Source: Candidatus Saccharimonadota bacterium
Lineage (GTDB): Bacteria; Patescibacteriota; Saccharimonadia; Saccharimonadales; Saccharimonadaceae
Assembly: GCA_017510835.1 (NCBI GenBank)
Contig: JAFWLZ010000028.1
Location: forward strand, 1 to 45,513
Reading direction: 5' to 3'
DNA length: 45,513 nucleotides
In this document: in pieces, positions 1 through 45,513 of the stretch
Layout of the letters: each line of letters opens with the position of its first letter
Numbering within the stretch: the first letter of the stretch is position 1
The notes under the pieces: generated by a model
Databases searched by the model: none
What the model was told of the DNA's origin: nothing
The model's input: only the letters and a program-made list of their open reading frames with translations
Program-made: the position numbers and the translations under genes

Positions 1-205
1 CATGGCATATGGTTACTATACTGACCGTACAAGTACTGTTGTTGGCGGAACAATTAAAGGAAAAACTTACGGTATTTACGCTAGCGGTACTGTCACTATT
101 GGCAATAACGACGGCGAAATCTCCACTACTTCCCCGGATATTGCCGGTGGTGAATATGGCCTCTACGGCAGCTCATATAACTACTATGATGGCGTGTTGA
201 GAGGC
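1..205 (+). repeat. Direct repeat copy 1 inside surface-protein gene
   Basis: Bases 1 to about 108 are identical to 1450-1557, and similarity with a few silent or conservative changes continues to about 205 (partner to about 1654). The copies lie exactly 1449 bases (483 codons) apart, so the reading frame is kept. The copy starts exactly at the left edge of the window. Confidence 0.95.
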
Positions 206-3037
206 GAAACTGCTTTTCAAGAAGGCTCCATCAGTGCTATCCCAGACGCTACTACATACCATACTGAATCATCTGCAGAATATACAGAAAACTGTACTTT
301 GACTGCTGCTGAAAATTACCTTGAAGTCGCAGGCGTTCAGTACAATTCTCTCTCGAAAGCTTATGACGCTATTACTGGCGACTCCGGCACTATTAAAGTA
401 ATAAAAAGCACGGCAGTAGAAGCAGTTCTTCCTGCTAGCCCAGCCGAAAAGGACATCACCTTTGATCTAAATGGCTACGAGCTAACCTATACTCAGCCGC
501 TTATTAATGGCGGTAATATGACCATCATAGACAGTAGCAATGAAAAAACTGGGAAATTGAGCAACCCTAATACTAGTTCAAGTACTATCATTAATAATAG
601 TAATCTTACTCTCGAATCTGGCTATATAGCCGGTGCCAACCAAACAATCAACAACACTGCTGGCTCTTCATTCACGATGAATGGCGGAACTATATACTGC
701 TCTAGATGGCGGTGTATGCATAATACTGGAGAAAATAATAAACTAGTTAACATTACGCTAAATAGCGGCCTAGTAAAATCTGATGGCGGATCATCAGGTA
801 ATGGAGTTATATACAATAATTACTACGCCATTTTAACTCTTAAGAGCGGTAGTATAATTGACGTCTACACCAATCGCTACGGAGATACCGCTATCAGTGG
901 TGGCACCGTTAATATTGAAGGCGGTACTATTAATGTTGAAAAATATGGAAACGAATCTGGCGGGAGCGCTACGGCAGTCTATGCACGTATAGTAGATTTT
1001 AAGAGCGGCACAATAACTGTGACAAATAGCACTAACGACAGATCTGGTAGTGAGCCATCTAGCTATGGCATTAGTGGCACCACGGCCACTATGAGCGGAG
1101 GCGAAATTATCATCAATGCTTCAAATGGCTATCCGGCTTATGGCTTAGGCTCTTCGACATCTACGGTTACTGGCGGCACTATTACGGTCAATAATACAGG
1201 AAGCGGAAATGCAACCGGAATAAACTCAGGCAAAGCAACAGTAGAAAACGTTACCATCAATGCTACTAGTAAAAATGGTGCTGCATATGGCGTCAGTGCG
1301 TCAAGCAACCTTGATCTCTCTGGCGGCACAATAACTGCAACCAGCACCGGTACTGGCGCTGCATATGGAGTATATTCAAAAAATGACTCGAGCGGTTCAT
1401 ATATTCGCAAAATCTCTGGCGGAACAATAACTGCAGCGGCAAATACTGGCATGGCATATGGTTACTATACTGACCGTACAAGTACTGTTGTTGGCGGAAC
1501 AATTAAAGGAAAAACTTACGGTATTTACGCTAGCGGTACTGTCACTATTGGCAATAATGAAGACGAGATCTCTACTACTTCCCCAGATATTGCCGGCGGA
1601 GAATTTGGCCTCTACGGCAGCTCATATAACTACTATGATGGTGTGTTGAGAGGCGGGAACATGGCCTACCCGGACGGCATCGTCAGAGATGTTCCAAATA
1701 GCACTGTACTACATATTGAGCAACAAACAATAGATGGCATTAATTATGATACGCGCTGGCTTACTGGAGAACATGTCGTAGCAAAAATCGGAAATACTGA
1801 ATATACTAGCCTAGCCTCCGCCGTTAATGCCGCGAATACTAGCGACATAATCGATTTAGTTGCAGATAGTTTCGTTTCATCTGCTCTAGAGATTACATCA
1901 GAAAAAGATATCACTATTCAGACAAACGGCTACGATATCATTATTATCGGTAACCCAATTATTAATAGCGGTAAGACATCAATTATTAATAACGACTATC
2001 CTAATTCAAGCTTAGTAATTAATTATTATTACACAAGCGATTATGCTATCACTAATAACGCAAACGCCACTTTAACTTTGACTAATGTCAGCTTCTCTAC
2101 TGTTAACGCAATAGATAATAAAGGCGACCTGTCTCTTAATAATGCCCAAATCGAATCCACAAATACTGCCGTTAGAAATACCGGCAATATAACAGCAAAC
2201 AATAATTCGATTGCCGGAGGCACATATACTTTATATAACGACGGTGGTGAATCGATATTTAACAACACTACCTTCGGTAGTAAAAGTATATATAATAAAT
2301 CCGGAAAATTGACACTCAGAAACGGTACAGCCGAAATAATCGATAACAATATTCTAGACTTCATTACGAATAACGGCGAACTGACGCTAGATAATTTCAG
2401 TGCAACCCTCACGAATAATGACCTCGAAATCAGTGGCGGTGATGGTCATTATTCGCGAACAATATATAACAACGGTATATTGACTACACAAAATAACACC
2501 GTCATAAAATATATACTCGACGCTCCTAGTAAAAGAGCTTACGAATACCCAGTAGTACTATACAATGATGGAGGAACAGTTACGGCGACAAATACCTCGT
2601 TTATTGCAGATGGAAGAAATATTACCAGCAATTCATACAGTACAATCGGAATATACAGCCCAACCGGCACAGTAACACTCAAGACCGGCTCAATCGAATC
2701 TTACGGAATAACGAAAGCCTATGGCATCTTTACTAATACCGGCACCATCACCCTCGGTATTCCAGAACAGCCTGGCCCAACCTACGGTAAGGAAGACGCC
2801 GACGTTTCGACAACCAACCCAGATATCAAAGCCATCGGCTCCAGCTCTGGCATCGGTATTAAAAACGCATCTGGCGGCAAAGTCTACTTCTACGATGGTC
2901 GTATCACCGGTTCATCGTCTGCTATGCCAGAAAACCCAACCGCTACCGAATATATGTTCGATCCTAAAGACTATCTCGACGAAAACAACTACCACTACCG
3001 CATCCTCGAGTGGCGCCGTGAACAACCTGGCAATTAG
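1..3037 (+). CDS. Beta-helix repeat surface protein, 5'-truncated by window edge
   Basis: About 1011 residues are visible and the true start lies left of the window. The protein is built from short Gly/Thr/Ser/Asn-rich strands of the kind 'SGGTITA', 'NNTGNITA' and 'YGIYASGTVTIGN', which is what parallel beta-helix (pectate-lyase-like) surface proteins look like. Modules of the form 'IGNTEYTSLASAVNAA' followed by 'DITIQTNGYDI' introduce new helix blocks near residues 105-160 and 595-650. Residues 1-68 are nearly repeated at 484-551. No LPxTG motif or C-terminal transmembrane anchor is visible; the protein ends at an Arg-rich, polar tail. It probably sits outside the cell as an adhesin or surface-layer component, but this is inference from fold type. 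The exact ligand cannot be told. The family assignment is confident only at the level of repeat architecture. Confidence 0.75.
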   Translation, partial: MAYGYYTDRTSTVVGGTIKGKTYGIYASGTVTIGNNDGEISTTSPDIAGGEYGLYGSSYNYYDGVLRGETAFQEGSISAIPDATTYHTESSAEYTENCTLTAAENYLEVAGVQYNSLSKAYDAITGDSGTIKVIKSTAVEAVLPASPAEKDITFDLNGYELTYTQPLINGGNMTIIDSSNEKTGKLSNPNTSSSTIINNSNLTLESGYIAGANQTINNTAGSSFTMNGGTIYCSRWRCMHNTGENNKLVNITLNSGLVKSDGGSSGNGVIYNNYYAILTLKSGSIIDVYTNRYGDTAISGGTVNIEGGTINVEKYGNESGGSATAVYARIVDFKSGTITVTNSTNDRSGSEPSSYGISGTTATMSGGEIIINASNGYPAYGLGSSTSTVTGGTITVNNTGSGNATGINSGKATVENVTINATSKNGAAYGVSASSNLDLSGGTITATSTGTGAAYGVYSKNDSSGSYIRKISGGTITAAANTGMAYGYYTDRTSTVVGGTIKGKTYGIYASGTVTIGNNEDEISTTSPDIAGGEFGLYGSSYNYYDGVLRGGNMAYPDGIVRDVPNSTVLHIEQQTIDGINYDTRWLTGEHVVAKIGNTEYTSLASAVNAANTSDIIDLVADSFVSSALEITSEKDITIQTNGYDIIIIGNPIINSGKTSIINNDYPNSSLVINYYYTSDYAITNNANATLTLTNVSFSTVNAIDNKGDLSLNNAQIESTNTAVRNTGNITANNNSIAGGTYTLYNDGGESIFNNTTFGSKSIYNKSGKLTLRNGTAEIIDNNILDFITNNGELTLDNFSATLTNNDLEISGGDGHYSRTIYNNGILTTQNNTVIKYILDAPSKRAYEYPVVLYNDGGTVTATNTSFIADGRNITSNSYSTIGIYSPTGTVTLKTGSIESYGITKAYGIFTNTGTITLGIPEQPGPTYGKEDADVSTTNPDIKAIGSSSGIGIKNASGGKVYFYDGRITGSSSAMPENPTATEYMFDPKDYLDENNYHYRILEWRREQPGN
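1450..1654 (+). repeat. Direct repeat copy 2 inside surface-protein gene
   Basis: Partner of the repeat at 1-205, in the same frame. The first ~108 bases are identical. The copies then diverge at scattered positions, for example the Gly-Glu-Ile region reads Asp-Glu-Ile here. Unequal recombination between the copies would add or remove 483 residues without a frameshift. Confidence 0.95.
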
Positions 3038-3040
3038 TGC

Positions 3041-3046
3041 TATAAT
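3041..3046 (+). promoter_or_regulatory. -10 element of queA, leaderless arrangement
   Basis: TATAAT lies 8 bases before the queA ATG at 3055, immediately after the stop of the surface protein. A transcript starting about 7 bases downstream of the hexamer would begin at or next to the start codon, and no Shine-Dalgarno is visible. Confidence 0.65.
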
Positions 3047-3054
3047 ATACCCCA

Positions 3055-4080
3055 ATGTTAGTTTCAGATTATAATTACGATCTCCCCGAAGAGGTAATTG
3101 CTCAACATCCGCCGAAAATTCGCGGTACTACTCGCCTGCTCGCGCTGAATCGAAAAACTGGCGAAATCACCGACAGTCATTATGCCGAGCTCGACACTTT
3201 TCTAAAGCCAGGCGACCTTCTAGTCCTAAATGATACAAAAGTCATGCGTTCCCGCGTCTTCACCGAACGAGAATCCGACGGCCATCCGCGCGAACTCGTT
3301 GTTCTTGAGCGCCACAGCAAAAATATCGACCACGTCATGTATCGCGGCAAACTTCACGCCGGCGAAAAACTCATCGTCAAAAATGTCACCACCGACAAAA
3401 AAACCGACGACGTCATAGAAATCCAAGAAATCCTCGGCAATGGCATCGCTACCGCTAAAGCAAATCGCCCACTCGAAGAAATCGCTCAGGATTTCGGAAA
3501 TGTTCCCCTTCCCCCATACATGCACCGCGACGCCGAGCCAGAAGACGTCGAACGCTATCAAACTGTCTGGGCAAAAGATTTCGGTTCCGCCGCTGCTCCA
3601 ACCGCTAGCCTCAATATGACCAAAGAGCTTCTCCGAAAGCTCACCGACAAAGGCGTAGTTATTAAATACCTCACCCTTCACGTCGGACTCGGAACCTTTC
3701 TCCCAATTCGCAGCGACGAAGTCGAAGGCCACAAAATGCATTCCGAATGGTTCCAAATTCCAACTGATACCCTCGAAGCCATCAAAAAAGCAAAGGCAGA
3801 GCACCGCCGCGTCATCGCCGTCGGCACAACTGTCACTCGCACGCTAGAATACTGGGCGAAAACCGGCAAAACAGAGGGCGAAGATGATATTTTTATCTAC
3901 CCTGGCTTCGAATTTAAAGCCATCGATGCCCTTGTTACAAATTTTCATGCACCGAAATCCACCGTCCTAATGCTTACTGCTGCTTTCGCAGATTGGAAAA
4001 ATCTCAAGCCAGCCTATGAACACGCCATTAAATCCGGATACAAACTCCTAAGCTATGGCGATTCTATGTTTATTTACTAA
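3055..4080 (+). CDS. queA: S-adenosylmethionine:tRNA ribosyltransferase-isomerase
   Basis: QueA transfers and isomerises the ribosyl part of S-adenosylmethionine onto preQ1 at position 34 of GUN-anticodon tRNAs, giving epoxyqueuosine. At 341 residues it has the full usual length. Family landmarks are the N-terminal 'YDLPEEVIAQHP', 'GDLLVLNDTKV' near residue 55, 'VPLPPYMHR' near 155, 'APTASLNMTKELL' near 183, 'TLHVGLGTF' near 208, and the C-terminal 'NFHAPKSTVLML' and 'YGDSMFIY'. The ATG directly follows a -10 box, so the mRNA is probably leaderless. tgt, the preceding step of the same pathway, lies 2.3 kb downstream but is not in the same operon because an opposing gene separates them. The last bases overlap the stop of the convergent surface-protein gene by 4 bases. 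Confidence 0.97.
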   Translation: MLVSDYNYDLPEEVIAQHPPKIRGTTRLLALNRKTGEITDSHYAELDTFLKPGDLLVLNDTKVMRSRVFTERESDGHPRELVVLERHSKNIDHVMYRGKLHAGEKLIVKNVTTDKKTDDVIEIQEILGNGIATAKANRPLEEIAQDFGNVPLPPYMHRDAEPEDVERYQTVWAKDFGSAAAPTASLNMTKELLRKLTDKGVVIKYLTLHVGLGTFLPIRSDEVEGHKMHSEWFQIPTDTLEAIKKAKAEHRRVIAVGTTVTRTLEYWAKTGKTEGEDDIFIYPGFEFKAIDALVTNFHAPKSTVLMLTAAFADWKNLKPAYEHAIKSGYKLLSYGDSMFIY

Positions 4081-6296
4081 GGCGCAGAACAATTAATCGC
4101 ATCGGCCGTATCAGTCCCCAAAAGAATTTTTATACCAGAAAGTGTGCCATTCAAATATCGTTCGACTCGGCCCCCAGAAATATTTTCGTTGAATGAGGCA
4201 CCAAACATCACAGAAGGCGTCTCAAAATATTGATTGTGCAGCGAATTATCGCCTACATAAACGAAATCTCCATCATTCACCGCATAACAAATCGCATCAT
4301 TTTTACGCGCAATCCTTATCTTTCTAACCGCCGACGCCGCTCCAATATCGTTCTTATAATCAAGAACTTTTTTTCTATCTTTAACGACATTTACGCCAAG
4401 CATCAACTGGCTTCTATTATCATTACGGCGCACCACTATACCAGGATAATTATTGTTATTTTTCTCTTGCGTAACACTGAAGATAGTTGCTCTCTGGCCA
4501 TTTTTCGCTAAATCAAACTCGTCAATCGTAAACTCGACGTAGAAATCTTTATGCGCATTTTCTGCAGAATATAGTTTTACTCCAGTATCTATATATTTCT
4601 GGTCAGCGTAGTCAGAACATTCTTCGCCCGTGATATTGTCCGCATCTCTCAAACCATTCGAGCCATCAGCGCTACTTGTTATTCCGTTAAAGGTACATGC
4701 TCCATCATGAGAAAATACTAGCTCAAGCTCCGATTCTTCATAAATCGGGCGAATCGTAATATCTCTATCTAGCACAAGAACAATTTCTTTATCAGTTGCA
4801 TCATTTGACCACTTTACAAATTTCCAGCCATCGCGTTGTTTTGCTTTCATAGAAACTTGTGTGCCATAGTTATATTGGCCAGAAACGTGACTAGACTCAA
4901 CGTACTCGGTATCTTGAATCGTCAACGTTTTCTTTACACGGACATATTCATATTCAATCGTCATCAAACCATCGCCAGTAATAATTTTTGTCTGCGGAGC
5001 TGGCTTCACGAAGCCTTCTCTCTCAAGCGGCGCAGGCGTCACCTCAGTATCAGTCGTTCCTTTGGTATCAGATCGCGTCTCCGAATCATATCCTTCACCG
5101 CTTACTGTCATAAATTTATCAATCACCGTATAGCGCGTATCCGTATTTGCTTCCCACTTTGCGTATAATTTCATTACACATACTGCATCACACAAATTCT
5201 CGACAACTTGCTCATCCGCATAAACTACCGCGCCACCCGCCTGCTTACTCCATCCAACAAACGTATAACCAGCACGACTAAAACCATTTTTATTTAACTT
5301 CACTGCTTCGTCATACTTCGCGGATTGCGAGGCTGTCGTTCCTTCGCCGCCATTTGCATCAAACTGTATCGTATAACTAATCGGCACATAGCGTGCATGT
5401 AACGCTAAATCATCGACGAGCGGTGTTTCGAAATCATACTTTACACCATTACTTGTGTACCAACCATCAAAATCATAGCCAACTTTTTCCGGCAGCACGA
5501 CATCAGCTGCTTTTTCGTTATAATTAAATACCGCAGACGCAATCTGTGATTCATTTTCGTCATAATAGTCGACAATTATTTGATCTCTCAGCTCTACATC
5601 ATTCGCGACAACTACGTCATACTCCCCTGCTACCGCATTCACAAACGGAAGCGGCAAACAGGCAAAAATTAGCAAAATCGCCGTAATGATAATTTTTTTA
5701 TCATTACTCCATCTGCGCATATGGAAAATAACCACTATCAGCAAGCCAATCACCGACAATGCTAAAATCACACCAAATACCGAAATATTATCCCAAGTGC
5801 TCGGATTCGCAATCGTGAAACTCATCTCACTACCATCGGTGAACTTAAAGACAAATTTAATCGTCAATTCCTGGCTTCGATGATCAACGTCCGAAACTGC
5901 CTTTTTGTAGGATACTTTCAAAACAAAATCAAAACTACTCCCCGGCTCTATTTCGTCATCTGCATTACTATCAAAAGAATAATCAAATATCTCACCTTCG
6001 TATTTCGAATCAATATTCTCAATCACTCGGCCTGCATCGCTATCATTTTTAATCGTAATCCGATACGTCACGCTATCGCCGACTTGATGAAAAACAATAT
6101 TATTCTTCACGTTATTGTTATCAAAACTCGTTACCCCACCAGTCGCCGTCGCACTCTTTTGCGTCACTTCGACATTCGTTATAGTAAATGGAATCGACTC
6201 AGCAAAAACCCTTACCAAGCCAAGGCTAAACACCGCAAGGACTGAGAGCAAAAACAGCCCAAAACGAAAAATACCTCTCTTACTCCTTACCTCCAT
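4077..6296 (-). CDS. Large InlB-repeat membrane/surface protein
   Basis: 739 residues. An N-terminal signal or anchor segment (about 10-32) precedes a beta-rich extracellular domain (33-165, 'SVTYRITIKNDSDAG'), followed by two membrane segments at about 172-191 and 202-222. Distal to these are Listeria-Bacteroides (InlB B-type) repeats with the signatures 'GYDFDGWYT' (about 240-292) and 'GYTFVGWSKQAGG' (about 295-375), a MucBP-like stretch (about 378-455), a further divergent repeat (about 455-515) and a C-terminal ~200-residue domain resembling a LamG/concanavalin fold ('DFYVEFTIDEFDL', 'GVVVRRNDN'-like strands). It is probably a surface protein for contact with host cells or matrix. The second membrane segment ends in 'VNAVAG', resembling an internal signal-peptide cleavage site. 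The ATG at 6296 has a -10 box 12 bases upstream; no better start was seen. Confidence 0.8.
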   Translation of the reverse strand: MEVRSKRGIFRFGLFLLSVLAVFSLGLVRVFAESIPFTITNVEVTQKSATATGGVTSFDNNNVKNNIVFHQVGDSVTYRITIKNDSDAGRVIENIDSKYEGEIFDYSFDSNADDEIEPGSSFDFVLKVSYKKAVSDVDHRSQELTIKFVFKFTDGSEMSFTIANPSTWDNISVFGVILALSVIGLLIVVIFHMRRWSNDKKIIITAILLIFACLPLPFVNAVAGEYDVVVANDVELRDQIIVDYYDENESQIASAVFNYNEKAADVVLPEKVGYDFDGWYTSNGVKYDFETPLVDDLALHARYVPISYTIQFDANGGEGTTASQSAKYDEAVKLNKNGFSRAGYTFVGWSKQAGGAVVYADEQVVENLCDAVCVMKLYAKWEANTDTRYTVIDKFMTVSGEGYDSETRSDTKGTTDTEVTPAPLEREGFVKPAPQTKIITGDGLMTIEYEYVRVKKTLTIQDTEYVESSHVSGQYNYGTQVSMKAKQRDGWKFVKWSNDATDKEIVLVLDRDITIRPIYEESELELVFSHDGACTFNGITSSADGSNGLRDADNITGEECSDYADQKYIDTGVKLYSAENAHKDFYVEFTIDEFDLAKNGQRATIFSVTQEKNNNNYPGIVVRRNDNRSQLMLGVNVVKDRKKVLDYKNDIGAASAVRKIRIARKNDAICYAVNDGDFVYVGDNSLHNQYFETPSVMFGASFNENISGGRVERYLNGTLSGIKILLGTDTADAINCSAP

Positions 6297-6308
6297 ATAT
6301 TACTTATG

Positions 6309-6314
6309 ATTATA
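6309..6314 (-). promoter_or_regulatory. -10 element of InlB-repeat protein gene
   Basis: TATAAT on the minus strand, 12 bases before the ATG at 6296. It is back-to-back with the tgt promoter about 40 bases away. Confidence 0.5.
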
Positions 6315-6355
6315 CACCGATTGCGCTTATGGTGCAATAAATCCACCTCTTTTGA

Positions 6356-8639
<2,284 letters not shown>

Positions 8640-8647
8640 ATTAATCC

Positions 8648-8676
8648 AAAAAACCGCGTCAACAAACGCGGTTTTT
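8648..8676. terminator. Bidirectional intrinsic terminator between permease gene and cysS
   Basis: The stem AACCGCG/CGCGGTT has an A-run on one side and a T-run on the other, so it can end transcripts from both directions. It overlaps the last codons and the TGA of cysS. Confidence 0.85.
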
Positions 8677-10038
8677 AATTCTTAAAGCCCACTTCACGCC
8701 GTCAGCTGAATCAAGCAATTCTATTCCCTGCTCTAAAATCTCATCACGCAATTGATCCGCTGTCGCGTATTCTTTTGATTCCTTCGCTGCTGAACGCTCA
8801 AAAATCTTTTGCTTCAATTCATCCGAAATATCTGGCGTAGTTTTTCCAATCTCCAAACCAAATGCATCGTCAACAAACTTCAAGAATTCATTGCTTGGCG
8901 CTAAACCGCTCTTCGCAACGCCATCAAGTACCGCAAATGCACCCGCCGAATTCAAGTTAGAATTCAAGCATTCCATAATCTCGTCTCGCTCTGCTGCAAA
9001 ATCCGATTTCTCAATTTCTTGCCAACGCAAAGCTGCAAAATTTCGATAATTCATCAAACGCGCATGCGCTGCCGCAAGCTGCTCAAACGAAAAATCTCTC
9101 TCCGCCTGGTAATGCCCCTGATACAGCCACATCTTGTAATCCATCGGCGAATATCCTTTCTCGGCCAAATCCGAAAAATAATAAACATTTCCAAGCGATT
9201 TCGAAATCTTCTGCCCATCAATGGTAATGAAATTATTATGCAACCAAAATTTTGACATCTGCTTGCCAAATGCGCCCTCACTCTGCGCAATCTCATTTGT
9301 GTGATGGACCGGAATATGATCAACACCGCCACAGTGAATATCTATCGGTTCGCCAAGTTGTTCGTGAATAATTGTCGAACATTCGAGATGCCAACCAGGA
9401 TAACCCATCCGACCGCGATACTCCCACTGCATCGCATGATCTTCGCCATCACGAATCCATTTCCAGACTACAAAATCCGAAGCATTACGTTTCTCGTCTG
9501 AAAATTCTACACGCGCCCCTGCACGTAAATTCTCAAGATCTAAACGAGCAAACTCGGCATACTTTGGAAACTTCGAAGTATCAAAATACAAACCATCTGT
9601 CGTATCATACAAATACCCAGCCTTATCGAGCGCTTCAACTAAGCGCTTATCTGCCTCGATAAAATCCGTTGCACGACAAATTGCCGCCGGCTCAATCAAA
9701 CCTAGATTATGGAAGTTCTCCAAGAAGTCGTCCATATACATCTGAGCTACTTCCCAGACCGTCTTTCCTTCACGACGCGCGCCCTTCTCCATCTTATCTT
9801 CACCATCATCAGCATCCGACGTAAGATGCCCAACATCGGTAATATTCAAAATACGTTTTTCCTGATAACCATTCAAACGCAAAACGCGAATCAATAAATC
9901 CCAGTAAGTATAAGACGTGAAGTTTCCAATATGCGCATACGAATACACCGTCGGGCCACAGGTATAAATCTTCACCTCATCCGGGTTTTGCGGAACAAAT
10001 TCTTCAATCTGATGCGTCAGTGTATTATATAACTTCAT
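8659..10038 (-). CDS. cysS: Cysteinyl-tRNA synthetase
   Basis: Class I aminoacyl-tRNA synthetase that charges tRNA-Cys. At 459 residues it has normal bacterial length. The signature HIGN lies at residues 36-39, the zinc ligand region begins at Cys27 ('YTCGPTVYSYAHIGN'), further ligands appear in 'WHLECSTI' and 'DIHCGGVDHIPVHHTNE', and the adenylate-stabilising loop is 'KISKSLGN'. The DALR-type C-terminal helices ('LNSNLNSAGAFAVL', 'YATADQLRDEILEQGIEL') are intact. The ATG at 10038 follows a TAGAAT box by 6 bases, so initiation is probably leaderless. It stops with TGA, which supports the standard bacterial code. Confidence 0.98.
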   Translation of the reverse strand: MKLYNTLTHQIEEFVPQNPDEVKIYTCGPTVYSYAHIGNFTSYTYWDLLIRVLRLNGYQEKRILNITDVGHLTSDADDGEDKMEKGARREGKTVWEVAQMYMDDFLENFHNLGLIEPAAICRATDFIEADKRLVEALDKAGYLYDTTDGLYFDTSKFPKYAEFARLDLENLRAGARVEFSDEKRNASDFVVWKWIRDGEDHAMQWEYRGRMGYPGWHLECSTIIHEQLGEPIDIHCGGVDHIPVHHTNEIAQSEGAFGKQMSKFWLHNNFITIDGQKISKSLGNVYYFSDLAEKGYSPMDYKMWLYQGHYQAERDFSFEQLAAAHARLMNYRNFAALRWQEIEKSDFAAERDEIMECLNSNLNSAGAFAVLDGVAKSGLAPSNEFLKFVDDAFGLEIGKTTPDISDELKQKIFERSAAKESKEYATADQLRDEILEQGIELLDSADGVKWALRIKNRVC

Positions 10039-10044
10039 ATCTCT

Positions 10045-10050
10045 ATTCTA
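10045..10050 (-). promoter_or_regulatory. -10 element of cysS, leaderless arrangement
   Basis: TAGAAT on the minus strand followed by 6 bases and the ATG at 10038. No Shine-Dalgarno is visible. Confidence 0.5.
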
Positions 10051-10053
10051 CCA

Positions 10054-12195
10054 CTAGTCAATCTTTATGTTATTCGCTTCGACATCGTCGTCCGTCAATT
10101 CTACACAATTCAATACTACCCGGTAAGTATTACCGAGTCTCGCCGATTCGCTCATTTTTATCTCGCGCAAATCGCAGAAATCATACTTATCTTCTTTTCT
10201 ATTCCTCTCAGCATACAAGCGCATCGTCATTTCTTTTCCATCTTCATTATTGTAGCCATTCGTTAAGCGCTCAGTTAAACCAGCACCTTTAACGATTTTA
10301 TCGAGGTCCTTCCCCGCATCCGTCACTAACGAATGACGAAATAAATCGCTCTTATTGAATTCCGTATATGAAGCATATATGCCACCACTATATAGTTCAT
10401 CGCTCATATCGTATCTCGAATATGAATCGGCCGAATTCTTATTATAAAATGCTATTTCATGCACAATCGAACTCGTTATATATTTTGTGCGAACCAACTT
10501 ATCCTTCATCTCCGAGAAATTCTCCGAAACAGAACTGTCGCTATCCTTAGATTTATCATGCTTCGAATAACGTTCAAAACCACCAGTACAAAGAATAATC
10601 ACGAATGCTATCGCGAAAATAATTACCGGAACAACGAAAATTGTAATAAATACGATTTTAATTACTTTCGCCGCATTCTCTTTATTCTTCACGATTTCCG
10701 CTTCAGTTTGCTGACCGACCGGCGTCTCTTTCGGCGTCGCTCCAACCATCTTACCAATGCCGAGGAAATTCGCCATCTTTTCACCCATCATTCGCTCGCC
10801 AGCCTTTGCGACTACACCCTTCACAATTGAATCATTTCGCCCCGCAATACTTGCACTGCGCAACCGGTTTCTTCGCCCAAGCGACACGTCGGTCTTCTGC
10901 ATATTCTTTATTTCCGAAGGAGTATCCGCTTCATGTTTGTGACGCGCATTCATATTGCGATATTTCGCCGCCTTAACCCAATAAAAGATGAAACCTGGCG
11001 TCAAGCCAGCAAAGCCGAGCCAGAATGGATTATCGTCATCAACGTCGGTAAAGAGCCAGAATTTTATCCACCAAAAGCCCATGACTGCACCAATAATTTC
11101 AATAATTGCCGCGATAATAAACAAGCGCGTCTTGTTGATTGGTACCGAACCCATTGTTTCACCAGTACGTGCATTTACTGCGACATAATGAAGCATCTTT
11201 TTATCGCCGCTAACTTGCAAATAGCTATATAGCCAAACTGGCAAATAAGCCGCCTTAAACTTAGCGCCTTTCGTCGTTATTTCTTCCGAATCCCACCTTG
11301 CACCACGGTTATAATATTCCATTGATTCTTTCACTTTATAGCGGGCAATATCTCCGACCTGCAACCTTAGCTGCGCTCTCAGATCATCAACATTTGTATC
11401 GCGACGCTCACTCGCAAAACCATGCAAATATCCAGGATTCCACTCGACACAATTCTCCGTATCAAATGGCATAATTGCATTGATTACATTATTTGTATTC
11501 ACGCGCACATCTTGCTGCAAACGTTCGCTTGAAGATTCAATTGTCAAATCATCAACCAGGAGATCAAAATCACGCGTCACCGCAAAAGCTTCTGCATCAT
11601 AATAAGTTGTCTTATGGTTTCCACTTCCAGAAGTATAACGACGAATTAAATGCTCCGCCTCACCCTTCATCTCAGCATGCGCATTCACGTCGACAATAAG
11701 ATATGGCAAGTAAACGCCCATAACATTCTCGGGCGAAAATTCCTTACGGAACTTCGGATGCGCAAAGAAACGACGCTTTTTCACAAATGCGCGAATATTC
11801 TCTTCAGCAATCTCTTTCTCTGTCTTAAATGGTAAAACCAAATCTGGCACTGCACCATTCGGCATCTTTTCGTTCAAGGACAAGATATGACGACACCAGT
11901 GACAACGCGCACTTACTGCCTCGTCGGTATTGATCACAACCTCCGCCCCACAAGCCGGACACTTCAAAGTTACGATTACTTTTTCATCAGGAATAATATT
12001 CTCTGCCCCGCCATCAATATTTATCCCCTTCAAATCCTCAACGCCACCACGAGCATTCGCCGAAACATCATCAAAAAGCGTGCGGCAAGAATTACACTTC
12101 AATTTCCCCGACTTCATGTCGAGTTTCACATCGGAGCCGCCACAATTCGGACAACGGTTTATTCCATTTTTTTCTGCTTTTTTCATTCTTGCCAT
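10054..12195 (-). CDS. Double zinc-ribbon membrane protein (YdjG-like), distal paralogue
   Basis: 713 residues with the start chosen at ATG 12195. This start has an AGAGGG Shine-Dalgarno 8 bases upstream; a longer reading would need a TTG inside the upstream gene's last codons. Two CxxC zinc ribbons open the protein: a TFIIB-like one ('RCPNCGG'...'KCNSC', about 12-35) and a second ('KCPACG'...'CHWCRH', about 75-100). A large soluble domain follows, shared with the upstream paralogue ('VYLPYLIVDVNAHA', 'DLLVDDLTIESS', 'INAIMPFDTENCVEWNPGYLHGF'). Two helices at about 360-410, a third at about 525-550, and a C-terminal extracytoplasmic domain of about 160 residues complete it. The family resembles YdjG of the Bacillus pspA-ydjGHI membrane-stress operon. 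This copy is longer than its paralogue because of the extra helices and the C-terminal domain. Function is inferred, not proven. Confidence 0.75.
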   Translation of the reverse strand: MARMKKAEKNGINRCPNCGGSDVKLDMKSGKLKCNSCRTLFDDVSANARGGVEDLKGINIDGGAENIIPDEKVIVTLKCPACGAEVVINTDEAVSARCHWCRHILSLNEKMPNGAVPDLVLPFKTEKEIAEENIRAFVKKRRFFAHPKFRKEFSPENVMGVYLPYLIVDVNAHAEMKGEAEHLIRRYTSGSGNHKTTYYDAEAFAVTRDFDLLVDDLTIESSSERLQQDVRVNTNNVINAIMPFDTENCVEWNPGYLHGFASERRDTNVDDLRAQLRLQVGDIARYKVKESMEYYNRGARWDSEEITTKGAKFKAAYLPVWLYSYLQVSGDKKMLHYVAVNARTGETMGSVPINKTRLFIIAAIIEIIGAVMGFWWIKFWLFTDVDDDNPFWLGFAGLTPGFIFYWVKAAKYRNMNARHKHEADTPSEIKNMQKTDVSLGRRNRLRSASIAGRNDSIVKGVVAKAGERMMGEKMANFLGIGKMVGATPKETPVGQQTEAEIVKNKENAAKVIKIVFITIFVVPVIIFAIAFVIILCTGGFERYSKHDKSKDSDSSVSENFSEMKDKLVRTKYITSSIVHEIAFYNKNSADSYSRYDMSDELYSGGIYASYTEFNKSDLFRHSLVTDAGKDLDKIVKGAGLTERLTNGYNNEDGKEMTMRLYAERNRKEDKYDFCDLREIKMSESARLGNTYRVVLNCVELTDDDVEANNIKID

Positions 12196-12209
12196 TTTAT
12201 TGCCCTCTT

Positions 12210-13715
12210 TTACCAATCATAAGTAAACCCACTGCTTGAGTCGCTACCCGACGAATAGCTCGAGCCTGAACTATAACTGCTACCAGATGAATAGCTCGAA
12301 CCGTAATCATGCGACAAACTACTACTACTGCCACTATGCGAATGCGAACCGCCACTAACACCGCCAAGCGCCGTAAACAATACGACAGTCGCCAAATATA
12401 TACCAATAAAAACAATAATTATAATTGACCATGCACTACCCGAGCTCATCTTATTCGGCTGCGTATAATTCGCACCGTTACGGAAACGCGCACGTTCTAC
12501 GCCAAGCATCTCATCGCGCCCATGCGATAATGAACCAATTACGCGCTCATCATTGCGGAAATCGATTTCTTTCTTGTATGATTTGCCCTTCTTCGAGAAA
12601 TCATCCTTCGCTTTTAGATTCTTAATCTCAAATCGAGTTTCATTTTCATGATGATGGCGCGCCTCGATATTCTGGCCAGAACTGCCTTTCGTCGGCACAC
12701 AACCAACCGTCTCGCCGGTACGCGCATTGATCGCGATATAATAAATGCGCGAATCTTTTTCACCCTTGTAGCTATATAGCCAAACCGGCAAATATGCCGC
12801 CTTCCACTTTGAGCCATTCACTTTTAAGTGTTCGTGTTCCCAGTGAATCCCGCGATCATATTGCGGCGCATCCGTCTTAATCTTACGACGTGCCACATCG
12901 CCAGCTTGTAGCGCCACTACCTCTTTCAAACTGTCCGTATCAACACTGCGACGCTCGGAAGCATAGCCGCGCAAATAATTTGCATTCCACGCTACCGCGT
13001 TCTCTGTATCATAAGGCAAAATCGCATTAATAATATTATTCGAATTGACATAGGTATCTTGATTCAACCGATTAGCTGATGATTCGACCGTCAAATCATC
13101 GACCAATAGGTCAAACTCACGCGAAATCAGATACTCCTCATATTCATAAGGCGGATGCGTCGCTTCACCGATGGTCTTCTGCGCTTCCCCATCCGAAGTC
13201 CAATGCGAATTCAAATCAATGATCATGTATGGGAAATAAACCCCACGTACTTCCTCTGGGTTGAACTTCTCTTTGAATTCTGTATTAAGCGACGACGAGC
13301 TCAAATCGACCGCATTGCGAACCTTCTCGACTGCTTCTTCTTTCGTCATCTTAAATGGCAGAACTAAATCCGGAATCGCACCATTCGGCATCTGCTCATT
13401 TGCCGAAAAAATGTGGCGACACCAGTGACAAGAAGCACTCGTCGCCTCTTCAGTATTAAGCACTACTTCCGCACCACAAGCCGGACATTTAAAAGTAAGA
13501 ATAATGTCTTCGCCAGGCACAATATCCGCTGCGCCCAAATGAACTTTGTCACCCTCCAGCTTGTCCATGCCGCCGGCAGCATTACTGCTTTTGGCATCAA
13601 AAAGCGTCTTGCAAGTCTTACACTTCAATTTTCCGCTTTTTGCATCGGTCGCGATATCGCTGCCCCCGCAATGAGGACAGCGATTCAGACCGTTCTTAGC
13701 TGAAAGTTCAGCCAC
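12210..13715 (-). CDS. Double zinc-ribbon membrane protein (YdjG-like), proximal paralogue
   Basis: 501 residues. The start is GTG at 13715, preceded by GGAG at 8 bases that overlaps the stop of the SPFH gene, so the two are coupled. Zinc ribbons 'RCPHCGG'...'KCKTC' (about 12-35) and 'KCPACG'...'CHWCRH' (about 74-100) match the downstream paralogue, as do 'RGVYFPYMIIDLNSHW', 'FDLLVDDLTVESSANRL', and 'INAILPYDTENAVAWNANYLRGY'. One membrane helix lies at about 428-450, after which the tail is low-complexity Ser/Gly/Tyr with repeated 'SSGSSY' units ending in 'FTYDW'. The tail resembles the Gly/Ser-rich tails found on bacterial membrane-stress proteins. It probably works with the SPFH protein and the other paralogue at the membrane; the biochemical role is unknown. 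Confidence 0.75.
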   Translation of the reverse strand: MAELSAKNGLNRCPHCGGSDIATDAKSGKLKCKTCKTLFDAKSSNAAGGMDKLEGDKVHLGAADIVPGEDIILTFKCPACGAEVVLNTEEATSASCHWCRHIFSANEQMPNGAIPDLVLPFKMTKEEAVEKVRNAVDLSSSSLNTEFKEKFNPEEVRGVYFPYMIIDLNSHWTSDGEAQKTIGEATHPPYEYEEYLISREFDLLVDDLTVESSANRLNQDTYVNSNNIINAILPYDTENAVAWNANYLRGYASERRSVDTDSLKEVVALQAGDVARRKIKTDAPQYDRGIHWEHEHLKVNGSKWKAAYLPVWLYSYKGEKDSRIYYIAINARTGETVGCVPTKGSSGQNIEARHHHENETRFEIKNLKAKDDFSKKGKSYKKEIDFRNDERVIGSLSHGRDEMLGVERARFRNGANYTQPNKMSSGSAWSIIIIVFIGIYLATVVLFTALGGVSGGSHSHSGSSSSLSHDYGSSYSSGSSYSSGSSYSSGSDSSSGFTYDW

Positions 13716-13720
13716 CTAGA

Positions 13721-14860
13721 TTACTCCGCTGGAGTTTCTGGTGTTTTTGGCGCTTCTTCTGCTGGAGTTTCTGGCTGAGCAGGAGTGTTGCCCTGTTGCA
13801 TCTGCTGCGCGATTGGATTGTCACCACCGCCATTATTCATGACATTGACGCCGGCTGCACCCATCGAGCCCATACCAAAGCCCATGCCCATGATGCCACC
13901 AGTGCCGGCATTGTTACCAGCCGCGTTGATACCTTCGGCGACCTGAGTCTGTGCGTAAGCATTGCCGATATTGCCCTGCATCATGTAGCCAGTAGTAAAC
14001 TTGTCGACTTTCTCGACAGAAGCTTCGTCCCAATCGAGGCCACGTGGCTGGACATTAACGACTGCGATACCATACTTGGTACCCCACTGATAGTTCTGCT
14101 CTACTGCTTCGTTGACGCTCTTTGCAAATTCAGTTGTACCACCCTGAATATCGTCGATAGACTTACCGCCCTTAGTAAATGCGGAAAGTGCGGTTGCGAG
14201 CGAGCCGATAAAGCCTGAGAAGAGGCTATCTTCGACACCACCATCACCTTCACCGAGGTCAAACTGTGCACGGCCCTGGCCGGAAGTAACATCGGTTGGA
14301 ATAAGATTCTTGAACATGAGAACTGGATCTACGACCTTGATGGAGTAGGTACCGTTGCTTGTGACTGCAAGCATCGCACCGCCGAACTTACCATCGGTAT
14401 AGCGGATAGGATTCTGAGTACCATATGGCAAGCCCATGATATCCTTGAGGTTTACGTAGTAAGCTTGCTGTTGGTTACCTGGCTGGCCGCCAAACTTAAA
14501 CTGCTTGAAGCTCTGACCAAAGGTACTTGCGAAGAAGCCATCACCAGCAAACATCGACTTAGCTTCTGGGATGTTTTCGGAAGTATAAGTGTAGCCACCT
14601 GGTTCAGCAACAACGCTAACGATTGCGCCATTCTCAACGGTAATAAGACAGGTACCTTCTGGAACCATAAACTTCGAACCGTTAGAAATAACGTTCGCGT
14701 TTTCTTCACCATCGTTGTTTTCGCTACCATCTTTCTTGACTGCGACAGCCTTTGCAATTAAAGTGTGCTCGGTCATCGTGCTAGGTGGAGCCATGTATTC
14801 CAACCACTGGTTAGCAAACGAGCCACCAAGTGCACCACCAAAAGCTTTTAGAAATGCCAT
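13721..14860 (-). CDS. SPFH (stomatin/prohibitin-like) domain protein, YdjI-like
   Basis: 379 residues starting at ATG 14860 behind a clear GGAGG. The N-terminus ('GGALGGSFANQWLEYM') and the following strands ('TCLITVENGAIVSVVAEPGGYTY') match the YdjI/'virion core protein' branch of SPFH proteins, with the coiled region at about 205-290 ('FIGSLATALSAFTKGGKSIDDIQ'). The C-terminal 90 residues are Gly/Met/Asn-rich and then Pro/Glu/Ala-rich. Bacillus YdjI-type proteins often carry a C-terminal zinc ribbon, which is absent here; the zinc ribbons are instead in the two neighbouring genes. SPFH proteins scaffold membrane domains. It is the first gene of the three-gene minus-strand operon, behind a TATAAT at 14895-14900. 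Confidence 0.82.
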   Translation of the reverse strand: MAFLKAFGGALGGSFANQWLEYMAPPSTMTEHTLIAKAVAVKKDGSENNDGEENANVISNGSKFMVPEGTCLITVENGAIVSVVAEPGGYTYTSENIPEAKSMFAGDGFFASTFGQSFKQFKFGGQPGNQQQAYYVNLKDIMGLPYGTQNPIRYTDGKFGGAMLAVTSNGTYSIKVVDPVLMFKNLIPTDVTSGQGRAQFDLGEGDGGVEDSLFSGFIGSLATALSAFTKGGKSIDDIQGGTTEFAKSVNEAVEQNYQWGTKYGIAVVNVQPRGLDWDEASVEKVDKFTTGYMMQGNIGNAYAQTQVAEGINAAGNNAGTGGIMGMGFGMGSMGAAGVNVMNNGGGDNPIAQQMQQGNTPAQPETPAEEAPKTPETPAE

Positions 14861-14894
14861 TCTGGGATTTCCTCCATTAAGTTTCTATAGTTTT

Positions 14895-14900
14895 ATTATA
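14895..14900 (-). promoter_or_regulatory. -10 element of SPFH/zinc-ribbon operon
   Basis: TATAAT on the minus strand, 34 bases before the ATG and just after the stop of the small acidic protein gene. This gives the operon its own start and a short leader with GGAGG. Confidence 0.6.
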
Positions 14901-14909
14901 GCAAATTCC

Positions 14910-15293
14910 CTAAAAAAGACCCGAAATAGGCGTTTCGTTCTTCTGCTCGTCATCAGAGCTATTATTAATAGCATCCTCAAACATTCTAATGCTTTCTTCG
15001 GCCGTTCTTGGACCTTCGCTTTTGCTTTGCGGCTCGTCATCGCCGAGAATATTCTCTTTACTCTCCTGCCCTCGCATCTGATCCAAATCAGAAGATTCCT
15101 CCATTACACTACGAAGGGCGTTTAAGATATCGTCATCAATTCCTTCCATGCTGAGCACCTTCGCGCCAATCTCTTGCATAGTACGCGTGTCATTCTCATA
15201 TGACTCATAGTTATCGCTTAGCGAATCCCACTCACTTCTCGTATCTCTCGTATTTTCTACCGTCTTATTTCGAGATGATTCCAGACCACGCAT
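14910..15293 (-). CDS. Small acidic protein of unknown function
   Basis: 127 residues starting at ATG 15293 with AGGAGG 4-5 bases upstream. It is not recognised. It is hydrophilic, rich in Ser, Glu, Asp and Asn, with predicted helices ('ESYENDTRTMQEIGAKVL', 'DDILNALRSVMEES', 'TAEESIRMFEDAIN') separated by flexible linkers. There is no signal peptide, membrane segment or Cys pair. It lies between the SPFH operon and the restriction-modification genes, on the same strand as both. It could be an adaptor or regulator of the SPFH operon, or part of the accessory island; nothing in the sequence decides this. Confidence 0.6.
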   Translation of the reverse strand: MRGLESSRNKTVENTRDTRSEWDSLSDNYESYENDTRTMQEIGAKVLSMEGIDDDILNALRSVMEESSDLDQMRGQESKENILGDDEPQSKSEGPRTAEESIRMFEDAINNSSDDEQKNETPISGLF

Positions 15294-15396
15294 AACGTCC
15301 TCCTAGCTAATCTATTACTTAAAATGATAGCACGAAAAAAGCATGGCTCGTCACTCTCGGGCTACAGACTAGCTTTTCTTTCGTCGCAGAAATGTA

Positions 15397-16104
15397 CTAT
15401 ACACTGTCAGTTTTTATTATCTTAGATCCAGAATGCTCAATCATAAACGCTTCTAAATCATTCGAGGACATAGCATAGGCGTATTTAGAGCCATATTTCT
15501 CATTCATATAATCTAGTCGACTCATATTTTTTGCATCAACCTCAGGACATTCCCTTTGATAATAATCACCGTCGCCAATCGCTATGAAATATGTATTTGC
15601 AAGAGTAGATTTCGATGCATTTATTAAAAACGCAGTTAAGTCATTTGACTGGTTATCCTGCGCGCCGCCATTCGCCTCAGTATGCTTATGTGCCGCATAA
15701 TACATACAGTCTTCAAATCTCCAGCAAAAATCAATAGATTTCGTTAATCCGTGAGAAGCCCCACTGCCCTTTCTCACAATTCCGTCATTACAAATATATA
15801 AAGCGTTTCTCCCTCCAGCAGGTAGTGGGCAAAAATCAAATACGCCAGTCATAGTTTTTATAAAGTCAGCTGCAACTCTCTGATGCAAAGATTGCTTTCT
15901 AGGATCCTTAGCAAACTGGTTTGCAAAAATATTATCAGATAGTATTTTATGTTCTATATACTTAATCGGTAAATCAAATCGCTCCGAATAATTGCGTATT
16001 TTTAACCACATATCTTCATTTTTCGATAAAACCGCCTCCCTGACCTCTGATATGTTCTCTTCTAAAGCTTTCCTAAATGGACCTTCAAAATCAATTTTCC
16101 TCAT
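15397..16104 (-). CDS. Putative type II restriction endonuclease
   Basis: 235 residues overlapping the end of a DNA adenine methyltransferase gene by 14 bases. That arrangement, with the partner enzyme, is the main reason for the call. The most conserved-looking segment is residues 125-155: an Asp-Phe pair at 125-126, Glu131, then 'KHTEANGGAQDNQSNDL' (139-155), an acidic/Gln-rich patch of a kind seen in some PD-(D/E)xK restriction enzymes. I cannot assign a recognition specificity or prove the catalytic residues. The N-terminal half is helical ('FRKALEENISEVREAVL'). There is no membrane segment. Expression depends on the methyltransferase upstream, whose own start is irregular. Confidence 0.6.
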   Translation of the reverse strand: MRKIDFEGPFRKALEENISEVREAVLSKNEDMWLKIRNYSERFDLPIKYIEHKILSDNIFANQFAKDPRKQSLHQRVAADFIKTMTGVFDFCPLPAGGRNALYICNDGIVRKGSGASHGLTKSIDFCWRFEDCMYYAAHKHTEANGGAQDNQSNDLTAFLINASKSTLANTYFIAIGDGDYYQRECPEVDAKNMSRLDYMNEKYGSKYAYAMSSNDLEAFMIEHSGSKIIKTDSV

Positions 16105-17098
16105 TTTTACTCATCTCCTTCGCAATTTCGAAAATTGCCAAATTCATTATTCGACGAGCAGTAGCAAAATCTAATCTTCGACGATATAACCCATCCACTC
16201 TAAGTCCTTTAAACGAAGCCATAAAGACATCTTTCGTATCTTTTCTATATTTCTTTAAGATGTCGTTGCAACATTCAGTAAATCTTCCCAAATTAATACC
16301 ATCAGGAAGACCCCCAACTCTCGTAATAGACCTGGAAGTGTTTTTGATTTCCTTTTTTGGTATTAGATCCCCATCCCCAAAATATATTGAGTTTCCGCGC
16401 GTATTATCAACGCACCATATTCCGACTTCCCCATCTGGATCATTAAATTTCCAAGAAATTCCTAACACGTCTTTTACATCACCTTCAGATAATTCAGAAA
16501 AAGATCCTAGAAGTTCATTCATCCGATATATATCAAACGATTTCGGTGCCTTCTTCGCCGGAACAAACAATGCCAGGCATACAGGACACTCCGTATCAGA
16601 AAACATCTTACAAGTTAGAGAGATGACCGAATGAAGCCTCTCGTGAAACAAGCCAGACGTTATAAAAGTCTCAGGAATAATCGCCGCAACATATGGCGTA
16701 TTTTTCAACATTACATCTAAACTAAGCTTGTATAAATCATCGTATTCTGTATCTGGATAATCTAAGCCTCTTCTAGTTGCAGAATTTTTACTCAAGTATG
16801 GAGGATTAGTAATAGCAACTTTGAAGCCCTTAGGAAAATTTTTTATAGTGTCCTTCTGCTCTATCTCAAATTCAGGAAAAACATTTTCACCTGGCTCCAA
16901 ATCGAAACAAGCCCATCTCGATTCAGAAATTACATCATCCTCTATGATCATTCTAGGAATATTATTTGCACCAGCAAAAGGTTCCAGAATAACTGTATCA
17001 TTATCTACTCCGACCTCCTCGAGCCACTTGTAAAAACCGACCGTTTCAAAAGGATTTGCGATAGTATAGTATTGTCCATAAAGACGTTTTGAGTTCGT
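16091..17098 (-). CDS. DNA adenine-N6 methyltransferase of a type II R-M system, non-ATG start
   Basis: The first ATG (16951) would give 286 residues and lose essential motifs. The frame is open for 49 further codons upstream and encodes 'RLYGQYYTIANPF' (motif X region) and 'ILEPFAGANNIPR' (motif I, S-adenosylmethionine binding). With the downstream 'AITNPPYLSK' (motif IV, residues about 96-105) this gives the X-I-IV order of gamma-class N6-adenine methyltransferases. No ATG, GTG or TTG lies in frame before motif X. AGGAGG at 17103-17108 is followed 4 bases later by ACG at 17098, so I take ACG as the start (335 residues). The frame is closed by TAG 15 bases further up. ACG may be a rare start, an off-state mutation, or a sequencing error. 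The endonuclease gene overlaps the 3' end. Confidence 0.7.
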   Translation of the reverse strand, partial: TNSKRLYGQYYTIANPFETVGFYKWLEEVGVDNDTVILEPFAGANNIPRMIIEDDVISESRWACFDLEPGENVFPEFEIEQKDTIKNFPKGFKVAITNPPYLSKNSATRRGLDYPDTEYDDLYKLSLDVMLKNTPYVAAIIPETFITSGLFHERLHSVISLTCKMFSDTECPVCLALFVPAKKAPKSFDIYRMNELLGSFSELSEGDVKDVLGISWKFNDPDGEVGIWCVDNTRGNSIYFGDGDLIPKKEIKNTSRSITRVGGLPDGINLGRFTECCNDILKKYRKDTKDVFMASFKGLRVDGLYRRRLDFATARRIMNLAIFEIAKEMSKNEEN

Positions 17099-17123
17099 GG
17101 CGCCTCCTAACCCCTAACGCCAC
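17097..17123 (-). promoter_or_regulatory. Hairpin enclosing the methyltransferase ribosome-binding site
   Basis: The perfect inverted repeat GTGGCG (17118-17123 on the minus strand) / CGCCAC (17097-17102) brackets a 15-base loop containing TTAGGGG and the AGGAGG Shine-Dalgarno. The 3' arm includes the first two bases of the ACG start. Folding would occlude the start site. Confidence 0.65.
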
Positions 17124-17150
17124 AAAAGAAAAGACACCGTTGCCGGTGTC
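17124..17150 (-). terminator. Second terminator-like hairpin upstream of the R-M operon
   Basis: GACACC/GGTGTC stem with loop GGCAAC, followed on the minus strand by TTTTCTTTT. It uses the same stem sequence as the terminator 35 bases upstream. Any transcript reaching the methyltransferase from upstream must read through it. Confidence 0.65.
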
Positions 17151-17162
17151 GGATATTCATAT

Positions 17163-17188
17163 AAAAAACAGGACACCGCGCGGGTGTC
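17163..17188 (-). terminator. Intrinsic terminator of structured RNA
   Basis: GACACC/GGTGTC stem with loop CGCGC, then CTG and six T on the minus strand (17163-17168). It directly abuts the 3' arm of the long closing stem of the predicted RNA. Confidence 0.8.
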
Positions 17189-17329
17189 TAAACCAAATCG
17201 CACCTAGACCATCACTTGCGCAATGCTCCAGAATGTTAAGCGCGATGCCCTGATTAATACTCTCGAGCAAGACGCAAACTGTGCGATTTACATTTGCAGC
17301 TAGGTGCGATAATTAAAATTGGTTTAGAC
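17163..17329 (-). ncRNA. Predicted 167-base structured RNA upstream of R-M operon
   Basis: A minus-strand transcript from about 17329 (7 bases after TATAAT) to the terminator at 17163. Its first bases TCTAAACCAA (17319-17328) pair with TTGGTTTAGA (17187-17196), and ATCGCACCTAG (17300-17310) pairs with CTAGGTGCGAT (17197-17207). This gives a 21-bp closing stem with an 8-base one-sided bulge. Inside, GCAAA/TTTGC and TGCTC/GAGCA can form two arms of a junction. A second copy of AAATCGCAC within the first arm can pair perfectly with GTGCGATTT of the closing stem, so two exclusive folds exist. There is no open reading frame of note. It does not resemble SRP RNA, tmRNA or RNase P RNA to me; a 6S-like rod or a cis-acting leader are both possible. 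Confidence 0.6.
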
Positions 17330-17335
17330 AATTCT

Positions 17336-17341
17336 ATTATA
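17336..17341 (-). promoter_or_regulatory. -10 element of structured RNA
   Basis: TATAAT on the minus strand. The predicted +1 G at 17329 is immediately followed by the first base of the long closing stem. No convincing -35 is visible. Confidence 0.6.
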
Positions 17342-17451
17342 ACATCTACGCCACCGAATGAGCACAATTATTATGCACTCTTTTCAAAAATAGTCAAAAA
17401 ACTCAAATCACCTCTGTTATTCATCGTTTTACAAGCCCTCCTCTCCCCCGA

Positions 17452-17457
17452 TATAAT
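17452..17457 (+). promoter_or_regulatory. -10 element of PD-(D/E)xK nuclease gene, leaderless arrangement
   Basis: TATAAT followed by 6 bases and the ATG at 17464. It diverges from the RNA promoter at 17336-17341, leaving about 110 bases between them. Confidence 0.65.
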
Positions 17458-17463
17458 ATACTT

Positions 17464-17916
17464 ATGGTTAAAACCAAAATCATACTACAGCCAAAGAAAC
17501 ATTTTCTCGATCGGTATTTTCATACCGACACAAAAGACTATATTTTTGGCCATTCTCAGCTATATTCATCAGAGATATTCGCACTCGGCGCAATCGCCGA
17601 AGCCTTTCGTCCGCATACAATAGTAAAAATCCCAGAAGTACACTATCCTTGGAAAATGAAAACGCCAGATTTTCTAGTTGATGGAATCAAATACGAAGTT
17701 AAGGCGCCTTTAGTTTTCAGGAGTATTCGCTTTCTAACTCAAAAAGCGGAAACACAATTAAAGACACCTGACGGTTTTTTAGTTATGGAATTAATGAATA
17801 TCCAAAATGTGCCACTCTGCACTTCTCTTCAATACGCCTATAATTATTTCATTAAGCGGAAACTTAAAAATTTCATCATTATGAACCGAGGCGACATTCT
17901 TTACTCTACTCGCTAA
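17464..17916 (+). CDS. Free-standing PD-(D/E)xK nuclease (CdiA_C-like)
   Basis: 150 residues. Residues 66-80 read 'KTPDFLVDGIKYEVK': Pro68-Asp69, then Glu78-Val-Lys80 after an 8-residue spacer, the textbook PD-(D/E)xK active site. The surrounding layout (an N-terminal helix pair at 33-52, the motif, then 'KAETQLKTPDGFLVMELMN' forming the next helix and strand) resembles the nuclease toxin domains at the C-terminus of CdiA-type contact-dependent inhibition proteins. Here it is a complete gene with its own promoter, no secretion module and no obvious protein antidote beside it. The flanks hold two predicted non-coding RNAs and an R-M operon. Alternatives are a defence nuclease or a domesticated toxin fragment. 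Fold confidence is good; role confidence is low. Confidence 0.7.
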   Translation: MVKTKIILQPKKHFLDRYFHTDTKDYIFGHSQLYSSEIFALGAIAEAFRPHTIVKIPEVHYPWKMKTPDFLVDGIKYEVKAPLVFRSIRFLTQKAETQLKTPDGFLVMELMNIQNVPLCTSLQYAYNYFIKRKLKNFIIMNRGDILYSTR

Positions 17917-17985
17917 CAGACAGGATTCAAGAATTAACACTGGACGAACAGATAAAAATTAAAGAAGCTTTTCAATTTTTTCTCA

Positions 17986-18017
17986 AAACAAAAAATATAC
18001 TCCTACTTTCGTAGGAG
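17986..18017 (-). terminator. Terminator of the ~110-base RNA
   Basis: CTCCTAC (18000-18006) pairs with GTAGGAG (18011-18017) around a GAAA loop, followed on the minus strand by TATATTTTTT. Confidence 0.75.
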
Positions 18018-18098
18018 GACGCGGGTATTCCCGAAAATCATCCGCGCATAATCGTACGGACCCTCTCCTGAGGTAAGTCCTGGTCTCCCAGAACCTAC
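17986..18098 (-). ncRNA. Predicted ~110-base structured RNA with consensus promoter
   Basis: Minus-strand unit with a TTGACG-17-TATAAT promoter. The 5' part forms a 14-bp hairpin (GAGGTAGGTTCTGG pairing with CCAGGACTTACCTC, closed by a GAGA tetraloop, with two G-U pairs). A middle section contains CGGG/CCCG or a longer CGCGG/CCGCG stem. The 3' end is the CTCCTAC/GTAGGAG terminator. No coding frame of note is present. The promoter's -35 lies in the last codons of the ABC ATPase gene. No known RNA family is recognised. Confidence 0.6.
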
Positions 18099-18102
18099 CT
18101 CA

Positions 18103-18131
18103 ATTATACCTTTCTCCCCTCTTTACGTCAA
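18103..18131 (-). promoter_or_regulatory. Consensus-like promoter of the ~110-base RNA
   Basis: TTGACG at 18126-18131 and TATAAT at 18103-18108 on the minus strand, 17 bases apart. This is one of the two best sigma70-type promoters in the window. It is placed over the stop codon region of the upstream ABC ATPase gene. Confidence 0.8.
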
Positions 18132-18779
18132 CTTCCCCCTTCTCAAATGCAACACCTTATCCGCATGCTCAGCTACACGGCGCGAGTGCGTCACAATAAT
18201 CACAATCTTCCCGTCCTTATGCGCTAGCTCACGGAAGATATCAATAATCTTCTCCTCCGTATCCTCGTCTAAGTTTCCCGTCGGCTCATCCGCCACAATA
18301 ATCGGCGAATTCGATGCAATCGCCCGCGCAATCGCCACGCGCTGTTGCTGTCCACCAGAGAGTTTATTGATTAAACGACCACCCTCTTCCTCGGTCAAAC
18401 CAACCTGAGCAAGATATTTGTCCGGCAACACTTTTCGCTTATCAAAGTCAATCGCCACCTGCACATTTTCGCGCGCAGTCATATATTTGATCAGGTTATA
18501 CGACTGGAACACGATATTCACATATTTCAGGCGAAATTCCGAACCGCCAATCTTGCGCACACTCTTGCCATTATAAGCAATATCCCCCTCCTGAATCTTA
18601 TCGAGCGCCGAAATGAGCGACAAGAACGTCGTCTTGCCCGAGCCGCTCTCGCCAACAATCGCATACATCTTGCCGGCCTTAAACTCCGCATTAATTCCCT
18701 TCAGAACCTTCTGCTCGCCCGAAGCATTCTGATACGAATACTCCAAATTCTCCACCTTCAAAACATTCGTCTTTTTCAT
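18123..18779 (-). CDS. ABC transporter ATP-binding protein, MacB/LolD type
   Basis: 218 residues, a single ABC domain. Walker A 'GESGSGKT' at 43-50, Q-loop 'NIVFQSYNLIKYMT' near 90, signature 'KLSGGQQQR' near 140, Walker B '[13 protein letters not shown]' near 160, and the switch His in 'VTHSRRVAEHAD'. The 'TGNLD' and 'LIKYMTARENV' features put it in the MacB/LolD/FtsE branch, whose members drive type VII mechanotransmission exporters. It lies 2 bases downstream of its permease, so both are one transcriptional unit. The likely cargo is a peptide, lipid or lipoprotein at the envelope; it is not defined. Confidence 0.93.
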   Translation of the reverse strand: MKKTNVLKVENLEYSYQNASGEQKVLKGINAEFKAGKMYAIVGESGSGKTTFLSLISALDKIQEGDIAYNGKSVRKIGGSEFRLKYVNIVFQSYNLIKYMTARENVQVAIDFDKRKVLPDKYLAQVGLTEEEGGRLINKLSGGQQQRVAIARAIASNSPIIVADEPTGNLDEDTEEKIIDIFRELAHKDGKIVIIVTHSRRVAEHADKVLHLRRGKLT

Positions 18780-18781
18780 AT

Positions 18782-20299
18782 TTACTCCTTCCCCGCCAAG
18801 ATTTCTTTAGGTTGATAGCGCATCATATTTACCGAAGGCAAGATCAAAGCCAAGATAATCACCAGATAACCTGTCGCGAATAGCAATACAAAGTCAATCG
18901 GTGTCGCATTGATATCTAGTTCAACTGTCTGCTCACGACCTTGTGCCATCATCTGCTTCATATTCGAACCTGCCCCAGGCATATCCGGCATACTTGGCAT
19001 ACCGCTCGACGAGTCAGACGAGCCACCCATTGGCGCAGTTGGCCTACCAAAGTTCTTCTCCTTTTGCTGCTGCGAAGCCGTTGTCTGCGACTCAAGGATG
19101 CTCTGCCCCATCGACTTTGCAAGGAATGTCCCCGACAAGGACGCCAAGACAAAGCCTACCGTTCCAACAATCACAAGCTCCGTCGCAATCTGCGCCACCA
19201 CATTTCGCTTGTGTGCACCGAGCGAAAGCAACACGCCCATCTCATAGCGACGATCACGCACATTCAAAGTCACAATCAAGGTCACAATGATTATTGCTGC
19301 CACAATCACAATAACAAGAATCGTCGTCGCAAAGCTACCGACACTCTCAATCGAGCCAGCCATCGCGTCATATTCACTCGTATCGACCGCGACCTTCATA
19401 TTGTTCTCGGCTAGTTCCGGGAAATCCGCTTTAATCTTCTCAAAAAACTCCTCTGCCTTATCCGAGTCGAGCATATAATAACTTACATTCCCAACGTCGA
19501 AGTTCCCGTTATTATAACCTTCTTCTTTCAAGAACTTCGCCGCCGTTGCGGTATTCATATAAATCGTATTCGCATCCGCACGTTCTTCACTCGTATCATA
19601 AATGCCAATCACCGTCAGCTTCACTGAACTCGTCGAATAAACATTTTTAATCTTAAAAGTATCCCCAACTTTCAACTCGTTTAGCTCCGCAAACTCATAA
19701 GAAATCAAAGCACTGTCATCTGTATCCTCATCGAAATACGTACCATCTTTAATTTCCATCGTCTCATTTTTAACTGCCGAAATATATGCATACGCATTGA
19801 TACCGGAAATCGTAATATCCTTATCTAGCTCTGCATCATCGTCGCTCTGGCTAGAATCAGGTGCACCCGGAAATCCACCAGGACCACCCGCGCCAACGCT
19901 CGGCTGTTCGCTCTCGACCGTCTCGAGCTCATTCGAATTCGCTGACGCGCTCACCTCATAGGAATAATCTTTTACATACTCAGAGTAGCCCGCAATCTTG
20001 TTTGCCGTCTCGACGCTTACCTTCGGTCTCGACATCTGACCAAACATCTCTTTACGATCCGCTCCAGACTCCATCTGCTCTTTCTGCGACTCACGAATTG
20101 CGTCCATATCTGCCTGCACCGTCACCGTTCCGCCGAGTGTCGACTTCGCGTAATCCATCTGCGCACCTACCGCAGTCTTAATTGTTATTGTCGCGAGCAC
20201 CAAGTTCGCCATCATGAAGAAAATCAGCGTCAGCACAATCGTCCGTCCAAGCTTCCGACTAATCGACAGCCAGCTCCTCTTCAGCATGTTCTTAAACAT
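18782..20299 (-). CDS. ABC transporter permease, MacB/FtsX type
   Basis: 505 residues with the four-helix FtsX-like topology: helix 1 at about 16-40, a periplasmic-type extracellular domain (about 45-330, MacB_PCD), helices at about 328-350 and 375-400 ('ATTILVIVIVAAIIIVTLIV', 'VIVGTVGFVLASLSG'), and a final one at about 470-492. The extracellular domain carries a Gly/Pro/Ser-rich insert (about 135-155), and a second low-complexity insert (about 405-450, Met/Pro/Ser) lies before the last helix. The conserved motif after helix 2 is 'RDRRYEMGVLLSLGAHKRNV'. The Shine-Dalgarno AGGAAGAGG sets the ATG at 20299. It pairs with the ATPase at 18123. Confidence 0.9.
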   Translation of the reverse strand: MFKNMLKRSWLSISRKLGRTIVLTLIFFMMANLVLATITIKTAVGAQMDYAKSTLGGTVTVQADMDAIRESQKEQMESGADRKEMFGQMSRPKVSVETANKIAGYSEYVKDYSYEVSASANSNELETVESEQPSVGAGGPGGFPGAPDSSQSDDDAELDKDITISGINAYAYISAVKNETMEIKDGTYFDEDTDDSALISYEFAELNELKVGDTFKIKNVYSTSSVKLTVIGIYDTSEERADANTIYMNTATAAKFLKEEGYNNGNFDVGNVSYYMLDSDKAEEFFEKIKADFPELAENNMKVAVDTSEYDAMAGSIESVGSFATTILVIVIVAAIIIVTLIVTLNVRDRRYEMGVLLSLGAHKRNVVAQIATELVIVGTVGFVLASLSGTFLAKSMGQSILESQTTASQQQKEKNFGRPTAPMGGSSDSSSGMPSMPDMPGAGSNMKQMMAQGREQTVELDINATPIDFVLLFATGYLVIILALILPSVNMMRYQPKEILAGKE

Positions 20300-20354
20300 C
20301 CTCTTCCTTTCTGTTATTTTTCTCTATTATCTCGTTCAAGCTTAAAACGAGACT

Positions 20355-20386
20355 TAAAAAATCAGCCGCATTTATTGCAACCGACT
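20355..20386 (-). terminator. Intrinsic terminator after small membrane protein gene
   Basis: AGTCGGTTGCA and TGCGGCTGATT form an 11-pair stem (several G-U pairs) around AATAAA, followed by a T-run on the minus strand. It separates the small membrane protein from the ABC permease. Confidence 0.6.
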
Positions 20387-20397
20387 TTTAATTCTAT

Positions 20398-20919
20398 TTA
20401 GAACGTACCGTTCTTTTTTGAACCAGTCGACTTATTGATAGCTGTCCCATTCTTATTCTTTTGCATAGAGCAAGCCAAAATCAACACTAACAAAATGACG
20501 CCATTTATAACACAGGTAGGAACAGTTATTATAGCAATTATTGATACTGGTTGAGGATTGGAAAAAAGGATAATTGTAGCCACAATAGAAATCGCTTCAA
20601 TGACCCCACTCGCCAACGCTAAAGATTGCAATAGCGCTAACTTGCGGTTTGGCTGCTGCGTCATTTGTGGCGCACCGTCCCCACTCACGGATACAGGATT
20701 TGCACCTGGCATTGCTCCCGCTACTGGCACATTATTTATTCTTTTCATCTTCTGAAAATAAACCGAAGCACTATAAGTACTAAGCACAAATAACACTAAC
20801 ACATAAATCCAAAAGATATCACCATTCCCAAAGAGCTGTATTAACGGAAACATCGAAATACTAGCAACAAGTATTAAGATATTTAATAATATAGCTTTTC
20901 GAGAAAACACTTTATCCAT
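20398..20919 (-). CDS. Small four-helix membrane protein, unknown
   Basis: 173 residues when started at ATG 20919, which follows a TATAAT box by 6 bases. A longer frame exists but runs antisense through ppa and is a shadow. Hydrophobic segments lie at about 8-28, 32-52, 100-125 and 130-155; a Gly/Pro/Asn-rich cytosolic loop with 'GAMPGANPVSVSGDGAPQM' sits between the pairs. The C-terminus is Lys/Asn-rich and ends in 'KKNGTF'. There is no family match from memory. It stands alone between the ppa terminator and its own terminator. Confidence 0.7.
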   Translation of the reverse strand: MDKVFSRKAILLNILILVASISMFPLIQLFGNGDIFWIYVLVLFVLSTYSASVYFQKMKRINNVPVAGAMPGANPVSVSGDGAPQMTQQPNRKLALLQSLALASGVIEAISIVATIILFSNPQPVSIIAIITVPTCVINGVILLVLILACSMQKNKNGTAINKSTGSKKNGTF

Positions 20920-20925
20920 AACCTT

Positions 20926-20931
20926 ATTATA
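20926..20931 (-). promoter_or_regulatory. -10 element of small membrane protein gene, leaderless arrangement
   Basis: TATAAT on the minus strand, then 6 bases, then ATG at 20919. It sits right after the T-run of the ppa terminator. Confidence 0.65.
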
Positions 20932-20935
20932 TATG

Positions 20936-20965
20936 AAAAAAGAAGTCGCGACATGCGCGACTCCT
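20936..20965 (-). terminator. ppa terminator carrying the dispersed AAGTCGCGACATG element
   Basis: AGTCGCG (20944-20950) and CGCGACT (20956-20962) form the stem around ACATG, followed by six T on the minus strand. The core AAGTCGCGACATG recurs twice near 36150-36240. Confidence 0.85.
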
Positions 20966-20989
20966 TTCCTTTTCAAAGTAAAGCGTTTT

Positions 20990-21523
20990 CTAGTTCGCCT
21001 TCTGCCAGCGTTCAATCGAAGCTTCGATAACTTTCGTAGCCTCATCGACGCCAAAGAAACCTTTAACCGTAGTTGTGCCAGGTTTCTTGAGATCCTTGTA
21101 ATGATTGAAGTGGAACTCAACCTGCTCGAACCAGCGCTTTGGCAAATCTTCAAGCGTCTTAACAGCGTCACCGTTGTTACGATCATCGTCAACGACCGCG
21201 ATAATCTTATCGTCAACTTCCCCATCGTCAACGAACTTCATCACGCCAAGCACGCGCGCCTTGAGATAAATACCAGTCGTAAGTGGCTGATCAGTTACAA
21301 CGAGAACATCTAGCTCATCACCATCCTCATCAATCGTCTGTGGAATGAAACCGTAGTTGCAAGGCTTTGCAAATGCAATTGGCTCAATGCGATCAAGCAT
21401 AAAGCAAGCGCGCTTGCGATCCCATTCAATCTTATGATTGCTGCCGGTTGGGATTTCGATTACAACGTTAATCGTACCGTCCTTATATTCGCCCGGATCC
21501 AAAATCTGGTTAAAATCTGCCAT
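20990..21523 (-). CDS. ppa: Inorganic pyrophosphatase (family I)
   Basis: Hydrolyses pyrophosphate to phosphate, pulling polymer synthesis forward. 177 residues from ATG 21523, chosen because AAGGAG lies just upstream; a longer frame would include the promoter. The signature 'DEDGDELDVLVV' (about 65-77) supplies the three metal-binding aspartates. 'IEIPTGSNHKIEWD' near residue 22 holds the phosphate-binding Lys, and 'YGFIPQT' near 53 and 'FHFNHYKDLKKPG' near 140 are also conserved. Soluble and cytosolic. It is divergent from gap, with promoters that overlap. Confidence 0.97.
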   Translation of the reverse strand: MADFNQILDPGEYKDGTINVVIEIPTGSNHKIEWDRKRACFMLDRIEPIAFAKPCNYGFIPQTIDEDGDELDVLVVTDQPLTTGIYLKARVLGVMKFVDDGEVDDKIIAVVDDDRNNGDAVKTLEDLPKRWFEQVEFHFNHYKDLKKPGTTTVKGFFGVDEATKVIEASIERWQKAN

Positions 21524-21547
21524 TAAAAAACTCCTTTCGTTTCCCCT

Positions 21548-21574
21548 ATTATACAACACTAGATATGATATAAT
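21548..21574. promoter_or_regulatory. Overlapping divergent promoters of ppa and gap
   Basis: TATAAT on the minus strand at 21548-21553 serves ppa, and TATAAT on the plus strand at 21569-21574 serves gap. Only 15 bases separate them, so the -35 zone of each falls on the other's -10 and simultaneous occupation is unlikely. Confidence 0.7.
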
Positions 21575-21586
21575 AAGCATAAGTAA

Positions 21587-22627
<1,041 letters not shown>

Positions 22628-22628
22628 A

Positions 22629-23066
22629 ATGCATATCTATCTCGGCGCTGACCACCGTGGCTACCAACTAAAAAACGAAGTCATCGACTGGCTCGTTAAC
22701 CAACAGTTCTCCTATACTGATTTTGGTGCCACCGAATACAACGCCGAGGACGATTTTAATGATTATGCCAGAAAAGTCGCCGAAGCCGTCCTTAAAAACC
22801 CAGACGATTCCTTCGGCGTTCTTCTCTGCGGTTCCGGTCAAGGCATGTGCATGCAGGCCAACCGCTATAAGGGCATCCGTGCTGCTCTCTGCGAAACCGC
22901 CGACGCTGCACGTGAAACTCGCGAGCATAATGATGCGAATGTTCTCTGCATCTCCGCAGATAACGCCCGCGACCACTTTACTGAAATATTAGATTCATTC
23001 CTGGCTGCAAAACCGCTCCCAGATGAAAGATATAAACGGCGCTGCCAAAAATTAGACGAGGTATAA
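22629..23066 (+). CDS. rpiB: Ribose-5-phosphate isomerase B
   Basis: 145 residues from ATG 22629, one base after the gap stop; a longer frame overlaps gap and is not needed. RpiB interconverts ribose 5-phosphate and ribulose 5-phosphate. Landmarks are 'YLGADHRGYQLK' at the N-terminus, 'LLCGSGQGMCMQANRYKGIRA' with the catalytic Cys near residue 68, and 'REHNDANVLCI' with the conserved His near 100. The usual 'CGSGIG' reads 'CGSGQG' here. No clear Shine-Dalgarno is visible, so it may be coupled to gap translation. Confidence 0.93.
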   Translation: MHIYLGADHRGYQLKNEVIDWLVNQQFSYTDFGATEYNAEDDFNDYARKVAEAVLKNPDDSFGVLLCGSGQGMCMQANRYKGIRAALCETADAARETREHNDANVLCISADNARDHFTEILDSFLAAKPLPDERYKRRCQKLDEV

Positions 23067-23069
23067 TAA

Positions 23070-23720
23070 ATGGCTATCTCCATTGTCGCACCAACAATCT
23101 TAACTAAAAATCCAACCGAATATAAAGAAATTGTCCAAAAATATAACGCTTTCACTAAGCGTGCTCATATCGACATTTCCGACGGCACCCTCTCTCCAGA
23201 TGTTACCGTTAACGAGACCGCTTGCTGGTGGCCAAAAGGCTGGCAAGTCGACATCCATATGATGACTGCCAACCCTGCCGCTCATGTCGATAATCTTATC
23301 AAGCTTCATCCGAATCTCGTCATTTTTCATGCGGAAGCCAAAGACGACCTTCTCCCTATCTTTGACACGCTCAAGCAAAACGGCATGAAAGTCGGCGTTG
23401 CTCTCGTCAAAAGCGTTTACCCTCCTTCCATCAAAGCCGTTCTCGAAGCAGCCGATCACGCTATGATCTTCTCTGGCGAAATGGGCAAATATGGCGGCAC
23501 TGCCGATATTCTTCTCCTCGAGAAAATCCCGCTAATCCAGGAAATTCACAGCGGCATTGAAATCGGTTGGGATGGCGGCGCAAATCTTGAAAATATCCGC
23601 ACCCTCGTTCATGGCGGTGTAACTGTTGTAAATGTCGGCAGCGCAATCGCAAACGCCCCTAACCAGCAACAGATGTATGATGCCTTAATGGCCGAAACCG
23701 AAAAGGAGGATCCAATCTAA
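23070..23720 (+). CDS. rpe: Ribulose-phosphate 3-epimerase (divergent)
   Basis: 216 residues. The TIM-barrel epimerase converts ribulose 5-phosphate to xylulose 5-phosphate. The metal-site elements are present: 'AHIDISDG' near residue 30 (canonical form HxDxMDG, with Ser at the Met position), 'VDIHMMTANP' near 60, and 'EIGWDGGANLENI' near 175 with the second Asp. The phosphate-binding 'VNVGSAIANAP' is near 195. A GAGG lies about 10 bases before the ATG. The gene follows rpiB by 3 bases, and its stop overlaps the next ATG (TAATG). It is somewhat divergent from classical Rpe, so activity on a related sugar phosphate is possible. Confidence 0.85.
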   Translation: MAISIVAPTILTKNPTEYKEIVQKYNAFTKRAHIDISDGTLSPDVTVNETACWWPKGWQVDIHMMTANPAAHVDNLIKLHPNLVIFHAEAKDDLLPIFDTLKQNGMKVGVALVKSVYPPSIKAVLEAADHAMIFSGEMGKYGGTADILLLEKIPLIQEIHSGIEIGWDGGANLENIRTLVHGGVTVVNVGSAIANAPNQQQMYDALMAETEKEDPI

Positions 23721-24673
23721 TGGCACGTATCGTTAGCATCGGAGCCGCTCTCCAAGATGTCTATCTTATCGATCATGATGATTTCGGCACTAACAGCCGT
23801 GGCTTTTTCAACCAAATCGAACTTGGCACCAAGGTAGATATCGACAAAATCAAATTCGGCACCGGCGGTGGTGCTACTAATGCCGCTACTACTTTTGCTC
23901 GCCATGGTCACGAATCTATCTTTATGGGCTGCATCTCAAATGATCCAGCCGGTCAAGCAATTCTCAATTCCCTCGATGACGAAGGTATTGATTCCAGCTA
24001 TATTACTTATTTGAACCGTTACCAGACCGGTTATTCTGTCGTCCTGCTCGCTCCGAGCGGCGAACGCACCATCCTCACATGCCGCGGCGCCAGCGCCCAC
24101 TTCGATGCGCTAAGCCCAGATGACCTCGAGACCGCCTGCCCTGACTGGCTCTATGTCACCACCTTCCGTGGTGAGATGGATATACTTGATCGCTTCTTCA
24201 CGAAGGCTAAATCACTTGGCACAAAAATTATGTTCAACCCAGGAAACCTCGAGCTCGAGCATCTTCGCAAGTTCCTTGGTCTTCTTACTGACGTTGACGT
24301 TCTTCTCCTAAACAAGTCCGAGGCTCAAAAAGTTGTTGAAGGCAAACTTCTCACCGAGCTTGTATCGAAACTTCGCAACTATGTTCCTAATGTTATTATT
24401 ACCGACGGCAACCAAGGCGCAATTGCCGCTGATAGTAAAGAAATCTACCGCGCCGGTCTCTACGAAGATGTCCCTATTAAAGATTCCACCGGCGCCGGCG
24501 ATGCCTTTGGTTCCGGTTTCCTTGCGGCCTACGCCGACGGCAAATCTTTCGTCGATTCCCTTATCTTCGCTAGCGCAAATTCCACTTCCGTCGTCCAGCA
24601 TATCGGTAGCAAAGACGGAATCCTTACAAAAAACGCCAGATTACATAATATGCCAATTGAGGAGGTTCGCTAA
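23720..24673 (+). CDS. PfkB-family carbohydrate/nucleoside kinase
   Basis: 317 residues. PfkB (ribokinase-like) signatures: 'FGTGGGATNAATTFARHG' near residue 48-65, 'VLLLNKSEAQKV' near 195, and the catalytic 'DSTGAGDAFGSGFLAAY' near 253-270 with the base Asp and anion hole. Family members phosphorylate ribose, fructose, adenosine or other sugars and nucleosides; the specificity cannot be read from the sequence. Its place between rpe and a LOG gene suggests ribose or nucleoside substrates. The ATG overlaps the rpe stop by one base, and its own stop overlaps the LOG start in the same way, indicating coupling. Confidence 0.88.
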   Translation: MARIVSIGAALQDVYLIDHDDFGTNSRGFFNQIELGTKVDIDKIKFGTGGGATNAATTFARHGHESIFMGCISNDPAGQAILNSLDDEGIDSSYITYLNRYQTGYSVVLLAPSGERTILTCRGASAHFDALSPDDLETACPDWLYVTTFRGEMDILDRFFTKAKSLGTKIMFNPGNLELEHLRKFLGLLTDVDVLLLNKSEAQKVVEGKLLTELVSKLRNYVPNVIITDGNQGAIAADSKEIYRAGLYEDVPIKDSTGAGDAFGSGFLAAYADGKSFVDSLIFASANSTSVVQHIGSKDGILTKNARLHNMPIEEVR

Positions 24674-25398
24674 TGGATGAAGCAGTAACAAACTGGCTAG
24701 ACGCCATCGCTAATGAAAAGCTCGATATCGATGATGTCGAACGATCTCTGCGTTACGCAAAAGACCTAGAAGAAGGTCTTGCCAAAATTCGCACCTTTGC
24801 CCAAGGCGTCACCATCTTTGGCTCTGCCCGTCTTCCAGAAGACGGCAAATGGTGCAAGCTCGCCGAAAAGCTCGGTTATGAACTCGCCCAAAACGGACAC
24901 GCCGTTATCACCGGTGGCGGCCCAAGCATTATGCAATCCGCCAACAAGGGTTGTTATGAAGCCGGCGGTCGCAGCATCGGCCTCAATATCGAACTTCCAC
25001 ACGAGCAGCATATCAACCCATATGTCACCGATTCTATCGAATTTCGCTATTTCTTCGCCCGCAAAGTAATGCTCACTATCGCTAGTAAAGTTTACGTGTT
25101 CTTCCCTGGCGGTTTCGGCACACTTGACGAATTCTCCGAGATTCTCATCTTGATGCAGGAAGGCAAAATGCCAAAAATGCCAATGTTCCTCATTGGTAAA
25201 AACTTTTGGAAGCCACTCGACAAATTCTTTGAAACTAAGATGCAGCGCCAACTTCATACCATTAAGGCGAACGACCGCAAAATCTATAAGATTACTGACG
25301 ACGTCACCGAGGTCGTAAAGGCCGCCAACAAGATCGGCCACCCAAGCATCCACGACAATCTATACAATAACTATTCAGACAAGAATAGCCACATTTAA
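24673..25398 (+). CDS. LOG-family nucleoside-5'-monophosphate phosphoribohydrolase
   Basis: 241 residues. The lysine decarboxylase-like/LOG fold is marked by 'VTIFGSARLPEDG' (about 47), 'VITGGGPSIMQSANKGCYEAGG' split motif (about 78), 'FFARKVMLT' (about 127) and the defining 'PGGFGTLDE' at 145-153. LOG enzymes cleave nucleoside monophosphates to free base and ribose 5-phosphate. Lonely-guy plant enzymes use cytokinin nucleotides, and many bacterial members take AMP or similar. Being last in the gap-rpiB-rpe-pfkB operon, it is a plausible source of ribose 5-phosphate for the upstream enzymes. The N-terminal 40 residues form a helical extension. Confidence 0.88.
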   Translation: MDEAVTNWLDAIANEKLDIDDVERSLRYAKDLEEGLAKIRTFAQGVTIFGSARLPEDGKWCKLAEKLGYELAQNGHAVITGGGPSIMQSANKGCYEAGGRSIGLNIELPHEQHINPYVTDSIEFRYFFARKVMLTIASKVYVFFPGGFGTLDEFSEILILMQEGKMPKMPMFLIGKNFWKPLDKFFETKMQRQLHTIKANDRKIYKITDDVTEVVKAANKIGHPSIHDNLYNNYSDKNSHI

Positions 25399-25405
25399 CA
25401 CTTAT

Positions 25406-28400
25406 CTATTTATCGACTACGTTTTCGTCGCCAAATATTTCTTTCAGACCAGATAGCAATATATCTTCCAGCTCTACTCTAAACGGCATACGCATCGCCT
25501 TCTTATCTGGCCCAATCACCAAAATCACCTCAGACAATCCAGGATAAGTGCCGCAAATCTTCTTCAAGCTTATTAAATCATCCGTCCTCGAAGAATCTTC
25601 TACACGAACAAACAACTTCTTTAGTTTCGCTGGTTGCGCATTTATTTCGCTCTCTGAAGTCTTAAAATGTGTCGCCGGCTTCTCTGCACTCTTACGATAG
25701 CCACCTCCTACTGATGTCGCCGCCGTCTTTCCGCGCGGCCTCGATGGCGCCACACCCTTCGTTGGCGTCTTCAGGGTCGCACCTGTCGACTCATAATTAT
25801 CTAATTCCTCGTCTGTAACGACCGTGATCTCTTCGGCGTTAATTTTCGCCTCGTCCGTCATCACGCCATCACGATCGCGCGCATTCACCTTACCAGACAC
25901 CTTTACAACAGTATCAACAATCAACTTCGCGCCAACTTCTTCGAAGGTTCGCGGAAATACCGTCACTTCAATCTCGCCTAGTTTATCCTCTATCTTCACG
26001 AAAGCCATCTTTGAGCCAGACTTCGTAATCAACGTACGCACATTTGTAATCAAACCACCAACAATCACCGAGGCGCCATCAAGATTTGGCTTTATCTCAT
26101 TCGTCGGCATCGTCTGCTCCTGAAAATACGTATCGTACTTATCGAGTGGATGCGCGGAAATATAAAGCCCCATCAAATCGCGCTCCCACATCAACTGTTC
26201 TTTATCGGTATATTTTGTCGGTGCTGGCTGGATTTCTACCTCTGGAATCTCTACTGCCGCGCCCATCGCACCAAACAAATCCGTCTGCCCTGACGCTGCA
26301 TCCTTCTGTAATTTCGCACCATAAGCTTGTATCTTATCTAGGTTAAATAACAAATCTGAGCGGTCGCCAAAACTATCAAACACGCCTGTCTTAATCGCCG
26401 ATTCCCAAGATTTCTTATTAAATTTTGTCGCATTTACGCGCTTAGCGAAATCGCAAATCGATTTAAACGGACCATTCTTGTCGCGCTCCTCAATCACCTC
26501 TTCGGCGAGCGCTTTACCCATACCCTTAATCGCCGCTAGACCAAAGCGAATCTTATTCTCTTTACCGACCGTCGCGAAGTCTGCATAAGATTCATTGATA
26601 TCTGGACCTAGCACCGGAATACCCATATGCTTACATTCAGTCATCTCAATCGCCAAGCGATCCGTCCAGCGCATATCCGCCGTCATCAATGCCGCCATAA
26701 AGGCATCTGGATAATAAGTCTTCAGATACGCCGTCCAATAGGCGACCAAAGCGTAACACGCTGCATGGCTCTTATTGAAACAGTAGTTCGCGAAGTCTAG
26801 TAACTGACTCCAGAATGTTTCAGCAATCTCCTCTGTCGCTCCACCAACCTTCACTGCGCCCTCAATAAACAGCGGCTTCATCTTGTTCATGAGGTCAACT
26901 TTCTTTTTACCGACCGCCTTACGCAAAGTATCCGCCTGACCACCAGTAAAACCACACCATTCCTTCGACGCCTGCATGAACTGCTCCTGGTAAATCAAAA
27001 TACCATAGGTATTCTTGAGCGAATTCTCAAGTCCAGGATGCAAATAAGTAATCGGCTCTTCCCCATGTTTACGCTTAATAAAGCTCTCGATAAACTGCAT
27101 CGGACCAGGACGATAAAGCGCGTTCATAGCGATAAGATCATCAAACGCCGTCGGCTGAAGTTCACGCAAATAACGCTTCATGCCCGCAGATTCAAACTGG
27201 AATACACCTGTCGTATCACCCCGCCGGAATAGTTCATATACTTTATCATCGTCTAGCGGCAACTTATTCATGTCGATTACTTTGCCATGAACCTTCTTAA
27301 TAATACGAAGTGCCTGCTGAATCACCGAAAGGTTCGACAAGCCCAAAAAGTCCATCTTAAGAAGACCAAGCTCCTCAACCTGCGGACCAGGATATTGCGT
27401 CGCAAGCGGCCCCTTCGCCGAAACCTCGAGAGGCATAAACTTCACCAAATCATCTGGCGCAATCACCACGCCACAAGCGTGCACGCCGTGCGAACGAATC
27501 GTACCCTCGAGACGCATCGCAAGGTCAATCACCTCTTTCGCGGTCGGGTTCGTCTCATATTCCTTCTTTAAATCCGGATCATCTTTAATCGCGTCTTTCA
27601 GCTTCACATGATGCCCCATCACTGGGTCCGGTACCAACTTCGCAATCCTATCCGCCTCTGCATAAGGCACATCCAAAACGCGCGCCACGTCACGCACCGC
27701 GTTCTTCGCCATCATCTTACCGAAGGTGACAATGTTACTCACGCGCCCCTTACCATACTTCTGCGTACAATACTCAATCACCTCGTCACGGCGGTTATCC
27801 TGAATATCGGTATCAATATCCGGCATCGAGATACGGTCTGGGTTCAAGAAACGCTCAAAGAGCAAATCATATTTCAATGGATCCAAATCCGTAATATGAA
27901 TCGCATACGCTAGTAACGAACCTGCCGCCGAACCACGCCCAGGGCCATAAATAATTCCCTGGTTCTTACCCCAGTTAATAAAGTCCTGCACGATAAGGAA
28001 GTAACCGTTATAACCCATCTTATCGACAACCGAAAGTTCATAATCAATGCGCTCCAAAATCTCTTTCGAAAGAAGAGGGCGAATTTCTTCTACCGTCTTC
28101 GTTTGCGCTTCTTCTTTACTAAGGTAGCCATAACGCTCCGCCAAACCACGGAACACCATATTATCTAAATACTGTTTCTCTGTCTCGCCTGTATCAATTG
28201 GAAATTTTGGAATCAAAATGCGCCCAAGATCAATCGTTACATTACAGCTATCCGCAATTTTCTTCGTATTCAATATCGCCTCTGGACAAGTTTTCTGCCA
28301 ACGTGGCAATAACTCGTCAGGTGTAATCACGTGCAACTGGAATTCCTTAAGCGACATGCGCTTCTCGTCCGTAATGCGCGAACCTGTACCAATACAAAGC

Positions 28401-29107
28401 AACACCTCGTGCGCATCCTGATCTTCGTGCTTTATATAGTGCGCATCACAAGTCACAACAAGCGGCAAATTCATCTCTTTCGAGAGTTTCATCAAAGTAT
28501 TATTTATCTTATTCTGCACATCCCAGTGTGTTGGTGAATCCGGATGCCCATGGTCCTGCATCTCTAGATAAAAACGATCCTTAAATACACCCGAATACCA
28601 CTTGATTAATTCTTTCGCGCGATCCATGTCGTCATTGCGAATCGCCATCGATATTTCTGAACCAGCACAACCGGAAAGACAAATTATCCCCTCGTTATAC
28701 TCTTCCATCAATTTATGGTCGATGCGCGGCTTGTAGTACTTACCATCCGTCTCTGCAATTGTCAGCATCCGGCAAAGATTCTCAAAACCCTTATTTGTCT
28801 GGGCAAGCAAAGTGACGTGGAAACGCTCCTTATCGTAGGCCGGATCTCTATCTTCCAAATTACGCGCCGCAACATAGGCCTCCAAACCCAAAATCGGCTT
28901 TATGCCCGCATCTTTTGCCGTTTTATAAAGCTCAATCAAACCCGACATTGTACCGTGATCGGTCACCGCCACTGCTTCCATGCCGGTTTCTTTTACGAGG
29001 TTCACCAACTCATCAACCTTCGTCAGGCCATCTAGAAGTGAATAGTGCGTGTGGTTATGCAAATGCACAAAATCACTCGGTTTAAGTTGAATCTCCTCCT
29101 TCGTCAT
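25406..29107 (-). CDS. dnaE: DNA polymerase III alpha subunit
   Basis: 1233 residues, the replicative polymerase of the DnaE1 type. An N-terminal PHP domain (about 12-215) keeps the metal motif 'HLHNH' at 15-19 and 'DHG' at 50-52. The polymerase palm has 'GPGRGSAAGSLL' near 389 and the catalytic 'PDIDTD' at 429-434 (Asp430, 432 and 434). The fingers and tandem HhH segment follow, then an OB fold (about 1000-1075, 'VIVGGLITNVRTLITKSGS'), a Pro/Thr/Lys-rich linker (about 1120-1150) and a C-terminal tau-binding-like domain. The ATG is 8 bases from a TAGAAT box, so it is likely leaderless. Convergent with the LOG gene, with 7 bases between stops. Confidence 0.98.
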   Translation of the reverse strand: MTKEEIQLKPSDFVHLHNHTHYSLLDGLTKVDELVNLVKETGMEAVAVTDHGTMSGLIELYKTAKDAGIKPILGLEAYVAARNLEDRDPAYDKERFHVTLLAQTNKGFENLCRMLTIAETDGKYYKPRIDHKLMEEYNEGIICLSGCAGSEISMAIRNDDMDRAKELIKWYSGVFKDRFYLEMQDHGHPDSPTHWDVQNKINNTLMKLSKEMNLPLVVTCDAHYIKHEDQDAHEVLLCIGTGSRITDEKRMSLKEFQLHVITPDELLPRWQKTCPEAILNTKKIADSCNVTIDLGRILIPKFPIDTGETEKQYLDNMVFRGLAERYGYLSKEEAQTKTVEEIRPLLSKEILERIDYELSVVDKMGYNGYFLIVQDFINWGKNQGIIYGPGRGSAAGSLLAYAIHITDLDPLKYDLLFERFLNPDRISMPDIDTDIQDNRRDEVIEYCTQKYGKGRVSNIVTFGKMMAKNAVRDVARVLDVPYAEADRIAKLVPDPVMGHHVKLKDAIKDDPDLKKEYETNPTAKEVIDLAMRLEGTIRSHGVHACGVVIAPDDLVKFMPLEVSAKGPLATQYPGPQVEELGLLKMDFLGLSNLSVIQQALRIIKKVHGKVIDMNKLPLDDDKVYELFRRGDTTGVFQFESAGMKRYLRELQPTAFDDLIAMNALYRPGPMQFIESFIKRKHGEEPITYLHPGLENSLKNTYGILIYQEQFMQASKEWCGFTGGQADTLRKAVGKKKVDLMNKMKPLFIEGAVKVGGATEEIAETFWSQLLDFANYCFNKSHAACYALVAYWTAYLKTYYPDAFMAALMTADMRWTDRLAIEMTECKHMGIPVLGPDINESYADFATVGKENKIRFGLAAIKGMGKALAEEVIEERDKNGPFKSICDFAKRVNATKFNKKSWESAIKTGVFDSFGDRSDLLFNLDKIQAYGAKLQKDAASGQTDLFGAMGAAVEIPEVEIQPAPTKYTDKEQLMWERDLMGLYISAHPLDKYDTYFQEQTMPTNEIKPNLDGASVIVGGLITNVRTLITKSGSKMAFVKIEDKLGEIEVTVFPRTFEEVGAKLIVDTVVKVSGKVNARDRDGVMTDEAKINAEEITVVTDEELDNYESTGATLKTPTKGVAPSRPRGKTAATSVGGGYRKSAEKPATHFKTSESEINAQPAKLKKLFVRVEDSSRTDDLISLKKICGTYPGLSEVILVIGPDKKAMRMPFRVELEDILLSGLKEIFGDENVVDK

Positions 29108-29115
29108 ATATATTT

Positions 29116-29121
29116 ATTCTA
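29116..29121 (-). promoter_or_regulatory. -10 element of dnaE, leaderless arrangement
   Basis: TAGAAT on the minus strand, 8 bases before the ATG at 29107, with no Shine-Dalgarno. Confidence 0.5.
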
Positions 29122-29167
29122 TCACGAAAACACTTTAAAAAATCGCGCTTTTAAGATATGCTCATGC

Positions 29168-29197
29168 TTGCAAAAAGCACCCAAAAGTTATTACACT
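29168..29197 (+). promoter_or_regulatory. Candidate promoter of thyA-dihydrofolate reductase operon
   Basis: TTGCAA (29168-29173) and TACACT (29192-29197), 18 bases apart, placed so that transcription begins just before the structured leader. Confidence 0.45.
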
Positions 29198-29202
29198 AAA
29201 TA

Positions 29203-29271
29203 GGTAATCCGTAGATTAAGTAACTTACCAGTCTACGGTTTTTGTTTTGCTCGAAAAATGAGGAGGTGGTA
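29203..29271 (+). promoter_or_regulatory. Structured leader/attenuator before thyA
   Basis: CCGTAGA (29209-29215) pairs with TCTACGG (29232-29238), followed by TTTTTG, a terminator-like hairpin 38 bases ahead of the ATG. GGTAA (29203-29207) can pair with TTACC (29225-29229) in the hairpin loop, giving an interlocked or competing fold. TTACCA (29225-29230) can also pair with TGGTAA (29266-29271) next to the GGAGG Shine-Dalgarno. It is not a match to the known THF or preQ1 riboswitch consensus as I remember them. Confidence 0.55.
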
Positions 29272-29276
29272 AATCT

Positions 29277-30122
29277 ATGAGTAAAGCTGATGAAATCTTT
29301 GTTTCAATGTGTAACCGGATTATTTCCGAAAATAACGACACGAAAGGCGAGAAGGTTCGCCCCAAGTGGCCTGACGGCACATCTGCCTACACGATTAAAT
29401 CATTCGGGGTAGTCAATTACTACGACTTGAGGGAGGAATTTCCTGCCATTACTTTGCGTCAAACCTACATCAAAAGCTCTATCGAGGAGATTCTTTGGAT
29501 TTATCAGAAAAAATCCAACAACATCCACGATCTCAAGCCCCATATTTGGGACGAATGGGCTGATGAAGATGGCAGCATAGGTAAGGCTTATGGCTATCAA
29601 ATTGGAATTAAGCACCATTACAAAGAAGGCGACTTCGACCAAATGGACCGCGTTCTCTTTGATTTAAAAGAAAACCCATACAGTCGTCGCATTATGACTA
29701 ATACCTACAACCATCACGACCTACATGAGATGAATCTCTATCCGTGCGCCTACAGTCTTACTTTTAATGTAACGCCAGGCAAAAACGGAAAACTCATTCT
29801 CAACGCCGTCCTCAACCAACGGTCTCAGGACGTCTTAGCTGCTGGCAACTGGAATGTAGTTCAGTACGCCGCCCTAATCATGATGGTTGCACAAGCCTGC
29901 AATATGATTCCAGGCATCTTGATGCATGTTATTGCAGATGCTCACATTTATGATCGGCACGTGCCAATCGTAAAAGAGCTTATAAAGCGCGAGCAATATC
30001 CTGCGCCAAAAGTAACTCTAGACCCAAGTATTACAGACTTCTATGCTTTCACGCCAGATAGCTTCACGATTAAAGACTATCGGTATGGCGAACAAATCAA
30101 AGATATCCCTATCGCAATTTAG
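29277..30122 (+). CDS. thyA: Thymidylate synthase
   Basis: 281 residues. ThyA methylates dUMP to dTMP using methylenetetrahydrofolate and yields dihydrofolate. The catalytic Cys157 lies in 'LYPCAYS' (the usual motif is PCH, with Ala here), the phosphate-binding 'RSQD' is at 182-185, and 'HVIADAHIYDRHV' near 222 gives the nucleotide-ribose contact residues. 'EILWIYQKKSNNI' is the typical N-terminal segment. A strong GGAGG precedes ATG 29277. Dihydrofolate reductase follows 15 bases after the stop, so the operon was built to recycle the dihydrofolate product. Confidence 0.96.
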   Translation: MSKADEIFVSMCNRIISENNDTKGEKVRPKWPDGTSAYTIKSFGVVNYYDLREEFPAITLRQTYIKSSIEEILWIYQKKSNNIHDLKPHIWDEWADEDGSIGKAYGYQIGIKHHYKEGDFDQMDRVLFDLKENPYSRRIMTNTYNHHDLHEMNLYPCAYSLTFNVTPGKNGKLILNAVLNQRSQDVLAAGNWNVVQYAALIMMVAQACNMIPGILMHVIADAHIYDRHVPIVKELIKREQYPAPKVTLDPSITDFYAFTPDSFTIKDYRYGEQIKDIPIAI

Positions 30123-30137
30123 AAAGGGGGCGAAGCT

Positions 30138-30626
30138 ATGTTTATAGTCGTAACTGTTGACCGCAACTGGGCTATTGGCAAAGAAGGTAAATTGGTCTAC
30201 CGTATCCCAGCTGCCCTAGCAAATTCTAGCGAGTTGACTAAAGGCAAAGTAGTCATCTATGGCCGAAAAACACTAGAATCATTACCGAACGGCATGCCTT
30301 TGGCAGATCGAAAAAACATCATTCTAACTCGCAATCCGAATTTCGCTTGCGACAGTGCGACTATCATTCATAGTATTAACGAGTTAGAAAACTACTCCAC
30401 GAATGAGCTCTATATCATCGGTGGAGCAGAAGTCTATCAGCAACTATATCGGAGATGCCAATATGCGTTCGTTACTTTCGTCGATTCAGTTACTCTAGAT
30501 TGCGACGCATTCTTCCCGAATCTTGACGAAGAACCAAACTGGCACGAACTTGGTCGCACCTCGACTATGTATTACCAAGGCTTACCGTACCAATTTGTGA
30601 CTTACGTAAATGATGCCGTAGACTAA
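30138..30626 (+). CDS. folA: Dihydrofolate reductase homologue lacking the catalytic Asp
   Basis: 162 residues, normal length. The fold landmarks are clear: 'VDRNWAIGKEGKLVYRIP' (8-24), 'VVIYGRKTLESLPNG' (38-52, NADPH pocket), 'NIILTRN' (57-63), and 'ELYIIGGAEVYQQL' with the GG hinge near 97. A gapless alignment with E. coli DHFR places Ala26 at the catalytic Asp27, Tyr21 at Trp22 and Ser30 at Phe31. The segment reads 'RIPAALANSSEL', whereas relatives have PAD followed by an aromatic. The rest looks selected and intact. Either catalysis is weakened or altered, or the acid comes from elsewhere. AAGGGGG lies before the ATG; co-transcribed with thyA. Confidence 0.88.
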   Translation: MFIVVTVDRNWAIGKEGKLVYRIPAALANSSELTKGKVVIYGRKTLESLPNGMPLADRKNIILTRNPNFACDSATIIHSINELENYSTNELYIIGGAEVYQQLYRRCQYAFVTFVDSVTLDCDAFFPNLDEEPNWHELGRTSTMYYQGLPYQFVTYVNDAVD

Positions 30627-30630
30627 AAAT

Positions 30631-30656
30631 AAGCCACTCCAACAGGGGTGGCTTTT
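30631..30656. terminator. Bidirectional terminator between thyA-folA and the TlyA-like gene
   Basis: AGCCACTCC/GGGGTGGCT stem with A-run and T-run flanks, shared by the two convergent units. Confidence 0.85.
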
Positions 30657-31215
30657 ACCTTGCTAATCTCAGATAATAAAATCGTTCAACATTTCCGAAG
30701 CGCCCTGCCATCTCGTTGTCGCGCTTCCCTACAATAACAAAACCGTTCGCTTTAAGCCAAGTCTCAAAATCAGATATAATCTCGCGACGCATCTTATTAT
30801 TTTTTACGACGCCGTCTTTGAGCTGGTATGCCTTTGCCTCAAACTGCGGCTTTAGCATTACGAAATATTCCGTCCCTGGGCTGGTCAAATTCTGCTTCGC
30901 ATAGGCTAACACTTCGCGTAGACTCACAAAACTCACATCTGCCAGAATTAAATCAACCGGCTCTTTCAGAGTGAACTCAAAGATATCCGTCTTCTCGTGC
31001 AACTCGATTCGTTCATCAAATCGAAGCGGCGCCTTCATCTGATTCGTGCCCTTTTCAACTGCAATTACTTTCCTTGCTCCCATATGGAGCGCATATTCTG
31101 TAAACCCGCCAGTTGACGAACCAATATCGAGAATTACTTTATCGCGAAAAGCCACCTTCAATGCCCTTGCAGCGTGCAAGATTTTATATTCCGCCCTTCC
31201 AACTACTTCATCCAT
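30655..31215 (-). CDS. TlyA-like rRNA 2'-O-methyltransferase without S4 domain
   Basis: 186 residues. The RrmJ/FtsJ-type methyltransferase fold shows 'VILDIGSSTGGFTEYAL' (about 27-43, S-adenosylmethionine loop), 'DLILADVSFVSL' (about 88-100) and 'YFVMLKPQFEA' (about 118-128), giving the Lys-Asp-Lys type catalytic set. TlyA proteins are usually about 250-270 residues with an N-terminal S4 RNA-binding domain and methylate 16S/23S rRNA cytidines. Here only about 25 residues precede motif I, so the S4 domain is missing. The ATG at 31215 follows TATAAT by 6 bases, which argues against a lost upstream part. Confidence 0.85.
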   Translation of the reverse strand: MDEVVGRAEYKILHAARALKVAFRDKVILDIGSSTGGFTEYALHMGARKVIAVEKGTNQMKAPLRFDERIELHEKTDIFEFTLKEPVDLILADVSFVSLREVLAYAKQNLTSPGTEYFVMLKPQFEAKAYQLKDGVVKNNKMRREIISDFETWLKANGFVIVGKRDNEMAGRFGNVERFYYLRLAR

Positions 31216-31221
31216 ATCTAT

Positions 31222-31227
31222 ATTATA
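31222..31227 (-). promoter_or_regulatory. -10 element of TlyA-like gene, leaderless arrangement
   Basis: TATAAT on the minus strand, 6 bases before ATG 31215. It sits just before the stop of the surface-protein gene upstream. Confidence 0.6.
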
Positions 31228-31229
31228 GA

Positions 31230-33062
31230 CTACTCTATGACGTATGGATTATCTCTCGTGCCAGCCCCACCAACTTTTATTTCTACCGAGTTTTTTAATG
31301 AGACAACTGGTCTCATGCTAATCGTAGTCATTGGATATTGTTCATGATAGGAATCTGTAGTAAAGCGCAATATATACCCAGCATATGTGTCGGCAGGCGA
31401 CATCGTTGCTGCATAAGGGCTGCCGATAAACGCTCCCTGCGACGAAGAATTCCCATACTCTAATAAGCCTGAGAAAGTAAGTTCATCAGCCGTTATTAAA
31501 CCAATGCTATGAGATAAATCACCATTTCCTCTAACAATATCATCCTTCGTAAAAGAGTCGTCTTTTCTTTTACATTCCAATGTCGGGGCAAACTCTGACG
31601 GTCTAGAATTATTATTGCGTATATAGACATCCGAAAGAGAATTATAATTACCAGTTTCTTGATATGGCGTCATGTATCGATCATTGCAAAAAACCGTATC
31701 TTCAAGATCGCTTTCTTTATGAATTAAATTTTGCTCAAACCATCCATCAATATTCTGTTTCGCCACCGAACTATTCTCGTTAGATGTTATTTTCCGAGAG
31801 ACAAAATCGTCCATGTTCGCATAGCCGGTAATATCAAAAAACCGCGCACGCGCATCTGTAATCGAGGACGAGCTCTCGGTCTGAATAAAACCAACTCTGT
31901 TGCAGGCACTAGTTGTTCCATCAAAGCATATATATTTATGGTCCGAAAAAGCATTCCTATATATACTAGACCAAACTCCAGATACTGTATCAATTAGCTC
32001 ATACTGTCCATTAGAATAATTGACCCGGTTAGCAATCGTAATAGAAGTGTTGTCGTCAATCCCTTCAGATTTTAGATATTTTCTACTAACCGTAGCATCG
32101 CCATACATATAACCAGAGGCTGCAATATCAACAAAATCACTGTATTTGAACGTATCAGAGGAATTATAAGTCATACCGCTTGAAGATTGCGAACAAGTAA
32201 CATTACCGCCCGTATTCTCTTTTGTGCCATGATAAATCATCTTAGTACCACCAGTATCCGTCGTTCGAACAACACGCCAGCAAAAATCGCCCCAAACAAC
32301 GAAATTATCATCGATATTTCCTCTGAAATAATAAATAGGATAATTGTCATTTTCTGTCCCCGAACGAATATTTATCCCTGCACCATTCGAATCTGCCTGG
32401 TCTTTTATCGCACCACGGGTAAAATCTATGTTATTATCAACGCCATTGTTCTCACGTGATGTTATTACGTTATATAAAGTCCTCCCCCACTGATCCTTGC
32501 TTTCCGCATCAATCGCCTGAGCGGTAATCTTCAAATGATAAGTACCGTCAGCATATACACCATCGGAGCCGGGCTCAGTAACACTAAGGTTTGCATTACA
32601 GTTTAGCGTTACGCCAGTGATGAGCGAAGAAGTTGTTGCGCCTTTTGCAAGATCAGTATCATAGTAATAATATGCGCCGTCTTTTGTCCAACCAGAATTT
32701 TGTGTAAAGTTAATCTGCGACATCGTTAGGCCAGAAGCAGCAGAAACGAGCGGTAATTCAGTCGTGCCATCAGCAGCAAGCCATTGTTCTTCGAGTTTAA
32801 TACGAACTGAAACCGGACCAGAAGAATCAGTATCATTCGTGGCCGTAATAGTTTTATCTACCGTCTCGCAAGTTTTCCAATTTTGCGGAGCGTCAAAAGT
32901 CTCAGTGAATAAAGTTTCATATCCGGCTAACTTAAAGTTATTTGAGAAATTCGTACGGTCTCGACTGACCGCAAACGTTAAACCGATAAGCCCAATTACG
33001 CCAAGCGCAGAAACAGCGATGATTGTGCGCTTTTTTGAATTCTTCGATAATAGCTTACTCAA
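31230..33062 (-). CDS. Exported SipW-cargo-like surface protein, TTG start
   Basis: 610 residues from TTG 33062, chosen because GGAGG lies 7 bases upstream; an earlier TTG would put the -10 box inside the coding region. The N-terminus 'KLLSKNSKKRTIIAVSALGVIG' is a basic stretch followed by a membrane helix (about 11-32) and 'TFAVSRDRTNFSNNF', the pattern of BsaA/TasA-type signal peptides processed by SipW. A TasA-like beta domain (about 35-195) carries 'DKTITATNDTDSSGPVSVRIKL'. The larger C-terminal domain contains several Cys and the segment 'FCWRVVRTTDTGGTKMIYHG', found in surface proteins of Firmicutes and Saccharibacteria. No sortase motif is seen. No signal peptidase gene is in the window. 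Probably a fibre subunit or adhesin; function is not proven. Confidence 0.75.
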   Translation of the reverse strand: MSKLLSKNSKKRTIIAVSALGVIGLIGLTFAVSRDRTNFSNNFKLAGYETLFTETFDAPQNWKTCETVDKTITATNDTDSSGPVSVRIKLEEQWLAADGTTELPLVSAASGLTMSQINFTQNSGWTKDGAYYYYDTDLAKGATTSSLITGVTLNCNANLSVTEPGSDGVYADGTYHLKITAQAIDAESKDQWGRTLYNVITSRENNGVDNNIDFTRGAIKDQADSNGAGINIRSGTENDNYPIYYFRGNIDDNFVVWGDFCWRVVRTTDTGGTKMIYHGTKENTGGNVTCSQSSSGMTYNSSDTFKYSDFVDIAASGYMYGDATVSRKYLKSEGIDDNTSITIANRVNYSNGQYELIDTVSGVWSSIYRNAFSDHKYICFDGTTSACNRVGFIQTESSSSITDARARFFDITGYANMDDFVSRKITSNENSSVAKQNIDGWFEQNLIHKESDLEDTVFCNDRYMTPYQETGNYNSLSDVYIRNNNSRPSEFAPTLECKRKDDSFTKDDIVRGNGDLSHSIGLITADELTFSGLLEYGNSSSQGAFIGSPYAATMSPADTYAGYILRFTTDSYHEQYPMTTISMRPVVSLKNSVEIKVGGAGTRDNPYVIE

Positions 33063-33089
33063 AATAAACCCTCCAAAATACTTATCTTT

Positions 33090-33095
33090 ATTATA
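33090..33095 (-). promoter_or_regulatory. -10 element of SipW-cargo-like gene
   Basis: TATAAT on the minus strand, 27 bases before the TTG start, leaving room for the GGAGG. It also rules out an earlier start codon. Confidence 0.6.
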
Positions 33096-33109
33096 GCAAA
33101 ACAAGAGAA

Positions 33110-34027
33110 TTATTTCGAAACGACTAGCAGTGGCTTCCCCACCTTCGCGATTTCTACCGTTCTCACGCCAGAAATCATTTTGTATTCACCTTCAGCCTGA
33201 ATCATCACCTTCGTCGCCTTCGGAAATACAATACAATCATAATCACTCTCTACGCCAGGAATTCGCTTAAACACCGACTTCATCATCATCGGCACCAACT
33301 TGCGAAACTTCGTCATCTGGCCAGTCATACTCAAGAACGCCGCATCATTTAGATACCAATCCGAGCCTTTCATGATTTTTGCTACCGAACGACCATTTAC
33401 TGCCATATAGTCCGATACTTTTTGGCATTCCATAAACTCTTCTGACGAATCACCCAAGTGAAACTTCTCTGGCAAAAACTTCCGACGATGATTCTTCAGC
33501 CACCATTTTACAAGCGTAAACAAACTAAAGATTGTTTTGCGACCACCTTTACGTAAAGTCTTACGCGTCTTCGGCGCATCAAACACCGCACAAGCCTCCG
33601 CAAACATGCCAAGCGTGAAATAACACATCCCAAAACGCCAGTGTTTGCCATTAATCTTGCACTCTAGCGGATAAACACGCTTTACTTTGCCCTTCAGGAT
33701 ATCATCAAGTTTTAGTGAGCCAAAAGTTCGCGCCACATCATTGAAGTTGCCATAACCAATCACGCCAAACTTCACGTTCTGTGCACGCGACAACATAATG
33801 CCGTTAATCGCAATATTCGCCGTCCCATCCCCGCCGGCCGCGATCACCAAATCGCCCGAAGTCAAAATCTTTGCCAAACGCTTCGCGTTCTCATCAACGT
33901 TCGTTGGTGCAACCTCAAACTTCCCAATCAAAACACCCTTCAGGTCGTGTAGCCTATCAATAATATCCTTCTTTACGGAAGAATAATGCGAGCTTCTCGG
34001 GTTATATACAATAAACAAACGTTTCAT
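33110..34027 (-). CDS. Diacylglycerol/lipid kinase-like protein
   Basis: 305 residues. N-terminal 'FIVYNPRSSHYS' and 'VIAAGGDGTANIAINGIM' (about 75-92, with GGDGT) define the DAGK/sphingosine-kinase/NAD-kinase-like catalytic fold; 'FGVIGYGNFNDVAR' is near 107. The C-terminal half is beta-rich. Members phosphorylate diacylglycerol or related lipids and recycle membrane phospholipid headgroups. The usual 'GTGNDxAR' reads 'GYGNFNDVAR' here, so the substrate may be atypical. It overlaps the upstream gene by 4 bases (ATGA) and is last in a four-gene envelope operon. Confidence 0.82.
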   Translation of the reverse strand: MKRLFIVYNPRSSHYSSVKKDIIDRLHDLKGVLIGKFEVAPTNVDENAKRLAKILTSGDLVIAAGGDGTANIAINGIMLSRAQNVKFGVIGYGNFNDVARTFGSLKLDDILKGKVKRVYPLECKINGKHWRFGMCYFTLGMFAEACAVFDAPKTRKTLRKGGRKTIFSLFTLVKWWLKNHRRKFLPEKFHLGDSSEEFMECQKVSDYMAVNGRSVAKIMKGSDWYLNDAAFLSMTGQMTKFRKLVPMMMKSVFKRIPGVESDYDCIVFPKATKVMIQAEGEYKMISGVRTVEIAKVGKPLLVVSK

Positions 34028-34758
34028 ACTTTTTCGGACAATTTATTATTCAACTCTTCTATTGTCGCATAAAACTGTAAAATGTCATCTCTTGACATTC
34101 CTAAAATATCGTCTAGCTTTATTTCAGCATACTCTTTTTCAAATTCGGCGCCGATGTTATGCATCTTACCGTAATCTTCAATCAGTCTATCTTTTTTTGC
34201 GCCATTATCGTGTATCTGATGGTAGTTTGTCATCTCTGCCCGATACTCGCTCAATTCTTCACCAAGCACAGCCAACTTTTCGCTCTCCGAATCCTTCAAC
34301 TTCGCTATATTCTCATCCGTCAAATCTAGTAGTAACTTCACGTCATTCCAAATCGCCGCCATCTTTTCAATTTTCGGATACTCCGCTTTCACTTTTTCGT
34401 AAGCCTCAGATATTTCCGCATTCTTCATCACGTTTGAAGCCGATAAAGATTCGATATAATCTTTCGTCTTCGTAAGAGCCGCCTCAAATTCGTCCATACG
34501 CTTCTGCTCAGCCTCCGTAAATTCCAAACTTTTAGGCTCTTTATCGAGGAATTTTTCAACCGCACCTCGCGTGCTAGCAATCCCAGAAACCATATCATGC
34601 GCTTCCGTATAGGCAATCCGTTCTCGAGTCACAGCAAGCACCACAAAAACCACCAACATTACGACCACGCCAATTATCGCAATAATCGTGATCTTCCTAT
34701 CTCGCGCCATCTCGCGGCGCGGCTTGTCTTCTTTTAGACGCCTCATCGCTTCACCCAT
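34024..34758 (-). CDS. Membrane-anchored coiled-coil protein, unknown
   Basis: 244 residues. A basic N-terminus, one membrane helix at about 24-46, then about 195 residues of mostly charged helix with heptad-like spacing ('EAEQKRMDEFEAALTKTK', 'KLAVLGEELSEYRAEM'). An alternative start at ATG 34746 (residue 5) forms an ATGA overlap with the upstream stop and cannot be excluded. No family is recognised. The orientation suggests the coiled coil lies outside the membrane. It is co-transcribed with the DUF3152 peptidase upstream and the lipid kinase downstream. Confidence 0.65.
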   Translation of the reverse strand: MGEAMRRLKEDKPRREMARDRKITIIAIIGVVVMLVVFVVLAVTRERIAYTEAHDMVSGIASTRGAVEKFLDKEPKSLEFTEAEQKRMDEFEAALTKTKDYIESLSASNVMKNAEISEAYEKVKAEYPKIEKMAAIWNDVKLLLDLTDENIAKLKDSESEKLAVLGEELSEYRAEMTNYHQIHDNGAKKDRLIEDYGKMHNIGAEFEKEYAEIKLDDILGMSRDDILQFYATIEELNNKLSEKV

Positions 34759-35327
34759 AATTCATTCGGTAAAGGCCACGGATTTGGCGTGCAGCCACGC
34801 AGGCCAGTTGATTGCTGTAACATTATCGGACCAAGCCCATTCGGTGTCTCGCATGCCGGAATATGTGGATGTCCAAGATAGTGCCCAGTTTCATGATTTA
34901 CAACCATCCGGCGATAATCTTTCAAACTCACCCCAAGCTCATTATATGAATCCGATGCATTCATCCAACGTTTATCATTAATCAAAATCAGCTGCCCAAC
35001 CTGGCAGCTTAACTCATCCGAACAAATCGTCGGCGAAGCCTTCTTCACTTCTTCGCCACTGGCCAAGATAACGTGCGCCTGCGCCCCGCTCTCGACTTCT
35101 TCCATTTTTACACCAGCCCTGAGCCATCCCCGCTCATCCGCATAAATCTCCGCAACTATTTGGCGGAATTCTTCGATATCTCCTTCAACCGCCCCGCGCG
35201 TAGAGATATCGTAACTAATTGTATAGTTTGCATTACTTCTAAAATATTCATCCGCAGTTTTTTGAGCCGACAGTTGTGCCGACGCCACCTCCTTTGCCAC
35301 CGCTAAACTAACGATGCCACTTAACAT
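34743..35327 (-). CDS. DUF3152-like exported zinc metallopeptidase
   Basis: 194 residues. The motif 'VVNHETGHYLGHPH' (about 143-156) has the HExxHxxGxxH pattern of metzincin-type zinc proteases, followed by 'GPIMLQQSTGLRGCTPNPWP', typical of actinobacterial DUF3152 proteins. A short hydrophobic N-terminus (about 3-17, 'LSGIVSLAVAKEVASA') could act as a signal or anchor. Two Cys pairs may form disulfides outside the cell. The preceding membrane protein gene ends 2 bases upstream, and the following gene starts inside its 3' end. The substrate is unknown; a role in envelope processing or host contact is inference. Confidence 0.82.
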   Translation of the reverse strand: MLSGIVSLAVAKEVASAQLSAQKTADEYFRSNANYTISYDISTRGAVEGDIEEFRQIVAEIYADERGWLRAGVKMEEVESGAQAHVILASGEEVKKASPTICSDELSCQVGQLILINDKRWMNASDSYNELGVSLKDYRRMVVNHETGHYLGHPHIPACETPNGLGPIMLQQSTGLRGCTPNPWPLPNELWVKR

Positions 35328-35329
35328 TA

Positions 35330-36064
35330 CTATTCTTCTTCGTCCTCGATTACAACCGATGGGCAGCTCACCACTCCAAAGAGAGCCTTCTTTTCTTCAT
35401 CAGTCGAATCCTTGCATGGGTTTTTATCGTCATTAGTATTGTATGCAGCCGGCTTCCACAAGTTATCCGACTTCCTTGCATAGAATAAAGCACGCGTTGT
35501 ACCAGCCGCATTCGTCATCTTCAGGCTTGCTACGCGATACATACCATTCGACTTCACAAAATTAACAGAAGTATCGTTTGGATCAATCGTCGTAATTGCG
35601 CCATATTTTTGCGTTATCACGGCACGAATCTGTTGAATATCCGAGCCAGACAAAATCTCATCCTTCGCCAAAGTAGTTAAAGCATCTTCTTGGCTCTCGA
35701 CATTCAAAGTATTATAAATTTCGGTCAATTTATCATTTACCGCAATCTTCTCTTCTTCTTGCTTTATTGCGTTAGTATTGAAAGCATTCGCGATAAATAC
35801 CATCACAATTACCGCGATAAACATACCGCTTGCGATCACGATTGCACAAATTGCAGTCCGCTGCCAAATATAATCGACTACTTTACGTCCACTAACAATG
35901 CCGTTCGCATTAACTGCATTCACAACATTCATCTGCGTATTGCCAGTCGTGGCCGTTTTTACGTCTAGCTGGCTAGGATTCGCGGTTTCGGCTGCATTGA
36001 AAAAATTATTCGGCTGCCCAACAGGCGCCCCATTTCCCTGTGGAAATTGATTTTGTGGATTCAT
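35330..36064 (-). CDS. Single-pass membrane protein, unknown
   Basis: 244 residues. An Asn/Gln/Pro-rich cytosolic N-terminus (about 1-65), one membrane helix at about 72-96 ('AICAIVIASGMFIAVIVMVF') and an extracytoplasmic domain (about 100-244) with a charged helix, a mixed alpha/beta part ('MYRVASLKMTNAAGTTRALFY'), two Cys, and a strongly acidic C-terminal tail. It is not recognised. It is first in the minus-strand operon with the peptidase, coiled-coil protein and lipid kinase. A GAGGAG precedes ATG 36064, and an extended -10 (TGCTAAAAT) lies further upstream. Confidence 0.65.
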   Translation of the reverse strand: MNPQNQFPQGNGAPVGQPNNFFNAAETANPSQLDVKTATTGNTQMNVVNAVNANGIVSGRKVVDYIWQRTAICAIVIASGMFIAVIVMVFIANAFNTNAIKQEEEKIAVNDKLTEIYNTLNVESQEDALTTLAKDEILSGSDIQQIRAVITQKYGAITTIDPNDTSVNFVKSNGMYRVASLKMTNAAGTTRALFYARKSDNLWKPAAYNTNDDKNPCKDSTDEEKKALFGVVSCPSVVIEDEEE

Positions 36065-36140
36065 AACTCCTCACCCATACTCCTTATGCTTACATTTTAG
36101 CATAATTCTCCCCGCCGATTCAACATCCCGCCTATTAAAA

Positions 36141-36256
36141 AACAAAAAGGAAGTCGCGACATGTGCGTATCATTTTTATCAGAACAAAAAATCAGGACAT
36201 GCGCCTATCGTCATAATCAAAAAGGAAGTCGCGACATGTGCGTGACTTCCTTTTCA
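36141..36256. repeat. Two tandem copies of a terminator-derived repeat
   Basis: The core CAAAAAGGAAGTCGCGACATG begins at about 36144 and again at about 36219 (the shared part is cited in shortened form: AAGTCGCGACATGTGCG). The copy at 36151 has lost its 3' arm, while that at 36228 is complete. A weaker trace (AGGACATGCGC) lies between them, and the same core forms the ppa terminator at 20943. Confidence 0.8.
36222..36256 (-). terminator. Terminator downstream of tRNA-Ser
   Basis: GGAAGTC/GACTTCC arms around GCGACATGTGCGT, with T-runs on both sides; the longer one suits the minus strand. It is the intact copy of the repeated element. Confidence 0.8.
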
Positions 36257-36274
36257 TAATCAGTTCTTCTTTAA

Positions 36275-36302
36275 CAATTTTCTTCTTACAAGAAGAAAAT
36301 TG
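36275..36302. repeat. Perfect palindrome between tRNA-Ser and its terminator
   Basis: CAATTTTCTTCTT is mirrored by AAGAAGAAAATTG with a 2-base centre. It lies 7 bases after the CCA end of tRNA-Ser, so it may shape the tRNA precursor's 3' trailer. Confidence 0.8.
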
Positions 36303-36308
36303 AGTTAC

Positions 36309-36398
36309 TGGCGGAGAGAACAGGATTCGAACCTGCGAGAGCCTTGCGACCCTACACGCTTTCCAAGCGTGCTCCTTCAACCACTCGGACACCTCTCC
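36309..36398 (-). tRNA. tRNA-Ser(GGA)
   Basis: Read on the minus strand: acceptor GGAGAGG pairs with TCTCTCC, anticodon loop TTGGAAA gives anticodon GGA (reads UCC/UCU), a long variable arm follows (TAGGGTCGCAAGGCTCTC region), and the T-arm has GGTTCGAATCC. Discriminator G and an encoded CCA are present at 36309-36312. Confidence 0.97.
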
Positions 36399-36454
36399 AG
36401 CTCCCTGTATTCTATCACAATTTCATAAAAAATCCCAGTCCCCCATAAATACTA

Positions 36455-36483
36455 TTGACATATTATTAGTTTTATACTATAAT
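36455..36483 (+). promoter_or_regulatory. Perfect consensus sigma70-type promoter
   Basis: TTGACA (36455-36460) and TATAAT (36478-36483), exactly 17 bases apart. It is the only perfect two-box promoter found in the window, and it drives a 102-residue orphan gene. Confidence 0.85.
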
Positions 36484-36549
36484 CATGAAAGCTTTCAAAA
36501 GCAGAACATTTTTATCATCTATTTTTCAAAGCGTAAGGAGGGGATACGT

Positions 36550-36858
36550 ATGATCTATTTATTTGAAATTACACCCGAAGGTGAGCGACTGACAGTTGAA
36601 TCAAGACAGGAGGCGATAGAAAAACTATCAAATCTAACATTAACGGACGTTGAATTTAGAGGTGGCACAATTTATACAAACCCACTTCATCTAGCAAGCG
36701 ATCTTGTAGATGGTTCGTATATTCTCTTTGTGGAGTTTGATAAAAAAGAACACCTTATTACGCCAATAAAAGCAAGCGCAGAACTTAGAAACTGGCTCCG
36801 TTATGACAGACGCAATACAAGTTATGGAGCAATTAGTAATTTCATAGGAAGGAGATGA
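36550..36858 (+). CDS. Small orphan protein under a consensus promoter
   Basis: 102 residues. It is not recognised. It is soluble and mixed in charge, with predicted strands ('IYLFEITPEGERLTV', 'YILFVEFDKKEHLI') and helices ('SRQEAIEKLSNL', 'ASAELRNWLRYDRR'). No Cys, signal peptide or membrane segment. AAGGAGGGG precedes the ATG by about 6 bases. The gene is monocistronic, between a perfect promoter and a strong terminator, so it should be expressed strongly. The 60-base leader contains the palindrome GAAAGCTTTC. Its character differs from the neighbours, so it may be of phage or mobile origin; that is a guess. Confidence 0.65.
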   Translation: MIYLFEITPEGERLTVESRQEAIEKLSNLTLTDVEFRGGTIYTNPLHLASDLVDGSYILFVEFDKKEHLITPIKASAELRNWLRYDRRNTSYGAISNFIGRR

Positions 36859-36864
36859 TTTATC

Positions 36865-36890
36865 GGTCGGTTGAAAAACCGACCTTTTTT
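36865..36890 (+). terminator. Terminator of the orphan gene
   Basis: GGTCGGTT/AACCGACC stem around GAAA, followed by six T. Confidence 0.9.
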
Positions 36891-36903
36891 CTTTAAAACA
36901 GAG

Positions 36904-36909
36904 TATAAT
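36904..36909 (+). promoter_or_regulatory. -10 element of second MacB-like ABC operon
   Basis: TATAAT 41 bases before the ATG at 36951. AGGG lies just before the start as a modest Shine-Dalgarno. Confidence 0.5.
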
Positions 36910-36950
36910 TATAAGTAATCGCAACATTAAAGTAATTTTTTTAGGGTAAA

Positions 36951-38030
36951 ATGCCAAATCAAGACAACGACACAATCATCGAGCTGAAATCCGTCTCAAA
37001 ACGATACGGTTTCGGCGACGCCGAATCCTATGCCCTTCGCGATTTTGACCTAACCGTCAAACGTGGCGAATTCATTATGATCATGGGCCCATCTGGCTGC
37101 GGCAAAACTACTTTATTAAATATCATCGGCCTTCTCGACCAAGCAACTTCTGGAAAATATATTTTAGCCGGAAAAAATGTCGCTCGCGTCTCTTCTCGCA
37201 AGAAGGCTCGCTTCCGCGCTAAAGAGATCGGCTTTATCTTCCAAAATTTCAACCTCGTGCCAAATCTCTCAATTATCGAGAATGTTTCCCTACCACTTAT
37301 CTATTCCGGCTACCGCAAAACCCGCCGTCTCCGCATGGCTGACAACATTCTTGAGCATTTCCATCTCCGCGAACGCGAATACTATATGCCTTACCAACTT
37401 TCTGGCGGCCAGCAGCAGCGCGTCGCTATTGCACGTAGCTTGATTTCCAACCCTAGCATTATTCTTGCTGATGAGCCAACCGGTAACCTCGACAGCCGCA
37501 ACAGCCATATTATCATGGAAGAGCTCCAAGAGATTCATTCTATGGGCAACACAATTATTATGGTCACGCACAACCCTGCCCTAACTACCTACGCTACTCG
37601 TGTTATTAATATGCTCGACGGCGAAATCGACACCGATATCAAGACCGTCGACGACTCCGACCTTCCAAAGAGCGGCGGCAAAAACGAAAAGGTTTCCGTT
37701 AAAGTTCTCCCTTCGCGCGATCCTATCCAGATGGAAATCAGCTCCGAAAGCGACGTCGTTGTATCTGGCGAAAACGTCACTACAGCAGAATCAGAGAAAC
37801 CAGTCGAACCGACAGCTCCAGTAGAGCCAGAAAAACCAGCCGAACCAGTCGAAAAACTTCCAGAAACAAAAGAAGCCACCGCCGAACTTACCGAAAAACT
37901 CGACGAAATTCAGGAAGAAGCTAAGAAAGAAGCTGAAGAAAAGCCAGTCATTAAGCGTAAATCTACTAAGAAATCTTCTAACAAGAAAAAGACCACGAAA
38001 AAATCAACTAAGAAAGGCGGCAAAAAATGA
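36951..38030 (+). CDS. ABC transporter ATP-binding protein, MacB type, with long charged tail
   Basis: 359 residues. The ABC domain spans about 8-235: Walker A 'GPSGCGKTT' near 45, signature 'LSGGQQQR' near 148, and Walker B '[11 protein letters not shown]' near 168, with 'IMVTHNP' for the switch His. The '[18 protein letters not shown]' segment is typical of MacB/YknY. The remaining ~120 residues are unusual: a Pro/Glu/Val-rich linker with repeated '[10 protein letters not shown]' units, then a poly-Lys/Ser/Thr end ('[20 protein letters not shown]'). The basic tail might bind membrane phospholipid or nucleic acid. Stop and next start overlap by 4 bases with the permease. Envelope export is the likely role; the cargo is unknown. 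Confidence 0.92.
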
Positions 38031-39256
38031 GATTCCTTCTAAACACACATTTTCATCTCGCCGTCGATAGCCTCCGCCAAAATCGCGGTCGTACTTTCTT
38101 GTCTGCTCTCGGTATCGCCATCGGCGTTGCTAGTATCGTCCTGATTCTTTCCCTAACCGGCGGCATTAATCATTTGATTAGTACCAGCAGCAACAAAGAT
38201 AATGCAAACCTCATCCTCGTCCGCCCATCAAACGGCAAGGAAATCACCGACAGCATTATCGACGAATTAACTAATACTAGTCAGTATTCGAAATCAAATC
38301 TTACCCTTGAAGATGTCAAGACAATCAAAGAAGTCGACAAAATCAAAGGCGTTGCACCACTTGCTATCAGCAACTCGACGATTACTATTGCCGAAAAATC
38401 CTACCCGTCAACGACAGTCGTCGCAACCAACAATGACCTCAAAGATATTCTCGGGTTACAGCTCAAGAGTGGCCAATTCCTAGACTACAGTCTCAAGAAA
38501 AACGTCGCCGTCCTTGGCTATCATGTCGCCGAACAGCTCTTTGGCACTACCGAAGCAGCAACTCGCACCTTCACCTACAATAATCAGCAATTCATGGTCG
38601 TCGGTGTTCTCAGCGAGATTAACGATCCAATCAACTTCAATGGTGTAGATTTTGATAATTCAATTCTTATCGATATCGATTTTGCTAGCACCTTCGAATC
38701 TTCAATTCAGATTCAACAAATCGATATTCGCACCGAAACTACCGATGCAGTCAACGATACAATGAACGCTATCAACGAAAAACTCGAGAAATCCAAGAAA
38801 AGCAACAAAGATTACCAACTCATCTCCGGCACCGAAAATCTACATCCAGCCGGCTCGCTTCTCTCGATCATTTCAAACATGCTCACCCTCGTCGCCAGCA
38901 TCTCGCTCGTCGTCGGCGGTGTCGGCATCATGAATATCATGCTCGTATCCGTTTCTGAACGTACACGCGAAATCGGCATCCGCAAAGCCGTAGGCGCAAG
39001 CTCAAGCCATGTTCTACTTCAATTCCTCTTTGAGTCCATCATCTTGAGCGTTATTGGTGGCCTCATGGGCTTCGTCCTTGGCTACATCTTTGCCTTCCTA
39101 ATCTCACTCATCACGCCATTCGCACCACACATTTCCTGGCAAATCCTCGGCATTACGGGAGCAGTCAGTCTCATCGTAGGCATACTCTTCGGCGTCTACC
39201 CTGCCCTCAAAGCCGCACGCAAAGATCCAATTACCAGCCTCAAGTTCTACCGCTAG
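38027..39256 (+). CDS. ABC transporter permease, MacB/FtsX type
   Basis: 409 residues, the usual MacB/YknZ permease length. Helix 1 at about 20-45 ('TFLSALGIAIGVASIVLI'), an extracytoplasmic MacB_PCD domain (about 50-275) and three C-terminal helices (about 285-310, 330-360, 368-395). The conserved segment 'GGVGIMNIMLVSVSERTREIGIRKAVGA' follows helix 2, and 'VGILFGVYPALKAARKDPI' is near the end. It is coupled to the ATPase by a 4-base overlap. This is the second such ABC pair in the window, but it lacks the Gly/Ser inserts of the first. Confidence 0.94.
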   Translation: MRFLLNTHFHLAVDSLRQNRGRTFLSALGIAIGVASIVLILSLTGGINHLISTSSNKDNANLILVRPSNGKEITDSIIDELTNTSQYSKSNLTLEDVKTIKEVDKIKGVAPLAISNSTITIAEKSYPSTTVVATNNDLKDILGLQLKSGQFLDYSLKKNVAVLGYHVAEQLFGTTEAATRTFTYNNQQFMVVGVLSEINDPINFNGVDFDNSILIDIDFASTFESSIQIQQIDIRTETTDAVNDTMNAINEKLEKSKKSNKDYQLISGTENLHPAGSLLSIISNMLTLVASISLVVGGVGIMNIMLVSVSERTREIGIRKAVGASSSHVLLQFLFESIILSVIGGLMGFVLGYIFAFLISLITPFAPHISWQILGITGAVSLIVGILFGVYPALKAARKDPITSLKFYR

Positions 39257-39268
39257 AATAAAGATCAA

Positions 39269-39300
39269 CAAAAAATCTCCGGTTCATTCCGGAGATTTTT
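39269..39300. terminator. Bidirectional terminator between ABC permease and repeat protein genes
   Basis: AAATCTCCGG/CCGGAGATTT stem with TTCATT loop, A-rich on the left and T-run on the right. Confidence 0.9.
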
Positions 39301-39307
39301 CTATTAT

Positions 39308-41446
39308 TTAAGCCGCGTTTTCTGCTGCGCTTGTATCTGGCTCCATTCCGCCTAGATCCTGAGTGACATTCGGAGTTTCTTCAACTCTCTCAACCGGCAT
39401 ATCAATATGCGCCGGAGCGTTGAAGTATCCAGCCTCTACCAAATTCATTAACTGAGATACTCTGCCAGCCGCCGTAGCGCCAAATGAATCGAACTGACCT
39501 GAGAGCATCAAACGACGCTCGGCATCGCTATATCCATTCCAAGCCTCAACAGACTTATTAACAGTATTAAGGTTTTCAGCCACGTAGCGTTCCTGTGGCG
39601 TCCACGTATCGGACATTCCAACGTCAGTCGGCGCCTTCGCTTCTGGAATATTCCAAACTTCACCCTGATGGACGGCCATGGCACGTTCAACTTTCTGTTT
39701 CAATTCACTAAATCTGTCGTCTGACACCTTATCTATCTCGCCATTTGTCTTATAGCCAAGGGCAGCCATAATCTCACGGTTGCTTGCCAAGAATGCACGA
39801 CGCTCAACTTTCTTCGCCTTCTCTGCTTCGTCAGCTTCCGCTTCAGGCGTCTTTTCCTCTTCCGCTTTGGTAGGCTCACCTTCACGAACAAATACGAAGT
39901 CGTCGTCACCCTCATCTTCAATCTTCTCGCCAAGAATCTTCTCCGAAATCAACCGTGTCATTAATTCGTTTAGACGCTCATCTGGCAAATTCTCAATGCT
40001 AGCCGCATTGAAGTAACCAAGCTCGTTCAAGCGTTGTTGGTTCTCAGCAAACAGCGTATTGCATCTTTCGCCGCGATCCATCGCAAGGAGACGATCAACT
40101 TCATTTTCGATTCTCTTATTCTCGTCATCTTCTTCCTCGACCGATTCTTTCGGAGCTTCAGAACCTTCGATGTCTGGAGTCTCAATTTCCGGAAGACTGG
40201 TTACTTCTTGCGAAGGATTGTTTTCATGATCCTCTGAAGTATTATCAATCTGTACTTCCGACTGTTCCTCTTCAGCCTTATCGCCATAGCGCTCAGTTGC
40301 GAGTTCAGTTACCAAATCCTTGAAACCGTCTTCGCCCAAAGCCTTCAACTGGCCAATCGTAGTAATGCCTTTCTCTTCGAGACGGTTACCATACATTGCA
40401 AATAGCGACTGATAACGCTTACCACGTGGCAGATCTAGATACGTTTCGACTTCTTTATCAACTGGAGACTTTTCTTCTTCAGAATTCGTCTCAGACGATT
40501 CTTCCTTTAACTTATATTTCTTCTCCGGAGCAATCTCTTTCATTGTCTCTTCGCCAAGCACAAGCGTACCAAGACGCTTCAAACCGTCCGTCGACATTGC
40601 CTCAAGTTCTGCACGCGTGCGCACGCCACCGAGACGAATCGTCTGAAGCGCAACGTCGGAATTCGCCGTTAAGCCCTTCAAAATCTCCGAGCGAACTGCG
40701 TCTTCTTCTTTGCTACGCTCAGAAGCATTTTCGACAAAATCAGGTTTTTCCTCCTCAGCCGTAGCTTCTGCTTCAACCTCTTCTTTAGGTTCCTCGACTG
40801 GCGCTTCAGCCTTTACTTCCTCGGACTTTGCTTCTTCAACTGACGCAGCCTCAGTATTCTCGCCGCTGATCTTGCCAACTAATACAGAAAAGTCTTCTTC
40901 GGACATCTTCTTGAGCTGGCCCATATTCTCGATACCATTCGCCTTGAGCGCATCTCTATTCTTACTAAAGAACTCGCCACGCGCCTTCACGTCAATAGGC
41001 TTATTCTCGACAGCCTCCGTATTCGATTGCTCAACTGGCTGCTCAGCCGGATTCTCGACTTTATTATCCGTTTCACCATTTAGAGCAGTTTCTATTTTAT
41101 TTCTTAGAGAGGAGTAGTCTTCTTCAGACATATTTTTGAGCTGTTTTATATTTTCAATACCGTTTTGCTTCAACAAATTCGTTCTTAGCTTCACGCTATT
41201 TTTTGCAACAAAAGCAATTCTTGCCGCATTCGAAGTTCGCTTCTCGGCTTCGCGACTATCACTAGTATCACGGCGAAGCTCAGCGCTATCTGCGTCGACG
41301 GTATGATCTAATCTACTTTCAGTTTCTTTATTCGCTTCGCCTTGAAATTCTGGTACCGAATTCTGAAAGTCTTCGCCCCATCCATTATCTACAGGCGAAT
41401 TTTCTTCGTTGCCGGACAAATTTTCGCGGCCACCCGGATTGTTCAT
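39308..41446 (-). CDS. Cytosolic acidic protein with six ~45-residue helical repeats
   Basis: 712 residues with no signal peptide or membrane segment. Six divergent repeats lie at about 76-121, 156-195, 252-298, 335-388, 451-505 and 548-592. Their common form is Arg/Phe-x-x-Asn-Arg, a Leu helix, then 'NGIENIGQLKxMSEEDFxxL'. The Gly-Ile-x-x-Ile-x-x-Leu turn between two helices recalls helix-hairpin-helix or SAM-like repeats. Linkers are 30-80 residues, strongly acidic (Glu/Ala/Val/Pro). A Trp-containing C-terminal part (600-690) is distinct. No family is recognised. Repeats of this type often mediate multivalent binding; DNA, ribosome or cytoskeletal partners are all open. AGAGAGG precedes ATG 41446. 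Monocistronic. Confidence 0.7.
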   Translation of the reverse strand: MNNPGGRENLSGNEENSPVDNGWGEDFQNSVPEFQGEANKETESRLDHTVDADSAELRRDTSDSREAEKRTSNAARIAFVAKNSVKLRTNLLKQNGIENIKQLKNMSEEDYSSLRNKIETALNGETDNKVENPAEQPVEQSNTEAVENKPIDVKARGEFFSKNRDALKANGIENMGQLKKMSEEDFSVLVGKISGENTEAASVEEAKSEEVKAEAPVEEPKEEVEAEATAEEEKPDFVENASERSKEEDAVRSEILKGLTANSDVALQTIRLGGVRTRAELEAMSTDGLKRLGTLVLGEETMKEIAPEKKYKLKEESSETNSEEEKSPVDKEVETYLDLPRGKRYQSLFAMYGNRLEEKGITTIGQLKALGEDGFKDLVTELATERYGDKAEEEQSEVQIDNTSEDHENNPSQEVTSLPEIETPDIEGSEAPKESVEEEDDENKRIENEVDRLLAMDRGERCNTLFAENQQRLNELGYFNAASIENLPDERLNELMTRLISEKILGEKIEDEGDDDFVFVREGEPTKAEEEKTPEAEADEAEKAKKVERRAFLASNREIMAALGYKTNGEIDKVSDDRFSELKQKVERAMAVHQGEVWNIPEAKAPTDVGMSDTWTPQERYVAENLNTVNKSVEAWNGYSDAERRLMLSGQFDSFGATAAGRVSQLMNLVEAGYFNAPAHIDMPVERVEETPNVTQDLGGMEPDTSAAENAA

Positions 41447-41488
41447 TTAATATTACCTCTCTAAATACTTACAATTATCCTTATGCTA

Positions 41489-41494
41489 ATTATA
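41489..41494 (-). promoter_or_regulatory. -10 element of six-repeat protein gene
   Basis: TATAAT with extended TG on the minus strand, 42 bases before the ATG. It is divergent from tsaD. Confidence 0.55.
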
Positions 41495-41527
41495 CCACAA
41501 GCACTTAAGAAAACAGAGTATTTGCGG

Positions 41528-41533
41528 TATAAT
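41528..41533 (+). promoter_or_regulatory. -10 element of tsaD, leaderless arrangement
   Basis: TATAAT followed by 7 bases and the ATG at 41541. No Shine-Dalgarno is visible. Confidence 0.6.
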
Positions 41534-41540
41534 AATCAAG

Positions 41541-42581
41541 ATGAAAATTCTTGGAATCGAATCTTCTTGCGACGAAACCGCCGCAGCCATCATTGAGGAC
41601 GGACAAAAAGTCTTGTCCAATGTTGTCGTGTCGCAAATCGATATCCACGCTGAATACGGTGGCGTCATCCCCGAAATTGCTGCTCGCAGCCACATCGAAG
41701 CGATTAATCCCGTTATCAAAAAAGCCCTCAAAGATGCCAACGAAACTCTCGATACTATCGACGCTATCGCCGTCACTCATACACCAGGCCTAGTCGGTTC
41801 CCTTCTTGTCGGCACCCTCGCCGCTCGCACTCTCGCAATTACTCACAATAAACCTTTTTATCCTACCCATCACCTCAAATCTCACATCTATGCCAACTGG
41901 CTCAGTGGTTACCAACCAGAATTTCCACTCCTTGCCGCCGTCATCTCTGGCGGACACACACAAATCATCTACATGGAACGCCATGACCATTTCGAAATCA
42001 TCGGCAGCACGCGTGACGACGCCATAGGCGAGTGTTTTGACAAAGTCGCTAAAATACTCGGCTTACCATATCCAGGCGGCCCAAACATCGCGAAAATAGC
42101 CTTAAACGGCAATCCTGATCGCTACCAACTCCCTATTCCGAAAGTCGACGGCCTCGATTTCTCGTTCAGCGGCATCAAAACCGCTGTTCTTCGCGCTGTC
42201 CAAAAAGAACTCGGTCTCCCTATTACTACCCCTTCGCACGAGCTAAAAGATCACTTAACCGACCAACAAATCGCCGACTTTGCTGCCAGCTTCCAGAAAA
42301 CCGCCGTCAATATCATCATCAAGAAGCTCCAAAAAGCGGTTAAGCTTCATCCTGAAACTAAATCCATTCTTCTAGCCGGCGGCGTCTCTGCAAATGAGCT
42401 CCTCCGCAACGAACTCCACAAAGCCTTCGATCGGACTCATCAAGTCTACGTCCCAGAATTCAAATACAGCACCGACAACGGCGCCATGGTCGCCTCCGCC
42501 GCTTATTACTCGATTCAATCCGGAGAAAAATCGAGCGATCCTTACTCGCTCGACATCTCCCCTCGTTCAGTTATTTGCTAG
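41541..42581 (+). CDS. tsaD: tRNA N6-adenosine threonylcarbamoyltransferase
   Basis: 346 residues. TsaD attaches the threonylcarbamoyl group to A37 of ANN-decoding tRNAs, together with TsaB and TsaE. Landmarks are 'ILGIESSCDETAAAI' at the N-terminus, the metal ligands in 'THHLKSHIYANWL' near 111-123, 'ISGGHTQI' near 136, 'IGECFDKVAKILGLPYPGGP' near 160, 'DFSFSGIKTAV' near 210 and 'LLAGGVSANELLR' near 280, with a C-terminal Asp in 'STDNGAMVA'. It is normal in length and sequence. The 3' end overlaps the convergent FemAB gene by 11 bases. Confidence 0.97.
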   Translation: MKILGIESSCDETAAAIIEDGQKVLSNVVVSQIDIHAEYGGVIPEIAARSHIEAINPVIKKALKDANETLDTIDAIAVTHTPGLVGSLLVGTLAARTLAITHNKPFYPTHHLKSHIYANWLSGYQPEFPLLAAVISGGHTQIIYMERHDHFEIIGSTRDDAIGECFDKVAKILGLPYPGGPNIAKIALNGNPDRYQLPIPKVDGLDFSFSGIKTAVLRAVQKELGLPITTPSHELKDHLTDQQIADFAASFQKTAVNIIIKKLQKAVKLHPETKSILLAGGVSANELLRNELHKAFDRTHQVYVPEFKYSTDNGAMVASAAYYSIQSGEKSSDPYSLDISPRSVIC

Positions 42582-43701
42582 CTTCAACTTTACGCACAAC
42601 TTTTGTCTTGCGTCCGCGTATCTTTTTCACGCCATCACGCGCTGCATTTCGCACGCTTCTTAAAGCATTCAAACCTGCCTTTTTCGCATTATTCAAGCGA
42701 TACTTTCCAGGTTGCAAAATCAGACGAAAACCACCGACATATTCCTCGATATCCACCCCAAACCCACTCTTAAATTCGAGCAGTTTATTGTTATCCGAAA
42801 AATCTCCATCAATACCGTAGAAATTCGCCCGCTTCACACCTTTTTCAAGACAATCTTCAAGCAACCAATCCTGCAGATAGGTCATACCGTTCAGCTTCTT
42901 ATAGCGCTGTGTCGTACCAGAGATAAAGCTCACTACCTCATTCGGATGATAAATCAAAATCCTTCCAGCTACCACCGCTTTATCCTCCTTACGACGAGCC
43001 ACGATAAAGCGTGTTTGATCGCCCCACGCATCCCACATCCACTCGTAATACGACAAGTAGCGGCTCACTACACCATTCTTGTGATTGCTTTGATCGACCG
43101 CTTCCGCGAGCAAAGGTATTTCAGATTTTTCTTTCAATTCATATACTTCAAGTTCCGGACTAATTTTACGCAACTTGTTGCGCACATTTTTTTTGTAACT
43201 TGCGCGAATTTCGTCCATATTTTTAAAGCCGCGCAAATTTTTTACTGCCATCCAACGGTTCGCCTTGTTTTCAAGCTCTACCGTTCTACCCATGTAAGTG
43301 AAGCCGGCATTTACAAAAATCTTCTCTGTTTTCGCACCATTTAGCTCTTTAACGACATCGCCTTTTACGCCACGAATCGAAAGCAAATCTGGCGGAAAAA
43401 CTTCCAGGACCACAAAATTATGCGATTTTGCAAATTCAACTATCGATTTTATCCAGTACTTCACTAACTTTGTGTTCGAATAATCCAAAATCGGCCCGAG
43501 CTGCACGAGCGCTTCCCCGCCCCGCTCCATCAGCAAGCATCCCGCCACGACTTTCGACTCATCCTTCACGCCTAATAAATAAACATTCCAGCCCATTTTA
43601 CGTCGCAATTCAGCGCGCTCCGCAGACTGAAAAAAGTTCCCGCAAGCCTGCTTGCGTTCGAACTTTCGAAACTCAGCGTCCGTTAACTCCACAAATTTCA
43701 T
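42571..43701 (-). CDS. FemAB/FemX-family aminoacyl transferase
   Basis: 376 residues from ATG 43701, chosen because a TATAAT box lies inside the longer reading and leaves exactly 6 bases to this ATG. FemAB proteins use aminoacyl-tRNA to add residues to the peptidoglycan stem peptide. Typical segments are 'NFFQSAERAELRRKMGWNVYLLGV' (split over about 22-45), 'GAKTEKIFVNAGF' near 125, 'NKANRWMAVKNLRGF' near 145, 'SYKKNVRNKLRKI' near 168, and 'GMTYLQDWLLEDCLEKG' near 295 with 'NFYGIDGDF'. The C-terminus is very basic. A second FemAB-type gene lies 1.2 kb away on the other strand, so cross-bridge synthesis seems to be concentrated here. Confidence 0.88.
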   Translation of the reverse strand: MKFVELTDAEFRKFERKQACGNFFQSAERAELRRKMGWNVYLLGVKDESKVVAGCLLMERGGEALVQLGPILDYSNTKLVKYWIKSIVEFAKSHNFVVLEVFPPDLLSIRGVKGDVVKELNGAKTEKIFVNAGFTYMGRTVELENKANRWMAVKNLRGFKNMDEIRASYKKNVRNKLRKISPELEVYELKEKSEIPLLAEAVDQSNHKNGVVSRYLSYYEWMWDAWGDQTRFIVARRKEDKAVVAGRILIYHPNEVVSFISGTTQRYKKLNGMTYLQDWLLEDCLEKGVKRANFYGIDGDFSDNNKLLEFKSGFGVDIEEYVGGFRLILQPGKYRLNNAKKAGLNALRSVRNAARDGVKKIRGRKTKVVRKVEASK

Positions 43702-43707
43702 AAGTCT

Positions 43708-43736
43708 ATTATACTCCATCCCGCATGCGGTATAAT
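43708..43736. promoter_or_regulatory. Back-to-back leaderless promoters of FemAB and aminotransferase genes
   Basis: TATAAT on the minus strand at 43708-43713 lies 6 bases before ATG 43701, and TATAAT on the plus strand at 43731-43736 lies 6 bases before ATG 43743. The two are 17 bases apart, so each occupies the -35 zone of the other. Confidence 0.7.
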
Positions 43737-43742
43737 CTAGAT

Positions 43743-44942
43743 ATGAATTACGAGGAGTCTAGTGCAAAAATCCGCGAGCAACTCGCGGCTCTTAGTCAAA
43801 CCAAAGCCGAAGATTGGCATCTCTGCCTCAAGGCGCGTTTTGGCATGGCCATCGTCTTTGAAGCTATTCGCGACAAACTCGGCGCCGGCGAAGTCATTAC
43901 GACTCCATATACTTGTATCACCTCTATTAATCCAATCCTCGTCTCCGGCCTCACCCCCGTCTACCACGATATCGATAAGAAAATCTTAAGTACCGGCAAA
44001 CCGGACGACAAATTATCAAAAGGCAAAACTCGTGCCATCGTCATGCAACACACGCTTGGCATGATCGGCAATAAAAACAATATGCGAAAATATGCCGACA
44101 AGCATAAAATCCTCCTTATTGAGGATGCCGCACATTGCATCTCTCGTTTCGCGCGTGACAAAAATGGCGAAATTCTCGCTGATATTTCCGTCCATTCATT
44201 TGGCGTTGAAAAAGTCCTGACCGGCACAAAATTCGGTGGCGCAATCTGGGTGAACCCCCTTCTCCGCGAAAAACAGCCTGAATTACATGAGGCAATTACG
44301 AATAAATTCGCCAAACTTAAACAGCCAGATTTCCATATGGCTTTCCGTGTCCGCACTTATCGCTTAAACAATGCCGTCATTCAGCGTCTCCATGGCAAAC
44401 TCCGTCACGGTTTCCGCAATTTCGAAATCAAAGCCGGCCTTCTTGAGCCGCCAATCTACCCATTTGAACAAGACGGTCACCAAGACGAAGCACGTACGAC
44501 TAATAAATATATCAACGAACGCATACTAAATCAGCTAAAAATCCTCAAGACAAACTACATCCGCCGCGAAGCAAACGTCGATTTATATCATTCAAAACTA
44601 AAATCCAAACATTTCAATAAAATCACAAAACTCGAAGAACCACTCCTAGCTTACCCTATCGAATTCAAAACCATCACAAAAGCAAATGAGGCCTACGACT
44701 TGCTTTCAAGCCAAGGATTCTTTATCCGACGCTGGTATTCACCCCTGTTATATCCAGGCCCAAATAATCTCAAAATCTATCGTTATGACCCGAAAAAGGT
44801 CCCGATTGCCGAAGAAATCAGTCCACGCATTCTCTGTCTCCCGACCGATCTTCCAGCAATCGAGACTAATAAAATTATCAAGTTACTAACAGACGAAAAA
44901 TCGCCTGTGGAAAAAGCTGTGGAAAAATCCACCAAGAAATAA
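43743..44942 (+). CDS. DegT/DnrJ/EryC1-type PLP-dependent aminotransferase
   Basis: 399 residues from ATG 43743; an upstream in-frame ATG is excluded because the -10 box falls within that extension. Fold-type I features are 'VITTPYTCITSINPI' near 50, 'LLIEDAAHCISRF' near 125 with the Asp that holds the pyridine nitrogen, and 'VHSFGVEKVLTGTKFGGAIW' near 150 with the candidate Schiff-base Lys. DegT enzymes aminate nucleotide-linked ketosugars for glycans and cell-surface polymers. A C-terminal basic tail is present. The neighbours are two FemAB-like genes, so it may belong to cell-envelope synthesis; the exact substrate is unknown. Confidence 0.85.
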   Translation: MNYEESSAKIREQLAALSQTKAEDWHLCLKARFGMAIVFEAIRDKLGAGEVITTPYTCITSINPILVSGLTPVYHDIDKKILSTGKPDDKLSKGKTRAIVMQHTLGMIGNKNNMRKYADKHKILLIEDAAHCISRFARDKNGEILADISVHSFGVEKVLTGTKFGGAIWVNPLLREKQPELHEAITNKFAKLKQPDFHMAFRVRTYRLNNAVIQRLHGKLRHGFRNFEIKAGLLEPPIYPFEQDGHQDEARTTNKYINERILNQLKILKTNYIRREANVDLYHSKLKSKHFNKITKLEEPLLAYPIEFKTITKANEAYDLLSSQGFFIRRWYSPLLYPGPNNLKIYRYDPKKVPIAEEISPRILCLPTDLPAIETNKIIKLLTDEKSPVEKAVEKSTKK

Positions 44943-44962
44943 TATATCACCAGACGCATAAA

Positions 44963-45513
44963 ATGAAGCCGCATTTTCTACAATCAAAGGAGTGGGAAGC
45001 CTTTCAAAAAGCCGAAGGCTTCGAAATTTTTCGCGAAAAAGGCAAAAATTACGAATTTATGGCAATTTTGAAACCGACTTCCCTCGGAAATTACCTATTT
45101 TTGCCCTACGGACCAACATTAAAAGACAAATCCGCTCTAAAATCAGCCGCGACAGCAATAAAAAAGCTCGCGCGCGAAAAAAAATGCATTTTTGCTCGAA
45201 TTGAGCCAACAATACCCTTCTCTGCTACCGAAATGAAGAAAATCGGCGCCAAAAAGTCAGCTCATTTTGACCCGGAACACACCTGGGCCATGGATCTCAC
45301 GCAAAATGAAGACGAAATCTACGCCAGCATCGGTAAAAACAAATCTCGCGCCTACAAAAACCGCGCCAATAAGGGCATTTCCGTCCGCGTCAGCAAAAAT
45401 CCGGCCGATATGGATATTTTTTTCAAATTTTACGAAAGCGTCGCCGAAAAAGACAATTTTCAAACCAACGAGCGCAAATATCTCGAAAATCAACTAAAAT
45501 TCGATTTCGCTTC
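44963..45513 (+). CDS. Second FemAB-family aminoacyl transferase, 3'-truncated by window edge
   Basis: 183 codons are visible from ATG 44963, 20 bases after the aminotransferase stop. The start 'MKPHFLQSKEWEAFQKAEGF' and the following 'YLFLPYGPTLKDKSALKSA', 'FARIEPTIPFS', 'HTWAMDLTQNEDEIYASIGKN' and 'RAYKNRANKGISVRV' are the classic N-terminal GNAT subdomain of FemA/FemX transferases, including the 'kxRxxxkxAxKxGixv' segment. It differs from the FemAB gene on the opposite strand, so the two are not a recent duplication. It is probably in one operon with the aminotransferase. The remaining coding sequence lies beyond the window. Confidence 0.85.
   Translation, partial: MKPHFLQSKEWEAFQKAEGFEIFREKGKNYEFMAILKPTSLGNYLFLPYGPTLKDKSALKSAATAIKKLAREKKCIFARIEPTIPFSATEMKKIGAKKSAHFDPEHTWAMDLTQNEDEIYASIGKNKSRAYKNRANKGISVRVSKNPADMDIFFKFYESVAEKDNFQTNERKYLENQLKFDFA

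What the first reader, a model, noticed from the sequence alone, without database searches (positions are those of the whole stretch)
17464..17916. Solo PD-(D/E)xK nuclease beside two predicted RNAs and an R-M operon
The active site PD...ExK is perfect and the fold resembles CdiA C-terminal toxins, yet it is free-standing, with a leaderless promoter and no protein antidote in view. It lies between two minus-strand RNA genes. This could be a domesticated toxin, a defence nuclease, or a toxin controlled by RNA.
Basis: partly seen in the sequence, partly recalled or inferred. Interest (0 to 1): 0.65.

Follow-up and report, generated by a model that had tools for sequence, protein, structure and literature searches.

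The report
Solo tRNA-cutting toxin, RNA-paired family
The small gene is a divergent stand-alone relative of tRNA-cutting bacterial toxins, from a family scattered through Saccharibacteria and other bacteria and phages whose usual neighbour is not a protein antidote but a tiny hairpin RNA with its own promoter, which suggests an undescribed toxin/RNA-antidote system.

Summary
A 150-aa ORF (17464-17916, +) with an intact PD...EVK site and a leaderless promoter lies between two strongly folding minus-strand RNA genes, with no protein partner. The host is a Saccharibacteria genome. The protein is a remote member of the CdiA_C / CdiA-CT(Bp1026b) tRNase superfamily (hhalign 96%; Pfam below cut-off). 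Searching outward found the interesting part: Saccharibacteria carry up to 12 stand-alone CdiA_C genes per ~0.7-Mb genome. They share no protein neighbour. Most are followed at once by a ~45-nt hairpin RNA with its own -10 box, in tandem or convergent orientation. The same arrangement occurs in Lactococcus, Coriobacteriales, Clostridia, and six of six phage MuF-CdiA_C toxins checked. The RNA covaries, and every covariance-model hit in 702 kb lies beside a CdiA_C ORF. Best explanation: a tRNase toxin neutralised by an RNA antitoxin, resembling type III systems but with a different toxin fold and gene order. The window's own copy is atypical. RNA1 belongs to a mobile leader-type RNA family linked to the R-M operon. 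RNA2 is convergent and positionally fits an antitoxin, but the only ortholog (G018) lacks it. RNA control is well supported for the family and unproven for this gene.

The parts
17464..17916 (+). 150-aa stand-alone PD-(D/E)XK protein, divergent CdiA_C-type tRNase fold; catalytic set E37, D69, E78, K80
17428..17457 (+). promoter TTTACA-18-TATAAT giving a (nearly) leaderless mRNA; conserved in G018
17360..17380 (.). imperfect palindrome GAGCACAATTATTATGCACTC between the divergent RNA1 and nuclease promoters (operator-like, function inferred)
   Evidence: sequence
17124..17334 (-). RNA1: structured RNA with closing stem GUCUAAACC/GGUUUAGAC and two terminators (17163-17188, 17124-17150); -10 at 17336-17341. 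Likely leader/sRNA of the downstream R-M operon
17097..17123 (-). hairpin GTGGCGTTAGGGGTTAGGAGGCGCCAC after RNA1; left edge of G000/G018 homology, conserved after RNA1 homologs in G006 and G019 (att-like or RBS-bearing, inferred)
16091..17113 (-). Eco57I-type DNA methyltransferase frame (first ATG at 16951; true start upstream and uncertain)
15397..16104 (-). 235-aa ORF overlapping the methyltransferase, putative restriction partner (no family match)
17990..18098 (-). RNA2: ~110-nt structured RNA convergent with the nuclease; positional candidate for the cognate RNA; terminator 17990-18017
18103..18131 (-). promoter of RNA2, TTGACG-17-TATAAT, its -35 overlapping the last codons of the ABC-transporter gene

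Best explanation
The ORF is a stand-alone toxin-type ribonuclease of the CdiA-CT(Bp1026b)/CdiA_C superfamily, most likely a tRNase. It belongs to a large set of mobile one-gene modules whose antidote is not a protein but a short hairpin RNA, transcribed from its own strong promoter beside the toxin gene. The RNA is inferred to bind and block the nuclease, perhaps as a decoy of the tRNA stem-loop it cuts; losing the module would let the stable toxin act on the cell (addiction, competition or abortive infection). Shown here: fold and active-site kinship, expansion, absence of a protein partner, a covarying RNA with its own promoter next to the family's genes, and the same layout in phage-borne toxins. 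Inferred: transcription, toxicity, tRNA as target, and direct RNA neutralisation. In the window itself the gene is a divergent, fast-evolving member; its RNA partner would most plausibly be RNA2, but this is not established.
For: Fold: the family model (pLDDT 93.3) has one significant PDB match, 4g6v_A CdiA-CT Bp1026b (E 1.7e-7, prob 1.0), also found by sequence profile (E 3e-4). The window pair versus the family profile: hhalign 96%, E 3.8e-9. Expansion: 49 of 200 relatives, up to 12 copies per genome. RNA: all 29 model hits (E<=10) in 702 kb lie beside CdiA_C ORFs, on either strand. Covariation: 95.2% of cells paired, 80 double changes against 26.8 in shuffles and at most 15 in slid controls. 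Whole-genome scans of 200 genomes: 10 of 12 and 17 of 27 hits adjacent to a CdiA_C gene or remnant. Model-free: promoter + hairpin + T-run beside 60 of 73 CdiA_C genes against 120 of 458 controls, p = 6e-20. Six of six phage MuF-CdiA_C genes have a convergent 17-spaced promoter and hairpin RNA at their 3' end. A window-type domain occurs in a MuF phage protein. Gene units duplicate with ends at the RNA terminator.
Against: The window gene and its G018 ortholog lack the standard adjacent RNA. RNA2 is absent from G018, and the window carries an ABC-transporter insertion there, so RNA2 may belong to that insertion. The window protein lacks the family-conserved Q and DxR residues; its own model is weak (pLDDT 58.6) and was built on an alignment dominated by the family, so its 4g6v match is not independent. 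No toxicity or RNA expression data exist. Orphan RNAs without a toxin occur, two in this very genome.
Confidence: 0.55

Rival explanations
1. The window gene is a domesticated or decaying member that has lost its RNA partner and needs none: an orphan nuclease kept at a hotspot beside ppa/gapdh where defence cassettes exchange.
For: No standard RNA next to it or to G018; family residues Q and DxR missing; very rapid divergence (59.5% nt against 87-89% for ppa and gapdh); G033 has a canonical member with its RNA at the same site; the same genome has an N-truncated copy at C63.
Against: ORF, catalytic residues, both protein ends and a good promoter are kept in both species; position 3 changes exceed positions 1+2 (0.53 against 0.34), so it is still under coding constraint.
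Confidence: 0.25
2. RNA1 is the antitoxin of the window-type nuclease: a divergent RNA-toxin pair sharing an operator region.
For: RNA1 is identical over ~195 nt in G018, the only genome with the ortholog; divergent promoters with a palindrome between them; strong fold.
Against: RNA1 homologs in G006, G019, G131, G051, G223, G162, G278 and G047 sit before methyltransferase, membrane-protein or ATPase genes, several near serine recombinases, without a CdiA_C gene next to them. Perfect RNA identity with a 51%-identical protein argues against co-evolving partners.
Confidence: 0.12
3. The hairpin RNAs are not antitoxins but parts of a small mobile element (ends, terminators or regulators), and the nuclease is a selfish mobility or homing enzyme.
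For: Units duplicate and swap within genomes (G042 two copies at 97.6% over -71..+473; G006/G042/G031 share flanks but not ORFs); patchy cross-phylum distribution.
Against: The RNA occurs in both orientations with its own promoter, which a terminator or element end would not need; the same layout exists inside phage head operons where the nuclease is fused to a capsid toxin carrier; the nearest solved relative is a tRNase toxin.
Confidence: 0.12
4. Defence nuclease or part of the adjacent R-M system.
For: Adjacent to an R-M operon; PD-(D/E)XK fold is common in restriction enzymes.
Against: No PADLOC match; other family members are not regularly next to R-M genes; opposite strand and own promoter; nearest fold is a CDI tRNase, not a restriction enzyme.
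Confidence: 0.06

Closest known systems
CdiA-CT II of Burkholderia pseudomallei 1026b (PDB 4g6v; Pfam CdiA_C PF18451), a tRNase
   Same: Core fold and PD...E-x-K site; only significant PDB match for the family and top match for the window model
   Different: Stand-alone 125-150 aa gene, not the C-terminus of a secreted CdiA; no CdiI-like protein; RNA neighbour instead
MuF polymorphic toxins of temperate phages (PMC5576092), including CdiA_C-type domains
   Same: Homologous toxin domain; Streptococcus phage MuF proteins are the closest phage relatives
   Different: There the domain is fused to a head protein. Immunity was attributed to small downstream ORFs (PMC5576092); for the CdiA_C kind a convergent RNA gene is seen here
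Type III toxin-antitoxin systems (ToxIN, CptIN, TenpIN; PMC5086642)
   Same: Proposed logic: ribonuclease toxin held by a small structured RNA
   Different: Different toxin fold; single hairpin instead of a repeat array; RNA downstream or convergent with its own promoter instead of upstream in one operon

Membership tests
Pfam CdiA_C (PF18451) | score above the curated cut-off of 26.6 bits | tested here: not met
   window 17.9 bits; canonical relatives exceed it
CdiA_C tRNase superfamily (wider) | PD-(D/E)XK catalytic set | tested here: met
   E37, D69, E78, K80 aligned with invariant columns
CdiA_C tRNase superfamily (wider) | profile or fold similarity to CdiA-CT Bp1026b | tested here: inconclusive
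   hhalign 96% to the family; 4g6v top fold match with prob 0.97 but E 0.033 on a pLDDT 58.6 model
CdiA_C tRNase superfamily (wider) | tRNA cleavage | not testable with these tools
   needs an assay
CDI system | large secreted CdiA carrier, CdiB and CdiI | tested here: not met
   150-aa single gene; no such neighbours
Type III toxin-antitoxin | toxin with the ToxN/Kid-like fold | tested here: not met
   PD-(D/E)XK fold
Type III toxin-antitoxin | RNA repeat array upstream of the toxin, one promoter, terminator between | tested here: not met
   family RNA is a single hairpin downstream or convergent with its own promoter
Type III toxin-antitoxin | RNA neutralises the toxin by direct binding | not testable with these tools
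   needs co-expression or pull-down
CdiA_C + hairpin RNA module defined here | covarying hairpin RNA with own promoter within ~100 nt of the toxin stop | tested here: not met
   absent for the window gene and for G018; RNA2's near end lies ~74 nt past the stop, but it is of another sequence class and is missing in G018

The most novel reading that the evidence does not exclude
A new toxin-antitoxin class: PD-(D/E)XK tRNases of the CdiA-CT type held in check by short hairpin RNAs that imitate the tRNA substrate. It is spread as solo cassettes through Saccharibacteria, Firmicutes and Actinobacteria, and is also used as RNA immunity for phage-delivered MuF toxins. The window gene is a diverged member that now relies on a different RNA or on none.
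Probability: 0.5. Interest if true: 0.9.

Novelty: new variant of a known kind. Interest (0 to 1): 0.72.

Why it matters
If the RNA is the antidote, it adds a second, unrelated toxin fold to the few RNA-neutralised toxins. It would also offer an answer to how cells survive stand-alone polymorphic toxins without an immunity protein, and explain why up to a dozen such nucleases sit in 0.7-Mb epibiont genomes. It is directly testable with isolate sequences (Lactococcus termiticola, Streptococcus phages). The library searched showed no report of an RNA antitoxin for CdiA_C or MuF toxins (open-access papers only).

Tried and rejected
Rfam for both window RNAs: nothing. PADLOC and NCBIfam for the ORF: nothing. 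6S RNA as the identity of RNA1: suspected from its shape, rejected because it is patchy, leader-like and without an Rfam match. Close relatives of the window protein in genome contigs, viral contigs and plasmids: none. Class models R1 and R2 in the window: no hit. R2's outer stem was written one column out of register by me, so its scores rest mainly on the inner stem and sequence; its association result is given with that caveat. Script loaded alignment rows over loci of the same name and crashed; it was corrected and replaced. The loop motif UGNA was part of my search pattern, so its frequency is not evidence. An anticodon-loop decoy is only an idea; RNA classes D and E do not clearly show the motif. 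The search for related loci needed a narrower alignment.

Full report
What is there. The window lies in an 834-kb genome whose relatives are Candidatus Saccharibacteria (titles). The 150-aa ORF at 17464-17916 is as described: PD-X8-EVK active site, TTTACA-18-TATAAT promoter ending 6 nt before the ATG, no Shine-Dalgarno, no protein partner. Two structured minus-strand RNAs flank it (z = -6.6 and -5.7); neither is in Rfam. The neighbouring operon contains an Eco57I-type methyltransferase at Pfam's cut-off; its partner ORF has no match.

Closest relatives. Among 200 relatives only one genome, G018, holds a close relative (51% aa). It sits at the same place, beside ppa and gapdh. Between the two genomes ppa and gapdh are 89% and 87.5% identical in DNA, the nuclease only 59.5%, while RNA1 is identical over about 195 nt and 99% over 253. 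So the nuclease evolves fast and RNA1 is held or recently transferred.

The wider family. A scan for Pfam CdiA_C found matches in 49 of 200 relatives, most of them single genes of about 125-160 aa, up to 12 per genome. Profile comparison joins the window pair to this family (hhalign 96%). The family model is confident (pLDDT 93.3) and its only significant PDB match is the CdiA-CT tRNase of B. pseudomallei 1026b, 4g6v; the sequence profile finds the same chain. The window protein's own model is weak (58.6) with 4g6v as top but marginal match.

An RNA partner. Reading the DNA after the stop codons showed a -10 box within a few nucleotides and then a hairpin of about 45 nt with a T-run. In some loci the same RNA lies convergent, on the other strand, with its own promoter (L107, L114, L115, G100), so it is not simply the gene's terminator. 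A covariance model from five sequences gave 29 hits up to E = 10 in 702 kb; by their coordinates all 29 lie beside a CdiA_C ORF (the five seeds are among them). Pairing is kept in 95.2% of cells with 80 double changes, against 26.8 in shuffles and 15 or fewer in slid controls. A second class (model R2, outer stem one column out of register) gave 36 hits at E <= 0.1, again all beside CdiA_C ORFs. Whole-genome scans of 200 genomes gave 10 of 12 (R1) and 17 of 27 (R2) hits next to a CdiA_C gene or remnant. A model-free rule found promoter + hairpin + T-run at 60 of 73 CdiA_C genes against 120 of 458 other genes (p = 6e-20). The RNA occurs with the toxin in Lactococcus termiticola (an isolate), Coriobacteriales, Clostridia and Lachnospiraceae; the last three are metagenome bins.

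Phages. Streptococcus phage MuF head proteins carry the same toxin domain and include the window protein's nearest phage relatives. All six examined have a convergent promoter with 17-nt spacing and a hairpin RNA ending in or near the toxin's last codons. A window-type domain fused to a MuF protein was found in G380. A MuF survey attributed immunity to small downstream ORFs (PMC5576092).

Mobility. In G042 two copies share 545 nt at 97.6%, from 71 nt before the ORF to the RNA's terminator; in G006, G042 and G031 the flanks are shared while the ORFs differ.

The window's two RNAs. RNA1 has homologs in several other Saccharibacteria, placed before methyltransferase, membrane-protein or ATPase genes and often near serine recombinases, not next to CdiA_C genes. 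It is best read as a leader or sRNA of the R-M operon. RNA2 is convergent with the nuclease and has a near-consensus promoter, as in the convergent members of the family, but is found only in this genome and G018 has nothing in its place. The window gene is thus a divergent member for which RNA control is plausible but not shown.

How it probably works. Inferred from the family: the nuclease cuts tRNA; the strongly transcribed hairpin RNA binds and blocks it; loss of the module frees the toxin. It works like a type III toxin-antitoxin system but is not one: toxin fold, RNA form and gene order differ (PMC5086642). Transcription, toxicity, target and RNA binding are untested.

Noticed in passing
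L044 (G000:C63) 5759-5980: Second CdiA_C copy in the window's own genome, N-terminally truncated without the PD motif, with a hairpin still following it: looks like a decayed toxin with its RNA retained.
   Followed up: partly
L193 and L206 (G000:C15 20877-20920 and 21169-21212): Two tandem copies of the class-B hairpin RNA in the window's own genome without any adjacent toxin gene (orphan antitoxin-like RNAs); similar orphans in G096 (L194) and G106 (L185).
   Followed up: partly
17097-17334 and L086-L095, L161-L165, L169: RNA1 family: ~130-190-nt RNA, closing stem GUCUAAACC/GGUUUAGAC, core GGGCAUCRCGC, possible pseudoknot, terminator then ribosome-binding site, patchy across Saccharibacteria families, often near serine recombinases. 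Not in Rfam at the window locus; could be an undescribed leader RNA of mobile elements.
   Followed up: partly
17097-17123: Conserved hairpin GTGGCGTTAGGGGTTAGGAGGCGCCAC marks the sharp left edge of G000/G018 homology and recurs after RNA1 in G006 and G019; may be a recombination site for exchanging R-M cassettes.
   Followed up: no
L009, L011, L062 downstream of the CdiA_C cassettes: Shared flank contains a tRNA/tmRNA-like 3' fragment (GGGGTTCGACTCCCGTTTGCTCCA), suggesting these cassettes sit at an attachment site of an integrative element.
   Followed up: no
17990-18098: RNA2's AGGAG can pair either with the CUCCU of its own terminator stem or stay free: a possible switch between two folds.
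   Followed up: no
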